Source: an uncultured Lentisphaerota bacterium (GTDB lineage: Bacteria; Verrucomicrobiota; Kiritimatiellia; CAIQIC01). Taken from it: a stretch of 64,000 nucleotides of DNA. Shown here one piece after another: positions 1-64,000 of this stretch. The stretch lies in NCBI GenBank assembly GCA_903896925.1, contig CAITZM010000175.1, positions 62,001 through 126,000 on the forward strand. The letters are read 5' to 3'. Each line of letters begins with the position of its first letter. The stretch's first letter is position 1. Both the position numbers and the translations under genes were made by a program. Under the pieces are notes generated by a model, which searched no databases, was not told the origin of the DNA, and saw only the letters and a list, made by a program, of their open reading frames with translations.

Positions 1-1
1 C

Positions 2-3000
2 GTGAGCGCTGCCCTGCTCGACCTCAATGGGTTTGATCAAACGGTCGCGGGTGTGACGTCCGGCGCGGGCAGCAGCGGAGCCAAGGTGATCGGCAACTCG
101 GCGGGCGCTGGCGCCACCTTCACGGTCAGCAACTCCGACAACTATGTCTTCTTGGGCGGCTTCGGCGGCAATCTGAGCCTGGTCAAGGAGGGACCCGGCC
201 TGCTATCCATCGGCAACAGCGCGCACACGGGCAGCACCCTGATCAACAGCGGCATGTTGCAACTCGGCACCAACGGCGCCTTCGGCTCGCTCGGGCTGGG
301 GCCGGTGACGAATAGCGGCGTGTTGGCCTTCAACCGGTCCGACAGCTACACCGTGTTCAGCTCCATCACGGGCCCGGGTGTCTTGCTGCAGATGGGCAAT
401 GGCGTGACGCTCTTGAGTGGGCAGAACACCTTCACCGGCGGCCTCCTGATCACGAACGGCGAAGCCGGCGCGGTGCTGGACAGCGGCTGGGGTGCGGCAG
501 GCAACCTGATCAGCGTGAGCGGCGGCGCGCTCGCCGTCAATGGCACGACGATCCAGAGCATGGGACCGCACCCTCTGAACGCGGGTACCTTCAACGGCGG
601 AGTGGATGTATTCAGTCCTTATGGGGCCTTCGTCATCGCCACCAACCTGAGCGGCGGCAGCAGCTTGACCAAACTCGGCAAGGGCGTCCTGATCCTGCAG
701 GGTACGAACACCTATAACGGGGGCACGACCGTCAGCAACGGCACACTGCGCCTGCTGGCCGGCGGTGGCGACAACCTGCTGGCCGCGGACGGCGCGCTCA
801 ACCTGGTGGGCGGCACGCTTGATTTGGCGGGCAGCAGCCAGACAACGACCAGCCTGGTGTTGCAAGGCGGTAGCGTGCAGAACGGCAGCCTCACGGTCGC
901 CACCAGCAACCTGGTCCTGTCGGCGGGGATGGCCGCTGCTGCCCTGAACCTGCAGGGGAGCGCTCCGCTGGTCAAGATTGGCAGCGGGTATTTAGCGCTG
1001 CTGGGCAACAACACCTACAGCGGGGCGACCGTGTTGAGCAACGGCACGCTGGCGATTGTCAGCGATGCCAACATCGGCGGTTCGTCCGGCAGCACCATCA
1101 CGTTCGCGGGCGGCATCCTTGGTATCCTCGGCAATGCGCTGCCCAACCTCGACGGACACGACGTCAACTACAACACCTTCAACGGCGGGTTCGATATTGC
1201 CACGCCCGGCGTTGCCTTTACGCTGACCAACGCCATCAGTGACGGCGGCAGCCTCACCAAGGCGGGCCTGGGCACCTTGGTGCTGGCCGTAGCGAACAGC
1301 TATAGCGGGCCGACGATCATCAACGCGGGCACGCTGCAAGTGGACAACGGTGGGGCGACGGGGACGTTGGGCTCGGGCATCGTTACGAACAATGCCAGCC
1401 TGGTGTTCTTCCGGTCGGACAGCTATGGGGTAACCAATAACATCGTGGGCACCGGTGCCACCACGGTGCGCAGCGGCGTGCTGAACTACGGTGTCGGAGG
1501 CATCACGAACGGCCGGCTCTTCGTGGCCGACACGCCGGGCCTGAACGCAACGTTCAACCTGACCAGTGGCGTGGTGCGCATCACCCAGACCGCGAACAAT
1601 CAGTTCATCATTGGCAACGCCCCCAATGCGCTGGGCACCTTCAACATGAGCGGCGGCCTGCTGACGTCTTCCAATGAACTCTGGATCGCCGGTGGCGTGA
1701 GCAACAGCCGGGGCTTCTTCAATCTCACGGGCGGCTCGGTCGTGGTGAGCAACTGGACGGCTGTCGGCCGCGGTGCGGCGAACGGCTCGGTAGGCAACTA
1801 CGGCGAGTTGAACATCAGCGGCGGCGCGTGGAGCAACCAGGCGAATAACGGCATGACCATCGCCTCCTATGGCGGCAATACCGGCCGGGTGACGGTTACG
1901 GGTGGCAGTCTCTACGTCCAGAACGCGCTCTATGTGGGAGAAGGGAATGGCGCCGTGGCCACCGCGCCAGCGGTCGGTATGATGGTGATCGGGGGCGGCA
2001 CCGTTTATGCAGGCAATTCCCTGATGGTGGGGCAGAGCGCCGCCGGGATCGGCGCCCTCATTCAAACCGGCGGCGTTTTGAACGTGGCCGCCGGCGAGTT
2101 CGACATGGGCAATGCCAACGCGCTGAACTATGGCTTCTATATGAACGCGGGCGGCATCGCCTCGAACGCGAACTGGATGCAGGCCGGCCGCGGCGGCATG
2201 GGTGTCATCTATCTGGTCGGTGGCACCAACTTCATCAATGCCAGCAGCCAGGGTCTGTTGGCGGGTATGAGCGGGAGCGGCAGTTCCACCGGTGTGATCT
2301 ACATTGCGGGCGGTACGCTCCGCGACACGGGGCGTCTCGGCGTCGGCTGGGCTGGCAGCAGTCGCGCAGAAGTGACCATCGGAGGCAATTCCTCCGTCAT
2401 CATCGGCAGCGGCGGGGTGGAATTCAACCAGGCCAACACCACGATGTCGTTCTTGAACCTGAACGGCGGCACGCTTTCGACGTTGAATGTCTACAAGAAC
2501 GTGGCTGGCGGCTGGAGTGTGCTCAATCTCAATGGCGGTACGCTCCTGGCTCAGGGCAACCAGACCTTCATGGGGCCGGGCGCCGGTGGCGTGGGTGCAC
2601 TGGATGCTGCCTATGTATATGGTACTGGGGCGCTGATCGATTCCTCCAACTTCAACATCACCATTTCCCAGAACTTGCTGTCCCCGACGGGGCAAGGGGT
2701 GACGAGCATTCCTTGGAGCGGCTCGATGGTGGGTTATGTCGGTGCGCCCTATGTGGCGATCAGCGGCGGCGGCGGCACGGGCGCGACGGCGATAGCCCAG
2801 TTCGACTTCACCAGCGGTTCGGTGACGGGCATCCTGCTCACCAGCGCCGGGGTGGGGTATACGAGCACACCTACCGTGGCGCTGGTCGGTGGCGGTATTG
2901 CCAGCAACTACCTGGGCATAGCTTTCATCGGGGCCAACAACGCCGGAGCGGTGACCAAACAGGGTGGTGGGGCGCTGCTCTTGACGGGCACCAACACCTA

Positions 3001-6000
3001 TGCTGGCGGTTCGGTGATCAACAACGGCCTGCTGGTCTTCGCCTCGACCAACGCGATAGGCAGCGGCTTCGTCACCATCAATAATGGAGGCGCGCTGGGC
3101 GTGACTGGCTCCTATGGCAGTGCGTCGGCCTGGCTTGACAGCGGCAGGATCGCCACGAATTCCACCGGGGCCCTAGCGTTGGGCGCCGCCAACGCCGCCG
3201 AGGATATCAACTTCATGACGGCGGCCGGTGGTGTCTATAGCAATCTGTACGTCGGGGCGCTGTCGCCGGTGCTCTACTCCGGCGCGCTGTCCTTCTACAA
3301 TAATGATTATCGGCTGGGCGGGGGCGGCAGCACGTTGGCGCTAACCAACGATCTGGCCGGCAACACGCTGAACATCGGCCTGCCGGGCACCAGTGTGACC
3401 AACACGGTTGCGCTCAACGGTTTCCTCTCGTTTGTGGGCGGTATCGTGGTGAACAGCAACGCGGTTCTGAGCCTGGCCGGTCCGGCCCTCGGCACCATCA
3501 GCCTCACGAATGCCACCGTGCAGGTGCGTGGCGCGGCGGTGAACAGTCTGGCCCTCAACCCGGCCCTCGCCGGCAGCGTCACGTTCGACATCAACACGGC
3601 GGGCCACACCGTCACGCTGGGCGACAACCTGACAGCGGGTGGCCCCTTCACCAAGGCGGGTTCGGGGGTGTTGGCGCTCGGTGGTGCGAACTCATTCAGC
3701 AGCAATGTGACCGTAGCGGCGGGTGCGCTGCGAATCACCAGCAGCGATGCGCTTAATGGAACGGGCAGCAATGTCACGGTCGCCAGCGGCGCGGCGCTCC
3801 AGTTGCAGGGGGGCATCACCCCCGCGGCGGATGACCTGTTGACGTTGAACGGCGCCGGCGTGGCCAACGACGGCGCGCTGCGCAACATCGCCGGGAGCAA
3901 CACGTGGGCGGGTCCCATCACGCTGGGCAGTGCCTCGCGCGTCAATACGGACGCCGGTCTCCTGACGCTGTCCGGGCGCATCACCAACGGCACGAACCTG
4001 TTGACCGTCGGCGGGGTGGCTAACACGGTGATCAGCGGCCCGATTCTTGGCGGCACAGGCGGCCTGACCAAAGACGGCTCCGGCATCCTCACGCTGACCG
4101 GCAGCAACCTGTACACCGGCACCACGACCATCAGCGCGGGCGGTCTGGTGTTGGACTTCTCGCAGCCCGGCGCACCGCTCAACAACATCATCAACAACAC
4201 CGCCTTGGCGATGGGCTATAACGTGCTGGGCACGAACGCGTCGTTGCTGGTCATCGGGCAGGGGGCGGGCGTCACCACCCAGTCGTTCAACGGCGTGACG
4301 CTCAATCCGGGCAATAACTCCATCGTGGCCAGCAATTTTAATGGCGGCGGCACAACGGTTCTCAGGTTGGGCACGGTCACCCGCGCCACCGGCGGCGGTC
4401 TCCTTGACCTCACTCTGCCGGGCGGCAATGGCAGGATCACCACCACGAGCGCGACCAATACGGTTGGTATTTTTGACGCATGGGTGACGGTCAACAAGCA
4501 GGACTGGGCGGCGTTGAATGGCACGAGCTTCACCGCCTTTACCAACTACACCTTGGTCGATCCGTTCCTCAGGGTTATCCCTAGCCTGAACACGTACGCC
4601 GTCAAGGTGACGAGCGGGGTTGGCGTCACCAACTTCCTGGGGGTGGACCCCACCAGCATCAAGACCCTGTTGGTCAATGATCCGACCAAGAACCATGTCA
4701 TCGTCATGAGCGGTCAAACCCTGCGCATGGGTTCACCCGGTGCCATCATGCTGGCCAGCGGCTCCGGCGGTTTGACCGTGGGTACGAACGTCAACGATGG
4801 TTTTCTCACGGCGGGCAGCGATCTCACGCTGATCAATTATTCCACCAATACGCTCGTCATCAACTCTTCCTACACCAATGGGAGTTCGCTGACGATCAAT
4901 GGTGGTGGGCCGGTTGTTTTCAACGGCATCACTGCCAGCGCGGGTGCGACCTATCTCAATAATGGCGCGGTGAGGTTCAACAACCAGAACACCCTGACCG
5001 GTGCGGTCAATATCCGCGGTGGTACGGTGACCCTGTCCGGCACCAGCTTCAATACGTTGGGTGCGGTGACGCTTCAGGACAGCTCCACGTTGAACCTCAA
5101 CGGGCCGACAACCTTGGGGACGAACAGTATGATCGTGGGTTCGTTGGCAGGTGACCGTGCCACCGTCGTGATCGGCGCCAATGCGACGATGGCCAAGTTG
5201 TTGGTCGGTACTGTCAGCGGCGCGGCGGGCGCGGTCGTCCAGAACAGCGGCGCCGTACTCGCAGGTCCCGGAGTGGGCGGCGTGGATGTTTTAAGCCTGG
5301 GTAACGGCGGCTATGGTTATTACCAGCTGAACGGGGGCACGCTGCTCTCCGGGCAGTTTGCGCCGGGCGGTAGCGCGGCAGGTGGTACTGGCGTTTTCGA
5401 TCAATACGGCGGCGCGACGACGGTCAATGGGCAGTGGTTCATCTTGGGCTGGGGCGGCACGAGCCGGGGCGTGGTGAATCTGTTCAACGGTACGATGTCG
5501 TTCGTCACCAACCAGCAGCCTTTGACGTTGGGCTATACCGGCAACACCAATTTTGGCGCCATCAACCTGCTCGGCAGTTCGGTGGTCTTTGACACGACCG
5601 GTGGCACCAACGGTCTGCCGGTTGAAATGATGAGGACGGCCGGTAATTCGACCAGCGTGATCAACCTCAACAGCGGCACCTTGGAGGCCAATCAGATCAA
5701 GGCCAGCACAGCCGGTCTTTCACTGCTTAACTTCAATGGCGGCACGCTGCAGGTCAACGCCAGTTCGGTGTTCAGCAACACGTTCCTCACCGGTCTGACG
5801 GCGGCGACGATCTATTCCGGCGGAGCGACCCTGGACACGACGAACAACGCCAGCGTGACCATTCCGCAGAACCTCACCGGCCCGACCGGCTTCGGCTTGA
5901 CCGGCATTGCCTTGGCGAACAATGGCGCGGGCTATATCGGCGCGCCGGTGGTGGTGCTCACGGGCGGCAACGGCACGGGCGCCACGGCCATTGCACAGGT

Positions 6001-9000
6001 GGATCTGGGCAGCGGTCAGGTGACCAACCTGCTGATTACCAGCGCGGGTTCCGGCTATCTGCCCACGGATGCGCTGACGGTCCAGCTCCTCGGCGGCGGT
6101 TTCACGCGTGCGGCGACGCCCGGCACCTATCGCTGGGCGGCGAATGTCAACAGCGGCAGCCTGACGGTGAATGGCGGCGGCGTGCTGACGCTGACCGGCA
6201 CCAACTCCTATGGTGGCACCTCGATCGTCAACAGCGGCTCTCTGGTGTTCCAGCCCGCGTTGCTGACGACGAACAAGGTTGGCGGCCTTGGAGGCGAGGG
6301 CGCGGTTGTGCAGAACGGGCCCGGTGTGACCATCCTAGGTGGCGACAGCTCCACCTTCGCCGGGAGTGCGACGATCAATACGGGCACGCTGCAGTTCGCC
6401 ACGCTGAATTCGTTGCCGACCCATGCGCTCGGCGGTGTGCTGGTGACCAACCAAGGCGTGGCCGCCTTGGGTTTCACAGGCATTGAGGGCGCCAAGTCGT
6501 TGACCAATTTCAACACGACCTCGCCGGGTATCATCGCTTTCATGCCTGTCAGTGGCACGGATACGTTCAACTTCGCCGGGGCGGGTCTCTCCAATGCCTT
6601 TTTCGGGGGCCTGACCAGCGCCACGTTCGGCGGGACCTACACTCCCTATAACAATGCCTATCAGTTGACGGGCATCCGGGGCAACGCCCTGACCTTTACC
6701 AACGCCATCGGCGGCAGCAGTTCCGTCAGCATCGGTACGGGCTTCGGCGTCTCCTCCGGTCTGGTTGTGTTCACTGCGGCGAATAACACCTACAGCGGCC
6801 CGACGGTTATAGCTCCCAACAGCACCTTGCAAGCCGGCGCGGCTAATGTGATCGGCAGCCAATCCGCGGTGACGCTCAGCAATGGTGCGGTCTTCAACGT
6901 CGCCGGTTTCAACCAGTCACTCGGCTCGCTGGCCGGTCTCGGCAGCATCATCAACACCAATGCCAAGATGACCTTGACCGTCGGAGATAATGGTGCCAGC
7001 ACCCTGTTCGGCGGCACGATCAGCGGCAGCCAGGATCTGGTCAAGGCGGGCAGCGGCATCTTGAACCTGACGAACAGCAACTTCTACACGGGGTCGACCA
7101 TCGTCAATGGCGGCACGTTGCAACTGGCGCCGGCCCAGACCAACTATGCCGGGTTGTGGGAAACCTATACCAACGTGGCCAGCGTCTGGGCTCCGGTGGG
7201 CATGACCAAGCTGACAACCACCAGCTATCCGCGTTTTGCCGAAACCAACCTCGCCTCCATCGTGGGCACTCCGGCGTGGCCCAGTAACGCGCCACAAAAT
7301 GCCACCATGGGTTACCTCGGCTATGTCTACAACAATGCCGGCTCCAACGCCACGTGGACGTTTGCGGCCAACATAGACGACGGTTCCCAACTCTTGATTG
7401 ATGGCAGGCTGGTGCTGTCGTCCGCTGGCAACGCGACCGTGATGACCAATATCACACTCTCACCGGGGGCGCACTCGATCGACTATCGTATCCAGAATGG
7501 CACGGGCGGCTATGGCACCTACGGCCTCTTCGGCTCCGGTACCGGCATCGGCACCGGCGGCAGCATCGGATTTGGCTATGACCCGCTGGGACGTGGGCAA
7601 GCGGTCGCTGGGAACTACGTCATTCCGGCCGATCCGGGTAACGGCACCTTCTTCACCACGGCAGCCGGTGTGTTGCCCGCCGCCACGCCGCTCTATATCG
7701 CCACTGGCGCCACCGTGGACCTCAACGGCGCCGTCCAGAACATCGCGATGCTCTCCGACTACGCCGGTGGTGGCGGCCTCGTCACCAATACGGCGCTGGC
7801 GGCCAATGCGGTGCTCCAGATCGCCACGCTCGCCGGCAGCAACACTACCTTCAGCGGCAATATCAGCGACGCCTCCGAGTCCAACAACATCAGCCTGTGG
7901 ATCGGCGGTTCGGGCACCCAGGTCTTGGCTGGCACCAACAGCTATCACGGCGGCACGGTCATCTCCGGCGGCGTGCTGCAGTTTGCCCAGACCAGCGCCA
8001 TCTCGCCTTACAGCAACGTGCTGATCAATGCGGGTGGCACGCTCGCCAATGCCGGGGCCTACATCAATGTGAACGACTGGCTCAACAGCGGCAGCATCGC
8101 CAGCAATTCGGCCGGCAGCCTCGCGTTTACGACGGCGGCCAATCTGAGCGAAGCGGTCAACTTGGCGCTGGCGGGCGGCGGCCAGTACAGCAACCTGTAC
8201 CTGGGCGCCATTGGAAACATCACTTTCAACGGCACCGTGATCCCCGCGGCGGGCATCACGCGGCTCGGTGGCGGCGGCGGAAAATTGACCATCGCTAATC
8301 CCCTCGTCTCCGGCAGCGTGGCAATCGGTGGCGGTCTGGGCACGGTCGTGTTGTCCAATACCCTGAACACCTACACCAGCACGGTGCTCAACGCCGGCAT
8401 ATTGCAGGTCACCGCCGATGCCGCGCTGGGCACCGCGACCGCAGGGCAGACGAACATCACCTTCGCTCTGGGCGGTACGCTCCAGGCCGGCGCCCCCACT
8501 GTCGTGCTCGCGGCCACCCGCACCCTGTTGGTGACCAACGGGGTGCTCGGTACGCTCGACAACAACGGCAATTCTTTCACCATCAACGGGAACATTGTGG
8601 GCACCGGCACACTGGTTTCCACCGGCGCGGGCACCAACACGCTCGGCGGCCTGGCGAACACGGTGCAAGGCATCCAGGCGCGCAACGGCACGCTGATCTT
8701 CGCCCCGGGCAGTTCCAACAACATTGCCGGCGGCAACAGCACCAACATCTACGGCTTGCAAGTAGCACCGGTCACGGGTGACCGCGCGATCGTGCGCTTC
8801 AACCCGACCGCCGGCCAGACCAACATCATCCTTGGCACGCTGCGGGTGGGCAACGGCACCAACTCCGCCGGTGTGGTTTATCAGACCAGCGGCTTGGTCC
8901 TGCAAAACGGCGGCAACGCCAATCAGGACTTCGCCATTGGTTCCGGCGGCGGTTACGGCTACTACAAGTTGACGGGCGGCACGGTGGTGGGTAACCAGAT

Positions 9001-12000
9001 GGAGATCAGTTCGGTCAATACGGGCGCCGGCGGCGTCGGCGTCATGGATATCCTGGGTGGCACGGTGTCGCCGCAGCAGTACTTCATGATCGGCCGTTCA
9101 GCCAATGGCATCGGGGTGGTCACCGTGGCCAATGGCGGCGTGCTGAATGGAGCGGTCAATAACACCGCCGGGATCGCCTTCGGCTGGGACGGCAGTGCCA
9201 ACGGCTACGGCGTGCTCAATATTCTGAACGGCGGCCTGGTGAATGCGGGCATTGGTGGCAAGACGCTGGACCTCGGGGCCAATAGCGGGACCAACACCGG
9301 TATTGTCAACCTCAACCTGGGCGGTACGGCCATCGTGTCCCAGATCACCCGCAGCCAGGTGGGGACGGGTATCCTCAACTTCAACGGTGGCCTCCTGATC
9401 GCGAGCAACAACGCGAACGCCACGCTGATCAATAGCAACCTGTCGGGCGCCTACGTCTACCAGGGCGGGTTCAATATCTCCAACAATGTCAACAGCGCCG
9501 TGCTGCAGCCCTTGCTGGCGCCCACGGGGTACGGCGTCTCCGGTATCGGGCTGGCGGATGGTGGCACGAACTATCTTGGCGTGCCGGCGCTCCTGATCAC
9601 GGGCGGCAACGGCACGGGTGCCACGGCCATCGCGCAGATCAATGCGGCGGGCGTGATCACGAACATTCTGGTTACGAACTATGGCGTCGGCTATCTGCCG
9701 GGCGATGTGCTGACCGTCCAGGTGCTGGGCGGCGGTGCAAGCATCAACGGCCTGCCGGGTGTGGTGACTCTGGGCGCGAACGCCAGCGGCGGTCTGGTCA
9801 AGACAGGGCCAGGCATCCTGACGCTGGGCGGCAACAATACCTACACCGATCTCACGACCATTGTCGCCGGCCATCTCCAACTCGGCAGCGGTGGCACCTC
9901 CGGCTCCCTGGCCAACCCGAATGTAGTCTTCTCGAACACGGCGAGCTGGCTGGGCTTCAACCACAGCGACACGATCACCAACAGCCTCGTCTTGCAAACG
10001 CCCAACGGCAAACTTGCGGCCATCGTCCAGAATGGCAGCGGCATGCTGGTGCTGACAAACACCGTGCAGCAATTCAATGCGGCGGCCATCAGCAACGGTC
10101 TGATGTTCTTTGCCTCGGCCGCTGCGGTGCCGACGAATGCGACCGGCCGCAATAGCATCACCCTGGCCACCGGCGGTGGCGTGCTCGTGACGAACCTCTA
10201 CGGCAGCATCAACGGCTGGCTGAACAGCGGGATGATCACCAACATCCCCGGCGGCGGCATGCTGGCGTTGACGACCGGCGTCAACACCGAGAACGTCAAC
10301 TGGGTGGCGGCAAACGGCACCGTCTACAGCAACCAGTACATCGGCGTCGCCCCGGGCCATGTGGCGACCTTCCTGGGCTCGCTGACGCCGGTCGGCACCA
10401 ACTATCTCGTGGGTGGCGGCGGCGGCACCCTGGTCATCGGCAACGTCAACGCGTTCTCGGACGCGAATGCGTTGACCAACCGCAGCGTCGCCTTCGGCGC
10501 GGGTGGCCCGACCGGCGCCGTGTACGTGGTCGGCCCGCAGAACTACACCGGTGGCACGACGCTCACGAACACCATGGTTTCCATCAGCGCGGACAACAAC
10601 CTCGGGTATGGCAATCTCACCATCAATTCGGGTGGCGTGTTGCAGATCATGAATGCGCCGAATTTTGCGACCGTCAAGCAACTGGCGTTCAATGCGAACG
10701 GCACCATCAATCTGGGCCTGGACATCGCAACCGGCTCGACGGCCACGCTGTTCGGTGCGGTCAGCGTCACGGGCAATGGCAGCCAGCAATTTTACAAGTG
10801 GGGCGGCGGCACGCTGATCTTCAACGGCAACAATGTCACGGTCGGGGCTACCGGCCAGCGCTGGGCGTTCTCCGCCGGCACGACCATCGTGGACAGCAAT
10901 GCCGTGGTGAATTCCGCCTCGTCCTTCCAGATCGTCGGCTACAACAATGGCGACAACGCTGCGCTGCTGTTGCGCAACAACGGCGTATACATCACCAGCG
11001 GTAACGGCGCCAACAACCTGATTCTGGCCGACGCCGTCGGCAGCGCGGGCACGATGACTGTGCAGGACAACGCGCAGTTCCTGCAAAACGGGGGCGGCGG
11101 AACGTACATCGGCAACGGCGGCACGGGCATGCTCACGGTGAACGGCGGCAATGTGCTGCTGGGTGCCACGGTCCTAGGTTTCGCCGCCTCGGGTGTAGGC
11201 ACGATCAATGTGAATGGCGGCTCGCTGAGCGTAGGCAACCTGACCATCGGCAACGCCACGGGCGCGTTGGCCACGAACAACCTCAACGGCGGGGTGGAAC
11301 TCATCCGCGGCACCTATATCACGAAGGTCGGCGGCACGGCGGTCTTCAACTTCAACGGCGGCACGCTGCGCGCGGGCAACAACTTCGTCTTCTCGAATTT
11401 GTTCAATGTGGCGACGTTGAACGGCTTCTCCACCCTCGACAGCAGCAACTTCACGGTCACGCTGAATCAGGCCTTCACCGGCACCGGCTCGCTGACGAAG
11501 CAGGGCAGCGGCACGCTGCTGGTCAACAGCCCGAGCAACACCTTTGCGAACATCCAGGACAACGCGGGCCAGATCCAGTTCGCGGCCACGAGCGGGATGA
11601 CGCCAGGCCGGACGCTGACGATCAATGCCGGGGCTGCGGCGGGCTATTCCAGCGCCAATGCGAACGGTCTGGATCAGGGCTTCCTGCTGCGCGTGGCATC
11701 GAACTCGGTGGGCACGGTGGCGCTGGGCAGCAACAGCACCAGCAACCTCGACTTCAGCTTGGCCGGCGCCAACCTGACGAACGTCAGTCTGGGCGCCATC
11801 GGCACGACGCCGTGGACCTACAGCGGCGTACTCACGAATTTCGGCAGCACCTACCGTCTCGGCGGCGGCGGCGGCACGCTGGTGATCACCAACAACCTGA
11901 CGCCGGGCCCGGGCACCAACCTCGTCGCCTTTGGCAACGGCGGCCAAGGCACGTTGATCCTCACCGGAACGAACACGTGGACGAGCACGACCGTCAGCGG

Positions 12001-15000
12001 CGGCGTGGTCCGCTATGGCAGCACGAACGCGATGGGCCTGAACGTCACGGTGGCGTCGGGTGGCGCCATTGCCAATAATGGCGCGCTGGATACGAACCTC
12101 TTCGCTCAGCTCAACACCGGTTCTGCGGGCGCCTTTGTGTTCGTGGCGAACAACACGAACCCTGTGGCCGGCAACATCAATCTGGGCGCTTATCCGAACC
12201 TTAGCATCGGTGCGGCCGGCGGCTCGTGGACCAACGATGGCGCCATCCTGCCCTACGGCACCACCTACCAGCTCGGCGGCGGCGGCGGCACCCTGGTGCT
12301 CACCAACAGCGCGCTGAACGGCGCAGGTACGAATTTGGTCGCGTTCAGCGGCAGCAACGCTGGCACGCTTGTCCTGGCCGGCACGAACACCTTTGACGGC
12401 GGCACGACGATCGGTGCGTTGGGTAACGTCATCGCCACGACCATGGGCTTGGGCACGGGTGCGGCCACCAACAACGGTACGCTGACCTTCAATATGACTT
12501 CGACGGCTGGCGCTACCACGAACGGCGTGTTGCAAAACCTGCTCAGCGGCACGGGCAATCTGGTGCTCAACAACCAGATGCACGCGACTCAGTTGATCAT
12601 CACGAATAGCAACCCGTTCAGCGGTCCGGTCTATATCAACAGCGGCATGCTGTCGCTCTCGAACCAGACCTCGGGCCAGACCTCGTTGGCCAGCACGTCC
12701 ATCAATCTGGGCAACGGTATCTCGAATGCCTGGCTGCGGCTTTATGCCAACCAGCAGCTCAATCCGGCTGCCATCCTGAACGTGACCGGCGGCACCGCCA
12801 ATTCCAAGTTTGAGATGAACGGGTTTACCCAGACCGTGGCCGCCATCAACAGCGCCGGTGCGCTGGCCATCATCCAGAATATGGAAGTTGGCGGCTCGGG
12901 CTCGGGCCTGTTGATCGTTTCCAACGACACGGTGAACAGCCTGTGGGCCGGCTATATGCGCAACATGACCGGCACGCTGGCCTTGAACAAGGCGGGCGCG
13001 GCGCAGCTGACCTTGGTTGGCAATCAGATCGCCTACACCGGGGCGACCGTGGTGAATGGCGGCACTCTGCTGCTGAGCAACACCACGATCTTTGCCAGTC
13101 CCGTGACGGTCAACGGCGGCCAGTTGTTGCTGGCGACTCCGGGCAATACCACGGTGATGAGCCAGATGGTGACCAATAATGCCAACAACGGCCTCGGTTT
13201 CTCCGGCGGCACAACCTTCAGCATTGGCGGCCTCGCGGGCAACGGCAGCATCACGCTTTGGAGCCAGACGGGGGGCGGAGTGACGTTGAATGTCGGCGGC
13301 GGCAATTCGAATACGACCTACAGTGGCTCGCTCGCTGACGTCGGTCCGGGTAATTACTATCAAGGCAACCTGGTCAAGACGGGTTCCGGAACCCTGACGC
13401 TGACCGGCACGAACACCTATCATGGCTACACCCTGCTCAATGCGGGCATCCTGCAGGCCGATGCAGGCCTGGGCCTCTCGCCCTATGCCAACGTGAACTT
13501 CAACGGCGGCAGCCTGGCTTCCGTCCCCGGCTTGATCACCAATGCGGTGGGCCTTGGCGCCGGGCAGTTCAATATCCTCAACGGCGGCTTCAGCGCCGTC
13601 GGCACGCCGACCATCGTGTCGCTCGGTGGCGTGGGCAGTCCGTCGGGCCTGGCTTGGGGTACACCGTCGTTCTCGCCGACGACCTTCATGCTCAACGAAA
13701 CCAACGCCAACAACACGCTGACGCTCCTCAATAACATCGATCTGTTCGGCAACAACGCGGCGGTCGGCGCCAACGCGACCAATCCCAACGCCCTGGCGGT
13801 CATCAGCGGCGTGATCAGCGACAGCCTCGGGACCGGCAGCCTCATCAAGCGCGGCGGCGGAACGCTGGTGCTGGCGGGCGCGAACACGTATACGAACGGC
13901 ACCTTCATCGCGGGCGGCAATTTGGCCATGACCAACGACCTGCTCGGTGTGCCCGGCACTCCGCTGTTCCTCACGAACAACGGCGCCTTCGAGGCCAGCG
14001 GTAACTTCACGCTGAACAATCGCGCCGTGTTGGTGCAGACCGGCGGCGGCAAGATTAATGTGGATGCCGGGCTCACGTTGACCATCACGAACAATATTCT
14101 GGCGGCCGGTGGCGCGCTGACCAAGGTCGGCTCGGGCACGCTGCTGCTCACGGCAGGCCCGACGCGGAGCCAGCTGACCAATGGTCTCAATGCGAACGCG
14201 GGCGTGCTGCTGATGACCAACAACAATCTGTGGCTCAACAACAGCGCCGCCAACATTGGGCAGAATGTCGGCGATGCCGGCACGGTGATCTTGGGCGATA
14301 ATGCGGTCTGGGCCTCGACCAACATGCCTAATGGAACCGGTGGCCCCATTCTCGCCGTGGGCAATGCCGGTCGGGGTACGCTGATTATCCAAGGCAATGC
14401 CAACATTACCAACCGGCTTTACGTCGGCAACGCGGCGGGCAGCGCCGGCGCGGTCTATCAGCGCAGCGGCACCTCGGTCTGGTGGAACGGCACCGCGTCC
14501 GACGGCAAGATGGGCGTCAACGGGTATGGCTATTACGAGCTGGCTGGCGGCTCGATGATGCAGGCGGGTTTCTCCCAGATCGGCGCCAACCTGACCGGTG
14601 TCGGCGTGGTGGCTCAACTGGGCGGCAGCTTCGTCCAGCAGACGACCCTCGGTGGGCAGCTGGCCCTCAGTCGTGGCGGCGTTGGCGTCTATAACCTGCT
14701 CGGCGGCACCTTCGTTTCTTCGAATACGGTGAACCTGGGTGAAGCCAGCGATAACGCTTTGACGAACGGCGTGGCCATCTTCAACATGCTGGGCGGCTCG
14801 GCGCGGGTCGTTGGCAACATGAGCATGGCCAATCGCACCAATATGACCATGGCTGCGATCAACCTGGACGGCGGAGTGCTGACGGTCAACCAGATCCAGC
14901 GCGGCGTGACCTCCAATTCGCCGACGTTCGTCAACTTCAACGGCGGCACGCTGCAGGCGCGCCAGAACGGCGCCTTGTTCGGCACCGGCACCGCCGCGCC

Positions 15001-18000
15001 CGATGGCACCTATATCTATGCAAACGGCGGCACGCTCGACGCCAGCAACTTCATGGTAAGCGTGCCGGTCAACCTGCAGGCGCCGCAGGGCCAGGGCGTG
15101 ACGAGCATATCCCTGGGAGCACCCACGCTCGCCGGCTATGTCGGCTCGCCCTACGTCCAGATCTCCGGCGGCGGCGGCACCGGCGCGACGGCCTATGCGC
15201 AGTTCGATTCCGCCCAGGGGCTCGTCACCGGCATCGTCATGACCAGCTATGGCTACGGCTACACCGCCGACCCGACGGTCACGCTGCTGGGCAACACCAC
15301 GAACAGCTTGGGCACGATGACCCGCGCGGCCAACACCAGCGGCAGCCTGACGGTGAACGGCACCACCAACGGCGTGCTGTTCCTCTCCGGCGTGAACACC
15401 TATGCCGGCGGTACGATCGTCAATGGTGGCAACCTGCTCTTCACGGGCGCCTCGGCGCTGCCCGCCAGCGGCAACGTGCTGGTCAACTTCGCCGGCAGCC
15501 TGGGCGTGACGAACGCCAGTTCCCCGTTCACCAGCGCCGCCGCCTGGCTGACCAGCGGGCGCATCAGCACCCTTTCCACCGGCACGCTCTCGCTGGCGTA
15601 TAACTCGGCGGCCGGCGAGACACTTGACTTTAACGCCATGGGCTTCGACAGCCTTTCGCTGGGCGCGGTCGCCGGCATGACGGTGACGAACAGCGCCAAC
15701 ATCGTGCCCAACAGCCTGACGTACCGGCTGGGCGGCGGGTGGGGCACGCTGGTCATCACGAACAACCTGCTGTTGGGTAACTCGCTCAACGCGTTCGGCA
15801 GCGGGTCGGGCGGCAAGCTGATCCTCGGTGGCAGCAACTATTTCCCCAACGGTGTCACCATCAATCCCATCGGCGTGGTGCAGGCGAATTCGCCCTACGC
15901 GTTGGGTGGCATGACAAACATTGTGGTGCCCTATGGCGCCACGCTGGCCAACGGCTTCGCGATGGATAACGCCTTCCTGGGCACGATCAGCAGCCTCTCG
16001 TCCGGCACGCTGGCGCTGGCGGCGAGCACCCCCAATCCGCTCGATTTCAATACGCCGGGGTTGCCCTCGGTCAGCTTGGGCGCGGTGGGGACGGTGACCA
16101 ACAACAGCAGCCTGATAACTCCGTACGCGGGTGTCTATCGCTTGGGTGGCGGCTGGGGCACGTTGGTGCTCACCAACAATGGCTTGACCGGTGCCGGCCG
16201 TAGTGTCGTCGCCTTCGACAGCGGCTCGGGCGGCTCCCTGGTGCTGGGCGGGACGAATGACTATGCTGGCGGCACATGGATTGGCGCGCTCGGCACGGCG
16301 GCGGTTTCCACCGTAAGCCTTGGCAGCGGGGCGGTCACCAACAACGGCGTGTTGATGTTCTCCCAGACAGCGAGCGGGACCAACGCCAATAGTATCGGCG
16401 GGACGGGTGTCTTGATGTTCACCAACACGGGTTTGATTGCGCTGACCGGCCTCAACACCTACAGCGGCGGGACCGTGGTCACCACCAACAGCTGGCTGCA
16501 TATCAACACCCCCAATGCGCTGGGCGTGGGCAGTCTGACCCTCACCAACAGCGGCCTGCTTCAGTTCAGCGGTGGGCTTACCATCACCAATGCCGTGACG
16601 ATCTATGGCGGCGATGGTGCGGGCAAGCAGAGCAATTTCCGCGGCAGCCTGCAAAGCACCAATGGCAACAACGTTTGGGCCGGCCTCATCACCCTCAGCA
16701 CGGGTAGTGGCCGGGTTGATGTGGAATCCGATCAACTGCGGGTGGTCGGCGGCGTCGCCGGCACGAGCAGCCTCATTCTTCAGCCGCAAACCGGGGCCAA
16801 TCTGATCGTGGATACAACGCCGATTCTGCTGCCGGGCCAGACGGTGACGTTCACGGGCGGCGGCACGAACTGGCTCAACGTCGGCAGCAATAACTTCGCC
16901 AATGCCAATTTCAACTTCGGCAGCACTGTGCTCAAGCTCGGTCTGGACAACGCCCTGCCGACCGGCGTCAACATGACCATCGGTGGCAACAACTCGGGCG
17001 ACACGAGCAGTCCCCAGTTCTGGCTGAACGGCTATAATCAGACGATCAGCAACCTGACGGTGGCCTGCTCCAATCAGATCAGCCTCAACACGATCAACGT
17101 GGGCACCAACACCTTGACGGTCAACGGCAACATGACCGTGGGCTCGACGCTCTCCAACAGCACCACCCGGTTGGCGGTGACCGGCTCGGGCGCGCTGATC
17201 GTCAACAAGGTCGGCGGTATCATCCAGATCGGCAATAATTCGGCCGACAACGGCAACACGGTGGGTAACCAGGGCAACCGGGCGACAAACGATATGAGCG
17301 CACTTGGCACGTTCGTTGCCAATCTGGGCAGCACCGGCCGGTTCATCATCGGCGATCCCAATGTGCAGGGTAACGCCCAAAACGACGCTGGCGACCGGTC
17401 CACGGTGATCCTGGCCACCAACAGCACGATCGTCGCCGGGGCGCTCAATATCGGTGACAATAACCAGTTCTCCTCCCTGCAGACGTTGCGGTTGGGTGCT
17501 GGCGTCAACATCATCAATGCCAGCACAGTCACCGTGGGCGCAGCGATGGGCGGCCGGTCGTATGGTTTGCTGCAGTTCAATGGCGCGACCGGTTCGCTGG
17601 CCTTGTCCAACACGGTGGGTGGTCGCGCCGAAATGGTGGTGGCCAGCTCAACGCCCGGTGTGAGTACGGGGGCCGCCATCACGGGCACCGTGAACCTGGT
17701 CAGTCATCCGGTCGACCTCTACCTGGGCGACTTGCTGTTGGGCAATGCGCTGCCCACAGCCTTGGGCAATAACAGCGGTGACCGGCTCGGCTTCTTCTCG
17801 TTTGACTCCGGTACCTTGGATGTGACGAACATCCTGATGGGCTCACGCGCGGGCACGGTGATTGTGAACGCCAACTCCTCCTATGGGTATTTGACGATCA
17901 GTGGCGGCGTGGCGCGTATCGGCCAGATCGCCATGGCGACCAACTACAACTGGTTTGTCAGCGCAGGGTCGAACAACAGCGGCAAGGCCAATGCCTATGT

Positions 18001-19759
18001 GAACCTGCTCGGGGGCAGCGTGACGGTCAGCAACGGCATCACGCGTGGTCTGGGGGGCGGATCCAACGGCATTGCCCAGGTCAACCTCGCGGGCGCGTCG
18101 CTCGACATGAACGGCAGCGCCATCGGCGGCGCCGGCCTGCTGTACGGCGTGTCGTTCAACGCCAGCAACGGCGTGTTGCAGAATCTTGGCCAGCTCAACG
18201 GCGGCACCACACCGTTGGTCAAGGCGGGCAACGGCACCTTGCTGGTGCTGGGCAACAACACCTACAGCGGCGGCACGCTGGTCAGCGCCGGTCTCCTGCA
18301 ACTGGGCGATGGCGTGGCCAACAACGGCTCCGTGCAGGGCCCTATCACGAACAATGCCCAGCTGGCGTTCGCCAATCCGTTCGACCAGACCTTCGGAGGC
18401 ATCGTCAGCGGCCCGGGCAGCCTGACCAAGTCCGGCAGCGGCCAGTTGACCCTGTCCGCCATGAACACGTTCACCGGCGCCACGACCAACAACGCCGGCA
18501 CGCTGCGGCTCGGCGACGGCGTGGCGCACAACGGCACGGTGGGCGGCAACATCGTGAACAACTCGACGCTGCAGTTCGCGAACCCGAAAGCCCAGACCTT
18601 TGGCGGCACGATCAGCGGTTCGGGCGGACTGGTAAAGACGGGCGCCGGTGTGCTCACGCTGGCGGCGGTCAACTCCTATGCGGGCAACACCTTCATCAGC
18701 AACGGCACGGTGCGGCTCGGTCTGGCTAATGCGCTGCCGGCGACTGCGGTCGCTGCAGGCCCGGCCGGGACCCTTGACCTGGCTGGTTTCAACCAGGTGC
18801 TGACCGGCGTGGATGGCTATCAGGGCGTCATCACCAACTCGTCTGTGGCCAGCACGTTGACGGTGAGCCTGAGCACCACGCAGAACTTCGGCGGCACGCT
18901 GGCCGGTCCGGCCAACTTCACCCTGCAGGGCGGCGGCCAGCTGAACCTGTCCGGGCACACCAGCGCGAGCTACTCGGGCAACGTCCTCGTCTCCAATGCC
19001 ACCTTGATGGTCTCGGGTTCACTGACCACCGGCGGCCTGATCGGTGTCTATAATGGCGGCACGGTGGGCGGCACGGGCCAGCTGGGCGCTGTGCAGGTGT
19101 ACAGCGGCGGTATCTACAGTCCCGGCTTGAGCGGCCCCGGCGCCCAACTCGCCCACAGCCTCACCCTCGATGGCGGCCAGTTCCGCTCGGAGATCGTGAC
19201 GACCAACAACTTCGGCCACTTGACCCTCACCTCGGGCCTGACCCTCGTGACCGGCACGACCAACTACCTGCATCTCGCCCTGCAAAATTATATGTTGCAG
19301 GATGGCGCCAGCTATCTGCTCGTCCAGGACGATTCCAGCACGCCTTGGAATGGCAGCGTGTTTACCCTCGATGATCCGCTGGGTCCGAACAACGGACTGG
19401 TCCTGACCAACGGCACCACTTTCCTGGCCTTGGGCGGCGCCGCGGGCACGAATACGTTCACCCTCGCCTATGATTTCGACTCCATCAGCGGCACGACCGG
19501 CAGCGGCAACGATCTCCTGTTGCAGCTCGTCCCGGCACCGGCACCGGCCAATCTACAGCCGCTGAGCAGCGCCGCCCCGCCAAGCGACAGCCCGGAAGCG
19601 GCGTCGGCCGGTCTCCAGGCGCTGAGCGGCGCCGCCCCGCTGAACGTCATCCCGGAGCCGGCACCGGTCCAGCTGCTGCTGATCTTCGGTGCGGCGTACT
19701 GCGTGCGCCGCTGCCTGGGCCGGAAGCACAGTCACAGCGACAAAGGGACGCAGATATGA
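2..19759 (+). CDS. Giant autotransporter-repeat surface protein with PEP-CTERM signal (5' end missing)
   Basis: The frame is open from the first bases of the window, so the true start and signal peptide lie upstream. At least 6585 residues are visible, very rich in Gly, Asn, Thr, Ser and Leu. The protein is built from dozens of about 32-residue units of the type 'LTKxGxGTLxLxGxNTYxGGT', the autotransporter-associated beta-strand repeat (PF12951-like), which should fold as a long parallel beta-helix. A PA14-like island lies near residues 2380-2520. Larger modules recur (see repeat entries). There is no C-terminal beta-barrel. The protein ends in 'VIPEPAPVQLLLIFGAAYC' followed by Arg/Lys-rich residues, a PEP-CTERM sorting tail recognised by exosortase, so I infer export and anchoring or release at the cell surface. 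No exosortase is visible here. The next gene overlaps the stop codon (ATGA). Function unknown; an adhesin, matrix or sheath role is plausible. Confidence 0.9.
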   Translation: MSAALLDLNGFDQTVAGVTSGAGSSGAKVIGNSAGAGATFTVSNSDNYVFLGGFGGNLSLVKEGPGLLSIGNSAHTGSTLINSGMLQLGTNGAFGSLGLGPVTNSGVLAFNRSDSYTVFSSITGPGVLLQMGNGVTLLSGQNTFTGGLLITNGEAGAVLDSGWGAAGNLISVSGGALAVNGTTIQSMGPHPLNAGTFNGGVDVFSPYGAFVIATNLSGGSSLTKLGKGVLILQGTNTYNGGTTVSNGTLRLLAGGGDNLLAADGALNLVGGTLDLAGSSQTTTSLVLQGGSVQNGSLTVATSNLVLSAGMAAAALNLQGSAPLVKIGSGYLALLGNNTYSGATVLSNGTLAIVSDANIGGSSGSTITFAGGILGILGNALPNLDGHDVNYNTFNGGFDIATPGVAFTLTNAISDGGSLTKAGLGTLVLAVANSYSGPTIINAGTLQVDNGGATGTLGSGIVTNNASLVFFRSDSYGVTNNIVGTGATTVRSGVLNYGVGGITNGRLFVADTPGLNATFNLTSGVVRITQTANNQFIIGNAPNALGTFNMSGGLLTSSNELWIAGGVSNSRGFFNLTGGSVVVSNWTAVGRGAANGSVGNYGELNISGGAWSNQANNGMTIASYGGNTGRVTVTGGSLYVQNALYVGEGNGAVATAPAVGMMVIGGGTVYAGNSLMVGQSAAGIGALIQTGGVLNVAAGEFDMGNANALNYGFYMNAGGIASNANWMQAGRGGMGVIYLVGGTNFINASSQGLLAGMSGSGSSTGVIYIAGGTLRDTGRLGVGWAGSSRAEVTIGGNSSVIIGSGGVEFNQANTTMSFLNLNGGTLSTLNVYKNVAGGWSVLNLNGGTLLAQGNQTFMGPGAGGVGALDAAYVYGTGALIDSSNFNITISQNLLSPTGQGVTSIPWSGSMVGYVGAPYVAISGGGGTGATAIAQFDFTSGSVTGILLTSAGVGYTSTPTVALVGGGIASNYLGIAFIGANNAGAVTKQGGGALLLTGTNTYAGGSVINNGLLVFASTNAIGSGFVTINNGGALGVTGSYGSASAWLDSGRIATNSTGALALGAANAAEDINFMTAAGGVYSNLYVGALSPVLYSGALSFYNNDYRLGGGGSTLALTNDLAGNTLNIGLPGTSVTNTVALNGFLSFVGGIVVNSNAVLSLAGPALGTISLTNATVQVRGAAVNSLALNPALAGSVTFDINTAGHTVTLGDNLTAGGPFTKAGSGVLALGGANSFSSNVTVAAGALRITSSDALNGTGSNVTVASGAALQLQGGITPAADDLLTLNGAGVANDGALRNIAGSNTWAGPITLGSASRVNTDAGLLTLSGRITNGTNLLTVGGVANTVISGPILGGTGGLTKDGSGILTLTGSNLYTGTTTISAGGLVLDFSQPGAPLNNIINNTALAMGYNVLGTNASLLVIGQGAGVTTQSFNGVTLNPGNNSIVASNFNGGGTTVLRLGTVTRATGGGLLDLTLPGGNGRITTTSATNTVGIFDAWVTVNKQDWAALNGTSFTAFTNYTLVDPFLRVIPSLNTYAVKVTSGVGVTNFLGVDPTSIKTLLVNDPTKNHVIVMSGQTLRMGSPGAIMLASGSGGLTVGTNVNDGFLTAGSDLTLINYSTNTLVINSSYTNGSSLTINGGGPVVFNGITASAGATYLNNGAVRFNNQNTLTGAVNIRGGTVTLSGTSFNTLGAVTLQDSSTLNLNGPTTLGTNSMIVGSLAGDRATVVIGANATMAKLLVGTVSGAAGAVVQNSGAVLAGPGVGGVDVLSLGNGGYGYYQLNGGTLLSGQFAPGGSAAGGTGVFDQYGGATTVNGQWFILGWGGTSRGVVNLFNGTMSFVTNQQPLTLGYTGNTNFGAINLLGSSVVFDTTGGTNGLPVEMMRTAGNSTSVINLNSGTLEANQIKASTAGLSLLNFNGGTLQVNASSVFSNTFLTGLTAATIYSGGATLDTTNNASVTIPQNLTGPTGFGLTGIALANNGAGYIGAPVVVLTGGNGTGATAIAQVDLGSGQVTNLLITSAGSGYLPTDALTVQLLGGGFTRAATPGTYRWAANVNSGSLTVNGGGVLTLTGTNSYGGTSIVNSGSLVFQPALLTTNKVGGLGGEGAVVQNGPGVTILGGDSSTFAGSATINTGTLQFATLNSLPTHALGGVLVTNQGVAALGFTGIEGAKSLTNFNTTSPGIIAFMPVSGTDTFNFAGAGLSNAFFGGLTSATFGGTYTPYNNAYQLTGIRGNALTFTNAIGGSSSVSIGTGFGVSSGLVVFTAANNTYSGPTVIAPNSTLQAGAANVIGSQSAVTLSNGAVFNVAGFNQSLGSLAGLGSIINTNAKMTLTVGDNGASTLFGGTISGSQDLVKAGSGILNLTNSNFYTGSTIVNGGTLQLAPAQTNYAGLWETYTNVASVWAPVGMTKLTTTSYPRFAETNLASIVGTPAWPSNAPQNATMGYLGYVYNNAGSNATWTFAANIDDGSQLLIDGRLVLSSAGNATVMTNITLSPGAHSIDYRIQNGTGGYGTYGLFGSGTGIGTGGSIGFGYDPLGRGQAVAGNYVIPADPGNGTFFTTAAGVLPAATPLYIATGATVDLNGAVQNIAMLSDYAGGGGLVTNTALAANAVLQIATLAGSNTTFSGNISDASESNNISLWIGGSGTQVLAGTNSYHGGTVISGGVLQFAQTSAISPYSNVLINAGGTLANAGAYINVNDWLNSGSIASNSAGSLAFTTAANLSEAVNLALAGGGQYSNLYLGAIGNITFNGTVIPAAGITRLGGGGGKLTIANPLVSGSVAIGGGLGTVVLSNTLNTYTSTVLNAGILQVTADAALGTATAGQTNITFALGGTLQAGAPTVVLAATRTLLVTNGVLGTLDNNGNSFTINGNIVGTGTLVSTGAGTNTLGGLANTVQGIQARNGTLIFAPGSSNNIAGGNSTNIYGLQVAPVTGDRAIVRFNPTAGQTNIILGTLRVGNGTNSAGVVYQTSGLVLQNGGNANQDFAIGSGGGYGYYKLTGGTVVGNQMEISSVNTGAGGVGVMDILGGTVSPQQYFMIGRSANGIGVVTVANGGVLNGAVNNTAGIAFGWDGSANGYGVLNILNGGLVNAGIGGKTLDLGANSGTNTGIVNLNLGGTAIVSQITRSQVGTGILNFNGGLLIASNNANATLINSNLSGAYVYQGGFNISNNVNSAVLQPLLAPTGYGVSGIGLADGGTNYLGVPALLITGGNGTGATAIAQINAAGVITNILVTNYGVGYLPGDVLTVQVLGGGASINGLPGVVTLGANASGGLVKTGPGILTLGGNNTYTDLTTIVAGHLQLGSGGTSGSLANPNVVFSNTASWLGFNHSDTITNSLVLQTPNGKLAAIVQNGSGMLVLTNTVQQFNAAAISNGLMFFASAAAVPTNATGRNSITLATGGGVLVTNLYGSINGWLNSGMITNIPGGGMLALTTGVNTENVNWVAANGTVYSNQYIGVAPGHVATFLGSLTPVGTNYLVGGGGGTLVIGNVNAFSDANALTNRSVAFGAGGPTGAVYVVGPQNYTGGTTLTNTMVSISADNNLGYGNLTINSGGVLQIMNAPNFATVKQLAFNANGTINLGLDIATGSTATLFGAVSVTGNGSQQFYKWGGGTLIFNGNNVTVGATGQRWAFSAGTTIVDSNAVVNSASSFQIVGYNNGDNAALLLRNNGVYITSGNGANNLILADAVGSAGTMTVQDNAQFLQNGGGGTYIGNGGTGMLTVNGGNVLLGATVLGFAASGVGTINVNGGSLSVGNLTIGNATGALATNNLNGGVELIRGTYITKVGGTAVFNFNGGTLRAGNNFVFSNLFNVATLNGFSTLDSSNFTVTLNQAFTGTGSLTKQGSGTLLVNSPSNTFANIQDNAGQIQFAATSGMTPGRTLTINAGAAAGYSSANANGLDQGFLLRVASNSVGTVALGSNSTSNLDFSLAGANLTNVSLGAIGTTPWTYSGVLTNFGSTYRLGGGGGTLVITNNLTPGPGTNLVAFGNGGQGTLILTGTNTWTSTTVSGGVVRYGSTNAMGLNVTVASGGAIANNGALDTNLFAQLNTGSAGAFVFVANNTNPVAGNINLGAYPNLSIGAAGGSWTNDGAILPYGTTYQLGGGGGTLVLTNSALNGAGTNLVAFSGSNAGTLVLAGTNTFDGGTTIGALGNVIATTMGLGTGAATNNGTLTFNMTSTAGATTNGVLQNLLSGTGNLVLNNQMHATQLIITNSNPFSGPVYINSGMLSLSNQTSGQTSLASTSINLGNGISNAWLRLYANQQLNPAAILNVTGGTANSKFEMNGFTQTVAAINSAGALAIIQNMEVGGSGSGLLIVSNDTVNSLWAGYMRNMTGTLALNKAGAAQLTLVGNQIAYTGATVVNGGTLLLSNTTIFASPVTVNGGQLLLATPGNTTVMSQMVTNNANNGLGFSGGTTFSIGGLAGNGSITLWSQTGGGVTLNVGGGNSNTTYSGSLADVGPGNYYQGNLVKTGSGTLTLTGTNTYHGYTLLNAGILQADAGLGLSPYANVNFNGGSLASVPGLITNAVGLGAGQFNILNGGFSAVGTPTIVSLGGVGSPSGLAWGTPSFSPTTFMLNETNANNTLTLLNNIDLFGNNAAVGANATNPNALAVISGVISDSLGTGSLIKRGGGTLVLAGANTYTNGTFIAGGNLAMTNDLLGVPGTPLFLTNNGAFEASGNFTLNNRAVLVQTGGGKINVDAGLTLTITNNILAAGGALTKVGSGTLLLTAGPTRSQLTNGLNANAGVLLMTNNNLWLNNSAANIGQNVGDAGTVILGDNAVWASTNMPNGTGGPILAVGNAGRGTLIIQGNANITNRLYVGNAAGSAGAVYQRSGTSVWWNGTASDGKMGVNGYGYYELAGGSMMQAGFSQIGANLTGVGVVAQLGGSFVQQTTLGGQLALSRGGVGVYNLLGGTFVSSNTVNLGEASDNALTNGVAIFNMLGGSARVVGNMSMANRTNMTMAAINLDGGVLTVNQIQRGVTSNSPTFVNFNGGTLQARQNGALFGTGTAAPDGTYIYANGGTLDASNFMVSVPVNLQAPQGQGVTSISLGAPTLAGYVGSPYVQISGGGGTGATAYAQFDSAQGLVTGIVMTSYGYGYTADPTVTLLGNTTNSLGTMTRAANTSGSLTVNGTTNGVLFLSGVNTYAGGTIVNGGNLLFTGASALPASGNVLVNFAGSLGVTNASSPFTSAAAWLTSGRISTLSTGTLSLAYNSAAGETLDFNAMGFDSLSLGAVAGMTVTNSANIVPNSLTYRLGGGWGTLVITNNLLLGNSLNAFGSGSGGKLILGGSNYFPNGVTINPIGVVQANSPYALGGMTNIVVPYGATLANGFAMDNAFLGTISSLSSGTLALAASTPNPLDFNTPGLPSVSLGAVGTVTNNSSLITPYAGVYRLGGGWGTLVLTNNGLTGAGRSVVAFDSGSGGSLVLGGTNDYAGGTWIGALGTAAVSTVSLGSGAVTNNGVLMFSQTASGTNANSIGGTGVLMFTNTGLIALTGLNTYSGGTVVTTNSWLHINTPNALGVGSLTLTNSGLLQFSGGLTITNAVTIYGGDGAGKQSNFRGSLQSTNGNNVWAGLITLSTGSGRVDVESDQLRVVGGVAGTSSLILQPQTGANLIVDTTPILLPGQTVTFTGGGTNWLNVGSNNFANANFNFGSTVLKLGLDNALPTGVNMTIGGNNSGDTSSPQFWLNGYNQTISNLTVACSNQISLNTINVGTNTLTVNGNMTVGSTLSNSTTRLAVTGSGALIVNKVGGIIQIGNNSADNGNTVGNQGNRATNDMSALGTFVANLGSTGRFIIGDPNVQGNAQNDAGDRSTVILATNSTIVAGALNIGDNNQFSSLQTLRLGAGVNIINASTVTVGAAMGGRSYGLLQFNGATGSLALSNTVGGRAEMVVASSTPGVSTGAAITGTVNLVSHPVDLYLGDLLLGNALPTALGNNSGDRLGFFSFDSGTLDVTNILMGSRAGTVIVNANSSYGYLTISGGVARIGQIAMATNYNWFVSAGSNNSGKANAYVNLLGGSVTVSNGITRGLGGGSNGIAQVNLAGASLDMNGSAIGGAGLLYGVSFNASNGVLQNLGQLNGGTTPLVKAGNGTLLVLGNNTYSGGTLVSAGLLQLGDGVANNGSVQGPITNNAQLAFANPFDQTFGGIVSGPGSLTKSGSGQLTLSAMNTFTGATTNNAGTLRLGDGVAHNGTVGGNIVNNSTLQFANPKAQTFGGTISGSGGLVKTGAGVLTLAAVNSYAGNTFISNGTVRLGLANALPATAVAAGPAGTLDLAGFNQVLTGVDGYQGVITNSSVASTLTVSLSTTQNFGGTLAGPANFTLQGGGQLNLSGHTSASYSGNVLVSNATLMVSGSLTTGGLIGVYNGGTVGGTGQLGAVQVYSGGIYSPGLSGPGAQLAHSLTLDGGQFRSEIVTTNNFGHLTLTSGLTLVTGTTNYLHLALQNYMLQDGASYLLVQDDSSTPWNGSVFTLDDPLGPNNGLVLTNGTTFLALGGAAGTNTFTLAYDFDSISGTTGSGNDLLLQLVPAPAPANLQPLSSAAPPSDSPEAASAGLQALSGAAPLNVIPEPAPVQLLLIFGAAYCVRRCLGRKHSHSDKGTQI
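2677..15300 (+). repeat. Four copies of a 'GGTGATA' supermodule inside the giant gene
   Basis: A segment of about 70 residues recurs near nt 2677-2905, 5875-6100, 9520-9745 and 15076-15300. Each copy reads roughly 'PTGxGVTxIxL', then 'GYxGxPxVxISGGxGTGATA', then 'AQxDxxxGxVTxIxxTSxGxGY'. Each is preceded by a 'FNGGTLxA' unit and a 'LDSSNFxxTxxQNL'-type strand. The copies start about 3.2, 3.65 and 5.4 kb apart. This suggests that the gene grew by duplicating multi-kilobase blocks as well as single 32-residue units. Confidence 0.75.
3310..16180 (+). repeat. Seven copies of a 'YRLGGGGGTLVITN' module inside the giant gene
   Basis: A motif of about 40 residues ending in 'YRLGGGGGTLVITNNL' or close variants occurs near nt 3310, 8260, 10410, 11845, 12265, 15720 and 16135. 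It is usually preceded by 'SLGAxG' or 'NLYLGAIG' and a short hydrophobic strand. It is distinct from the ordinary beta-strand repeat. The last two copies carry GGGWGTL instead of GGGGGTL, so they probably arose from each other. Confidence 0.7.
7138..7560 (+). other. PA14-like domain inside the giant protein
   Basis: Within the beta-strand repeats, one stretch of about 140 residues is not repeat-like. It begins near 'YAGLWETYTNV', continues with 'TWTFAANIDDGSQLLIDGR' and ends with 'LSPGAHSIDYRI'. The pattern of aromatic strands, a 'DDGSxLxIDG' loop and a 'LxxGxHxIxYxxxxGxGG' strand is characteristic of PA14 and related carbohydrate-binding domains. This suggests that the fibre displays at least one glycan-binding domain part-way along its length. 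Confidence 0.6.
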
Positions 19760-22700
19760 CATTAACATTCGTGGACAATATGAAAATGCCAAGGCTCCTC
19801 GGGATCCCGGCCCTGCTGTTGCTGCTGGGCGCCCTCACCGTGCAGGCTCAGCACACCCCGCTGCACTCCTTCACGGGCGGCGCGGGTGAGGGTGCTTTCC
19901 CCAAAGGTTCGCTGACCCTGTCCGGCACGACGCTGTTCGGCATGACATCACAGGGTGGTGCTGCCGGCAAGGGTGTGATCTTCACGATGGATACGGACGG
20001 CTCGGGCTACAATACGCTGCACGCGTTCGCCGGAGGCGCGGGTGATGGGGCGGGTCCTTATGCGGGCAGTTTGTTGCTGTCCGGCACGAACCTGTACGGC
20101 CTGACCGCGCAGGGCGGCACCGGTAATGGCGTGCTGTTCACGGTCAATAAGGACGGGTCAGGCTATACCAACCTGCACACGTTCACCAGCGGCGCGGGCG
20201 ATGGCAACAGCCCCTACGGTTCATTGACCATGTCCGGCACGAACCTCTACGGCATGACCTTATATGGCGGTAGCAACAGCTTGGGCGTGGTGTTCAGAAT
20301 CAACAAGGATGGTTCAGGCTATACCAACCTGCACACCTTCACGGGCGGCGTGTGGGATGGCAAGTGGCCCCAAGGCGCCTTGACGCTGTCGGGCACGAAC
20401 CTGTACGGCATGACTTCGCAGGGTGGACCCTTGGATCGAGGGGTGCTCTTCACCATCAATGCGGATGGCTCGGGCTATACGAATTTGCACGCGTTCGTCG
20501 GCGGCCCGTTCGATGGCTCGAAGCCCCACGGCTCCCTGACCCTCTCCGGTACGAATCTGTATGGCATGACGTACTCCGGTTCCAGCAGTGATCTCGGCGT
20601 GGTTTTCAAGATCAATACGGACGGCTCGGGTTACACCCATCTGCACGCGTTCGCCGGCGGCACCAACGATGGCGCGCTGCCCCATGGTTCCCTGGCGCTG
20701 ATGGGTTCCACCCTGAAGGGTATGACGTCGTCGGGCGGCGCCAGCGGCCTGGGCGTGCTTTTCCAGGTCAACACCGACGGTTCAGGCTATAACCTGCTGC
20801 ACACGTTTGCCGGCGGCGCGGGCGATGGCGCGGCGCCCTATGACTCGCTGACGCTGTTGTCGGACTCGACGTTCTACGGTATGACCCAGAACGGCGGCGT
20901 CAGCAACAGCGGCATGGTCTTCGCCTTGTCCGCGGTCGCTGTGACGACCGCTGCCAGCCCGACCAATGCCGGGGGTGTGACCGGCTCAGGCTTTTATGCG
21001 GAGGGCAACACGGTGCAGCTTACGGCGGTGGCGTCCAACGGCTGGCTGTTCACAGGCTGGAATGATGGCGCCACGAATAATCCCTATAGCATCACCGTGC
21101 CCCCGACGAGCATCGCCTACACGGCGAACTTTGCCCGGGCCAGCCTGGTGACCGTGGTGGCCAGTCCGACCAACGCCGGCAGTGTGGCGGGGGGGGGCAA
21201 CTATTTCGTCGGGAGCAACGCCGTGCTGACGGCGACGGCGTCGAACAACTGGCTCTTTCTCAGTTGGACCGGGGGCGTGACGAACAACCCCTGGATCCTT
21301 CCCGTACCCGAGACCAATGCCACCTACACGGCGACGTTTGTCGCCACGGCCACGATCACGGCGGGCGCCAATACGAACGATGGCGGCAGCGTGACGGGCA
21401 GCGGCGTTTTTCTCATCGGCAGCAACGCCGTCTTGGCGGCCACCGCCTCGAACAACTGGCTGTTCATCAGCTGGAGCGACGGGGTGACGAACAACCCGCG
21501 GACGGTGGTGGTGGCCTCGAACATGACGTACACCGCGGTCTTCGCGCCGACCGTGCTGATCACGGTACTGGCCAGCCCCCCGGACAACGGCAGCGTGACG
21601 GGTGGCGGCACCTATGTGGTGGGCAGCAATGCCGTCCTCACGGCGACGCCGTCGAACCTCTGGCGCTTCATCAGCTGGTCCGACAGCGTGACCAATAATC
21701 CGCGCACGGTGGTGGTGCCCTCCGGCGGGGGCACCTACACGGCGAACTTCAGTCCGTTGGGCACGGTGGTCGTGCAGGCCAGTCCGACCAACGGCGGCAG
21801 CGTGACCGGCGGAGGCCTGTATCTCATTGGTTCCAACGCCACAGTGACGGCCACGGCGTCGAACAGCTGGCGGTTCCTGAACTGGAATGGCAGCCTCACG
21901 AACAATCCGTTGAGCTTCACGGTGGCCTCCGGCACGGCCACGTACATAGCCAACTTTGCCGCGCTTCGCTCGCTGACGGTACTGGCGAGTCCGGGCCACG
22001 GCGGCAGCGTGACCGGCGGCGGTCAATATGTCGTGGGCTCCAATGCCACCCTGTCAGCGACGGCGTCGAATGGGTGGGTGTTCACGAGCTGGGTCGATGG
22101 GAATAATGCCAATCCCCGGACCATCATCATGCCGTCCAGCAATGTGACCTACACGGCCACTTTTGTTCCCGTATCACTCAGCGTGGCCCTGGGCCGCGCG
22201 TTGAATGCGACCAATCTGATCTGGCAGACGGGCGGCAACGGCACCTGGTTCCCGACCAACACGGTTTCGCGCGACGGCCAGTCGGCCCAGAGTGGCGCGG
22301 TCGCCGGTGGCCAGCAGTCCTGGATCCAGGTCGTCACCAACGGGCCGGGTTCGATAAGCTTCTGGTGGAAGCTCGCCTCGGAAATCAGCGACGTCCTGCA
22401 ATTCAGCGTGAACGGCCAGGTGCAGGGGCAGTTGACGACCAGCGCCGACTGGCAGCAAGTGGCCGTCTTTCTCGCTTCGACCAATACCTATACGTTGCGC
22501 TGGACCTATGCCAAGCAGGCCTATTCGGGCGTGTCTCCGAACGCCGGGTGGCTGGATCTGGTGACGTGGTCGCCCTGTCCCTACGCGACGAATGCGCCCC
22601 AGGTGTTCTATCAGGATCCGACCGGCCTGTTGGCTAGCTGGGTGCTCGATAGCGCCGGCGGCTTCCGGTTCGCGCGCATCCTCTCCAACACCGGCGGCTG

Positions 22701-23301
22701 GGCGCTGAAGTGTGCCGGCGACGTCGATGGCGACAGCGTCAGCGACCTGCTCTTCCAGAACGCGGCCGGCGATGCCGCGGGCTGGTTCATGAACGCGGAC
22801 GGTTCCACGCGCAGCGCCCGCTACTGGTTCAACCTCAGCGGCTGGGACATCAGGGCCTGCGGCGACTACGAAGGCATCGGCCGCGGCCAGCTGTTCTTCC
22901 AGAACGCCGCGGGCGTCGCGGCGTATTGGCGTATCGATACCAATGGCAACTATCAGGCGGCCATACCCCTGGGCAGCATGGTCGGCTGGAAACTCCGCGG
23001 CGCAGGCGATCTGGATGGCGACCATAAAGCCGAGTTGTTCTGGCAGAACGCCGCCGGCACCGTGGCCATCTGGTTCCACAATCCCGACGGCAGCATCCGT
23101 GGCGCCGTGCCATTCGGCTCCACCGGCGACTGGGCGCTCTGCGGAGTGGCGGATATCGATGGCGACCACATCAGCGATCTCGTCTGGCAGAACTCCGCCG
23201 GTCAAACGGGCGGCTGGTTCATGAACAGCAACGGCACCGCCCGAGCCGCCAGCTACTGGTGGGGCACCGGTGCCTGGAAACTCAAAGCCGCCGGACGGTG
23301 A
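19756..23301 (+). CDS. Secreted GloVer-repeat / InlB-type repeat / FG-GAP-like protein
   Basis: The ATG at 19756 overlaps the upstream stop (ATGA), implying translational coupling. A later in-frame ATG at 19780 would give a more typical signal peptide (MKMPRLLGIPALLLLLGA). Visible order: signal peptide; about seven Gloeo_Verruco tandem repeats of about 50 residues (nt 19850-20930; 'SGTNLYGMTxxGG', 'DGSGYTNLHTF'); six divergent InlB B-type repeats of about 68 residues (nt 20940-22170; 'ASPTNxGSVTGGGxYxVGSNA'); a jelly-roll-like domain ('NGPGSISFWWK'); and four FG-GAP-like blades with 'DVDGDxVSDLLFQ' calcium-type loops, the second degenerate. The last 360 residues or so closely match those of the next gene. 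There is no PEP-CTERM tail. Probably an exported surface or matrix protein; the substrate is unknown. Confidence 0.9.
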   Translation: MTLTFVDNMKMPRLLGIPALLLLLGALTVQAQHTPLHSFTGGAGEGAFPKGSLTLSGTTLFGMTSQGGAAGKGVIFTMDTDGSGYNTLHAFAGGAGDGAGPYAGSLLLSGTNLYGLTAQGGTGNGVLFTVNKDGSGYTNLHTFTSGAGDGNSPYGSLTMSGTNLYGMTLYGGSNSLGVVFRINKDGSGYTNLHTFTGGVWDGKWPQGALTLSGTNLYGMTSQGGPLDRGVLFTINADGSGYTNLHAFVGGPFDGSKPHGSLTLSGTNLYGMTYSGSSSDLGVVFKINTDGSGYTHLHAFAGGTNDGALPHGSLALMGSTLKGMTSSGGASGLGVLFQVNTDGSGYNLLHTFAGGAGDGAAPYDSLTLLSDSTFYGMTQNGGVSNSGMVFALSAVAVTTAASPTNAGGVTGSGFYAEGNTVQLTAVASNGWLFTGWNDGATNNPYSITVPPTSIAYTANFARASLVTVVASPTNAGSVAGGGNYFVGSNAVLTATASNNWLFLSWTGGVTNNPWILPVPETNATYTATFVATATITAGANTNDGGSVTGSGVFLIGSNAVLAATASNNWLFISWSDGVTNNPRTVVVASNMTYTAVFAPTVLITVLASPPDNGSVTGGGTYVVGSNAVLTATPSNLWRFISWSDSVTNNPRTVVVPSGGGTYTANFSPLGTVVVQASPTNGGSVTGGGLYLIGSNATVTATASNSWRFLNWNGSLTNNPLSFTVASGTATYIANFAALRSLTVLASPGHGGSVTGGGQYVVGSNATLSATASNGWVFTSWVDGNNANPRTIIMPSSNVTYTATFVPVSLSVALGRALNATNLIWQTGGNGTWFPTNTVSRDGQSAQSGAVAGGQQSWIQVVTNGPGSISFWWKLASEISDVLQFSVNGQVQGQLTTSADWQQVAVFLASTNTYTLRWTYAKQAYSGVSPNAGWLDLVTWSPCPYATNAPQVFYQDPTGLLASWVLDSAGGFRFARILSNTGGWALKCAGDVDGDSVSDLLFQNAAGDAAGWFMNADGSTRSARYWFNLSGWDIRACGDYEGIGRGQLFFQNAAGVAAYWRIDTNGNYQAAIPLGSMVGWKLRGAGDLDGDHKAELFWQNAAGTVAIWFHNPDGSIRGAVPFGSTGDWALCGVADIDGDHISDLVWQNSAGQTGGWFMNSNGTARAASYWWGTGAWKLKAAGR

Positions 23302-23368
23302 TGTGCGCACTCGACAGCGGCTGCCCGTGGCCTGTAGCTCGGGGCCGGAGTTGCCGGCCTGATTGGCG

Positions 23369-23397
23369 TTGAATCAAAGAGGTTCGAAGCCTATACT
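23369..23397 (+). promoter_or_regulatory. Predicted leaderless promoter of the cyclophilin gene
   Basis: TTGAAT (23369-23374), a 17-nt spacer, then TATACT (23392-23397). Only six bases separate the -10 box from the ATG at 23404, so transcription should begin at or beside the start codon. No Shine-Dalgarno sequence lies between them. Confidence 0.5.
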
Positions 23398-23403
23398 GCG
23401 GGC

Positions 23404-26163
23404 ATGAAATCTTCTCGCTGCGCCCTGTCGATTTTCGGTGCCGGCATCGCGCTTATGGCGGCCGGTTCGTCTGCGGTCCGCGCGGAGGTGCCGAGCCTCT
23501 CGGTCTCCAACGTCACCATCGTCGCCGGCAAGGTGTTTACCCTGCCGCTGGACGGCTACGATGCCGCGGGCCGGGCCTTGACCTTCTCCGTGGTGTCCAA
23601 CAGCATGACCAACCTGGCCACCAAGCTGGTCACCACCAACCACCTGCTGCGCCTCAATGTCAGCGTTACGGGCATCACCATCCAGACCAACTTCACCGGC
23701 AGCAGCTACACGACCAACATCAGCATGGGGCAGGGCACCAATGCGCTGTTTGTCTTCGATGCGGGCAGTCCGGCCTGCGATGGTGTCTATTATTGGAACT
23801 CCAATGTCGTCAACAATGTCGGGGCGCTGGGCGCGTATACCAATGCCAGCGCCATGATGCTTTTTGTCCACCCTTCTTTCGGGGCCTGGGACTTCAATGA
23901 CTTGACGGCTGACTATTATAACGCCAGCAAGCCGGATGGGATCTGGACGGTGGGCTCCGGCGTCGCGCCGCCGCCGCACTCCGCTTTTGACGGGGACACG
24001 CCCGGGGCGCTCATCATCACGACCAACGGGGTGACGACCTATGTGACCAACTCCACCGCGGTCACGGGCGACCTCGTGCTGGAGTTGTTCGAGCACCTCA
24101 CTCCGAAGACCACCGCGCGCATCATCAGTCTGGTCAACAGCAACTTTTACAACGGGCTGATCTTCCATCGCGTGATGCAAAACTTCATGGCGCAGGGCGG
24201 CGACCCGCTCGGCAACGGCACCGGCGGTTCCGGCGTAAAGTTCGATGACGAATTCGTTGCCGGGCTGACGTTCGAGGGCTTCGGCCAGCTCGCGCTGGCG
24301 AACAGCGGGTTCCAAACCTCGGGCACCTTGGGTCGCGACAACAACGATTCGCAGTTTTTCATCACCGCGCCCAACCTGTCGGTGGCCGGCGTCGCGCCGC
24401 CCCAGCACCTGAACTATCGGCATACGATTTTCGGTCAATTGACCCACGGCTTCGACCTGTTCAGCCGGGTCATGGGCACGGCAGTGGATGCCAATGCTCG
24501 TCCGCTGAACAACGTGGTGATCAACTCGGCCGCCATCATCACCAACCGGCAGTCAGCCGTGCTCTACCTCACCGCGCCCACCAACACCTCCGGGTCCGCC
24601 AACCTCACCGTGCAGGCGCAAAGCAGCAGCGGGTCCACGCAGGTGACGTTCCGTGTGACCTTGTCTCCCAACGTGGTGCACGATCCGCCGTTCTTCGCGC
24701 CGATGCCCGCCAGTCTGGTCACCACGCAGAACATGACCGTCACCTTCCCGGCCGGGTGGTATGGGGGGAGCAGCAACAACCTCGGCCTGTGGGATGCCGA
24801 CACCGGTGCGTCGGTAAATGACATCCAGGTCTCCTTGTACAACGGGTACTGGTACCTGACGCCCAGGGCCAACTTTATCGGCCACGAGAACCTGCTGTTC
24901 AGCATCTACGATGGGTACGACCACAATGGCGATGGCGTGCTCGGCAGCCAGCTCGGGGCCGACCTCAGGGCCGCGCAGGAATATGACACGCAACGCGTCA
25001 GCCTCACGGTGATCCAGCCGAACATTGGCGCGGCGGTCAATATGCCGGGCCTCTTCTGGAGTACGGGCGACAGCACCAACGGCAGCGCCACCTGGTACCG
25101 GGAGACGGGCACCACCCACGACGGTTCCGCGGCGCTGCAAAGCGGAGCTCTTGGCACCGTGACCAGCAGCAATAGCCTGTATTCCTGGACCCAGATCACG
25201 ACCAACGGCCCCGGTTCCCTGATTTTCTGGTGGAAGGCCTCGACGGGCACCAATGCCTCGCTCGGCCTGTTCATCAATGGTGTGCTGGTCAGCTCGCTCA
25301 CCGGCAACGCCGGCTGGCAGCAGTATGCCACCTACCTGAGCAATACGGGTGCGGTCACCATCACGTGGGCGTACATCAAGAGCCGTGGCGTCAGCGGCGG
25401 GTCGGATTGCGGCTGGATCGATGAGGTCGCCTGGTCGCCGTGCCCGTATGCCCGGAATGTGCCCCAGATCTTTTACCAGAATTCGAGCGGCCTGCTGGCG
25501 AGCTGGGTGGTCGGGACCAACGCCAGCTTCCGGTTCGCGCGCATCCTCTCCAACACCGGCACCTGGGCGTTGAAAGCCGCCGGCGATGTGGATGGCGACG
25601 GCGTCAGCGACCTGCTGTTTGAAACGCCGGGCGGTGACGCCGCGGGTTGGTTTATGAATGCGGATGGCACCACGCGCAGTGCGCGCTACTGGTTCAACCT
25701 GGGCAACTGGGAGATCAAGGCCTGCGGCGATTACGATGGCGCCGGCCGCAGCCAGATGTTCTTCCAGAACACCGCCGGCGTGGCGGCGTACTGGCGCCTG
25801 GAGACCAACGGCAATTTCGTGGCTGCCGTGCCCTTGGGCTCCATGGGAGGATGGAAGCTGCGCGGCGCGGGCGACCTCGATGGGGACGGCAAGGCCGAGC
25901 TGTTCTGGCAGAACGCCGCCGGCACGGTCGTGATCTGGTACCACAACGTCGACGGCAGCATCCGCGGCGGGACGCCGTTCAACACCGGCGACTGGGCCCT
26001 GTGTGGGGTGGACGACATCGACGGCGACCACGTCAGCGACCTGGTCTGGCAGAATTCCGCCGGCCTCACGGGCGGCTGGTTCATGAACAGCAACGGCACT
26101 GCGCGTGCCGCCAGCTACTGGTGGGGAACAGGCGACTGGAAACTCAAGGCCACCGGTCACTAA
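23404..26163 (+). CDS. Secreted cyclophilin-type peptidyl-prolyl isomerase with FG-GAP-like C-terminus
   Basis: 919 residues. A signal peptide (MKSSRCALSIFGAGIALMAA...) is followed by a region of about 190 residues of uncertain fold. The cyclophilin domain spans about residues 220-380. It has the catalytic-site strings 'FHRVMQNFMAQGGD' and 'DNNDSQFFIT', so the active-site Arg, Phe and Gln positions are present; the position of human CypA Trp121 is not Trp. An Ig-like linker and a jelly-roll-like domain ('NGPGSLIFWWK') follow. Four FG-GAP-like blades (from about residue 680) nearly duplicate the end of the preceding gene product. Cyclophilins isomerise Xaa-Pro bonds; secretion suggests a role in folding surface proteins. 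The gene has its own predicted promoter and follows the surface-protein pair after a gap of 102 bp. Confidence 0.88.
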   Translation: MKSSRCALSIFGAGIALMAAGSSAVRAEVPSLSVSNVTIVAGKVFTLPLDGYDAAGRALTFSVVSNSMTNLATKLVTTNHLLRLNVSVTGITIQTNFTGSSYTTNISMGQGTNALFVFDAGSPACDGVYYWNSNVVNNVGALGAYTNASAMMLFVHPSFGAWDFNDLTADYYNASKPDGIWTVGSGVAPPPHSAFDGDTPGALIITTNGVTTYVTNSTAVTGDLVLELFEHLTPKTTARIISLVNSNFYNGLIFHRVMQNFMAQGGDPLGNGTGGSGVKFDDEFVAGLTFEGFGQLALANSGFQTSGTLGRDNNDSQFFITAPNLSVAGVAPPQHLNYRHTIFGQLTHGFDLFSRVMGTAVDANARPLNNVVINSAAIITNRQSAVLYLTAPTNTSGSANLTVQAQSSSGSTQVTFRVTLSPNVVHDPPFFAPMPASLVTTQNMTVTFPAGWYGGSSNNLGLWDADTGASVNDIQVSLYNGYWYLTPRANFIGHENLLFSIYDGYDHNGDGVLGSQLGADLRAAQEYDTQRVSLTVIQPNIGAAVNMPGLFWSTGDSTNGSATWYRETGTTHDGSAALQSGALGTVTSSNSLYSWTQITTNGPGSLIFWWKASTGTNASLGLFINGVLVSSLTGNAGWQQYATYLSNTGAVTITWAYIKSRGVSGGSDCGWIDEVAWSPCPYARNVPQIFYQNSSGLLASWVVGTNASFRFARILSNTGTWALKAAGDVDGDGVSDLLFETPGGDAAGWFMNADGTTRSARYWFNLGNWEIKACGDYDGAGRSQMFFQNTAGVAAYWRLETNGNFVAAVPLGSMGGWKLRGAGDLDGDGKAELFWQNAAGTVVIWYHNVDGSIRGGTPFNTGDWALCGVDDIDGDHVSDLVWQNSAGLTGGWFMNSNGTARAASYWWGTGDWKLKATGH

Positions 26164-26236
26164 GTGCCCGGGGAGCGCTGCCTGGGCCGGAGCCCCGGCA
26201 AGGCGCGCCGTTGCTGCGCCGGGACACGGAAACTGC

Positions 26237-26286
26237 TTGACCCGGCGCGGCGGCGGCGGTAGAGACTTGTGACGCAATTGAAGGAG
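26237..26286 (+). promoter_or_regulatory. Promoter and Shine-Dalgarno site of the TPR gene
   Basis: TTGACC (26237-26242), 17-nt spacer, TAGAGA (26260-26265), then a short leader with a strong AAGGAG at 26281-26286, eight bases before the ATG at 26295. This is a conventional leadered arrangement, unlike several neighbours. Confidence 0.55.
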
Positions 26287-26294
26287 TTTAAAAC

Positions 26295-27671
26295 ATGGCC
26301 GAAGTACAACTAGACGATGTGTCGCGGCGCTTGCGCGACACGTTTGAAAAAGGATTTGCCGCCTTTGAGCGCAGCAACCTGGATTATGCCATCAGCATGT
26401 TCGAGGCGGTGGTGGAGCAGGAGCCGCGGCTGCTGAAGGCGCGCAAATACCTGCGTGCCGCCGAAGTACGCAAGTTTCTGGACGCCGGCAGCGGCAAGTC
26501 CAAGCACGTGAGCGCGCTCCTGGGCAACCTGCCGGGCTTGATGAAGGCGAAGATGCTGCTCAAGAAAAAGCCGGAGCAGGCGCTCGCGGTGATGGAGAAG
26601 CTGCTCAAGGCCGATCCGCTGCAGGAGCAGTTCATCGATCTGTTCGCGCAGGCGGCGGTGGGCGCGGGCCTGCCCGAGGCGGCCATCCAGACGCTGGAGG
26701 TCGCGCGGGAATACGACCCCGAAAATATCCTGCTCTTGCGCCGGCTGGCGCAGCTCTATCGCGACATGGGCAAGACGCATGAGGCGCGCCTGTGCTACGA
26801 GGTGGTCGCGCGGATCAAGCCCAACGATCCGGTCTCCATCAAGAACTACAAGGATTCCATCGCGCTGGATACGATGAAGAAGGGCGGGTGGGAGTCGGCC
26901 ACGAGTCATCGCGAGTTGATCAAGGACAAGAATGAAGCGGCGAGCCTCGAGACCGACAACAAGGCGGTCAAGTCGGAGGCTGACCTCGATTCCCTGATCA
27001 CCGAATTCCGGCAGCGCATCGAGCGCGAACCGGAGAACATCAACTACCGCCGCGTGCTGGCCGAGCATTGTGCGCGCGCCAAGCGCTACGACGAGGCGTT
27101 GGCCGTGCTGCGCGAGGCGCAGCGGGTCACCGGCCGCGCCGACCCGCAGGTGGACCGCGCCATCAGCAGCATCACCATCCAGCAGTTCGAGATGGCGATC
27201 GAGAAGGCCCAGGCGGCGGGCGATACGGCGGCGGCCACGGCCAGCGAGACGGCCAGGGCCGATTTCATCTTCGCGAACACCAAAGATCTCGTCACGCGCT
27301 ACCCGAACGACCTGCAATTCCGCTACGACCTCGCCGTGCTCTTCTATGAGCGCGGGATGATCATGGAGGCCATCGAGGAACTGCAATTGGCCCAGCGCAA
27401 TCCGCAGCGGCGCACACGGGCGCTCTACTACCTCGCTCTCTGCTTCAAGAGCAAGCAGCAGTACGACATCGCGCTGGAGCAGCTAGAGAAGGCCGCCGAG
27501 GAGCTCAGCCTGATGGACGATACGAAGAAGGACATCGTCTACGAGATGGGCCTGCTGCTCGATGCGATGGGGAAGACCGACAAGGCCGTCGAGCGCTTCA
27601 AAGAGATTTATGGGGTGGACATCCGCTACAAGGATGTGGCGCAGCGTATCGAGCAGGCTTACAAGCGCTGA
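26295..27671 (+). CDS. Cytoplasmic tetratricopeptide-repeat protein
   Basis: 458 residues with no signal peptide or membrane segment, and a strong AAGGAG site that fixes the start. Helical TPR-like units run through the protein, for example 'DYAISMFEAVVEQEPRLLKA', 'PEAAIQTLEVAREYDPENI', 'MGKTHEARLCYEVVARIKP', 'KRYDEALAVLREAQRVTG' and 'YDIALEQLEKAAEELS'. A Lys-rich stretch near residues 60-100 may be a basic surface. TPR proteins act as protein-interaction scaffolds; the partner is unknown. The downstream lipoprotein gene overlaps its 3' end, which suggests co-transcription. Confidence 0.85.
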   Translation: MAEVQLDDVSRRLRDTFEKGFAAFERSNLDYAISMFEAVVEQEPRLLKARKYLRAAEVRKFLDAGSGKSKHVSALLGNLPGLMKAKMLLKKKPEQALAVMEKLLKADPLQEQFIDLFAQAAVGAGLPEAAIQTLEVAREYDPENILLLRRLAQLYRDMGKTHEARLCYEVVARIKPNDPVSIKNYKDSIALDTMKKGGWESATSHRELIKDKNEAASLETDNKAVKSEADLDSLITEFRQRIEREPENINYRRVLAEHCARAKRYDEALAVLREAQRVTGRADPQVDRAISSITIQQFEMAIEKAQAAGDTAAATASETARADFIFANTKDLVTRYPNDLQFRYDLAVLFYERGMIMEAIEELQLAQRNPQRRTRALYYLALCFKSKQQYDIALEQLEKAAEELSLMDDTKKDIVYEMGLLLDAMGKTDKAVERFKEIYGVDIRYKDVAQRIEQAYKR

Positions 27672-28656
27672 GCGGCCACGCTACCGCGCCGTTGTCACGC
27701 TGCTGGCCGGCCTGCTGGCGACCGGCTGCGGCTACCACACTTCCGGACCGGCCGCGCCGGGCTGCCCGGCGACCCCGCGTGCGGGTCCGGGCGAATTCTC
27801 CGTGATGACGTGCAACCTGCGGGGTTGCGGCGTTGCCGACCGCGAGGAGGCCCCCCTCCAGGCTGAATCCAAGCCGGAGTCCGAGCGGGCCGCCGTGGCC
27901 GCCGTGCTCGCGGTGGCGCGGCCCGACGTGCTCGCCGTGCAGGAGATGGGCGGTCCCGACTTTTTCGCCAATTTCCGCGCGGAACTGAAAACCCAGGGTC
28001 TTGACTATCCCCATGCTGAGTATCTGGAGTGCGGGCGGCGCCAACCGAACCTGGCGCTGCTGAGCCGTTTTCCGATCGTTGCGCGCGATCCGCACACCAA
28101 CGATGTCTACCGCATCGGCGCCGCGCAGGTGCCGGTGGCCCGCGGTTTCCTCGATGTGTCGATCGCCGTCAGCCCCAGTTATTCCTTCCGCATCCTGGTG
28201 GCGCAGCTCAAGTCGAAGGTCTTCCACCCGCTTGGCCAGTCCGAGATGCGCCGCAATGAGGCTCGGCTCCTCCATCATCATGTCCGCGATGCGCTCAAGG
28301 CGAACCCGGCGCTCAACCTGCTTGTCGTCGGCGACCTGAGCGATGGCCCGGCCTCTGCCGTACTGCGCGAACTCCGCGGCGAGCGCCCGCCCTGTCTCGA
28401 GGATGTGCGCCCCGCGGATGCGCTCGGCGACACGTGGACGCATTTCTCAGCACAGGGGGACGTCTATGAGCGGCTGGACTACATCCTCGTCAGTCGCGGC
28501 ATGCTGCCTGAACTGGTGCGCGAAAAAACCTGTGCGGTCCGGCATCCGCTGATGTTGAGGGGATCCGACCACCGGCCGCTCATGGCGGTGTTCCAGGCGC
28601 ACGACCAAGAGGGCCCGGCGACCGGGGCGGCGGCAGGCGCAGCGGGGGTGCGTTAA
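27634..28656 (+). CDS. Lipoprotein, endonuclease/exonuclease/phosphatase family
   Basis: The start was moved to ATG 27634, 38 bp inside the TPR gene. This gives an Arg-rich n-region, a hydrophobic core 'AVVTLLAGLLATGCGYH' and a lipobox-like cysteine. The ORF-track start would bury this signal. The mature part has EEP-fold motifs: 'VMTCNLRG', the metal-site Glu in 'LAVQEMGG', 'LLSRFPIV', a 'VVGDLSDGP' loop in place of the usual GDFN, 'LDYILVSRGM', and the terminal 'GSDHRPL' with catalytic Asp-His. About 340 residues. The family includes nucleases, sphingomyelinases and phosphoinositide phosphatases; the substrate cannot be told. It meets the next minus-strand gene tail to tail, with stop codons overlapping in GTTAAC. 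Confidence 0.8.
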   Translation: MWRSVSSRLTSAERPRYRAVVTLLAGLLATGCGYHTSGPAAPGCPATPRAGPGEFSVMTCNLRGCGVADREEAPLQAESKPESERAAVAAVLAVARPDVLAVQEMGGPDFFANFRAELKTQGLDYPHAEYLECGRRQPNLALLSRFPIVARDPHTNDVYRIGAAQVPVARGFLDVSIAVSPSYSFRILVAQLKSKVFHPLGQSEMRRNEARLLHHHVRDALKANPALNLLVVGDLSDGPASAVLRELRGERPPCLEDVRPADALGDTWTHFSAQGDVYERLDYILVSRGMLPELVREKTCAVRHPLMLRGSDHRPLMAVFQAHDQEGPATGAAAGAAGVR

Positions 28657-29015
28657 CGTTTGGTGGCCGCTTGTACCGGCACGGCCATCAGCTGGTAGGT
28701 GTGCGTCCGGTTCGGTTCTTCCGTCACATGCAACTCGATGGGCTCCCCGGTGCCGCGCAGGTTGATGGCGTTCGGCAGCGGCTTCCATTGCGACGACGTG
28801 AAGCGGTCGCCCACCATGACGGTATAGACCAGATCCCTCCGGGAGTCCCAGCGCAGGGTGGTCTGGCCGTTGGCGCTGGCGGAGATCAGGCGCGTTTCGA
28901 TCTTATGCTTTTCGGCATCCGTCGGGACGCGTACACAGCCGGAAAAAAGAACAAGCGCGGCCAAAGCCGTGCCCGTCTGAGCCTTCCAACCGGATGATTG
29001 CTCCTGTGGCTTCAT
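28653..29015 (-). CDS. Small lipoprotein of unknown function
   Basis: About 120 residues when started at the ATG at 29015; the longer ORF-track start adds an Arg/Pro-rich shadow. It begins 'MKPQEQSSGWKAQTGTALAA' and has a clear lipobox 'LVLFSGC'. The mature domain has a beta-strand pattern ('QTTLRWDSRRDLVYTVMVGD', 'YQLMAVPVQ') reminiscent of fibronectin type III-like or immunoglobulin-like folds, but I recognise no family. It lies 10 bp after the next minus-strand gene, so the two probably form an operon. Confidence 0.7.
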   Translation of the reverse strand: MKPQEQSSGWKAQTGTALAALVLFSGCVRVPTDAEKHKIETRLISASANGQTTLRWDSRRDLVYTVMVGDRFTSSQWKPLPNAINLRGTGEPIELHVTEEPNRTHTYQLMAVPVQAATKR

Positions 29016-29025
29016 GCGGCCCCGT

Positions 29026-29667
29026 TTATTTCGAGGACGCTTTGGTGGTTGTCTTCTCCGCATCGGTCTTCTTCGAGTCCGTCGGCTCGATGACCGCGGC
29101 CGGCGCACCGGAGGTGGACTTCTTGGCGTCATCCCGGCGGCGGAGCGTGATGGGTTCGCCGACCTTGTGCTTGTAGATGGTGTCCTGGCGCACGGAGGCG
29201 TTGATGTCCTCGGTCTTCATGTTGTAACGGGTCGAGAACCACTGCCAGTCCTCGCTCCGGAACTTCAAGGCTGCGCCGGCCGCATTCAGGATGTCCGGCG
29301 TGCCGAGTCCGGGAATCTTCTGCACCTTGCCCGCCCACGCGCTCATCGTCGCGAAGGCCTCGGGCACGAGCTTCTCGTCGCCGATGACGAGCGTCTGGGT
29401 GGGTTTTGTGGGCAGGAACTTGCCATCCACGAATTCGTCAAGAGGCAGGAAATCCCACCCGGTCCCGTTCCAGATGTGGACCAGGGGCTTCGGTGTGGAG
29501 GCCTCGCCCTGGTAGCTTACCAGCGTCACTCCGCAGCGCGCCGCCAGGTCCAAGCCCACCTGGATCACGCTGGTCCGCGCCGGCGCCACGACCACGGTTC
29601 CACCGGCCCAAGCCGCCGTGCTCGCCGCCAACATGCCCGCCGTCATCCAACTCAAATAATTTTTCAT
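29026..29667 (-). CDS. Secreted protein of unknown function
   Basis: About 213 residues. The start is fixed by AAGGAG (29675-29680 on the complement) before an ATG that opens a signal peptide (MKNYLSWMTAGMLAAST...AWA). A mixed alpha/beta region includes 'TPKPLVHIWNGTGWDFLPLD', 'TQTLVIGDEKLVPEAFATM' and 'FRSEDWQWFSTRYNMKTEDI'. The end is a low-complexity Lys/Thr/Ser/Asp-rich tail. The 'YNMKTEDINASVRQDTIYKHKVGEP' segment somewhat resembles a LysM-like helix, but too weakly to assign. First gene of a probable two-gene operon with the small lipoprotein. Confidence 0.75.
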   Translation of the reverse strand: MKNYLSWMTAGMLAASTAAWAGGTVVVAPARTSVIQVGLDLAARCGVTLVSYQGEASTPKPLVHIWNGTGWDFLPLDEFVDGKFLPTKPTQTLVIGDEKLVPEAFATMSAWAGKVQKIPGLGTPDILNAAGAALKFRSEDWQWFSTRYNMKTEDINASVRQDTIYKHKVGEPITLRRRDDAKKSTSGAPAAVIEPTDSKKTDAEKTTTKASSK

Positions 29668-29674
29668 CTTCAAA

Positions 29675-29734
29675 CTCCTTCGCGCCTCTCGCGAAACGCG
29701 CGGCACTATAGCATGCGCCCGGCGATTTGTTCAA
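29675..29734 (-). promoter_or_regulatory. Promoter and ribosome-binding site of the minus-strand secreted-protein operon
   Basis: Read on the minus strand: TTGAAC (29729-29734), an 18-nt spacer, TATAGT (29705-29710), a leader of about 37 nt, and AAGGAG (29675-29680) seven bases before the ATG at 29667. Confidence 0.55.
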
Positions 29735-29796
29735 TCCCCTGTGCGGTTGGCACCGCGTTCAACCCGCGGACCGCGCGTGCTCGTCCGCCTTTCTGT

Positions 29797-29826
29797 TTGC
29801 CGGCGTGGTGCGGCAGGGCGTAGCAT
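29797..29826 (+). promoter_or_regulatory. Predicted short-leader promoter of the glycoside hydrolase gene
   Basis: TTGCCG (29797-29802), 18-nt spacer, TAGCAT (29821-29826). The -10 box ends eight bases before the ATG at 29835, leaving room for almost no 5' leader. Confidence 0.4.
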
Positions 29827-29834
29827 CCTGCCTC

Positions 29835-32537
29835 ATGAAAGCGAATTTCCTGCTCCTGTTGGCCTGCGGGCTGGTCCGCGCCGCCGCGGCCGAGCCGGGT
29901 GACCTGGTCTTCAACGGCGCCTTCGAAGAGTTGGTGGACGGACGGCCCGCCGGGTGGGAAGCCAGTGGTGCATCGACGGTGGTGCAGAAGCTGGCCTCCG
30001 ATCAGGGCCGCGACGGCAGGCGTTGTGCGCGGCTCGAATGTACGGCGTTCAGCGGCGACAGCCCCAGCTCGCATGCGATGCTCTGCCAGGTCGGCCGCAT
30101 CGCCGTGCGCAAGGGGCAGTGGTATCGGCTGACCTTCTTGGCCAAGGCTGCGGGGCTCACGGCGGGCGGCATCGATGTGGCCCTGACCAACACGCGGCTG
30201 TGGGCCAATGCCGGGCTTGAGGACACCTTCATCCCGCAAGCCCAGTGGCAACGTTTCGAGTTGCTGTTCCGAGCGAAGGAGGCTTTGCCCTCCGCGACCA
30301 GCCGCCTGCAGTTCTGGTTCAAGGGTACGGGCACGCTCTGGCTCGACGAGGTCTCGCTGGTGGCATCGGAGGTGGGGCCGGAGTGGTACCCGCAGATCGA
30401 CACGGCGGGAGTAAAGAACTTCGTGCCCAACAGCAGCTTCGAATGCGGCGCGGCGAACTGGGGCAGCCTCACCTGGGGGCTGAGCGGCTGGGCCGGCAAT
30501 CTCTATCGACTGGAAGGCGAACTCGACGCGGCTGCGCCGCAGCACGGCGGGCACAGCCTGAAGATCGCGCTCGCCGCGCGCACGCTGCCGGTGTTCTGGT
30601 TCGACTACTATGACCCCGTCCGCGAGCCGGTGCGCCGCGTGCTCGCGGCGAACAAGGGCTGGTTCCGGGTCAAGCCGGGTGAGCAGCTGACGCTCTCTGC
30701 CTGGCTGCGCGCCGATGCGGATGGCGTCGCCGTGCAGTTCGTCGTCAACGAGTGTAATGGCTGGTCGCAGAAGAAGCTGATGAGCGCCGGCAAGGAATGG
30801 CAGCGCTGCGCGTTCAGCTTTGCGCCACACCAGTCGTTTATCTTCATTGGTATCGGTCCTGACCTCGACGCCTCCCGCCGCGAAGCTGCGACGCTTTGGC
30901 TCGACGCCGTCCAGCTGGAACGCGGCGCGCAGATGACGGCCTATGAGCCGCGTACGCCTGTCGAGTCGTTCATCGCGAGCACTGCCGAGGGCAACATCTT
31001 CATGAAGCCCGCGGAGGGGCTGCAACTCGTTGCCCGCACGTTCAACAACGGTGACGCGGCCGCCAGGGTGACCGGCCGTTTGCGGGTGGAGAATTTCTTT
31101 GGGAAGCCGGCCGGTTCGGCCTACACGAATTTCGAAGTGCCGGCACATGGTGTCATGGAGGTGCCGTATGCGCATTTCAGCGCACCGCAGCAGGGCTTCT
31201 TCCGCGTCGACTGGATGGTGGGCGGCGCGACCCAGTCGTTGCGCGCGGCCGTCATCACGCCGGCCGACGCGAGCGCCACGGACTCGCCGCTGGGTTTCAA
31301 CCACGCCTATCCGTGGGATTACCTTGTGCGGCTGGCGCGGGCCGCCGGTGTCGTCTGGTGGCGCGACTGGTCGGCGAAATGGCAGACCGTCGAGCCGGCG
31401 CCGGGCCGGTTCGACTTCGCTGCCGCCGATGCGCAGATCCAGCGCGTGCAGGCGCTCGACGCCGAGGTCGAGGTGTTGCTGCCGTTCCCTGCGGCCAACT
31501 GGTCCTCCAGCGCGCCGTCCGCGGTCGTGGCGCGGGCCGCCTCGGGGAAATATCCGGACTCCCGCATGCCCGTCGCGTTCGCGCCCAAGGACCAGAGCGA
31601 CTTCGACCGCTACGCAGTCGAGGTCGTGCGCCACTACCGCGGCGTGCAGCCGCGGGCGGTGACGACGTATCAGGTGCTCAACGAGCCGGTCTACACGAGC
31701 TATGCGCTGCCGCAGCAGCAGGGCTACGGGATGGCTGACTACCTGCGCCTGCTCGGCTCCGCCTCCCGTGCGATGAAAGCCGCCGATCCGCAGTGCCGCA
31801 TCGTCGGCGGCCTCAGCGCGAACCTGGGCTCCGGGCACACGCGCGAGTTCATCGAGCAGGGAGGCCTGGATGCGTGCGACGTGTTCGACCTGCACATGTA
31901 TAACCCGTGCATCCCCGCCGAGACGTTCACCCGGCCGTTGGTCGAACTCGAAAAGCTGATGTGTGCGCATGGCGGTCCCAAGCCGGTCTGGATCACCGAG
32001 TGGGGTTGCTACGCCGATGACGACCCGGCGTGTTTCCCGGAGACCGTCGGCGATGCCACGATGAACCGCTGCAAGTGGCCGAGCGAGCGCGCCGCGACCG
32101 AGCACATCGTCAAGTTCACCGCCCTCGCCTTCGGGCACGGTGTCCGCAAGATCTTCTTCCACGCCGGCACCTGCGGCACCATCAACCACACCGATGCCGG
32201 CGGCGTGCTGTTCGAGTACGGTGGCGCGCCGCGCCAGATGTACGCCGGCGTCGCGGCGCTCAACCGCCTGCTCGGCGTGCCGGAGGCCTGTGCGATGGCC
32301 GTCGAGCGCGACGAGTTGCGCGCCTATGTGTTCCAGAAAAAATCCGACGCCGTGGCCGTCGTGTGGTCCGCCTCGCAACCGCCAGTGGAGCTGAAACTGC
32401 TGGAAAGCGTGCAGGCCTTCGACCTCATGGGCAACGCGCTGCCGCAGCGCGCCCTCAAGCTGACCGCCACGCCGGTCTATCTGCAAGCCGCCCGGGCCGC
32501 GGACCTGAAGGGTCTTTTCACAACCTTGGGAAAGTGA
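29835..32537 (+). CDS. Secreted clan-A glycoside hydrolase with CenC-like carbohydrate-binding domains
   Basis: About 900 residues from ATG 29835, which opens the signal peptide MKANFLLLLACGLVRAAAA. Two CBM4/9 (CenC)-like jelly rolls follow ('GDLVFNGAFEELVDGRPAGW' and 'FVPNSSFECGAANWGSLTW'), then an Ig-like linker. A TIM-barrel catalytic domain spans about residues 480-820. 'YQVLNEPVY' supplies the probable acid/base Glu (about residue 616) and 'VWITEWGCY' the probable nucleophile (about 721), the arrangement of retaining clan GH-A enzymes. The fold resembles GH39 or GH5-like proteins, but I cannot fix the family or substrate. It probably degrades polysaccharide outside the cytoplasm. It is convergent with the glycosyltransferase gene. 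Confidence 0.82.
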   Translation: MKANFLLLLACGLVRAAAAEPGDLVFNGAFEELVDGRPAGWEASGASTVVQKLASDQGRDGRRCARLECTAFSGDSPSSHAMLCQVGRIAVRKGQWYRLTFLAKAAGLTAGGIDVALTNTRLWANAGLEDTFIPQAQWQRFELLFRAKEALPSATSRLQFWFKGTGTLWLDEVSLVASEVGPEWYPQIDTAGVKNFVPNSSFECGAANWGSLTWGLSGWAGNLYRLEGELDAAAPQHGGHSLKIALAARTLPVFWFDYYDPVREPVRRVLAANKGWFRVKPGEQLTLSAWLRADADGVAVQFVVNECNGWSQKKLMSAGKEWQRCAFSFAPHQSFIFIGIGPDLDASRREAATLWLDAVQLERGAQMTAYEPRTPVESFIASTAEGNIFMKPAEGLQLVARTFNNGDAAARVTGRLRVENFFGKPAGSAYTNFEVPAHGVMEVPYAHFSAPQQGFFRVDWMVGGATQSLRAAVITPADASATDSPLGFNHAYPWDYLVRLARAAGVVWWRDWSAKWQTVEPAPGRFDFAAADAQIQRVQALDAEVEVLLPFPAANWSSSAPSAVVARAASGKYPDSRMPVAFAPKDQSDFDRYAVEVVRHYRGVQPRAVTTYQVLNEPVYTSYALPQQQGYGMADYLRLLGSASRAMKAADPQCRIVGGLSANLGSGHTREFIEQGGLDACDVFDLHMYNPCIPAETFTRPLVELEKLMCAHGGPKPVWITEWGCYADDDPACFPETVGDATMNRCKWPSERAATEHIVKFTALAFGHGVRKIFFHAGTCGTINHTDAGGVLFEYGGAPRQMYAGVAALNRLLGVPEACAMAVERDELRAYVFQKKSDAVAVVWSASQPPVELKLLESVQAFDLMGNALPQRALKLTATPVYLQAARAADLKGLFTTLGK

Positions 32538-32914
32538 CGGCCCATACTGTAGCCGCATGCGTCAGCATGCGGCCAAGGTCTTACTAACGCGGCTACAGAT
32601 GCTTTCCCAGTCTTCCTTCTATTCCCAAGGCTTCTGAAAAGCGAAGTTAATCTGGCGAGCGACCGTTTCCGGCTGGCTGGGAGCGGCGGCTTTCCAGCCG
32701 CTGCAGGGAGAACGCTGGTCGCGAGTTTTGCTTGCGTTGTACGGTTGATGGCTGTGATGGGGGGGGGGGCATGGCGGCGTGACACGCCGCCCTCCACTGT
32801 GGAGGGCAGTGCCAGTTCGTGTTTGCGAGTTGGCTGGCCAAGCCCTCCTGACCGATGGGCTCTCCGCACGGTCTTGGACCTTAAAGGACCCGGTTTTCCA
32901 GCCCTTGGAATGGA
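32538..32914 (+). other. Hairpin-rich intergenic spacer, no gene
   Basis: 377 bp between convergent genes. It holds a 52-bp CTGTAGC element, a GCGGC-TTTCCA-GCCGC hairpin near 32686-32701, a run of 11 Gs near 32759-32769, the palindrome GGCGGCGTGACACGCCGCC (32773-32791), an adjacent CCCTCCACTGTGGAGGG, and TTTTCCAGCCCTTGGAA at 32894-32910. The last sits only four bases beyond the glycosyltransferase stop. Short ORFs here are not credible. Confidence 0.65.
32547..32598 (+). repeat. 52-bp CTGTAGC...GCTACAG palindromic element (copy A)
   Basis: The ends are CTGTAGC and GCTACAG. An inner hairpin CCGCATGC-GTCA-GCATGCGG lies at 32553-32572. Its length and ends match elements at 42610 and 51061, although the interior differs. 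Confidence 0.6.
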
Positions 32915-34924
32915 TCACTTCGGCGCGAAGGCGCGCAGTTCGGCGAGGCTCCACCAGGAGCGCGGATGGGCCTCGGTCAGCACCAGGCGGAGGTGGCGCA
33001 CGGTCACCGGCGGGAAGGCCACGGTGAAGTGATCGCCGTACACGTTGAAGCGCGGCTGGCCATTCTCCCAGAACATCAGGGAGCCCTGTGCCGAGGAGTC
33101 TTGGAGGGTGCGCCACGCCGTCCCATCGTCGGAAGCCTCGACGCGGAAGGCCCCGGGCGTGTCGGTGCAGTTTGGCCCGAGGTCGCAGCGCAGCAGGCAG
33201 ACGCTGTGGGGCGCTCCGAAATCCACGGCAAAGGACATGCCCTTTTGCTGCGGCACGCCGGTCTCCCAGCTCGTCCCCGTTTTCCCGTCGAGCACGCGCG
33301 CGGCTTGTTCGGTTTTCACGCTGGCGCTCGCCTGCCAGCCGGTGCGCGGCAGTTCGACCAGTTCCCGGCGGCCGTAGGGTGGGACGAAATCGTGATAAAC
33401 CACGAAGTGGCCGACCTGTTCCTGCTTGAATTGTGCGCCGATGTTCTTGAGGGGCACGGCGAAGTCGCCGGGGAAAAAGCGCAGGGTGGGGTGGGCGACA
33501 AAGGCGACGTTGGTCGCGGCGTCGAGCACGTCCTTGAACTTCACGTCACTGGCGCGGCGCGGGAAGCGCTCGTTGTAGGGCTCCCCGAAGATGATCTGCT
33601 CGGCCGCCTCGTAGGTGCAGCGGTAGGCGATCCAGTAGTGCGCGTAGACGCGGTTGATGTGGTGCGCCGTGAGCCATTGGTGCAGCGGGCGCGAGTCGGG
33701 CAGCTCGAGGTCCATCGCCATGACCTTCGGGTCGCGCCAGTGCCGGGCGAGCAGGGCGACGCCCCAACACTGGCCGGCGACGAGCACGGCGAGCAGCGCC
33801 CAGAACAGCCAGCGCGATTTCGTGCGCAGCTGATCCAAGCCGATGGCGAGCAACACCGGCAGCGCCGACATGATCGGCAGGAGGTAGCGCACATCCTTCC
33901 AGTCGGAGCGCGAACTGCGGCAGAAGGTGAAGAGGGCTGCGCCGGCCAGCGTGGTCAGCAGGATGACGCCGTCGGCGCTCTTCAGCGAGAGCAGCGGCAG
34001 GCGTGCGAACATCCGCCAGCGGCTGCACAGCGCCCAGAGGATGGCCCCGATCCAGATCAGGCCGACCGCCCAGGCCAGCGCGAGCGGCAGGCTGGTGAAG
34101 TGCTCGCTGTCGCCGTACAGCATCACCTTCGCGCCGACGAGGAAATGCAGGGTTCCTGAACAGGTGGTCTGGAGCAGTTCCCAGGAACGGTGCCACGACG
34201 CGGTCTGGCCGACATCGCGGAACGTCGCGCCGTGGTGGATGTAGTTATAGGCGAGCAGCGGCAGCGCGCCGAGGCCGAAGGCCGCGGCACCGGCCCAGGC
34301 CTCGCGCCGCAGGAAGAGCAGCTTGTCGCGCAGGAACAGGATCAGCACGGCGACGCCGATGTAGCTGACCATGAGGATGTGCAGCCAGAAGGAAAAACCG
34401 AGCAGGAAGCCCAGGGCGACGAACTTGGCGAGGCGGCGCGGTTCGTCGCTCCGGAAGGCGAGGTCGTGGATGAGCACGAGCGCGAACGAGCCGAGCGTGA
34501 TGCAGGCGAGGTAGTTGTCCGGCGGGATCAGCGCGCCGTTCATGGCGAGATAGGGTGGGGGGATGACCAGCAGCGCCAGCAGCGTCACGCCGGCCGACGC
34601 GCCGCCGATGCGCCGCGCGAGCTGCCAGCTGGCGAACAGGAACAGGAAGCACATCAGCAGTGCGTAGATACGGACCGCAAAGATGGTCGGGCCGAACAGC
34701 GCAATCGTGCCGGCCTGGAAGAACGATTCCTGCGTGCCCATGTAGGACTGGCCCCAATAGACGACGGGGAATTCGCCCCGGAGGATGTGCATGGCCATCA
34801 GGCCCGGCCAGGCCTCGTCCGAGGAAAAGGGCACGGTTTGCAGCGCGAAGCCGAAGAAGCCGAGGCGGAAGAGCGCCGCCAGAATCACGAGAATCCAAAT
34901 GAGTCGTTTCACGCGGCGCACCAT
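32915..34924 (-). CDS. Membrane glycosyltransferase (GT-C, PMT_2-like) with C-terminal discoidin-like domain
   Basis: About 669 residues from ATG 34924. The track start at 34990 would leave only 24 bp to the divergent methyltransferase gene, and the hydrophobic N-terminus begins after 'MVRRVKRL'. A first membrane segment is followed by 'FSSDEAWPGLMAMHILRG', whose Asp-Glu pair after the first helix is typical of GT39/PMT_2 enzymes using polyprenyl-phosphate sugars. About ten further hydrophobic segments follow. Residues from about 530 form an F5/8 type C (discoidin)-like domain ('RTGWQASASVKTEQAARVLD', 'TGTSWETG', 'HLRLVLTEAHPRSWWSLAEL'). This fusion suggests that the enzyme glycosylates a surface polymer and may bind it too. 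No strong ribosome-binding site was seen. Confidence 0.8.
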   Translation of the reverse strand: MVRRVKRLIWILVILAALFRLGFFGFALQTVPFSSDEAWPGLMAMHILRGEFPVVYWGQSYMGTQESFFQAGTIALFGPTIFAVRIYALLMCFLFLFASWQLARRIGGASAGVTLLALLVIPPPYLAMNGALIPPDNYLACITLGSFALVLIHDLAFRSDEPRRLAKFVALGFLLGFSFWLHILMVSYIGVAVLILFLRDKLLFLRREAWAGAAAFGLGALPLLAYNYIHHGATFRDVGQTASWHRSWELLQTTCSGTLHFLVGAKVMLYGDSEHFTSLPLALAWAVGLIWIGAILWALCSRWRMFARLPLLSLKSADGVILLTTLAGAALFTFCRSSRSDWKDVRYLLPIMSALPVLLAIGLDQLRTKSRWLFWALLAVLVAGQCWGVALLARHWRDPKVMAMDLELPDSRPLHQWLTAHHINRVYAHYWIAYRCTYEAAEQIIFGEPYNERFPRRASDVKFKDVLDAATNVAFVAHPTLRFFPGDFAVPLKNIGAQFKQEQVGHFVVYHDFVPPYGRRELVELPRTGWQASASVKTEQAARVLDGKTGTSWETGVPQQKGMSFAVDFGAPHSVCLLRCDLGPNCTDTPGAFRVEASDDGTAWRTLQDSSAQGSLMFWENGQPRFNVYGDHFTVAFPPVTVRHLRLVLTEAHPRSWWSLAELRAFAPK

Positions 34925-34973
34925 AGAACGGAGTGACGCCGGAATAAAACCTTTTTTCACTTCGGGAATTCGA

Positions 34974-35003
34974 TTGCGCGGAAGCGGCACGCCCCACTAT
35001 CCT
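34974..35003 (+). promoter_or_regulatory. Possible promoter of the methyltransferase gene
   Basis: TTGCGC (34974-34979), 18-nt spacer, TATCCT (34998-35003). The ATG at 35015 is 11 bases beyond the -10 box, so the leader would be only about 5 nt long. Confidence 0.35.
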
Positions 35004-35014
35004 CCGCGCCGACG

Positions 35015-35836
35015 ATGAGCGCCGGTTACATCCATAGCTTCACGCCCCGCGAACAGCAGCGCCTGATCGAGCAGGCCGAGTTCCTCGTGCCGTGGCTGCA
35101 CCGCCACATGGAGTACGCCGGTTGTGCGCGCGTGCTGGAGGTCGGCTGCGGCGTCGGTGCGCAACTGCGCGTGCTGGCGCGGCGTTTCCCGGCGACGCGG
35201 TTCACCGGCCTCGACGCGGCGCCGGAGCAGATCGAACGCGCGCGGGTCCTGCTCGCGAACCCCATCGCCGAGGGACGCGTGGAGCTGGCGCAGGGCTCGG
35301 CCTATGCGCTGCCTTTCCCCGCGGGGGCCTTTGACGGTGCGTTCTTCTGTTGGGTGTTCGAACATCTGGACCAGCCGGCCACGGCGCTGCGCGAGGCGGC
35401 GCGGGTGTTGAAACCAGGCGGCGTGCTGTTCGCCTCCGAGGTTTTCAACGCCGGCGTCTATTGCGATCCGCCGCGCGGCGCGCTGATGGCGTATTGGAGC
35501 GCCTTCAACCAGCTCCAGCGCGAGTTCGGCGGACATCCCGATGTCGGTGTGCGGCTGGCGAACCTCGCTGTGGCGGCCGGCTTGAGCGACGTGGAACTGC
35601 GCGACATTGCGCCGCACCTGGATGGCCGGCTCGCGCCTGCGGAGCGCAAAGCCATGGCGGATTATTTCTGCGCGATTTTCTCCAGCGGTGCGCCGGAACT
35701 CATGCGGCGCGGCCGCGTCACCCCGGAACTGGTCGCCGCGATGCAGCGCGATTTTGCCGCGATTGCGGGCGAACCGGACGCGATCATGGTCTACACCGCG
35801 TTTCAGCTGCGCGCGGTCAAGCCTGCGAGCGGCTGA
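35015..35836 (+). CDS. Class I SAM-dependent methyltransferase
   Basis: 273 residues, cytoplasmic. Motif I is 'VLEVGCGVGAQLRVLARRFP', followed by the acidic end of strand 2 in 'FTGLDAAPEQIERAR', 'ALPFPAGAFDGAFFCWVFEH' and 'EAARVLKPGGVLFASE', all typical of the Methyltransf_11/25 fold. The C-terminal 100 residues probably shape the acceptor site, so the substrate cannot be told. It is divergent from the glycosyltransferase gene and convergent with the arnD-like gene, so it is a single-gene unit in a glycan-related neighbourhood. Confidence 0.85.
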   Translation: MSAGYIHSFTPREQQRLIEQAEFLVPWLHRHMEYAGCARVLEVGCGVGAQLRVLARRFPATRFTGLDAAPEQIERARVLLANPIAEGRVELAQGSAYALPFPAGAFDGAFFCWVFEHLDQPATALREAARVLKPGGVLFASEVFNAGVYCDPPRGALMAYWSAFNQLQREFGGHPDVGVRLANLAVAAGLSDVELRDIAPHLDGRLAPAERKAMADYFCAIFSSGAPELMRRGRVTPELVAAMQRDFAAIAGEPDAIMVYTAFQLRAVKPASG

Positions 35837-35881
35837 AGTTGGTTCGTGCTACGTTTTATGGTGTTGCTGGAGTCACTGGAT

Positions 35882-36766
35882 TTACGCCTGCTCCGCAATC
35901 CAGCCTTCGCGGCCGGGCTGGGTGAAGGGCACGACGCGGCCGGCCGGTAACGCGGTCAGGTCGGCAGGCAGCAGCGCGCCGAGCGGGACGACCTGCCAGC
36001 CGCGCCGCATAACCTCGGCGAGAAACTCGCGGAACATGTTGTGGCACAGGATGCCCTCGACCTCGGCATGGATCGTCAGCACGTTGAGCGCGCCGGGCTT
36101 GAGTTGGGCGAGCAGCGCGGCGTTATACCCCGCGTTGGTCAGGCCGTCGCGGCCGATGACTTCGTCGTAGGTCGGCAGCGTCGTCGGGACCTGCGGCTGA
36201 GCGAGCGTCTGGCCGGAGACGAGCGGGCGGAAGAGGCTGGTGCCGCGCACGTCGCTGTTGTAGCGGAAGGGCAGTTTCGACTTGGCCAGCAACGTCGCCT
36301 CGTTGCATTTCCAGCCCGGCGCGGCGGAGCAGTCGGGCTGGCGGCCGAGAAGCTGCGCGAGGGCGTCGCTGCCCAGCGCGAGCTGCGCCGACTGGAAGGC
36401 CGCGCCGCCCCCCTCCATCCGCATCTGCCAGGCGTGATGGTCCCAGGCGTGCAGGCCGACCTCGTGGCCGCTGGCCGCGGTTTTTCGGATGACAGAGCCG
36501 AAGGCCTTCCCGATCAGCGATCCCGGCCAGAAGGTGCCGCGCAGCAGGATGTCCCAGCCGTAGAGCGAGGCCCCGCCGGAGCGCAGCATTTTCAGAAAAA
36601 ACTGCGGTTTGATCAGCCGCCAGAGGTGCCGACCCATGTTGTCCGGCCCGACGGAAAAGAAAAACGAGCCGCGTACGCCGGCCTCGTCCAGCGCGCGCAC
36701 GATGGGCAGGACGCCCTCGCGCGTGCCACGGAAGGTGTCCACATCAATCTTCAGTCCCAGTTGCAT
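35882..36766 (-). CDS. arnD: ArnD-like polysaccharide deacetylase (undecaprenyl-phosphate formamido-arabinose deformylase)
   Basis: About 294 residues, close to the roughly 296 of E. coli ArnD. Signature strings match the family closely: 'LKIDVDTFRGTREGV', 'FFFSVGPDNMGRHLWRLIKP', 'ASLYGWDILLRGT', 'HEVGLHAWDHHAW', 'RYNSD', 'TLPTYDEVIGRDG' and 'TIHAEVEG'. ArnD removes the formyl group from undecaprenyl-phosphate-4-deoxy-4-formamido-L-arabinose during lipid A modification. The ATG at 36766 aligns with the E. coli start. A GTG at 36784 would overlap the upstream HAD stop as GTGA and is the alternative. No other arn gene is visible, so the true substrate may be a different lipid-linked amino sugar. 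Confidence 0.87.
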   Translation of the reverse strand: MQLGLKIDVDTFRGTREGVLPIVRALDEAGVRGSFFFSVGPDNMGRHLWRLIKPQFFLKMLRSGGASLYGWDILLRGTFWPGSLIGKAFGSVIRKTAASGHEVGLHAWDHHAWQMRMEGGGAAFQSAQLALGSDALAQLLGRQPDCSAAPGWKCNEATLLAKSKLPFRYNSDVRGTSLFRPLVSGQTLAQPQVPTTLPTYDEVIGRDGLTNAGYNAALLAQLKPGALNVLTIHAEVEGILCHNMFREFLAEVMRRGWQVVPLGALLPADLTALPAGRVVPFTQPGREGWIAEQA

Positions 36767-36780
36767 AAGCGTCTCGTTTC

Positions 36781-37443
36781 TCACCCGATCAGCGCCGGCA
36801 GATCCGCCAGCGTGGCGAGCACCGCATCCGCGCCCGCGGCGAGCAGGGCGGCGCGGTCATAGGCGCCGGTGGTGACGCCGATCGTGCGGGCGCCCGCGGC
36901 GTGCCCGGCGTGCATGTCGTCGGGCGTGTCGCCGACCATCACGGCCTGCGCCGGCGGCACCGAGAGCTGCGCGCAAGCGGTCAGCACGGCCTCCGGGGCC
37001 GGCTTGACCTGCTGCACATGTTCCAGCGCGACGATGGTGGCAAAATCCACGCCGAAGCCGAAGCCTTCGAGAATGTAGCGCGCGCCGTGTTCGGAACGGC
37101 TGGTGGCGATCCCCAGTTTGACGCGGGGGCGGAGCTGGTCGAGGCAGGCGCGCAAGCCCGGCATCTCGCGCGTCTGCGCCAGGCAGACCGGCCAGAACGC
37201 CGCGCGGTAGGCATCGACATGGGCCTGCACGCGTGCCGGCCCGGCGGCCGGTTCCAAGGTCTGGAAGATCTCGTAGAGGGGCCTTCCAATCCTGGGAAGA
37301 ATTTCCGCGCGCGGCAGCGGTGCGCGGCCGTGCGCGACGAGCGCGGCGTTGAGCGAGTGGCAGATCGCCTCGGTGGCGTCGAATAACGTGCCGTCGAAAT
37401 CGAAAATCACGGCGCGGATGTTGGTAAAATGTGACGCTTGCAT
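36781..37443 (-). CDS. HAD-superfamily phosphatase, phosphoglycolate-phosphatase-like
   Basis: 220 residues. All HAD motifs are present: 'VIFDFDGTLFD' (motif I, nucleophile Asp), 'GIATSRSEHGA' (motif II Thr/Ser), 'QVKPAPEAV' (motif III Lys) and 'VMVGDTPDDMHAG' (motif IV). The alpha-helical cap between motifs I and II ('NAALVAHGRAPLPRAEILP') fits the Gph/PgmB subclass. It hydrolyses a small phosphorylated metabolite; specificity is unknown. It lies directly upstream of the arnD-like gene on the same strand (about 15 bp, or a GTGA overlap), so they are likely co-transcribed. Confidence 0.85.
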   Translation of the reverse strand: MQASHFTNIRAVIFDFDGTLFDATEAICHSLNAALVAHGRAPLPRAEILPRIGRPLYEIFQTLEPAAGPARVQAHVDAYRAAFWPVCLAQTREMPGLRACLDQLRPRVKLGIATSRSEHGARYILEGFGFGVDFATIVALEHVQQVKPAPEAVLTACAQLSVPPAQAVMVGDTPDDMHAGHAAGARTIGVTTGAYDRAALLAAGADAVLATLADLPALIG

Positions 37444-37627
37444 CGCGCCGCATCAAACCACGAACGGCCGGCCAAAAAAAGCAGAAAGAAGAAAGAGGAT
37501 GAAGGATACGGGAGGTGTGATGCGAGATAGGGGCGTCTGAAGTCCTGTGGTCAACATCCGACGGCCTGATTTTCACGTACCATTTTTCCGCTGCCCTTAT
37601 CCCGCAGCTCGTATCTCGCATCTCTCT

Positions 37628-37655
37628 TTGCGTGCGGGGCGCGGAGGTGTATTGT
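37628..37655 (+). promoter_or_regulatory. Predicted leaderless promoter of the outer-membrane protein gene
   Basis: TTGCGT (37628-37633), 16-nt spacer, TATTGT (37650-37655), then exactly six bases to the ATG at 37662. No Shine-Dalgarno sequence. Confidence 0.45.
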
Positions 37656-37661
37656 CCACAC

Positions 37662-38609
37662 ATGCATTTTCGCTTCACATTGTTGGGCCTGGCGCTGCTG
37701 GCGCTGGCCGGCGCGGCGCGTGCGCAGACTCCGGCCGCGGGCGCCAACGCCGGCCAGTCGCGCGATATCACACAGGCCACCACGCTTGGTCCACCGCTCA
37801 AGCCCGGCCTGCACGAGATGATCTCGGTGGGCACGCGCTGGCTGCCCGACGTGGAGTGGGATACAGGCGGCCGCGCGCGGGTCGCACGGGCAAGCCTGTC
37901 CGGCGGCCTGAGCTATTTCCAGTCGCCGACGATGCAATACGGGCTGATGGCCGATCATGAAGTAAGCCGCTACGAATTTGCCGGCCCCGCGGTGGATCCG
38001 CTCTGGGATGCGCAACCCGGTGAGATGCGGGTCGAACGCGTCATGGCCAACCTGCGCCTGCCGTTGGACAAGGACTGGTCACTGTTTGCCGCCGTGGATG
38101 GCTCGTGGGCGCTGGCGCGCGGCGCGAGCTATGCCGACTCCTTCACCTGGGGTGGCATGGTCAGCGCCCGCGGCCAGGTGGCGACGAACTTCGCTTTTAC
38201 CTTTGGCCTGTTCGCCCATACGCGGCTGGAGGCGAATGTGCGCGTGCTACCGATCCCCGGAATCGAGTGGCAGATCAACGAGGACTGGAAGCTGGCGACG
38301 GCGCAGGGCCTGACGCTGACGCGCAAAATCAACCGGCGCTGGCAGGCCGACCTCGCCGTGCTGGTGGAAAACCGCGAATACCGGATGCCGGCGGAGCAGC
38401 CGTTCGCGGGCGGCATCTTCCGCGACCGCAGCGTGCCGCTGATCACGAACCTGCGCTGGTCGCCCAATCCCGGGATGTTCGCCCAGCTCTCGGTCGGCGT
38501 CAGCCCGTGGCAGCAGCAGCGCCTGACCGACCGCCCTGACGCGCCCGACCTGACCGAGCAAAGCCACTGGACGCCCAGCCTCGCGCTCACCGCCGGCCTG
38601 CGGTTCTGA
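37662..38609 (+). CDS. Predicted outer-membrane beta-barrel protein (DUF6268-like)
   Basis: About 315 residues from ATG 37662, which opens the signal peptide MHFRFTLLGLALLALAGAARA. The mature protein alternates amphipathic strands ('MISVGTRWLPDVEWDTGG', 'ASLSGGLSYFQSPTMQYGLM', 'WSLFAAVDGSWALARGA', 'FTFGLFAHTRLEANVRVLP', 'WQADLAVLVENREYRMPAE') and ends in 'LALTAGLRF'. A terminal Phe is the usual signal for the BAM complex. The layout resembles DUF6268 outer-membrane proteins common in Verrucomicrobiota; function unknown, possibly a channel. Confidence 0.75.
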   Translation: MHFRFTLLGLALLALAGAARAQTPAAGANAGQSRDITQATTLGPPLKPGLHEMISVGTRWLPDVEWDTGGRARVARASLSGGLSYFQSPTMQYGLMADHEVSRYEFAGPAVDPLWDAQPGEMRVERVMANLRLPLDKDWSLFAAVDGSWALARGASYADSFTWGGMVSARGQVATNFAFTFGLFAHTRLEANVRVLPIPGIEWQINEDWKLATAQGLTLTRKINRRWQADLAVLVENREYRMPAEQPFAGGIFRDRSVPLITNLRWSPNPGMFAQLSVGVSPWQQQRLTDRPDAPDLTEQSHWTPSLALTAGLRF

Positions 38610-38620
38610 ATGGTTCGATG

Positions 38621-38661
38621 GTTTTTCCAAGCCTTGGAAAACCCTGCGCAAACGCTACACT
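38621..38661 (+). promoter_or_regulatory. Palindrome overlapping a predicted leaderless promoter
   Basis: TTTTCCAA-GCC-TTGGAAAA (within 38621-38642) overlaps the -35 hexamer TTGGAA (38634-38639). A 16-nt spacer leads to TACACT (38656-38661), then six bases to the ATG at 38668. A perfect 8-bp dyad on a -35 is the usual place for a repressor operator. It could control the golvesin/propeller operon. Confidence 0.5.
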
Positions 38662-38667
38662 GCCGCC

Positions 38668-39570
38668 ATGAATTGGCATGTGCGGTTGATGACAGGGCTG
38701 CTTGTCTGGTGCGGAGTGGCGGCTTGGGCCGTGGTCGCGCCGCCGCCAAACTTCACGGGCATCGTGTTGGATGATGACCAGGCGGAATACACCGGCGAAT
38801 GGGGCGACCGCGCCAAGCAAACGCCGCTGGTCGGCAAGGGCTATCACCACGACAACAACAATGAGCGGGGCCAGAAGCGCGCGTGCTTCACGCCGGACAT
38901 TCCGGCGGCGGGCGCCTACGAGGTCCAGCCCGACAGCCTTGCGATCACCGACTGGTACATGGACTCGCACGCGTGCACCACCAACAGCCGCCCGGGCTTC
39001 CGGTATGACGGCAAGCTGATCCTGACGGAGGAGTCGCGCCCGGGCCAGATTCCCTACCGCTCACTGTTGCCGCAGGGCGTGGATAATCTGCTGGTGCCGG
39101 TCTGCCTCTCCGCCACGCACATCGCGTGGGGCGCGGTGCGGCTGGAGCCGGTCTGGATGGAGATCGGCGACGCGGCCGGCTTGGCCGCCGGGCTCGCGAA
39201 GAAATACGGCGTGACGCCCGCCGCGCTGGACGCCGACCTGCTGGTGCGTGCGCTGTGCGAGGCTGGTTTCCTGGTCTCGTTCTTCAACGACAAGCAGCCG
39301 CTGTTGCCCGAACTCCAGTATTTCGGAACGAAAGGGTTCTTCCACGACTACAACGCCCGCCTTGATGAGGTCCTGCGCGCGGCTACCGCCAAGGTCTGGG
39401 CCGAGGGCTTCGCGAAGCTGCGCGCGGGGCGGCTCGATGCCAACGCCTTGGCACAGGCCGTGGCCATCGCCGAACAAGCCGAACCGGCAGCGCAGGGGAC
39501 CTGTCTTACCCGCGGCGCGGTGCTCCGCCAGATGTGGATGGAGTTGAACCCAAAACGAACCAACCCATGA
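38668..39570 (+). CDS. Chimeric golvesin-domain / FAD-oxidoreductase C-terminal remnant (no FAD domain)
   Basis: 300 residues. A signal peptide (MNWHVRLMTGLLVWCGVAAW) is followed at about residues 31-86 by the first half of a golvesin/xanthan-lyase-type domain ('GIVLDDDQAEYTGEW', 'VGKGYHHDNN', 'FTPDIPAAGAYEV'). At about residue 91 the sequence jumps to the C-terminal part of a FAD_oxidored protein ('LAITDWYMDSHACT', 'IPYRSLLPQGVDNLLVPVCL', 'WGAVRLEPVWM'). In intact relatives the FAD-binding domain comes first and golvesin last. Both pieces are therefore incomplete and in reversed order, with no dinucleotide-binding motif, so it is unlikely to be an oxidoreductase. The open frame and ATGA coupling to the next gene suggest it is still translated. 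Confidence 0.75.
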   Translation: MNWHVRLMTGLLVWCGVAAWAVVAPPPNFTGIVLDDDQAEYTGEWGDRAKQTPLVGKGYHHDNNNERGQKRACFTPDIPAAGAYEVQPDSLAITDWYMDSHACTTNSRPGFRYDGKLILTEESRPGQIPYRSLLPQGVDNLLVPVCLSATHIAWGAVRLEPVWMEIGDAAGLAAGLAKKYGVTPAALDADLLVRALCEAGFLVSFFNDKQPLLPELQYFGTKGFFHDYNARLDEVLRAATAKVWAEGFAKLRAGRLDANALAQAVAIAEQAEPAAQGTCLTRGAVLRQMWMELNPKRTNP

Positions 39571-41021
39571 AGAAATTCACCCTAAAACTGATGATGTTGT
39601 TGGCCGTTTTCGCCTGCGGGACCGCGTGGGCGGACACGCTGAAGCCGCGGTATCTGTTTCTCGATCCGGCCCTGTTGCCGGAGATGGACAGGGTCGCGCT
39701 CCACGTCAACCCGCCGCAGCAGCGCGAACTCGTCATCCGCCCTGACCAGCCGTGGGAACAGTTGATGATCACCTTCTATCTCACCATCCGCGAGGAGGGG
39801 GGCACGCTGCGGATGTGGTACACCTGCCGTGACAAGGCCAAGCGGCCCAACGTGGGTTATGCCGAATCGCGCGATGGCATCCACTGGACGAAACCCAGCC
39901 TGGGCCTGGTCGACTACGCGGGCAGCAAGGAGAACAACCTCGTGGGCCTGACCTCGCTCGAGGGCGCGGTGATGGTGGATCCCAACGTACCGGCGCAGGA
40001 GCGCTACACCTATGTGACCCATCAATGGAAGGAAGGCCTGGTCCGGTTTTATTCCCCCGATGGGCTCCACTGGCAGCGCGACAAGACCACCTTGCTGCGC
40101 CTCGGTGCGGACACGCAGAACATCACGTTCTGGGACGAGCGACTCCAGAAATACGTCCTCTATCTGCGCGGCTGGCAGCGGGGCGCGGACAAGAAGCTCT
40201 ATCGCACCGTCGTGCGCACGGAGCTGCCCAACCTGACCACGCCGCTGACGAACGCCCCTTCGCGCACAAGCCTGTTTCCTTGGGGCAAGGACAACATCGC
40301 CGTGATTGGCCACGAGTTCCCGACGGTGTTCACCGCTGACGAAAACGATCCGCCGAACAGCGACGTGTATACCATCGCCGCCCAGCCTTACCCGCTCGAC
40401 AACCGCTGGTATCTCGGCTTCCCTTCGATGTTCCAGCGCGAGCAGCGTATCAGCGACGGCCGGCTGGAGGTGCAGTTCATCGGCAGCCGCGACGGCAGCA
40501 CGTGGCAGCGCTACGACCGCACGCCCTATGTGCCCCTGGGCCTGGCCGGTTCACCGAGCGCGAACATGACCTTCATGGGCGCCGGCCTCATCGTGCGCGG
40601 CGATGAGATCTGGCAGTACGGCACCGGCTATGCCTCGCACCACGGCGACGCGGCCGCGCGCGAGCGCCAGACGGATGGCGTCATCTATCGCTACGTCCAA
40701 CGCGTGGACGGCTTTGTCTCGCTCGATTTCGGGGCGTCGGCGGGCCGGTGCATCACCGCGCCCGTGCCCGTGGCTGGCACACGCCTGCTGCTCAACGTGG
40801 ATACCGGCGCGCTGGGCTGCCTGCGCGTGGCCTTGTTGGACGCCGCGGGGCATCCGCTCGCCGGTTTCAGTGCCGACGATTGCACCGTGTTGCGCACGAA
40901 CTCCACGCATGCCGAGGTGGCGTGGAAGGACCGCGGCGATGTGGCCACGCTCAAGGATCGGGACGTGCGCGTGTCGTTCACCGGTTCGCGCGCCAAGCTC
41001 TACAGCTTCCGCTTCGAATGA
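39567..41021 (+). CDS. Secreted beta-propeller glycoside-hydrolase-like protein, copy 1
   Basis: About 484 residues from ATG 39567, which overlaps the previous stop (ATGA) and opens the signal peptide MKKFTLKLMMLLAVFACGTAWA. Strand motifs such as 'LRMWYTCRD', 'VGYAESRDGIHWTKPSLGL', 'VRFYSPDGLHWQRD' and 'FIGSRDGSTWQRY' are typical of five-bladed propellers (GH32/GH43/GH130-like clans). The catalytic acids cannot be assigned by eye. A C-terminal beta-sandwich begins near 'GFVSLDFGASAGR'. It is a paralogue of the next gene product, with the same order of motifs throughout. Likely acts on glycans outside the cytoplasm. Confidence 0.78.
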   Translation: MKKFTLKLMMLLAVFACGTAWADTLKPRYLFLDPALLPEMDRVALHVNPPQQRELVIRPDQPWEQLMITFYLTIREEGGTLRMWYTCRDKAKRPNVGYAESRDGIHWTKPSLGLVDYAGSKENNLVGLTSLEGAVMVDPNVPAQERYTYVTHQWKEGLVRFYSPDGLHWQRDKTTLLRLGADTQNITFWDERLQKYVLYLRGWQRGADKKLYRTVVRTELPNLTTPLTNAPSRTSLFPWGKDNIAVIGHEFPTVFTADENDPPNSDVYTIAAQPYPLDNRWYLGFPSMFQREQRISDGRLEVQFIGSRDGSTWQRYDRTPYVPLGLAGSPSANMTFMGAGLIVRGDEIWQYGTGYASHHGDAAARERQTDGVIYRYVQRVDGFVSLDFGASAGRCITAPVPVAGTRLLLNVDTGALGCLRVALLDAAGHPLAGFSADDCTVLRTNSTHAEVAWKDRGDVATLKDRDVRVSFTGSRAKLYSFRFE

Positions 41022-42478
41022 GGACCATGAGGCTCACCGGTTTCATCCTGTTGCTCGCCTGCTGCGGCCTGGCGCAGGCCGGGGAGGTCGTGCCGCGGCC
41101 CATCGCGTTGCGCGAGCTGCCGCTGCTGTTCGCCGACGATGGCGGCATCGCCATGCGCACCAACGTCACGCGTGCACTGCATCCGGCGCGCACGCGCAGT
41201 GCGCCCGTGCTCGAGGCCGACCAGCCGTGGGAAGCGTCGCGCGTCTACGTCTATGGTTCGGTCTATTTCGACGAGGCCACGCACCAGCTCCGTCTCTGGT
41301 ACATGAGCCGCGCGCAAGCGTTCAAGGGCGACGCCGTGCTCTACGCCACGAGCGCCGATGGCGTACACTGGCTCAAGCCCGCGCTCGGCCTGCACGCGTT
41401 CGCGGGCACGCAGACGAACAACATCGTCTTCGGCATCCACAGCCCCAGCGTGCTGCTCGACAGGCGCGAGCCGGACCCGGCGAAACGCTACAAGCTGCTC
41501 GGCTCGGGGACGGGCGGCTATCACGCCGCTTTTTCTGCCGATGGCTTGCACTGGACGCGCTACGCAAGCAATCCCGTGCTGAAATTTGGCGACACCATCA
41601 CGCTGGCGCAGGATCCCGCGACCGGCGAGTACCTGGCCTACCACAAGCGACCCGCCACGGTGCGCGGGTTTGGGCGCCGCGTCGTGTGGCTGGCGCGCAG
41701 CCGCGACTTCCAGACCTGGACGGAGCCGGAACTGGTCTTCGCACCCGACGCCGCCGATGACGCGTGGGCCGCCGCACCGCAGCAGCGCACGGAGGTGTAC
41801 AACATGTCCGTCTTCCCGCACGCCGCCGGCTTCATCGGACTGCCGACGATGTTCCGCGTCACCGCCGCGCGGCGGCCGAAGGCCGGACTTACGCCCGGCC
41901 AGAGCCCCGACGATGGCCCGATCGAGGTCCAACTCGCCACCAGCCCCGACGGCCGCGCGTGGCAGCGCACCGAGCCGCGGCTGAACATGATCGGGTGCGG
42001 AGCGCCCGGTACGTTCGATGGCGGTGCGATCCTTGGCGTCTCCAGCACCTCCGTGGATGTCGGCGACGAAACGTGGGTCTATTACACCGCGCTGACCACG
42101 ACCCACGGCGGCGCGCTGCCGGCCAAACGCCTCTCGATCGGTCGCGCCGAGTGGCGACGCCACGGCTTCGTCTCGCTCGATGCAGGTGCCGCCGTGGGAC
42201 GCATCGAGACCAAACCTGTGCATTGTGGCGCGGCGGCGCTGATCCTCAACGCCGATGCCAGCCGGGGACAAGTGCGTGTGGCGCTGCTCGAAGCGGATGG
42301 TCGGCCCATGCCCGGTTGCAGCCTGGCCGACTGCACGCCTCTGACGGCCGATGCGACGCGCTGGGTCGTCCGCTGGCAAAACGCCGCCAACGTTCCCACC
42401 AATCGGCCCGTCCGTGTCGTCGTGGAACTGACCAACGCCCGGCTCTTCAGCCTTGCCAGCGATACGCCGCGTCCTTAA
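41018..42478 (+). CDS. Secreted beta-propeller glycoside-hydrolase-like protein, copy 2
   Basis: About 486 residues. The ATG at 41018 overlaps the previous stop (ATGA) and gives the signal peptide MRTMRLTGFILLLACCGLAQA; the track start at 40748 lies inside the upstream gene. 'LRLWYMSRAQAF', 'VLYATSADGVHWLKPALGL', 'AAFSADGLHWTRYASNPVLK', 'ATSPDGRAWQRTEPRLNMIG' and the C-terminal 'GFVSLDAGAAVGRIETKPV' align one for one with copy 1, so they arose by tandem duplication. Both probably work with the upstream remnant on a shared glycan, or did so ancestrally. Confidence 0.78.
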   Translation: MRTMRLTGFILLLACCGLAQAGEVVPRPIALRELPLLFADDGGIAMRTNVTRALHPARTRSAPVLEADQPWEASRVYVYGSVYFDEATHQLRLWYMSRAQAFKGDAVLYATSADGVHWLKPALGLHAFAGTQTNNIVFGIHSPSVLLDRREPDPAKRYKLLGSGTGGYHAAFSADGLHWTRYASNPVLKFGDTITLAQDPATGEYLAYHKRPATVRGFGRRVVWLARSRDFQTWTEPELVFAPDAADDAWAAAPQQRTEVYNMSVFPHAAGFIGLPTMFRVTAARRPKAGLTPGQSPDDGPIEVQLATSPDGRAWQRTEPRLNMIGCGAPGTFDGGAILGVSSTSVDVGDETWVYYTALTTTHGGALPAKRLSIGRAEWRRHGFVSLDAGAAVGRIETKPVHCGAAALILNADASRGQVRVALLEADGRPMPGCSLADCTPLTADATRWVVRWQNAANVPTNRPVRVVVELTNARLFSLASDTPRP

Positions 42479-42519
42479 GCCATTGCGTTGAGAATGCCTT
42501 TTCGCGAGGCATCGTCTTT

Positions 42520-42592
42520 GTGGGTGGGGTTTCCAGCCCCGCGCTCATGGCCGTGTGGTTCTATTTCGCGGGGCTGGAAGCCCCGCCCACAC
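42520..42592 (+). repeat. 73-bp hairpin element (copy 1)
   Basis: Arms of about 25 nt (GTGGGTGGGGTTTCCAGCCC... and its complement, with two mismatches) flank a loop of about 23 nt. Each arm holds its own GGGGyTTCCAGCCCC mini-palindrome. The geometry matches the element at 50906-50980. It lies 42 bp past a stop codon and could end transcription, although no T-run follows. Confidence 0.6.
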
Positions 42593-42609
42593 AGGTCGAT
42601 TTTCTGTTG

Positions 42610-42660
42610 CTGTAGCGGCGACCTGGGGTCGCCGACGGCGGTCGCAGAACGCAGCTACAG
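42610..42660 (+). repeat. 51-bp CTGTAGC...GCTACAG element (copy B)
   Basis: Begins CTGTAGCGGCGACC and ends GCAGCTACAG, with 'GACGGCGGTC' in the centre. It shares its length, ends and centre with copy C at 51061-51111, and its length and ends with copy A at 32547. Confidence 0.65.
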
Positions 42661-42692
42661 AAGATGCTGTTCCTGTTTTCCCGATTTCCTCA

Positions 42693-42721
42693 TTCATTTC
42701 TCCGCGAGCCCCCGCTACACT
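42693..42721 (+). promoter_or_regulatory. Predicted leaderless promoter of the BNR-repeat gene
   Basis: TTCATT (42693-42698), 17-nt spacer, TACACT (42716-42721), six bases to the ATG at 42728. The stretch CGCTACACTGC is shared exactly with the promoter before 38668. Confidence 0.45.
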
Positions 42722-42727
42722 GCGGTC

Positions 42728-43864
42728 ATGAATTCAATCATGCGGGTGTGGGCAGGGCTGCTCATGGCGGCTGGGGCGGCGCGGGCGGCGGAACTTCCGG
42801 TGGTGGACCTGTCGGGCGATGAGTCGCGGCGCGTGGTCATCGCGCAGGGCACCGACAAGATCTATCAGGGGCATCCGACGACGCTGCTGCTGCCGGATGG
42901 CAAAACCCTTTTCGCCGTGTGGACGCTCGGCCACGGCGGCTCGTCCGGCCCGATGGCACGGAGCGACGATGGCGGCAAGACCTGGACGCGGATGGACGAC
43001 CAACTGCCGGCCGGCTTCAAGTCGCACCATAACTGCCCCAGCATCTATCGCCTGCTGGATCCGCAGGGCAAGGCGCGGCTGTGGGTCTTCTCGGCGTGGC
43101 GCGGCACGCGCGGCGGGCCGGATGCGATGCCCAGCATCATGAGCGAGGATGACGGCAAGACGTGGAAGGAAATGCCGCCGCTCGGCGAAAAATTCAAATG
43201 CGTGATGACCTTCAGCAGCATCGTGAGGCTCAAGGATGGCTCCTACCTCGGCCTCTATCACCGCGGCCCCGGCGGGGCCGACAAGGCGCCGCTGGGCGTG
43301 CTCCAGACGATCACGAAGGACGGCGGCTTCACCTGGTCGGAGCCGCGCACGGTCGCGAAAGTTGCCGGCAAGAATCTGTGCGAGCCGTTTGTCTTCCGCG
43401 CACCCGAGGGCGGCGAGCTGTGCGCCCTGCTGCGCGAGAACACGCACAAAGGTTGCAGCATGCTGATGTTCAGCCGCGATGAGGGCGCCACGTGGAGCGA
43501 GCCCAAGGACACGCCGTGGGGCCTGACCGGCGACCGCCACATGGGCGTGCAGACGAAGGACGGCCGGCTCGTGGTCGCCTTCCGCGACCAGGCGCCGGGC
43601 AGCGCCACCAAGGGCCACTTCGTCGCGTGGGTCGGCACCTACGACGACATCAAGCTGGGCAAACCCGGCCAATATCGCATCAAGCTGCTCCACAGCTACG
43701 CCGCCGGCGATTGCGGCTATCCGGGACTGGAACTGCTGCCCGATGGCACGCTGGTCGCCACCACCTACATCAAGTACCGCCCCGGCGCCGAGAAGCAATC
43801 GGATGTGAGCACGCGCTTCACGCTGGCCGAGACCGACCGGCTCGCCGCCGTCAGCCAGAAATAA
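42728..43864 (+). CDS. Secreted sialidase-like BNR/Asp-box protein
   Basis: About 378 residues from ATG 42728 (signal peptide [20 protein letters not shown]). Four Asp-box turns mark a six-bladed sialidase-type propeller: 'SDDGGKTW', 'SEDDGKTW', 'TKDGGFTW' and 'SRDEGATW'. The first blade reads '[20 protein letters not shown]', where true GH33 sialidases have an Arg-Ile-Pro motif. The substrate-binding Arg is therefore not evident, and the name 'sialidase' may describe the fold only. It stands alone with its own predicted promoter after two intergenic repeats. Confidence 0.8.
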
Positions 43865-44151
43865 AGCTCCACACCCTGCGCAGGGCGAACCAGGGAACGC
43901 TGCCATGAAGGCATTGCTGGTGCCCTGTTCATTGCGGAGATGTGCGTCATGGAACGGCGGTCGGGCTTGTCCTGTGCCCGTTTAGGCCCGGGTCCGTTTG
44001 CTTCGGGTTGCGGCGTGCGTGGCGTGGACCGGAACGCGGGCGCGCTTTTCGCGTCCGTCCGGTGGCGTGCGTAATATATATTCATCAATAACCTTCTTGT
44101 CTTATTGGCGCTTTTTCAAAGTGTCGTTTTTTGCACGAAGCGGTACGAACC
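43865..44151 (+). other. Intergenic region before the hydrogenase operon
   Basis: No credible gene. The first half is GC-rich; the stretch around 44070-44140 is AT-rich (GTAATATATATTCATC and a TTTTTT run), unlike the surrounding DNA, and precedes the hdrC promoter. Such A/T tracts can act as UP-like or regulator-binding sequence. Confidence 0.5.
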
Positions 44152-44180
44152 TTGACAAGTGTTTTGTGAATCGGTAAGGA
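44152..44180 (+). promoter_or_regulatory. Sigma70-type promoter of the hdr-mvh operon
   Basis: A perfect TTGACA (44152-44157), a 17-nt spacer and TAAGGA (44175-44180). The predicted transcript has a leader of about 65 nt before the hdrC ATG at 44253, which contrasts with the leaderless promoters elsewhere in the window. Confidence 0.55.
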
Positions 44181-44203
44181 TGTGATGAGATAAGAAACAA
44201 CTT

Positions 44204-44225
44204 GGCAGTTAGCCCTTTAGCTGCC
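44204..44225 (+). promoter_or_regulatory. Leader hairpin upstream of hdrC
   Basis: GGCAG (44204-44208) pairs with CTGCC (44221-44225) around a loop containing TTAGCCCTTTAG. The hairpin lies in the predicted 5' leader, 27 nt before the start codon. It may affect mRNA stability or translation. It matches no riboswitch I know. Confidence 0.35.
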
Positions 44226-44252
44226 CACCGAACGTTTCACCAAGGTAGGGTC

Positions 44253-44891
44253 ATGAAAATTGAACGGACCATCAAGTATGAGGCGGACCGGGTCAAGGGT
44301 TTCGGCGACGAGGTCAGCAGCGTACCCGGCTGCGAGAAGTTGCAAGCCTGTATCCAGTGCGGCACGTGCTCCGGCGTGTGCCCGCTGAGCATCTACATGG
44401 ATTACTCCCCGCGCCAGGTGATGGCCATGGTGCGGTCGGATTTCAAAAACGAGGTACTCACGAGCCACACCGTCTGGCTGTGTGCATCATGTTATCAGTG
44501 TACGGTGGATTGCCCGCGCGAGATCCGCATCACCGATATCATGTATGAGCTCAAGCAGCGTGCGCTCCAGGAGGGCATCTATCCGAAGAAGTTCTCCATC
44601 CCCGTGCTCGCCAAGGAATTCTACAAGATGGTCTACCGCTACGGCCGCGTCAGCGAGAACCTCCTGGCCATGACGATGTTCCTGAAGTCGAGCCCGCTGG
44701 AGGCGCTGAAGATGTGGCGGCTCGGGCTGGGCCTGATCCTGCGCGGCCGCTTCCCGCTCACGCTGGAGAAGATCAAGCGCCGCGACGAACTCGGCCGCAT
44801 GATGAAGGTGGTGGACCAGGTGAAGATCAACAAGCTGCATGATGAACTGAAACAGGCACGCCAACATGTGGCGGCCAGGAGCCAGGCATGA
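44253..44891 (+). CDS. hdrC: Heterodisulfide reductase subunit C-like ferredoxin protein
   Basis: About 212 residues from ATG 44253, preceded by a weak GGTAGGG site; the track start at 44202 would fall inside the leader hairpin region. Two [4Fe-4S] motifs are present: 'CIQCGTCSGVCP' (about residues 33-44) and 'CASCYQCTVDCP' (about 76-87). The C-terminal helical part ('KEFYKMVYRYGRVSENLLAM') fits HdrC. It carries electrons between HdrA and the catalytic subunit HdrB in the cytoplasm. First gene of six, with its stop overlapping hdrB by ATGA. Confidence 0.92.
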   Translation: MKIERTIKYEADRVKGFGDEVSSVPGCEKLQACIQCGTCSGVCPLSIYMDYSPRQVMAMVRSDFKNEVLTSHTVWLCASCYQCTVDCPREIRITDIMYELKQRALQEGIYPKKFSIPVLAKEFYKMVYRYGRVSENLLAMTMFLKSSPLEALKMWRLGLGLILRGRFPLTLEKIKRRDELGRMMKVVDQVKINKLHDELKQARQHVAARSQA

Positions 44892-45775
44892 CCACGAAAT
44901 ATTCCTATTTCCCGGGGTGCTCGCTCAAGGGCATCGGCCGCGCCTACGAGGAGAGCCTGTTGCCGGTCCTGCGCGCATTGGACGTGGAGTTGGAGGAACT
45001 GGAGGACTGGAACTGCTGCGGCGCGACGGCCTACATGGCGATTGACGAGGTCAAGGCCTGTGTGCTTGCCTCGCGCAACCTGGCGATGGCAGAGAAGCTG
45101 GGCCACAAGGAGCTGGTCGCGCCGTGCAGCGCCTGTTATCTGGTGTTGAACAAGACGAAGCACTACCTGCAGGATTCGCCCGCCGTGCGCGGCGTCATCG
45201 AAAAGGCGCTGGCCGAGGTCAACATGACCTACAGCGGCAACACGCCGGTGCGGCATCCGCTGGATGTGATGATCCATAGCATCGGCCTCGACGCGATCAA
45301 ACAGCGCGTCAAGCGCCCCTTGACCGGGCTGAAAGTGGCGCCCTACTACGGCTGCCAGATCGTGCGGCCCTATTCAACCTTCGATGACCAGTATAACCCG
45401 ACGACGATGGACCGGCTGCTGGAGGCGATCGGCTGTACGATCGTGCATTTCCCGCTCAAGACCCGCTGCTGCGGCGCGAGCCTGACGGGCACGTTGCCCG
45501 AACCGGGACTGCTGTGCGCCCGGGACATTCTCGCGGAAGCCATCACGCGGGGCGCCGACCTGATCGCCACCGTCTGTCCGCTGTGCCAGTTCAACCTGGA
45601 CGGCTATCACGACAAGATCGCCAAGAAGTGGGGGCCGCACCGGATCCCGACGGTCTATTTTACGCAGTTGATGGGCCTGGCCTTCGGGCTGGGCGAACGC
45701 GAGTTGGGCCTGCACCGGGGGTTCGTTCCGATGCAGCCGCTGCCGGCTCCCGTGCCGGTCGGGGTGGGGGTGTGA
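44888..45775 (+). CDS. hdrB: Heterodisulfide reductase subunit B-like protein (two CCG domains)
   Basis: 295 residues. Two CCG (cysteine-rich) domains are visible. The first has 'YFPGCSLKG', 'WNCCGATAYMA' and 'PCSACYLV'; the second has 'YYGCQIVRP', 'RCCGASLTG' and 'CPLCQFNLDGY'. In methanogens these cysteines bind two non-cubane [4Fe-4S] clusters that reduce the CoM-S-S-CoB disulfide. A bacterium without those thiols must use another acceptor, perhaps a different disulfide or another protein. Overlaps hdrC (ATGA); 36 bp separate it from hdrA. Confidence 0.92.
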   Translation: MTTKYSYFPGCSLKGIGRAYEESLLPVLRALDVELEELEDWNCCGATAYMAIDEVKACVLASRNLAMAEKLGHKELVAPCSACYLVLNKTKHYLQDSPAVRGVIEKALAEVNMTYSGNTPVRHPLDVMIHSIGLDAIKQRVKRPLTGLKVAPYYGCQIVRPYSTFDDQYNPTTMDRLLEAIGCTIVHFPLKTRCCGASLTGTLPEPGLLCARDILAEAITRGADLIATVCPLCQFNLDGYHDKIAKKWGPHRIPTVYFTQLMGLAFGLGERELGLHRGFVPMQPLPAPVPVGVGV

Positions 45776-45811
45776 GGCGCAACGCGGGACTTTCCCGGTG
45801 GAGCAAAGCAC

Positions 45812-47824
45812 ATGGATAAGCCAAGCAAGCAAACGGTTCGCATAGGATTTTATATCTGCCACTGCGGCTCGAACATTGCCGCCATGGTGGATTGTCCGGC
45901 CGTGGCCCGGTTTGTCGGGACCCTGCCGCACGTCGTGCTCTCGCGCGACTACAAGTACATGTGTTCCGACCCCGGTCAGGAGCTGATCCAGAAGGACATC
46001 TCCGAGCACCAGCTCAACCGCGTGGTGGTGGCCTCGTGCTCGCCGCTGTTGCACGAGCACACGTTCCGCGGCGCCGTCGAGGCCGGCGGGCTGAACCCGT
46101 TCTTCTTCCACATGGTCAACATCCGCGAACACGACTCGTGGGTGCATACCGATCCGGCCGAGGCCACCGCGAAGGCCAAGGAGCTGGCGCACGCCGCGAT
46201 CATGCGCGTGGCCATGCACAAGGCCTTGGAAGTGAAAAAAGTCCCGGTCCATCCGGACGTGCTCGTCGTCGGCGGCGGCATTGCGGGCATCCACGCGGCG
46301 CTGACGCTGGCGAACGCTGGCAAGAAGGTCTTCCTCGTCGAGCGCGAGCCGTCCATCGGCGGCCACATGGCCCAGTTCGACAAGACGTTCCCGACGCTCG
46401 ACTGCGCGGCGTGCATCCTGACGCCGAAGATGTCGGCCGTCGGCACGCACCCGAACATCACGCTGCTCTCCTACTCCGAGGTCACCAAGCTCGACGGCTA
46501 CGTGGGCAACTACACGGCGACCGTGAAGCGCAAACCCCGCTACATCAGCGAGGACAAGTGCACCGGCTGCCAGGAGTGCATCGCGAACTGTGTTTACAAG
46601 GAGCCGAAGTTCCCCGACGAGTTCAACGAGGGGCTCGGCAAGCGCAAGCCGGTCTACATCCCGTTCCCGCAGGCCACCCCGCAGGTGGTCGTGATCGACC
46701 CGCAGACCTGCCTGAACTTCCGCAACGGCGAGCTGACGGGCAAGTGCAAGAAGTCCTGCGTCGCCGCGTGCGGGGACAAGGAGGCGATCGATTTCAGCCA
46801 GACGGAAACCTTCCAGGAACTGAAAGTCGGCACGGTCATCGTCACGACCGGCTTCCAGGCCTTTGACGCGAAGCGCATGCCGCAGTACGGCTACGGGAAA
46901 TTCCCGAACGTGTACACCGCGCTCGAGATCGAGCGGCTGGTCAACACGTCCGGCCCGACCGCCGGCCACGTCGTCCTGCGCGACGGGAAGACGGAGCCCA
47001 GGAGCATCGGCATCATCCACTGCGTCGGCAGCCGCGACAAGAAGACCAACCGCTGGTGCTCGCGCGTGTGCTGCATGTTCTCGCTGAAGCTCGCGCATCT
47101 CCTCAAGGAGCACACCGGCGCCGAAGTCTATAATTTCTACATCGACATGCGCGCGCCGGGCAAGGGCTACGAGGAATTCTACGACAAGCTGCTTGAGGAG
47201 GGCGTGCACTTCATCCGCGGGCGCGTCGGCGAGGTCACGGACTGGGCCCGGACGCCGGACGAGGAGGGCAAGCTGGTCATCCGCGTCGAGGATACGCTCG
47301 CCGGCTACGTGCGGCGCATCCCCTTCGACATGGTCGTGCTCGCCACCGGTCTCGAGCCCCACGCCGATGCGCAGGACGTGCGCCGGATGCTTAACATGAG
47401 CTGCGGGTCGGAAGGCTTCTTCCTCGAGCGCCACCCGAAACTGGCGCCGGTCAGCACCTTCACCGAGGGCATCTTCCTCGCCGGCTGCTGCCAGGGTCCG
47501 CGCGACATCCCCGACACCGTCGCCCAGGCCGGCGCCGCCGCCGCCGAGGCGCTCGCCCTGATCGACAAGGGCTTCATCGAGCAGGAGCCGAACACCGCCT
47601 TCATCCTCGAGGACGAGTGCTGCGGCTGCAAGTCCTGCATCCCGCTGTGCCCCTATACCGCGATCACGTTCGACGCCGCCAATAAGAAGGCCGTGATCAA
47701 CGAGGCGCTCTGCAAGGGCTGCGGCACCTGTGTCGCCGCGTGCCCGTCCGGCACGATCGTTCAGAACCTGTTCGACGACGAGGAAATCTTCAGCGAAATC
47801 GAGGGAGTGCTCGCCCATGAGTAA
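45812..47824 (+). CDS. hdrA: Heterodisulfide reductase subunit A-like flavoprotein (bifurcating subunit)
   Basis: 670 residues. An N-terminal 'GFYICHCGSNI' segment and a Cys-rich region precede the FAD-binding Rossmann motif 'VVGGGIAGIHAALTLANAG' (about residues 150-170) with 'VEREPSIGGHMAQ'. [4Fe-4S] motifs are 'CTGCQECIANC' mid-protein and 'CCGCKSCIPLCP' and 'CKGCGTCVAACP' near the C-terminus. The order matches HdrA, whose FAD bifurcates electrons from H2 to ferredoxin and to HdrB. It overlaps mvhD by 8 bp. A GTGGAG sequence before the start serves as a modest ribosome-binding site. Confidence 0.92.
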   Translation: MDKPSKQTVRIGFYICHCGSNIAAMVDCPAVARFVGTLPHVVLSRDYKYMCSDPGQELIQKDISEHQLNRVVVASCSPLLHEHTFRGAVEAGGLNPFFFHMVNIREHDSWVHTDPAEATAKAKELAHAAIMRVAMHKALEVKKVPVHPDVLVVGGGIAGIHAALTLANAGKKVFLVEREPSIGGHMAQFDKTFPTLDCAACILTPKMSAVGTHPNITLLSYSEVTKLDGYVGNYTATVKRKPRYISEDKCTGCQECIANCVYKEPKFPDEFNEGLGKRKPVYIPFPQATPQVVVIDPQTCLNFRNGELTGKCKKSCVAACGDKEAIDFSQTETFQELKVGTVIVTTGFQAFDAKRMPQYGYGKFPNVYTALEIERLVNTSGPTAGHVVLRDGKTEPRSIGIIHCVGSRDKKTNRWCSRVCCMFSLKLAHLLKEHTGAEVYNFYIDMRAPGKGYEEFYDKLLEEGVHFIRGRVGEVTDWARTPDEEGKLVIRVEDTLAGYVRRIPFDMVVLATGLEPHADAQDVRRMLNMSCGSEGFFLERHPKLAPVSTFTEGIFLAGCCQGPRDIPDTVAQAGAAAAEALALIDKGFIEQEPNTAFILEDECCGCKSCIPLCPYTAITFDAANKKAVINEALCKGCGTCVAACPSGTIVQNLFDDEEIFSEIEGVLAHE

Positions 47825-48344
47825 CGAATGGCAACCGCGCATCGTTGCGTTTTTCTGCAACTGGTGCACCTACACCGCGGCGGACCTGGCCGGCGTCTCG
47901 CGCCTGAAGTACGCCTCCAACACGCGCGTCATCCGGCTGATGTGCTCCGGCCGCGTGGACCCGCAGTTCATCCTCGACGCGCTCGCCAAGGGCGCCGACG
48001 CCGTCCTCATCGGCGGCTGCCATCCCTTCGACTGCCACTATGCCGAGGGGAACTACAAGTGCCTGCGCCGGTTCCAGCTGCTCAAGCGCATGCTGATGGA
48101 CATGGGCATCGAGGCCGGGCGCTTGCGGCTGGAGTGGATCTCCGCCGCCGAGGGCGAGAAGGTCAAGCGCGTGATCAACGAACTGACCGAGACCGTCCGC
48201 CAGCTCGGCCCGCTCGGCATCCCGCAGCAGTTCGCCGAATGGGACAAGGAAATGGAACAGTTCGCCGCCCACGTGGAGGCGGGTGAGGCGTTGAAGACGC
48301 CCTGCGCCGAACATGCCCCGACCCAGGAGCCCGCTCATGTCTAA
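47817..48344 (+). CDS. mvhD: Hydrogenase delta subunit (MvhD/FlpD-like iron-sulfur protein)
   Basis: About 175 residues from ATG 47817, overlapping hdrA by 8 bp. Conserved Cys strings 'FFCNWCTYTAADLAG', 'LMCSGRVDP' and 'GGCHPFDCHYAEGN' identify the MvhD/FlpD family, which carries a [2Fe-2S] cluster and passes electrons from the hydrogenase to HdrA. The Ala/Glu-rich tail has no known role. Its 3' end overlaps mvhG by 8 bp, the same spacing as at its 5' end, consistent with tight co-translation. Confidence 0.92.
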   Translation: MSNEWQPRIVAFFCNWCTYTAADLAGVSRLKYASNTRVIRLMCSGRVDPQFILDALAKGADAVLIGGCHPFDCHYAEGNYKCLRRFQLLKRMLMDMGIEAGRLRLEWISAAEGEKVKRVINELTETVRQLGPLGIPQQFAEWDKEMEQFAAHVEAGEALKTPCAEHAPTQEPAHV

Positions 48345-49311
48345 ACCCAAAGTCGCTTTCTACTGGTGTGCCTCGTGCGGCGGCTGCGAAGAGACCGTCG
48401 TGGACCTCGCCGAGGATATTCTCGGCGTGGTCGAAAAGGTGGACATCGTCCTCTGGCCGGTTGCGATGGACTTCAAGTACAAGGACATCGAGGCCATGCC
48501 CGACAAGTCCATCACCGCCACCTTCCTCAACGGGGCGATCCGTTCGACCGAGCAGGAGGAGATGGCGCGTATGCTGCGCCGCAAGAGCGTGTTCCTGATC
48601 GCCTACGGCGCCTGCGCGCACACCGGCGGCATCCCGGCGCTCGCCAACCAGTTCCCGCGCGAGCAGATCCTCAAGTTCAACTACGAGGATGCTCCCACGC
48701 TCGTCCCGGGCGAGAAGACGCGCCCGCAGCTCTCGTGCACCGAGGACGGCCGCACGGTGACACTGCCCCAGCTGCACAACGTGGTGCGCGCCCTCGACCA
48801 GGTCGTGGACGTGGACTACTACGTCCCCGGCTGCCCTCCGACCCCGAAAATAACGCGCGCTGCCGTGGACGCGCTGCTCTCCGGCAACCTCCCCCCTAAG
48901 GGCACGGTCATCGGCCCGGACCACGCGCTGTGCGAAGAGTGCGAGCGCAAGGACACCAAGCCCGACAAGTGGGACTTCGTCGAGTTTAAGCGGCCGCATC
49001 AGAAATTGATGGATGAGAAATGCTTTCTCGCGCAGGGCGTCGTTTGCATGGGCCCGGCCACGCGCGCCGGCTGCGAAGCGGCCTGCACCTCCGGCGGCAT
49101 GCCCTGCACCGGTTGCTTCGGCGGGACCTCCCGCGTGCGCGACCAGGGCGCCAAGATCCTGTCCTCGATCTGCTCCAACCTCGCCGCGAAGGAGGAGGAC
49201 GAGATCGACAAGACGCTCGCCGGCATCCCCGATCCCGTCGGCACCTTCTACCGCTACGGTCTGGCCAAGAGCATCCTCCGCCGCAAGCTGAACCTTCCCT
49301 CCAACCCTTGA
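48337..49311 (+). CDS. mvhG: F420-non-reducing-type [NiFe] hydrogenase small subunit
   Basis: About 324 residues from ATG 48337. 'FYWCASCGGCEETVVDLAED' holds the first cysteines of the proximal [4Fe-4S] cluster, followed by 'GACAHTGGIPALANQ' and 'VPGCPPTPK'. The C-terminal half has further clusters of cysteines ('CEECERKD', 'CMGPATRAGCEAACTSG', 'CTGCFGG') for medial and distal clusters. No Tat signal is present, so the enzyme is cytoplasmic, as expected of group 3c. It carries electrons from the NiFe site to MvhD. Confidence 0.92.
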   Translation: MSKPKVAFYWCASCGGCEETVVDLAEDILGVVEKVDIVLWPVAMDFKYKDIEAMPDKSITATFLNGAIRSTEQEEMARMLRRKSVFLIAYGACAHTGGIPALANQFPREQILKFNYEDAPTLVPGEKTRPQLSCTEDGRTVTLPQLHNVVRALDQVVDVDYYVPGCPPTPKITRAAVDALLSGNLPPKGTVIGPDHALCEECERKDTKPDKWDFVEFKRPHQKLMDEKCFLAQGVVCMGPATRAGCEAACTSGGMPCTGCFGGTSRVRDQGAKILSSICSNLAAKEEDEIDKTLAGIPDPVGTFYRYGLAKSILRRKLNLPSNP

Positions 49312-49326
49312 GGCATAAGAACCGTT

Positions 49327-50856
49327 ATGAATTCCGAAGCTGAAAAAGTCTTTAATGCCGGTGCTGTCCGCGCGAATGCCGCCTACGCCGGCGCGCGCCG
49401 CAACATCACGATCAACCCCATCACCCGCCTCGAAGGCCACGGCAAAATCGATATCTTCCTCGACGGCAAGGGTGATGTCGAACGCGCCTATCTACAGGTG
49501 CCGGAGCTGCGCGGCTTCGAGGTTTTCAGCCTCGGCCGGCCCGCCGAGGACATGCCGCAGATCACCAGTCGCATCTGCGGCGTCTGCCCCACGGCCCATC
49601 ACATGGCCGCGACCAAGGCGCTCGACAGCCTCTACAACGTCGAGCCGACCTCCGCGGGCCGTAAGATCCGCGAGTTGGTCTACAACGCCTTCACGCTGGA
49701 AGATCATGCGCTGCACGTCTTCGTCCTGGGTGGTCCCGACTTTATCGTCGGCCCCGAGGCACCGCCGGAACTGCGCAACATCGTCGGCGTCATCGGCAAG
49801 GTCGGCCTCGAGGCGGGTAAAAAGGTCATCTCGATGCGCCGCCGCGTCCGCGAGATCACGAGCTACTTCGGCGGCAAGGTCGTGCATCCCGTGCTCGGCC
49901 TGCCCGGCGGCGTCAGCAAGGCGCTCAAGGCCGAGGATCTGGCGAAGTTCAAGGAACTCGCCAAGGACGGCGTCGAGTTCGCCGACTGGACGCTCGGCGT
50001 CTTCAACGCGATCGTCCTCGACAATCCCGATTACGTGACGATGATCACGTCCGACGCCTATACCCACAAGACCTGCTACATGGGCACGGTGGACGCCAAC
50101 AACAAGGTCAACTTCTACGACGGTGCGACCCGTGTCGTCGACTGCAACGGCAAGGAAGTCTGCAAGTTCACCGCGCGGCAATACCGCGACTTCATCGCCG
50201 AGCACACCGAACCGTGGTCCTACATGAAGTTCACCTTCCTCAAGAACCGCGGCTGGAACGGGTTTGCCGAAGGACCTGAGAGCAGCATCTACTCCGTCGG
50301 CCCGCTCGCGCGGCTCAACGCCGCCGACGGGATGGCCACGCCCAAGGCGCAGGCGGCCTACGAGGAGTTTTACAAGACCCTTGGCGGCAAGCCGGTCCAC
50401 CACACGCTAGCCAACCACTGGGCGCGCGTCATCGAGATGATCTACGCCGCCGAGCGGATCGAGGAGTTGCTGAACGATCCCGAGATCACCAGCCCCGACG
50501 TGCGCCGCATCCCGACCGCCATCCCCACCGAGGGCATGGGCATCGTCGAGGCCCCGCGCGGCACGCTGTTCCACCATTACAAGACTGATGCGAACGGCCT
50601 GATCACGATGGCGAACATGGTCGTCGCCACCGGCAACAACGCCGCCCGCATCGCCATGAGCGTCGACCGCGCCGCCAAGGGACTGATCAAGGGCGGACAC
50701 GTCACTGAGGGCCTGCTGAACAAGGTCGAGATGGCCTTCCGCGCCTACGACCCGTGCCTCGGCTGCGCCACCCACACGCTCCCCGGGCACATGCCGCTGA
50801 TGGCCAAGATCTACAATCCGCAGCGGGAAGTGATTCAGGAATTGATCCAAGACTGA
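49327..50856 (+). CDS. mvhA: F420-non-reducing-type [NiFe] hydrogenase large subunit
   Basis: 509 residues. The two NiFe-binding signatures are present: 'RICGVCPTAHH' (about residues 82-92) and 'DPCLGCATH' (about 475-483). 'NPITRLEGHGKI' at the N-terminus is also characteristic. After the final His comes an extension of about 26 residues (starting 'TLPGHMPL') that would normally be removed by a maturation protease. Neither that protease nor hyp genes are visible here. It splits or forms H2, and with HdrABC and MvhDG should couple H2 oxidation to ferredoxin reduction. Last gene of the operon; a 75-bp hairpin follows 50 bp downstream. Confidence 0.93.
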   Translation: MNSEAEKVFNAGAVRANAAYAGARRNITINPITRLEGHGKIDIFLDGKGDVERAYLQVPELRGFEVFSLGRPAEDMPQITSRICGVCPTAHHMAATKALDSLYNVEPTSAGRKIRELVYNAFTLEDHALHVFVLGGPDFIVGPEAPPELRNIVGVIGKVGLEAGKKVISMRRRVREITSYFGGKVVHPVLGLPGGVSKALKAEDLAKFKELAKDGVEFADWTLGVFNAIVLDNPDYVTMITSDAYTHKTCYMGTVDANNKVNFYDGATRVVDCNGKEVCKFTARQYRDFIAEHTEPWSYMKFTFLKNRGWNGFAEGPESSIYSVGPLARLNAADGMATPKAQAAYEEFYKTLGGKPVHHTLANHWARVIEMIYAAERIEELLNDPEITSPDVRRIPTAIPTEGMGIVEAPRGTLFHHYKTDANGLITMANMVVATGNNAARIAMSVDRAAKGLIKGGHVTEGLLNKVEMAFRAYDPCLGCATHTLPGHMPLMAKIYNPQREVIQELIQD

Positions 50857-50905
50857 TCGTCCTCGTCGTTGAACAACAGGCGAGGGCGCCGGCGTTTCTT
50901 CCCAT

Positions 50906-50980
50906 GTAGGGGCGCTGTCTTGCTGCGCCCGTTCGTTGCGCTTCCCACACACAGCGGGCGCAGCAAGACTGCGCCCCTAC
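50906..50980 (+). repeat. 75-bp hairpin element (copy 2) after mvhA
   Basis: Arms of 26 nt (left begins GTAGGGGCGCTGTCTTGC; the right is its complement with one mismatch) enclose a 23-nt loop. It matches the geometry of 42520-42592 with different arm sequence. It could end hdr-mvh transcription or protect the 3' end of the mRNA. Confidence 0.65.
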
Positions 50981-51060
50981 AAAGCATCTGCTTTTCCGTT
51001 TTTCCGGCCTTCGCATCAATCTTTTCCAAACCTTGGAAGTGCTCCGAACAACAGCCCCTT

Positions 51061-51111
51061 CTGGAGCGGTTGACTATATCCGCTGACGGCGGTCACAGAC
51101 CGCCGCTACAG
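51061..51111 (+). repeat. 51-bp CTGnAGC...GCTACAG element (copy C)
   Basis: Begins CTGGAGCGG and ends CGCCGCTACAG, with an internal GACGGCGGTC-ACA-GACCGCCG hairpin. It lines up without gaps with copy B at 42610-42660. Confidence 0.65.
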
Positions 51112-51852
51112 CAGACGGCGCAGCAAAATTCCTGTGGGCGGGGCTTTCACGGCTTCGTGCGGCACTACGCCGGTGCGAGTAAGTCCCTCGAAATCAACCG
51201 GACACGAGCATGAGGAACACAGGAAAACAGGAACGACAAGAATTGCACTGCGAAAGACGCGCAGCGCGCGAATTGTCGGAGGCCGCGCCCAGTCCCACTC
51301 CGCCGCACCCCATAAAGGAACACAAGTCAGATTATTTATATGGCGGATGACCGGAGCGGAGCAGAAGGCTGCAGTCATTTGGTAGGGCGGGCGCGCCGCG
51401 CCCGCCGCCAGATAAACCAACCGGGAAAGCGGGAGGAAAGCCGGCCGAAAGAAAAATAGACGGACAGAAAAAAACAGAAGAAGGCATTTCATTAAAGCGG
51501 CAGTCGGAAATCTTCAATCATCCATTGCGAGATCCGCCGATGCAAATGGAGTTGCAGGCCCTCGCGAGCAAGCTGGAAGAATTGAACCGCCAAGGTGCCA
51601 AGCTCGCCAAGAAGAAAACCCAAGATGGAAGCCGTTAGAATCATCCGTCTCCTTAGTCCTCTGTCGGTCCACTCTTCACCGGACTTGGCGAACTTGGCGT
51701 CATGGCGGTGGACCCTCAGCGGCTTCGCTGGCACCATCGTAACTCGTTTGTGTAGCCAGGTGTCTGCGCCGGCTTTTGTGGAAGTTGTGCGGCTCGCGAG
51801 GACGCTCGCCCTCCCGCGGGGATGTGTCAATTTACGGTTGAGGTCACGGGAC

Positions 51853-52707
51853 TTACTTACCCAAGCACTTTTCGATTGCTGCCGCCGTGTGGATGGCCGT
51901 CGTATCGAAGACGGGCAGGCCGATGTCTTTCTGCTGGAGCAGCAGCGGGATTTCAGTGCAGCCGAGGATGATGCCGGCGGCACCGTCTTCCTTGATGAGC
52001 CGTTCGATGATCTGCAGGAAACGGCGCTTGGCGGCCGGCTCGATCTGCCCCCGGCACAGTTCGTCGAAAATGATGGTGTTGATATAGTCGCGCTCCTGGA
52101 GGTTGGGCGTGACAACCTTGAGGCCGCGCCGCTCCAGCCGCCCGCGATAGAAGGGCTGCTCCATGGTGTACTTGGTGCCCAGCAACGCCACGGTGCGCAC
52201 GCCCTTTGCCTGTACTGCGGCGGCGGTCGCATCGGCGATGTTCAGGATGGGGATTCCCACCTCTTTCTCGATGTGGTCGGCCTGCGAATTCAAGGTGTTG
52301 GAGGCGATGACGAGGAAGTCCGCGCCGCCGCGCTTGAGCCGCTGCGCGGCATCCACCAGGGTGGCACGCAGCGGCACCCAGTCGCCGCGATCGCTCAAGC
52401 GCTCCTGCTTGGAAAACTCGTCGAACTCGATGGAAAACATCAGAATCTGCGCGGAGTGCAGGCCACCCAAGCGGTCGCGGATCATCTCGTTCATCAGGCG
52501 ATAGTATTCGGCGGACGAAACCCAGCTGACGCCGCCGATGATGCCGATGGTCTTGATCGGCTGTTGGGGTGTGACGGCCGTGCCCTGGAGCGATGCGCGG
52601 GCCGTCGCCTGCCGCGCATCCGCCGCGTTTTGCGTGGCGCATCCGCTGAACGCCATGCTGATCAAAAGTACCAGGCCCAACTGGTGCTGCTTCCCTATCG
52701 TGTTCAT
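51853..52707 (-). CDS. Lipoprotein-type aspartate/glutamate racemase family protein
   Basis: About 284 residues from ATG 52707, which opens a lipoprotein signal ('LVLLISMAFSGCATQ'); the longer track start adds an unlikely leader. The mature protein has the racemase fold: 'TIGIIGGVSWVSSAEYYRLM', 'FDEFSKQERLSDRGDW', 'GADFLVIASNTLNSQADHIE', 'VALLGTKYTMEQPFYRGRL' and 'GIILGCTEIPLLLQQ'. The second catalytic Cys (GCTE) is present. The first catalytic position, Cys in most Asp racemases and Thr in E. coli YgeA, is Ser here, and the following His is Asn. Export is unusual because racemases of this family are normally cytoplasmic. A role on cell-wall or extracellular amino acids is possible. Confidence 0.82.
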   Translation of the reverse strand: MNTIGKQHQLGLVLLISMAFSGCATQNAADARQATARASLQGTAVTPQQPIKTIGIIGGVSWVSSAEYYRLMNEMIRDRLGGLHSAQILMFSIEFDEFSKQERLSDRGDWVPLRATLVDAAQRLKRGGADFLVIASNTLNSQADHIEKEVGIPILNIADATAAAVQAKGVRTVALLGTKYTMEQPFYRGRLERRGLKVVTPNLQERDYINTIIFDELCRGQIEPAAKRRFLQIIERLIKEDGAAGIILGCTEIPLLLQQKDIGLPVFDTTAIHTAAAIEKCLGK

Positions 52708-52862
52708 CGATCGGTCTGCTTTCGTTAATAGTTGGATGAGCCACATTACCCATCCGTAGCGGTGCCACGTCTTGCGGGCACAGAAGTGGTGGACAGGCTA
52801 GGGCTACTTGCTTGTTATTCAAAGGTAAAGTAGCGGCACGTGTCGTGCGGATAAGCCTGTTG

Positions 52863-53735
52863 TCACGGCCTTGTCGTTGTCTCTTCCTCGCGACGGAAGA
52901 CGGGCTGGACCGGCGCGATACCCAAGGTGGCCGCCACCTTCAGCGAGGCGGCCAGATCGTTCACGAGGGGGAATTCGATGCCCAGGGCGAAGAGCGTCCG
53001 CAGTTGTTCGGGTTGGACGGTGCCAAAATAGTTGATGCGCACGCCGTGCTTCTTCAACTCCTTCACGTACCCCGGCATGTTGGTGGATACCTTGCCGGTG
53101 AGTTGGATGAAGGCTGCTTTCCTGCTCACGGTCAGCTCGACGTAATCCCAGGCATCCCGCTGCCTTTCCATGTTGCAGATTAGAATCTGGGGATTCACGG
53201 TTTGTGCCCCCTTGGCAGCGGCTGCATTGCATGCGAGGAAAGCCTGTTGGAGCCGACCCTGTTGGACGAGCACCTCGGCCGCCTGCCGGCCGGCTGCTTC
53301 ATCGCCCTTGAGGTGGACATTGAGCCAGATGTTGACCGGCATCAGGGCGAGTGTCTCTTCCAGCGTGGGGATTTGCTCGCCTTTGAAGTCCGGCGACTTC
53401 CAGCTGCCCGCATCCAGCTGTCTCAGTTCCTGGAAGGTGAGCGCGGCAACTTTACCTTTCCCGTTCGTGGTCCGGTTGACCGTGGGGTCGTGCATGATGA
53501 CGAGCTTCTGATCCTTCGTCAGCTGCGCATCGAATTCGATCATGTGCGCGCCGCAGCGGATGGCCTCGCGAAAGGCGGCCAGGGTGTTCTCCGGATGGGT
53601 GCTCATCGCGCCGCGATGGGCGCACAGTCCGCGGCCGGGCAGCACCTCGGCGGCGGGCTGCACGTTGCTCCCGGCCCGGGCGCCACCGAGCCCCAGAAAA
53701 AGCAGCGCCACCAGAAATCGCAACGAAGGGTGCAT
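52863..53735 (-). CDS. Secreted glycerophosphodiester phosphodiesterase family protein
   Basis: About 290 residues from ATG 53735, which opens the signal peptide MHPSLRFLVALLFLGLGGARA. GDPD motifs: 'LCAHRGAMSTHPENTLAAF', 'AHMIEFDAQLTKDQKLVIMH' and 'DPTVNRTTNGKGKV'. These give the catalytic His pair and the Glu/Asp metal ligands. The later motif that normally reads 'xIExK' is 'LNVHLKGDE', so His replaces a usual metal-ligand Glu. It would hydrolyse glycerophosphodiesters to glycerol 3-phosphate plus an alcohol in the periplasm, if active. Spaced about 155 bp from the racemase gene, same strand. Confidence 0.82.
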   Translation of the reverse strand: MHPSLRFLVALLFLGLGGARAGSNVQPAAEVLPGRGLCAHRGAMSTHPENTLAAFREAIRCGAHMIEFDAQLTKDQKLVIMHDPTVNRTTNGKGKVAALTFQELRQLDAGSWKSPDFKGEQIPTLEETLALMPVNIWLNVHLKGDEAAGRQAAEVLVQQGRLQQAFLACNAAAAKGAQTVNPQILICNMERQRDAWDYVELTVSRKAAFIQLTGKVSTNMPGYVKELKKHGVRINYFGTVQPEQLRTLFALGIEFPLVNDLAASLKVAATLGIAPVQPVFRREEETTTRP

Positions 53736-53835
53736 AAGCTTGTCCGTCCATCGCCGTCGCCATTGTTCGGCTGAGCCGATGCTACGGCGGCGCGGGTAGG
53801 GGAGGCAAGCGCGCAAAGGTGGCATCGCTACGCGC

Positions 53836-55089
53836 TCAATGGGCGGAAAGCTTGGCGTGCTCCCACGCCACGGCCCCGGGCGCGGACCAGGTAGGGATGC
53901 CCAAGCTGCTGCGCACGCGTTCCTGAACCAGCAGCGCCCGGCGGTACGCCCGTGTGATGCTTTCGTTTACCTTCGTGTCATACAGGTCCAGCAGCAGATT
54001 GCGGGGCGCGAACAGGCCTGACTTGGTGCGGTCCCGCCACGCTCTGACATAGCTCAGGTATTTCTCATAGTCGGCGTTCACCGTGGCCTCGGACAGGCCC
54101 TGCACCTCGCTGACCATCTCGGCCAGGCCCGCGGGCGTGATGCGCCGGTGCTCGGCGATCTTGCGTGAGAAGTCCAGGGTGGTTTTCTGGGAGTTGAGGA
54201 TGTGCTTGGCCTGGGTGACGTTGAGTCCTTTCCAGCCCGCATTCAGCCAGGCGAAGTTGGCCACCGCGGTTTCGTTGGAACTGAGTGCGATGTAGACGCT
54301 CAGCGTGGTGGAATGAAATATTTGGGACGTCATCCAGGTCATGCCGGCGACATTCAGCCCCGGCTTTTCGCTGTAATAGAAGAGACCGCGGTCGAGCGGA
54401 CCCACCAGGGCGCCGCGGTTGCTGAGGGTGGAAGGCGCGGTCGTTTCGGCACAGGAGAACAGGACCTCGCGGCCGCCGACCTTGCACCGGAGAAACGTGC
54501 GCGTGTTGGCGTAGGAGAAATAACTGCCCGACTCCGGGTTCGGGGTGATTTCTTCCGTGCCCTTGATCTCGCTCGTCACGTACTGTTGGGCGCCGGTCGG
54601 GCCCGCCTTGATGCAGGCATAGGCCTGCTGCATGGCGTTGCTGTCCTGGCAGGCCGAGTAACGCAGCGAGGCCGGGAAGACGGCGTAGTCGGGAATCCCG
54701 GGGTTGAAGTTGAGGTCCAGATAATGCTGCAAGGGCGCCGCGATTGTAACGATGTACGCCGCGCCTTCCGCGCTGGCGAGCGGCGGAAGTTTCCAGCCGC
54801 TGTCCTGGGCGCTCGCCTGGATGACGAAGTCGACCAGCGCGCTTTCCTCGGCCGGGATGAAGGGGTGCTGCCCGGGCTTGGCGACAAAAGCAAACAGGTG
54901 GTCCACCGCGCTTTTGGCGGAGGCGGGGAAGGGGCGCATGTTCTCGAGAATAGCGGCGGCCGAGGACGCCTGCTTGCCGGCTTCAACTGCGACCGGCGTG
55001 CCGCTGGTGTTGTCCTGGCCCGAGGCGGATGAGATGGTCGCGGCCCAACAAAAGGCAACCCCTGTCAAGATGGCCGGCAAAATGTTCAT
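53836..55089 (-). CDS. Secreted protein of unknown function
   Basis: About 417 residues from ATG 55089 (signal peptide MNILPAILTGVAFCWAATISSASG). The longer track start has an Arg/Pro-rich leader that does not look like protein. I recognise no family. Visible parts are an N-terminal helix-rich stretch ('ASAKSAVDHLFAFVAKPGQH'), a central beta-rich domain ('YFSYANTRTFLRCKVGGREV', 'SCAETTAPSTLSNRGALVG') and a helical C-terminus ('YRRALLVQERVRSSLG'). A short predicted leader and promoter precede it. Confidence 0.72.
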   Translation of the reverse strand: MNILPAILTGVAFCWAATISSASGQDNTSGTPVAVEAGKQASSAAAILENMRPFPASAKSAVDHLFAFVAKPGQHPFIPAEESALVDFVIQASAQDSGWKLPPLASAEGAAYIVTIAAPLQHYLDLNFNPGIPDYAVFPASLRYSACQDSNAMQQAYACIKAGPTGAQQYVTSEIKGTEEITPNPESGSYFSYANTRTFLRCKVGGREVLFSCAETTAPSTLSNRGALVGPLDRGLFYYSEKPGLNVAGMTWMTSQIFHSTTLSVYIALSSNETAVANFAWLNAGWKGLNVTQAKHILNSQKTTLDFSRKIAEHRRITPAGLAEMVSEVQGLSEATVNADYEKYLSYVRAWRDRTKSGLFAPRNLLLDLYDTKVNESITRAYRRALLVQERVRSSLGIPTWSAPGAVAWEHAKLSAH

Positions 55090-55097
55090 GTCTGTTA

Positions 55098-55127
55098 ATT
55101 CTAATGAAAAGGGGGCCCGCTTCGCAA
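55098..55127 (-). promoter_or_regulatory. Predicted short-leader promoter (minus strand)
   Basis: Read on the minus strand: TTGCGA (55122-55127), 18-nt spacer, TAGAAT (55098-55103), eight bases to the ATG at 55089. Confidence 0.45.
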
Positions 55128-55308
55128 GGCGATTCAGAACGGTTTTGCGCGGCCCCGCCGGGCGATGGCTTCGAAAGGCCGGACAGGCTGCAGGCCGCTG
55201 ACTGCGGAGGGCCTGCCCGACGCTCGTGAACAACTGGGCCTGCGAGCGACGCCGCGCGGCGACAGGTGGTGGTGCGTTTATAGCCGCGAGGTACCGGAGG
55301 AAATCGTC

Positions 55309-56499
55309 CTATTTCAGCGCATCCTCCGCCGACTTGCCGATGACATCCATGCTGCGCTGGAGCGGGTCCGTCTTGGCCCGCGCCGGCGAGGGTGCCACCG
55401 TGCGCGGCGCCTGGTAGGTCCGCAGCAATTCCAGGACCCGGGCAATCTCTTTGTCCGCGACATTCATCCGCTTGAGACAGCGGCGCACCTCGGCGGAATT
55501 TTCATCCTCGTAGGCCAGCGGAACCGCCTGCCTGAACAGGGTGGCTACCGGGTCTTGGGTGGCCAGCACCTGTTGCATCCGCGCCATTTTTTCGCCCTGC
55601 AGGACGGCCACCTGGCGATCGGCGGCGGCCCGTTGCTCCTGGATGCTGCGCCGCAGTGCCGCCTCCTGTTCGGCGGCCTGCCGTTTGAGCTCGCGCTGTT
55701 TTTGGTCGAAGGGTTCGGTCTCTTTGAGCAGCAGCAGTCCCCACTGGCTGAGCAGCCGGATTTCCTCCTGCGTCAGCTTGCGCGCGCCAGCCGCCTGGCC
55801 GGGAGCGACGATGGTGACCCAGAAACCATCCACGCGCGACTCCGCCGGCTTCTGTCCGACCAGTGCGAGCGGCGGACCGACCACGGTGTTCCACGTCACG
55901 CCGACGACCGGGATGATGATGGTGTTCACCCCGAGATTCCAGACACCGGCGACGGCGGAATCGAGCGCGTGATAGGCGGGGACTATGGCGGCCCCGCTGA
56001 CGAGGCCTCCCGCGGTGCCGACGGTGCCCAGCGCGCCGCGGAACACGGTTTCGACGGTGGATTCCAAAAAGGCCCACGGATAGGCGAGCCACCAACCGAA
56101 GACGCGATGCTGGGTGCGCTCGCGGGCCACGGAGAAGTTATCGCCCCAAGCCCGCGGAATACCCTTGATCGTAAACCCCAGGCCGCACTCCTTCAGCGCC
56201 CAGTCGAAGCACGCCATGCTGCCTTCTTTCAGCGAGTGGTATTTATTGGCTTCGATGTATTCGTGGAAGTCAGCGCCGGCATCCTTGAGATGTTCCCAGG
56301 CATAGCTGGCGGGTGGCGAGTACCCGGGACAAATCCAGACGTCATACCAGGTTCCTGCCGCATCCTGTATCCGGCCCAGGCGCAGCAAATCTTTCTTTTG
56401 CTGCCAGGACAGGAAATAGCCGGGATCCTCGGCCCTGGCCAGCGGGGACAGGCCCAGGAGGAAGGCTGCACAGAGTGTGCCCAAGATTGCTCGTTTCAT
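55309..56499 (-). CDS. Secreted protein of unknown function with coiled-coil segment
   Basis: About 396 residues from ATG 56499 (signal peptide MKRAILGTLCAAFLLGLSPLARA); an in-frame ATG at 56511 is the alternative. The N-terminal domain has 'CFDWALKECGLGFTIKGIPR' and several aromatic residues. The middle is hydrophobic and Gly-rich ('GALGTVGTAGGLVSGAAIVP' and 'LGVNTIIIPVVGVTW') and may be membrane-associated. Next comes a charged helix rich in Gln, Glu, Arg and Ala (about residues 260-315, 'KQRELKRQAAEQEAALRRS'), a likely coiled coil. The family is not recognised. Confidence 0.72.
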   Translation of the reverse strand: MKRAILGTLCAAFLLGLSPLARAEDPGYFLSWQQKKDLLRLGRIQDAAGTWYDVWICPGYSPPASYAWEHLKDAGADFHEYIEANKYHSLKEGSMACFDWALKECGLGFTIKGIPRAWGDNFSVARERTQHRVFGWWLAYPWAFLESTVETVFRGALGTVGTAGGLVSGAAIVPAYHALDSAVAGVWNLGVNTIIIPVVGVTWNTVVGPPLALVGQKPAESRVDGFWVTIVAPGQAAGARKLTQEEIRLLSQWGLLLLKETEPFDQKQRELKRQAAEQEAALRRSIQEQRAAADRQVAVLQGEKMARMQQVLATQDPVATLFRQAVPLAYEDENSAEVRRCLKRMNVADKEIARVLELLRTYQAPRTVAPSPARAKTDPLQRSMDVIGKSAEDALK

Positions 56500-56717
56500 T
56501 TGGTCATCCATTCTTTGCCGGAATTCCGGAGAGGGCGAGGTAGACACCGCGCCCCGGCGGTGCAACGCAGTGAAGCTGCGATGCGGCTCTTTTTATTTAG
56601 GCTACGGCGAAACGGGTGGTGTGTGCAAGCGCAGAAGCGGCGGTGCAGAAGCGGCGGCATGGAAGCGTCCCGCTTGCGGGAGCGTGTGGGCTGCGGGGAA
56701 AAATTGCGGAAATATCA

Positions 56718-56746
56718 TTGGACAAGCTTGTGTCTGATCATTAGTT
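56718..56746 (+). promoter_or_regulatory. Possible leaderless promoter before 56754
   Basis: TTGGAC (56718-56723), 17-nt spacer, TTAGTT (56741-56746), seven bases to the ATG. The -10 box is a poor match, so this is a weak call supported mainly by the spacing. Confidence 0.3.
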
Positions 56747-56753
56747 TCCCCGT

Positions 56754-57875
56754 ATGCGTTGCTTGAACATCATCGGGTGCGTAGCCCTCTGCACCTCGTT
56801 GTGTACTGCGCAGCAGTTTCCTCAGGATGTGTTGCCGGCGCGCGAGGACTTTGAGGTGGGCCTGCAAATGGCCGAGAAGCAGGAGCAGGAGCGCCTTGCG
56901 GCCGTCGGCGATACCTATCTCCGGAAGCTCCGCGAACTGGCGCAACAACAGCAGGCCAAAGGACGTTTCCGGGGGCTGGTTACGTTGCGCGATGAGATCG
57001 CCCGGTTTGCCAAGGCGCGCACGTTCCCGGACCATCCTGTGGAGGAACCGGTCGAGCTGCGCGAGGCCCAAGCGGTTTTTCAGCTCAAATGGCAACAGAC
57101 CCAGTACAGCAACGAGTTTGCGATCGTCAAGCTGGCGGAGCGCTATGTGCAGGCGCTGGCGGTCCCCCGCGAGGCCTTGGCCAACGGCACCACGATGGAA
57201 CGTGTGTACGCACTGGATGCGGAGTGCGACCGGGTGGTGGGCCTGCCGCGGCTGCGCCAGGCACTGGCGGCCACGAAGATCCGCCCCCCCGCGGCCCTGC
57301 CCAAGTCCCCGACGGGCACCGTGGCGGACGCCGGCTTGAGTGAAGCGCGCCTCCGTCATCCGTTGGATATCTTCCGGCCTTCCAACGAGCCGCTCTCGGC
57401 CACGATCGGTTGCGAGGTGCGGGCCGTGGTCTTTGAAGACCTGTCGCAATTGAAAAGCCGCAAAACGGCGGGCGCGGGCAGTTCGTACCGTTCGCTGGAG
57501 GGGCAGGTCGGGTACGTGCCCCGCATCACACTGACCTGTCACCGTGGTGAGTTGCTGTCGGGCAGCCGGCTGGTGATTGAATATTTCAGCCGTTCGCTGC
57601 CCGACCACATCCTCCATCATGAGGTGGTGGAAAGGATCTTGTTGCCGTGGTTGGAGCGCGGCAAGAGCTATACGGTGGAAGCCAAGGGAGTGCAGCTCAC
57701 CCGGTCGGAACAGGTCAATGTGATCCAAACGGCGGGCGTTTCCGTGAGCCATGCCGGGGCCGAATTCTATGGCGTGATCCTGCACCTCCTGGACCCGGAC
57801 GGACGTGTTTTATGGCACCGTTTTTCGCCCCAGGCGCTCGAGCGCGAACTCGCCGCTGTACCGCCGGACAAATAA
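56754..57875 (+). CDS. Secreted protein of unknown function
   Basis: 373 residues with an N-terminal signal (MRCLNIIGCVALCTSLCTAQ). The first 150 residues are helical and charged ('LQMAEKQEQERLAAVGDTYL', 'LRELAQQQQAKGRFRGLVTL'), a pattern often seen in exported PVC proteins that count or scaffold. The second half is beta-rich ('CEVRAVVFEDLSQLKSRKTA', 'LSGSRLVIEYFSRSL', 'AEFYGVILHLLDPDGRVLWH'). No family is recognised. It is transcribed away from the minus-strand cluster. Confidence 0.75.
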   Translation: MRCLNIIGCVALCTSLCTAQQFPQDVLPAREDFEVGLQMAEKQEQERLAAVGDTYLRKLRELAQQQQAKGRFRGLVTLRDEIARFAKARTFPDHPVEEPVELREAQAVFQLKWQQTQYSNEFAIVKLAERYVQALAVPREALANGTTMERVYALDAECDRVVGLPRLRQALAATKIRPPAALPKSPTGTVADAGLSEARLRHPLDIFRPSNEPLSATIGCEVRAVVFEDLSQLKSRKTAGAGSSYRSLEGQVGYVPRITLTCHRGELLSGSRLVIEYFSRSLPDHILHHEVVERILLPWLERGKSYTVEAKGVQLTRSEQVNVIQTAGVSVSHAGAEFYGVILHLLDPDGRVLWHRFSPQALERELAAVPPDK

Positions 57876-57950
57876 GCCGCGCGTGACCGGGCGGACCGAC
57901 CGCCGAACCGGTGCTTGAGAAGTCTTATTTTCAACGCAACCCGTGTGTCC

Positions 57951-57980
57951 TTGCCTCACGCGCCGGTGGTCTGCGATACT
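57951..57980 (+). promoter_or_regulatory. Predicted leaderless promoter of rnhA
   Basis: TTGCCT (57951-57956), 18-nt spacer, GATACT (57975-57980), seven bases to the ATG at 57988. No Shine-Dalgarno sequence. Confidence 0.42.
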
Positions 57981-57987
57981 CACGCCC

Positions 57988-58563
57988 ATGAGCCAACAGC
58001 AGACCGCCAGCCAGCCGCCGCATGAGGTCACCATCTATGCCGATGGGGCCGCCTCCCCGAATCCCGGGCGCGGCGGTTACGGCGTGATTCTCATCCGCGA
58101 TGGGCAACGGCAGGAGCTTTCCGGCGGCGTCCGCAAGACCACCAACAACCGCATGGAAATTCTCGGCGCCATCGTCGGCCTGCGCGCCTTGAACGGGCAG
58201 AAGGCCAAGGTGATGATTTACAGCGACTCCAGGTATGTGGTCGACATGTTCAATGGGGGCTATGCCGAGAAATGGCGCCGGGCCAACTGGACCCGCAACA
58301 AGGGCAAGGATGCGGCGCTGAATCCCGACCTATGGAACGAGCTGCTGAACCTGGCCGCGCTGCACGACGTCAGGTTCACCTGGGTGCGCGGGCATGGGAG
58401 CAACCTGGACAATGCGCGCTGTGACGAGCTGGCGGTGGCCGCGCGGTGCCAGCGCGAACTGCCCATCGATGCCGGTTATGAGCAGGTGGTGCGGCCTGCG
58501 GCGCCCCGGCAACTGGCGCTGTTCGATGGGTTGCCGGGTGTGCTGTCAGCCTCAACACCCTAA
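57988..58563 (+). CDS. rnhA: Ribonuclease HI
   Basis: About 191 residues from ATG 57988; the track start at 57943 adds 15 residues overlapping the promoter. The four catalytic carboxylates are in place: Asp in 'IYADGAASPNPGRGGYG', Glu in 'TTNNRMEILGAIVGL', Asp in 'IYSDSRYVVDMFN' and Asp in 'DNARCDELAV'. 'WVRGHGSNLDN' supplies the conserved His. It cleaves RNA in RNA-DNA hybrids in the cytoplasm. A tail of about 35 residues beyond the usual E. coli-like end ('YEQVVRPAAPRQLALFDGLP') resembles a clamp-binding peptide of the QLxLF type, so the enzyme may dock on the sliding clamp. Confidence 0.93.
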   Translation: MSQQQTASQPPHEVTIYADGAASPNPGRGGYGVILIRDGQRQELSGGVRKTTNNRMEILGAIVGLRALNGQKAKVMIYSDSRYVVDMFNGGYAEKWRRANWTRNKGKDAALNPDLWNELLNLAALHDVRFTWVRGHGSNLDNARCDELAVAARCQRELPIDAGYEQVVRPAAPRQLALFDGLPGVLSASTP

Positions 58564-58633
58564 AAGCGCAGTCTTAGTCTGATCCTTTTAAAGGGTATTA
58601 TTTTCGGTGTCCGGCCCCGGCCCAATGACGGTG

Positions 58634-59227
58634 TGATGGACCTCAACACGGCGTTGGTCGGGTGCAGCCTGTCCGGGCTCACCACAGGTGTCGGCTCCAG
58701 CATACTGACGATGAACGGTGGCGTGCTGAATGTGAACTCGAATGGGGTACTCGCCTAGCGGCCCGGGGCGGGCAACATCACGGGCATGACGAACCTCGCC
58801 GGCACGCTGTTGGTTGGCGGCAGCACGCCTGCGGCGCGGGCGAAGTGGTGCTCAACGGCGGTTCTCTCGGTGTCGACAACGGCGGCGGCCGGGCGGTGCC
58901 CAACACCTTCAACCTGCGCGAGGCCAGCAGCACCGTGGATTTGACCGGCGGCAACCTGACGACCTCCGGCGTGTTCAGCAACAGCGGTGCACTGGTCGTG
59001 CAGGGCGGCGGCAAGCTGGATCTGACCGGGTTGACCGGCTCGAGCTTCCCCGGCAACGTGCTTGTCTCCAACGCCACGGTGCAGGTTCAGGCTCGCTGAC
59101 CACCGGAGGCGGCAACGACATCCTGTTGACCGTCATCCCGGAGCCGGCCTCGGTGAACCTGCTGGTGATGATGGGCGCGGCCTACTGCCTCCGCCGCCGC
59201 CTGCTCCGGAAGCGGTCCCGCATGTAG
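58634..59227 (+). pseudogene. Decayed autotransporter-repeat / PEP-CTERM surface protein gene
   Basis: Reading in pieces gives 'LTMNGGVLNVNSNGVLA' to an in-frame TAG near 58756, then 'NITGMTNLAGTLLVGGSTPA', a frameshift, 'SSTVDLTGGNLTTSGVFSNS' and 'SSFPGNVLVSNATVQVQ'. After a second frameshift comes the C-terminal tail 'VIPEPASVNLLVMMGAAYC', ending in 'RRRLLRKRSRM' at a TAG (59225-59227). The tail closely resembles that of the giant gene. At least one nonsense and two frameshift changes make it a remnant; the 5' end is not clear. Two ORF-track entries here are its fragments. Confidence 0.8.
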
Positions 59228-59824
59228 CCCTGATCCGCCTGCACGGGGTGAACAAAAGCTGACGAAGAGAACGAAGTGCAGAGTGTCTGCGGAAGTCACA
59301 AGCAGGACCGCCGCCACAAAACCAACCTCTTGTGCGCGGGGTTTTCCAGCCCCGCGAACCAAACCCAATAAAGCCTGAGCATCTGGCTCGCCATCACAGC
59401 AGACCGTGGACGCGGCGTCCCGCCGCATAAAACCAACACACAGAAGCGCACAGGGCTGGCTGACCATGTCGTGCAACGCACGCTGGAGGGGATGGCGCTC
59501 TTCGTTAAGGCCCACCACGCGTGGCTGCTGCTAGACCCCGCCGCCAGCGTCCGCCTGTTGTTCTGCGCTCTGCCGCGTCCTGTTCGGCGGGCTGCAACCC
59601 CGCTTCGTAGACCCCAAGCCGCGTTTGGTAGCCGCACCCTTGCATCCCTGAGGCCTGTCGGGCATTTAGGCGGCGGTGGCAGGCCACCGGGGGAGCGGGT
59701 GAGCCTCGCGGGAGGGGCACGGACGTAATCATTATAGTTGTACGCGAATCTCGTGTGATCGAAGCATGAACGGAAGAATTATCCGGCGACTACTGACGAC
59801 AGAAACCCTGAGCGAGAGCAGCCT
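59228..59824 (+). other. Intergenic stretch without a convincing gene
   Basis: About 600 bp. It contains the hairpin CGCGGGG-TTTTCCAG-CCCCGCG (59335-59356), similar to the arms at 42520. ORFs in it are short and Arg/Ala-rich. A 20-codon ORF from ATG 59766 (MNGRIIRRLL...) ends in a TGA overlapping the TTG start of the next small ORF. I see no promoter I trust here. Confidence 0.5.
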
Positions 59825-60103
59825 TTGAGCCTTTATAATTATCGAACCCACAAGCGGAATGAGGGCGGGCAGGCGGCCGGCGCTGCGCCGCTCCCGGCGC
59901 CATGCAAGCAGGTCACCTACGGACGGCCGACGAGGTTCAGCGATCACCTGCTCACCGGCTTGTTATACTTGGTTGTTATCGCGGCTCTTATCGTGGGCGT
60001 TAGCGTCATCGCTATCCTGGGGATCCGGACGCTGGGAAACGATCGCCGTCAGCCTGCCAACATGGCCCTCGATAAAACGCCCACCGCCTTTGCAGACCCC
60101 TGA
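59825..60103 (+). CDS. Doubtful small single-span membrane protein
   Basis: 92 residues from a TTG codon. One strong hydrophobic stretch (about residues 43-67, 'LLTGLLYLVVIAALIVGVSV') with basic flanks fits a single transmembrane helix. There is no family signal, the start codon is weak and there is no Shine-Dalgarno site. A perfect TATAAT lies inside the ORF at 59834-59839, which argues against the start or the gene. Kept because a clean 25-residue membrane segment is uncommon by chance in this GC-rich DNA. Confidence 0.3.
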   Translation: MSLYNYRTHKRNEGGQAAGAAPLPAPCKQVTYGRPTRFSDHLLTGLLYLVVIAALIVGVSVIAILGIRTLGNDRRQPANMALDKTPTAFADP

Positions 60104-60142
60104 TACTGTCGGCCCGGGCTTGTGCGTCAGACTCGACCGTGT

Positions 60143-63100
60143 TTATTTCGCAGGTTGATACCAGAGCGATTCCCAGTAACGGCGGTCGAGGTCGTAGACA
60201 TCCACCTTCTGTTTGGCGGGGTCGAAATCGGGCGGGAGGACGCCGTAGCGTTTCATCTCGCGCAGGTAGGCGGGGCGCGGCGTGAAGTTCGGCATGTTGA
60301 ACCGCGTCATGCTGTCGAGCATCGCCTTGCCGGCCTGGACGCCGGCGAGCAGCAGCTGGTAGTCCGGGTCGTTGGTGTTGGCGAAGACAGCCGGGCACTT
60401 TTTCGCGCTCTTCGGATCGGCGGGCGGCGCGTTGGTGGCCCAGCCGCCGCCGGCCTTGGCGAGCGGCGCGAGCAGGAGCAGCGACTTCTCCGGCCGGCTC
60501 AGGTTGAAGACGATATGACGGCTGAACCGGATGCGCGGGTCGCCGAGGTTCGGCATCCAGAACGAGATGTTGCCCTCGTCGGAGAGGCTGTGTGGTAGTT
60601 GCATGCCGGCCTGGCCGTGGCAGCTCAGGCAGCGGCGGTCGAGCGCCTGCGCGGCGTTGCGCACGGCGGCAAACTTCTCGTCGGAGCGGTCGAGGTTGTT
60701 CTGCGTGTAGCCGCCGACCATGCCGCAGCCGAGCGCGGCATAGGTGCCCGGCCACGTCGCGGCGGAATTGATCCAGTAGCGTACCATGTCTTTCTCGCCG
60801 GCACTGAGCTTCACGTCGTGATGGGCCGGTTCCAGCTTCTGCATCAGCGGGCTGGCCGAGTCGCCGAGCGCGCGCGGCGGATAGTTGCTCTTCGGCTGGT
60901 TGCGCCCGTCGGCCACCTGCCGGTGGAGGGTGAGCATCACGTAGCTGTGCGAATACATCGGGCCTTGGTCGCCCGTCAGCAGCATGTGCCCGGAGGGCTT
61001 GTCCGGGTTGTGGCAGCTGATGCAGTGGCGGTTCCAGATCGGCTGGACGTCGCGCGAATAGTCGATGACCTCAGGTATGCCGGGAACGGGCGCGATCCGG
61101 CTGGGTGCGCGGCGCATGGCGAGCGTGGTGTTGCCGCCGGCGGGGATCTTGTCCATCGTCGCCGTGCGCGGCTCGTGGCAGCCGATGCAGCCGCTGCGCT
61201 CGCCGGGCATGACGGTGCAGAAGCTCTGCATCCGCTTGACCGAGCGGCCCTGCTCGTCGAGGGCGACGAAGAAGCAGGCGCGCAGCGCCGGGAGCTCGAA
61301 ATAGGCCGAGCCGTCGGCTTCGACTGGCACGGTGCCGAGGATGCGCTCGAGGGTGAAGCTGCCGCCGTAGGTCAGCGGCTCCATGCCGCCGGTGTAGTTG
61401 ATCGGCTTGGGCAGCGACTCGAGGATGAGCAGCTTCTTGATCTCGCCGGGCTTGATGCCCTCCATGTTGCGGCCCTGATAGACGTTCATGCACGCGAGCA
61501 CGCCGGTGGCCTGCTCCGGCTTGGTGCGCGTGGGAATCTGCATTTCGAGGGGGTGGGGGAGCAGCGGGCGCGGCTCGTGCATCGTCACATCGGCCCACTC
61601 GGCCGGCAGCGCGTAGACCTGCAGGCTCTTGCCGGCGGCGTCGTACAGCCGGATCTCGCGGTCTGTCGCCACGAGAAACGCGTTGGTCGAAAGCGGGAAC
61701 GGGTCGCGGATGTTCGGCGCCGCGCTGATGTTGTGGAGCATCGCCATCTCGTCCGGCCCCTTGCGGACGTTGACCGTGGCGAGGTAGCCCACATGCTCGC
61801 GCCCGCCGTGGCCCGGCGAATTGATCAGCGCGATCCCGTCGGAGTTCGGGATCGGCTTGGCGTCGATGAAGACGCTGCCCGGATGCATGTTGCCGAAGAA
61901 GATCATCTGGCTGGTGCCGTCGGGATACATCGTCCAGAGGTGGTGATAGTGCACCTGCGAGCGGTCCACATATTCCCAGCGTTGGTAGGCGATGCGCCCG
62001 TCGGACAGCATCCACGGCGTGTTGTCCTGTTCGAGGTTGGCAGACAACACCTGGACGTTCCGGCCGTCGGCGTCGCAGCGATGGATGGTGGCCACGTGTG
62101 TCAGCCAGCAGTTGACCCAGCGTTTGCAGCGGCTGGAGACGAACACGATGCCGCCATCGGGCAGCCAACTGGGCTCGATGTCGTCATATTGCCCGTCGGT
62201 CAGCTGCTTCAGGCCGGTACCGTCGGAGTTGATCTTGTAGAGGTGAAACTGCTCCGTGCCACCCTTGCGCCAGGCGAAGACGATGGTGCGGCCGTCATAA
62301 TGCACCGCCGGGTCGCGCACGGTGCCCGCCACGTCGTCCACGAGCAGTTGGGTCGCGCCGGTTTCGAGGTCCAGCTTCACCAGCCGGCCGCCGACGCCAT
62401 AGCACGGGTGGGCGTCTTCCGGTGCGTAATAGCCGAAGTTCGCGTACCAGTGGCCCTCGGCGATCTGCGTGCGCGTCGCGAACACGATTTCGCGGACCCC
62501 GTGCTGGTCCAGTTCGCGTGCCGCGAGCGCATGATCCTCCGGCACCGTCACGGTCTTGGGCTTCAGCGTCAGCCAGGGCATCGTCAGGCTCGCCGCATGG
62601 CCCATGGGCAGGCTGTTGGTGCCGCTGCTCCACAGCACGCGCGGATTGGTCTTGGAGGGCGCCAGCGCGAAGAGCGGCACCTTGCCGCCCGCGTTGCAAA
62701 CCAGCAGGCGATTGCTCTCCAGGATCTGGAACCCGGCGAACCAGCGGATGCCGAGGGCGGGGAAATCCTTGGCGCTGACCTCCCACATCACGCGGTTGGC
62801 CAGGTTGTAGGCGATGATGCCCGTCTGGCCGCTGACGATGATCAGGCCATCCGGCAGCGCGGCCACGGAGAACGGACGGAACGGCGTCTTGAGTTCGCGG
62901 ACCAGCTTGCCCTCCACGTCATATTCGCGGACGGCCTTGGCCGATTCTTCGGCGACGAGGACGTGTCCGTTGGGGGTGAAGCGCGCGTGGCGCATCGCGC
63001 TGTGGCCGGGGGCGCTCTGGATGTGGATGGTTTTCTCCACGGCGCCCTTGCCGTTGACCAGCAGGACTTCCGCCTTGCTCGCATTCCCGATCAGCGTGCG

Positions 63101-63454
63101 CCCGTCGAGCAGCCGCTGGCATGACCACACCTGGCCCGTCGTCTGGAATTGAAACACGATCTGCTTCTGCGGGGTCACTTCCATCACGCCGGAGGGGTTG
63201 TCATTGCGCTTGGAGTCGTACTTGTTGTTGTAGCAGAACAGCACGTTGCCGTTGGTCGTCACCTGCACATCGCGCGCCATCTCGGCGGGGAATTCCCACG
63301 TCACCTTGCCGCGCTCGTCATAGCGCTGGATCTTGCCGGTGGCTTCCGCGGTGTAGAAGACCGGCGGAAACGCCACGGGCGCCGGCGCGGCGCGCACACC
63401 CGCGCCGATCACCAGCGTGCCCGCCAACCACCCGGCCAAGTTTTTCAGGTTCAT
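60143..63454 (-). CDS. HzsA-related multihaem beta-propeller protein
   Basis: 1103 residues with a signal peptide (MNLKNLAGWLAGTLVIGAG). The first 300 residues are PQQ/WD-like propeller strands ('TGKIQRYDERGKVTWEF'), followed by PD40-type strands ('GGTEQFHLYKINSDGTGLKQ', 'EPSWLPDGGIVFVSSRC'). The C-terminal 400 residues carry three CXXCH haem motifs: 'GCIGCHEPR', 'HCISCHNPD' and 'RCLSCHGQAG'. This order matches the large HzsA-related family of Planctomycetes and Verrucomicrobia, named after hydrazine synthase alpha. Hydrazine synthesis is not implied, because the beta and gamma subunits are absent. It is likely a periplasmic redox protein. The start follows a clear AGAGGAG. Confidence 0.88.
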   Translation of the reverse strand: MNLKNLAGWLAGTLVIGAGVRAAPAPVAFPPVFYTAEATGKIQRYDERGKVTWEFPAEMARDVQVTTNGNVLFCYNNKYDSKRNDNPSGVMEVTPQKQIVFQFQTTGQVWSCQRLLDGRTLIGNASKAEVLLVNGKGAVEKTIHIQSAPGHSAMRHARFTPNGHVLVAEESAKAVREYDVEGKLVRELKTPFRPFSVAALPDGLIIVSGQTGIIAYNLANRVMWEVSAKDFPALGIRWFAGFQILESNRLLVCNAGGKVPLFALAPSKTNPRVLWSSGTNSLPMGHAASLTMPWLTLKPKTVTVPEDHALAARELDQHGVREIVFATRTQIAEGHWYANFGYYAPEDAHPCYGVGGRLVKLDLETGATQLLVDDVAGTVRDPAVHYDGRTIVFAWRKGGTEQFHLYKINSDGTGLKQLTDGQYDDIEPSWLPDGGIVFVSSRCKRWVNCWLTHVATIHRCDADGRNVQVLSANLEQDNTPWMLSDGRIAYQRWEYVDRSQVHYHHLWTMYPDGTSQMIFFGNMHPGSVFIDAKPIPNSDGIALINSPGHGGREHVGYLATVNVRKGPDEMAMLHNISAAPNIRDPFPLSTNAFLVATDREIRLYDAAGKSLQVYALPAEWADVTMHEPRPLLPHPLEMQIPTRTKPEQATGVLACMNVYQGRNMEGIKPGEIKKLLILESLPKPINYTGGMEPLTYGGSFTLERILGTVPVEADGSAYFELPALRACFFVALDEQGRSVKRMQSFCTVMPGERSGCIGCHEPRTATMDKIPAGGNTTLAMRRAPSRIAPVPGIPEVIDYSRDVQPIWNRHCISCHNPDKPSGHMLLTGDQGPMYSHSYVMLTLHRQVADGRNQPKSNYPPRALGDSASPLMQKLEPAHHDVKLSAGEKDMVRYWINSAATWPGTYAALGCGMVGGYTQNNLDRSDEKFAAVRNAAQALDRRCLSCHGQAGMQLPHSLSDEGNISFWMPNLGDPRIRFSRHIVFNLSRPEKSLLLLAPLAKAGGGWATNAPPADPKSAKKCPAVFANTNDPDYQLLLAGVQAGKAMLDSMTRFNMPNFTPRPAYLREMKRYGVLPPDFDPAKQKVDVYDLDRRYWESLWYQPAK

Positions 63455-63460
63455 AAACGG

Positions 63461-63467
63461 CTCCTCT
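63461..63467 (-). promoter_or_regulatory. Shine-Dalgarno site of the HzsA-related gene
   Basis: AGAGGAG on the minus strand, six bases before the ATG at 63454. It supports this start. Confidence 0.6.
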
Positions 63468-63747
63468 GACCCACGCAGAACAAACGAGTCGCGCGCTTAA
63501 AAATTGCAGGCCGACGCAGGCTTTTTCACTGCAGCGCGGCGACCGCGGCTTGGAGAGCCACGCGACCTTGTGTCAGCCCTGCTGGCGACCGCTCCAAAGG
63601 CGAAAATCAACGCGCCGTGAGCAGCAACAGAAGCGTACCGATCATGCGGCACAAGTACCGCAGCAAAAGCATGGCTATATACCAACTTGCTTGATCCCTA
63701 GACGCAGCGGCAGCAGTGGCTTTGGCGGCCTGGAGGGCCGCAGGAGG
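63468..63747 (+). other. Upstream region of the HzsA-related gene, nothing recognised
   Basis: No credible gene. A 62-codon minus-strand ORF (63497-63685) has no family signal or ribosome-binding site. No clear promoter for the minus-strand gene was identified. Confidence 0.4.
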
Positions 63748-63885
63748 GTAGCCGGTGGCGCAAGCCACCGGAAAATGATTTCAGCAAATTTATCCGCCCC
63801 GACAGGGGCGGCGGAATTCCGGCGCCCCTCCGGGGCGCATGGGTGGGGTGTTTGCGCGTGTCCGGTGGCTCGCGCCGCCGGCTAC
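63748..63885 (+). repeat. 138-bp compound inverted repeat
   Basis: Outer arms of 24 nt (63748-63771, starting GTAGCCGGTGGCGCAAGCC, and 63862-63885, its complement with two mismatches) enclose two smaller hairpins: CCGCCCC-GACA-GGGGCGG (63794-63811) and GCGCCCC-TCC-GGGGCGC (63822-63838). The nested layout is regular and non-coding. Confidence 0.6.
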
Positions 63886-63923
63886 CTTGCGTCGGCCCTG
63901 CCGGGTCTCTGGTCGCCCCTGGC

Positions 63924-64000
63924 TCAGGCTTGCGCCGCACCTGCATGGAGTTCCAACCCCAATGCTCCGACCACTTTCAAGATCGTGTCAAAGCCGGGGC
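63924..64000 (-). CDS. C-terminal fragment of a possible HigA/XRE-type antitoxin (cut by window edge)
   Basis: Only 24 codons are inside the window. The minus-strand frame reads 'PGFDTILKVVGALGLELHAG' then 'AAQA' and a TGA (63924-63926). The string 'DTILKVVxALGLxLxA' is the usual end of XRE-family addiction-module antidotes, in which the last helix precedes a short beta strand. The helix-turn-helix and any partner toxin would lie beyond the right edge. Too short for certainty. Confidence 0.5.
   Translation of the reverse strand, partial: PGFDTILKVVGALGLELHAGAAQA

Follow-up and report, generated by a model that had tools for sequence, protein, structure and literature searches.

The stretch of DNA analysed here (the window, 64,000 nucleotides) contains, at positions 51853–52707 of the minus strand, a complete coding sequence for a predicted exported Asp/Glu racemase of 284 amino acids with Ser at the first catalytic site, hereafter referred to as the Ser-type racemase. 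Coordinates of the ORF are exact, with translation beginning at an ATG at 52707. A longer in-frame start is present at 52746; in the alignment with the orthologue of a congener (genome G003, 86% identity) the match begins at the shorter start. The GC content of the gene is 0.625, similar to that of the neighbouring genes, and its GC3 is 0.85.

The Asp/Glu racemase domain occupies residues 52–284 (51856–52554; this and all features of the protein given below lie on the minus strand). PF01177, the sole Pfam match of the window protein, covers the whole domain and scores 147 bits (E 1e-42) against a cut-off of 31 bits; the match to the amino acid racemase family TIGR00035 has 209 bits, where the cut-off is 93. 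The AlphaFold model of the protein (pLDDT 83, with the first ~50 residues ill-defined) has the two-domain Asp/Glu racemase fold, with target-normalised TM scores of 0.91–0.92 to EcL-DER (PDB 5ell/5hra; 0.92 for the domain). Among solved structures, Yersinia 3ojc and E. coli EcL-DER (5hqt/5ell) come closest. These results place the window protein in the Asp/Glu racemase superfamily and confirm the fold proposed for it in an earlier note on this DNA. Upstream of the domain lies a variable linker (residues 24–51; 52555–52638) modelled with low confidence, pLDDT being below 50 over residues 22–47. Comparison of the window gene with its G003 counterpart gave a dN/dS of 0.08 for the core and 0.55 for the N-terminus, as would be expected if a signal and a linker precede an enzyme under constraint. 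The racemase core is under strong purifying selection, and the value of 0.08 rules out that the gene is drifting or is a pseudogene.

The active site was examined by alignment to EcL-DER (YgeA). The EcL-DER segment C82-T83-N84-T85-M86-H87 aligns with A135-S136-N137-T138-L139-N140 of the window protein (ASNTLN motif; 52288–52305), placing Ser136 (52300–52302) at the position of Thr83 and Asn140 (52288–52290) at that of His87. Both replacements had been read correctly in the earlier note, and the Ser is found branch-wide. The second catalytic Cys, Cys197 of EcL-DER, is retained as Cys250 (51958–51960) within a GCTE motif (residues 249–252; 51952–51963) and does not vary in alignment A1. The counterparts of EcL-DER T125, T128 and T198 are likewise Thr, and the Cys and contact residues are retained across the Ser-type branch. 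A branch-specific loop at residues 99–105 (SKQERLS; 52393–52413), with E102 and R103 invariant in A1, belongs to a loop that exceeds its EcL-DER counterpart by 3 residues. The catalytic residues are, then, neither a Cys pair nor Thr/Cys, which does not exclude superfamily membership, since active members with Ala at the first site have been reported. Replacement of Thr by Ser at this site is a mild change.

Judged by its sequence, the window protein is a relative, not a member, of the EcL-DER/YgeA equivalog (PDB 5ell, 5elm, 5hqt, 5hra; NF007569). It shares with EcL-DER the fold, 49% identity in structural alignment, the second Cys and the Asn-Thr motif, but it scores 247 bits against the NF007569 cut-off of 417, has Ser136 and Asn140 where EcL-DER has Thr83 and His87, and carries a predicted lipoprotein signal where EcL-DER is cytosolic. 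With its Thr/Cys pair EcL-DER works in one direction (PMC8142540). RacX of Halocola resembles the window protein in its EcL-DER-like fold, single Cys and non-Cys first site (Ala79) and is active in both directions; it differs in having Ala rather than Ser, and no signal peptide is mentioned in the text of that paper (PMC12838360). PH1733 of Pyrococcus horikoshii (PDB 2zsk) likewise has the fold (38% identity in structural alignment) and a non-Cys first site, but its motif is AANTPH and no extension precedes its domain. This protein, with Ala at that site, has been reported to lack activity on Asp and Glu (cited in PMC12838360), which we counted against activity of the window protein. Glutamate racemase MurI (TIGR00067) is a distant relative from the same superfamily but is cytosolic, with two Cys, and the window protein scores 33 bits against its cut-off of 147. 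The cut-off of 190 for cysteate racemase CuyB (NF052483) was also not reached (105 bits). BsrV, the periplasmic broad-spectrum racemase of Vibrio cholerae, belongs to the alanine-racemase family and is PLP-dependent. Its likeness to the window protein is limited to location outside the cytoplasm (PMC7890096); the sequences are unrelated, the window protein having PF01177 alone in Pfam and Asp/Glu racemases as its top structural matches. A literature search found no description of an exported Asp/Glu racemase, which does not prove absence, and the Ser-type branch is apparently undescribed so far.

Residues 1–23 of the window protein, MNTIGKQHQLGLVLLISMAFSGC, consist of a stretch with one Lys, a hydrophobic stretch and the lipobox F20-S21-G22-C23 (52639–52650). 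Residues 1–22 (52642–52707) form the predicted lipoprotein signal peptide and Cys23 is the predicted lipidated residue. The layout is shared with G003 (lipobox LSGC) and with loci L006, L007, L011, L013, L021, L023, L098 and L112. The signal was called by a simple test of our own, not a dedicated predictor: upon shuffling of the N-terminal extension, equal hydrophobicity plus a lipobox appeared in 0.05% of trials. The presence of only a single Lys ahead of the hydrophobic stretch was counted against an exported racemase. Type I or lipoprotein signals are predicted in most members of the Ser-type branch, both archaeal and bacterial; canonical CTNTMH relatives begin directly at MKTIG, without a signal. 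The proposal of an exported lipoprotein thus holds as a prediction, and as a branch-wide pattern. The earlier note had also looked to relatives combining the same signal with the ASNTLN motif, and this was borne out in part: the motif recurs across many phyla and a lipobox is found in G003 and others, but the signal seems to have been lost in some Ser-type members (L014, L018–L020, L097 and L145), a further point against our reading, as it indicates that the protein can do without export. Signal-less orthologues with Cys or Thr had been named as evidence to the contrary, and here the outcome is mixed: cytosolic Thr relatives do exist, but on separate branches, and within the Ser-type branch Ser is invariant.

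A scan of 84,980 species genomes yielded 20 loci at 54–71% identity to the window protein, all with the motif [AC]SNT[LMV][NH]. Matching records are labelled Lentisphaerae, Geobacteraceae, Syntrophaceae, Desulfomonile, Thiodictyon, Nitrospirae, Chloroflexi, Omnitrophota, Auribacterota, Deltaproteobacteria, Methanothrix, Methanomicrobiaceae and Puia, and one of the 20 loci belongs to a named strain, Pseudodesulfovibrio pelocollis SB368. Canonical YgeA-like proteins, mostly CTNTMH, signal-less and starting with MKTIG, score clearly lower. Whole-genome searches covering about 1,900 genomes revealed a sparse distribution in bacteria: 2 of 388 genomes in the window-phylum sample, with G003 as a further case from the genus; 3 of 395 for the phylum of P. 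pelocollis; and 1/149, 1/198 and 1/237 in the phyla of L010, L009 and L011, where the single genome was each time the starting one. The racemase is commoner in methanogens, occurring in ~12 of 232 genomes of the order of G902. Contamination of metagenome-assembled genomes is unlikely as the sole explanation, since two genomes of the window genus carry the gene; the match in P. pelocollis SB368, copies on contigs longer than 2 Mb (G867, G902) and the fact that nearly all bacterial copies are distinct also speak against it. Single bins, for instance the one labelled Puia, may be wrong. In the order of the window organism, 0 of 20 genomes (G000–G019) had a MurI match exceeding the curated threshold, and in the window genome PF01177 was found in the racemase gene alone; replacement of MurI by the Ser-type racemase is ruled out, the gene being too rare in the order to be its source of D-Glu.

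Several loci encountered in these searches are of separate interest. A methanogen-order genome carries two Ser-type genes ~5 kb apart (G1722:C40:205916-211774), one with a lipoprotein signal (L134) and one without (L145). In another genome of a methanogen order (G834:C1) the gene for a Ser-type lipoprotein racemase is split over two frames (L112/L127), through either pseudogenisation or sequencing error. An unrelated Asp/Glu racemase from the window phylum (L051; G228:C15:76434-76931), with a canonical CNT-H motif and GCTE, has the lipoprotein-like N-terminus LFVLNLLTSCG; export within the superfamily may have arisen more than once.

Phylogenetic trees were computed with the motif columns left out. 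All Ser-type rows fell into one branch (26 rows, support 100/98; 33 rows, support 95/88 in the larger tree), which is nested inside methanogen YgeA-like racemases. An earlier-branching protein from a methanogen order, L141, has the lipobox ASGC yet retains Thr83, His87 and the short loop; together with the Ser-type branch it forms a 34-row group with support 100/99 in the larger tree. The loop is 3 residues longer than that of EcL-DER in all intact Ser-type rows measured. The tree requires one Thr-to-Ser change, two His-to-Asn changes and four changes of signal state. From this we infer that export came first, followed by the Thr-to-Ser change plus loop insertion, and then by His to Asn. The 17 bacterial rows cluster together with weak support (75/93), and a single transfer of the Ser-type racemase from archaea to bacteria is plausible. 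The branch looks as if it arose in methanogens and then spread sparsely into anaerobic bacteria of several phyla. Its deepest members are methanogens (Methanomicrobiales, Methanothrix), and these have no murein. A cell-wall job is for this reason unlikely as the general role, which also weakens the earlier idea of a new reaction on peptides released from the cell wall.

No conserved gene neighbourhood was found: when the flanking ORFs of 29 loci were compared, just scattered regulators and antisense ORFs emerged, with no transporter or receptor gene consistently adjoining the racemase. The neighbouring GDPD gene and three ORFs of unknown family beyond it had no match in any relative locus compared. 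Lack of a conserved partner fits a stand-alone enzyme better than a component of a transport system. The racemase gene adjoins, in convergent orientation, a heterodisulfide reductase/hydrogenase-like cluster (44202–50856; order hdrC, hdrB, hdrA, mvhD, mvhG, mvhA), and an hdrA-mvhD-hdrC-hdrB set lies directly upstream of the Methanothrix copy L015 (2–3868). Hdr/mvh-like genes are absent near the racemase in G003 and the other loci, save for a 67-aa match in L127; the two occurrences are probably coincidence, and a functional link was rejected. Two ORFs of 465 and 418 aa at 53836–56565 of the minus strand have no match in Pfam or NCBIfam.

We infer that the window protein is probably an active racemase that is exported, needs no cofactor and uses a Ser/Cys pair; strong constraint and the conservation of the Cys and contact residues favour a working enzyme. 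Further points in favour of this reading are the fold and family, the signals predicted in most of the branch, the single Thr-to-Ser change within a coherent evolutionary series, and the activity of Thr/Cys (EcL-DER; PMC8142540) and Ala/Cys (RacX; PMC12838360) enzymes. The protein would cross the cytoplasmic membrane and be anchored there as a lipoprotein. In its pseudosymmetric two-domain fold, Cys250 would serve as the base/acid at one face of the alpha-carbon of the substrate, and on the other face either Ser136 would serve as a weaker partner or solvent would reprotonate, so that direction is probably biased. Substrate choice is probably altered by the longer loop, in which the Glu-Arg pair is invariant. 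The substrate would be free amino acids, either periplasmic or in the immediate surroundings of the cell, with D and L forms interconverted there.

The earlier note had also raised the possibility of a racemase-derived periplasmic binding protein. The lipoprotein would in that case bind or sense a ligand and be catalytically dead through Ser136 and Asn140. Two first-motif residues are indeed changed and solute-binding proteins are commonly lipoprotein-anchored, but we regard this as unlikely: Cys250, the motif Asn-Thr and the T125/T128/T198 equivalents are kept in a core under strong purifying selection, no transporter or receptor accompanies the gene, Ser is chemically close to the Thr that functions in EcL-DER, and neither Ser for Thr nor Ala (Halocola RacX, PMC12838360) excludes racemase activity. 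Alternatively, an exported superfamily enzyme could run another reaction (elimination, isomerisation or decarboxylation) mainly from Cys250 after its partner base was weakened. Arylmalonate decarboxylase has the same fold by structure match, superfamily and analogous two-base enzymes switch reaction on replacement of one Cys, a Cys-to-Thr change turns the proline-type enzyme into a dehydratase (PMC8142540), and the Ser-type branch has a loop of its own; nevertheless, in both sequence and fold the window protein stands closest to amino acid racemases, and the evolutionary series runs via the Thr/His form seen in L141, which makes a change of reaction quite unlikely. Production of D-amino acids for cell-wall editing or signalling is very unlikely given the archaeal deepest members and the rarity of the gene among relatives of the window organism, even though 20 of those relatives gave no MurI match above the curated cut-off and such a role exists in bacteria, the multispecific periplasmic racemase BsrV yielding products that enter peptidoglycan (PMC7890096).

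For an active exported racemase, free environmental amino acids would be the simplest remaining substrate. In soils and sediments D-amino acids form and bacteria use them via racemases (PMC3960212; PMC5516024). The most plausible purpose would be the use of D-amino acids from dead biomass, that is, D-to-L salvage; if EcL-DER is a guide, a bias towards D is just as possible as one towards L. Tentatively, we suggest that in methanogens a racemase may have been moved out of the cytoplasm and may have acquired Ser at the first catalytic position together with a new active-site loop. Having spread to anaerobic bacteria, it would act at the cell surface, independently of partner proteins, to racemise environmental amino acids, an extracellular source or sink of D-amino acids in anoxic settings.

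The Asp/Glu racemase superfamily is already known, and its members have hitherto been treated as cytoplasmic enzymes; what appears to be new is the exported Ser-type branch. The natural stepwise series Thr/His, Ser/His, Ser/Asn lets the control of direction by a weakened base pair be tested. Models of microbial turnover in deep sediments based on D:L aspartate assume abiotic racemisation, and the one examined (PMC5516024) mentions racemases just for conversion of D- to L-forms when proteins are rebuilt from necromass. If the proposal is true, enzymes of an exported Ser-type branch, common to methanogens and anaerobic bacteria, would be able to racemise amino acids extracellularly under anoxic conditions.
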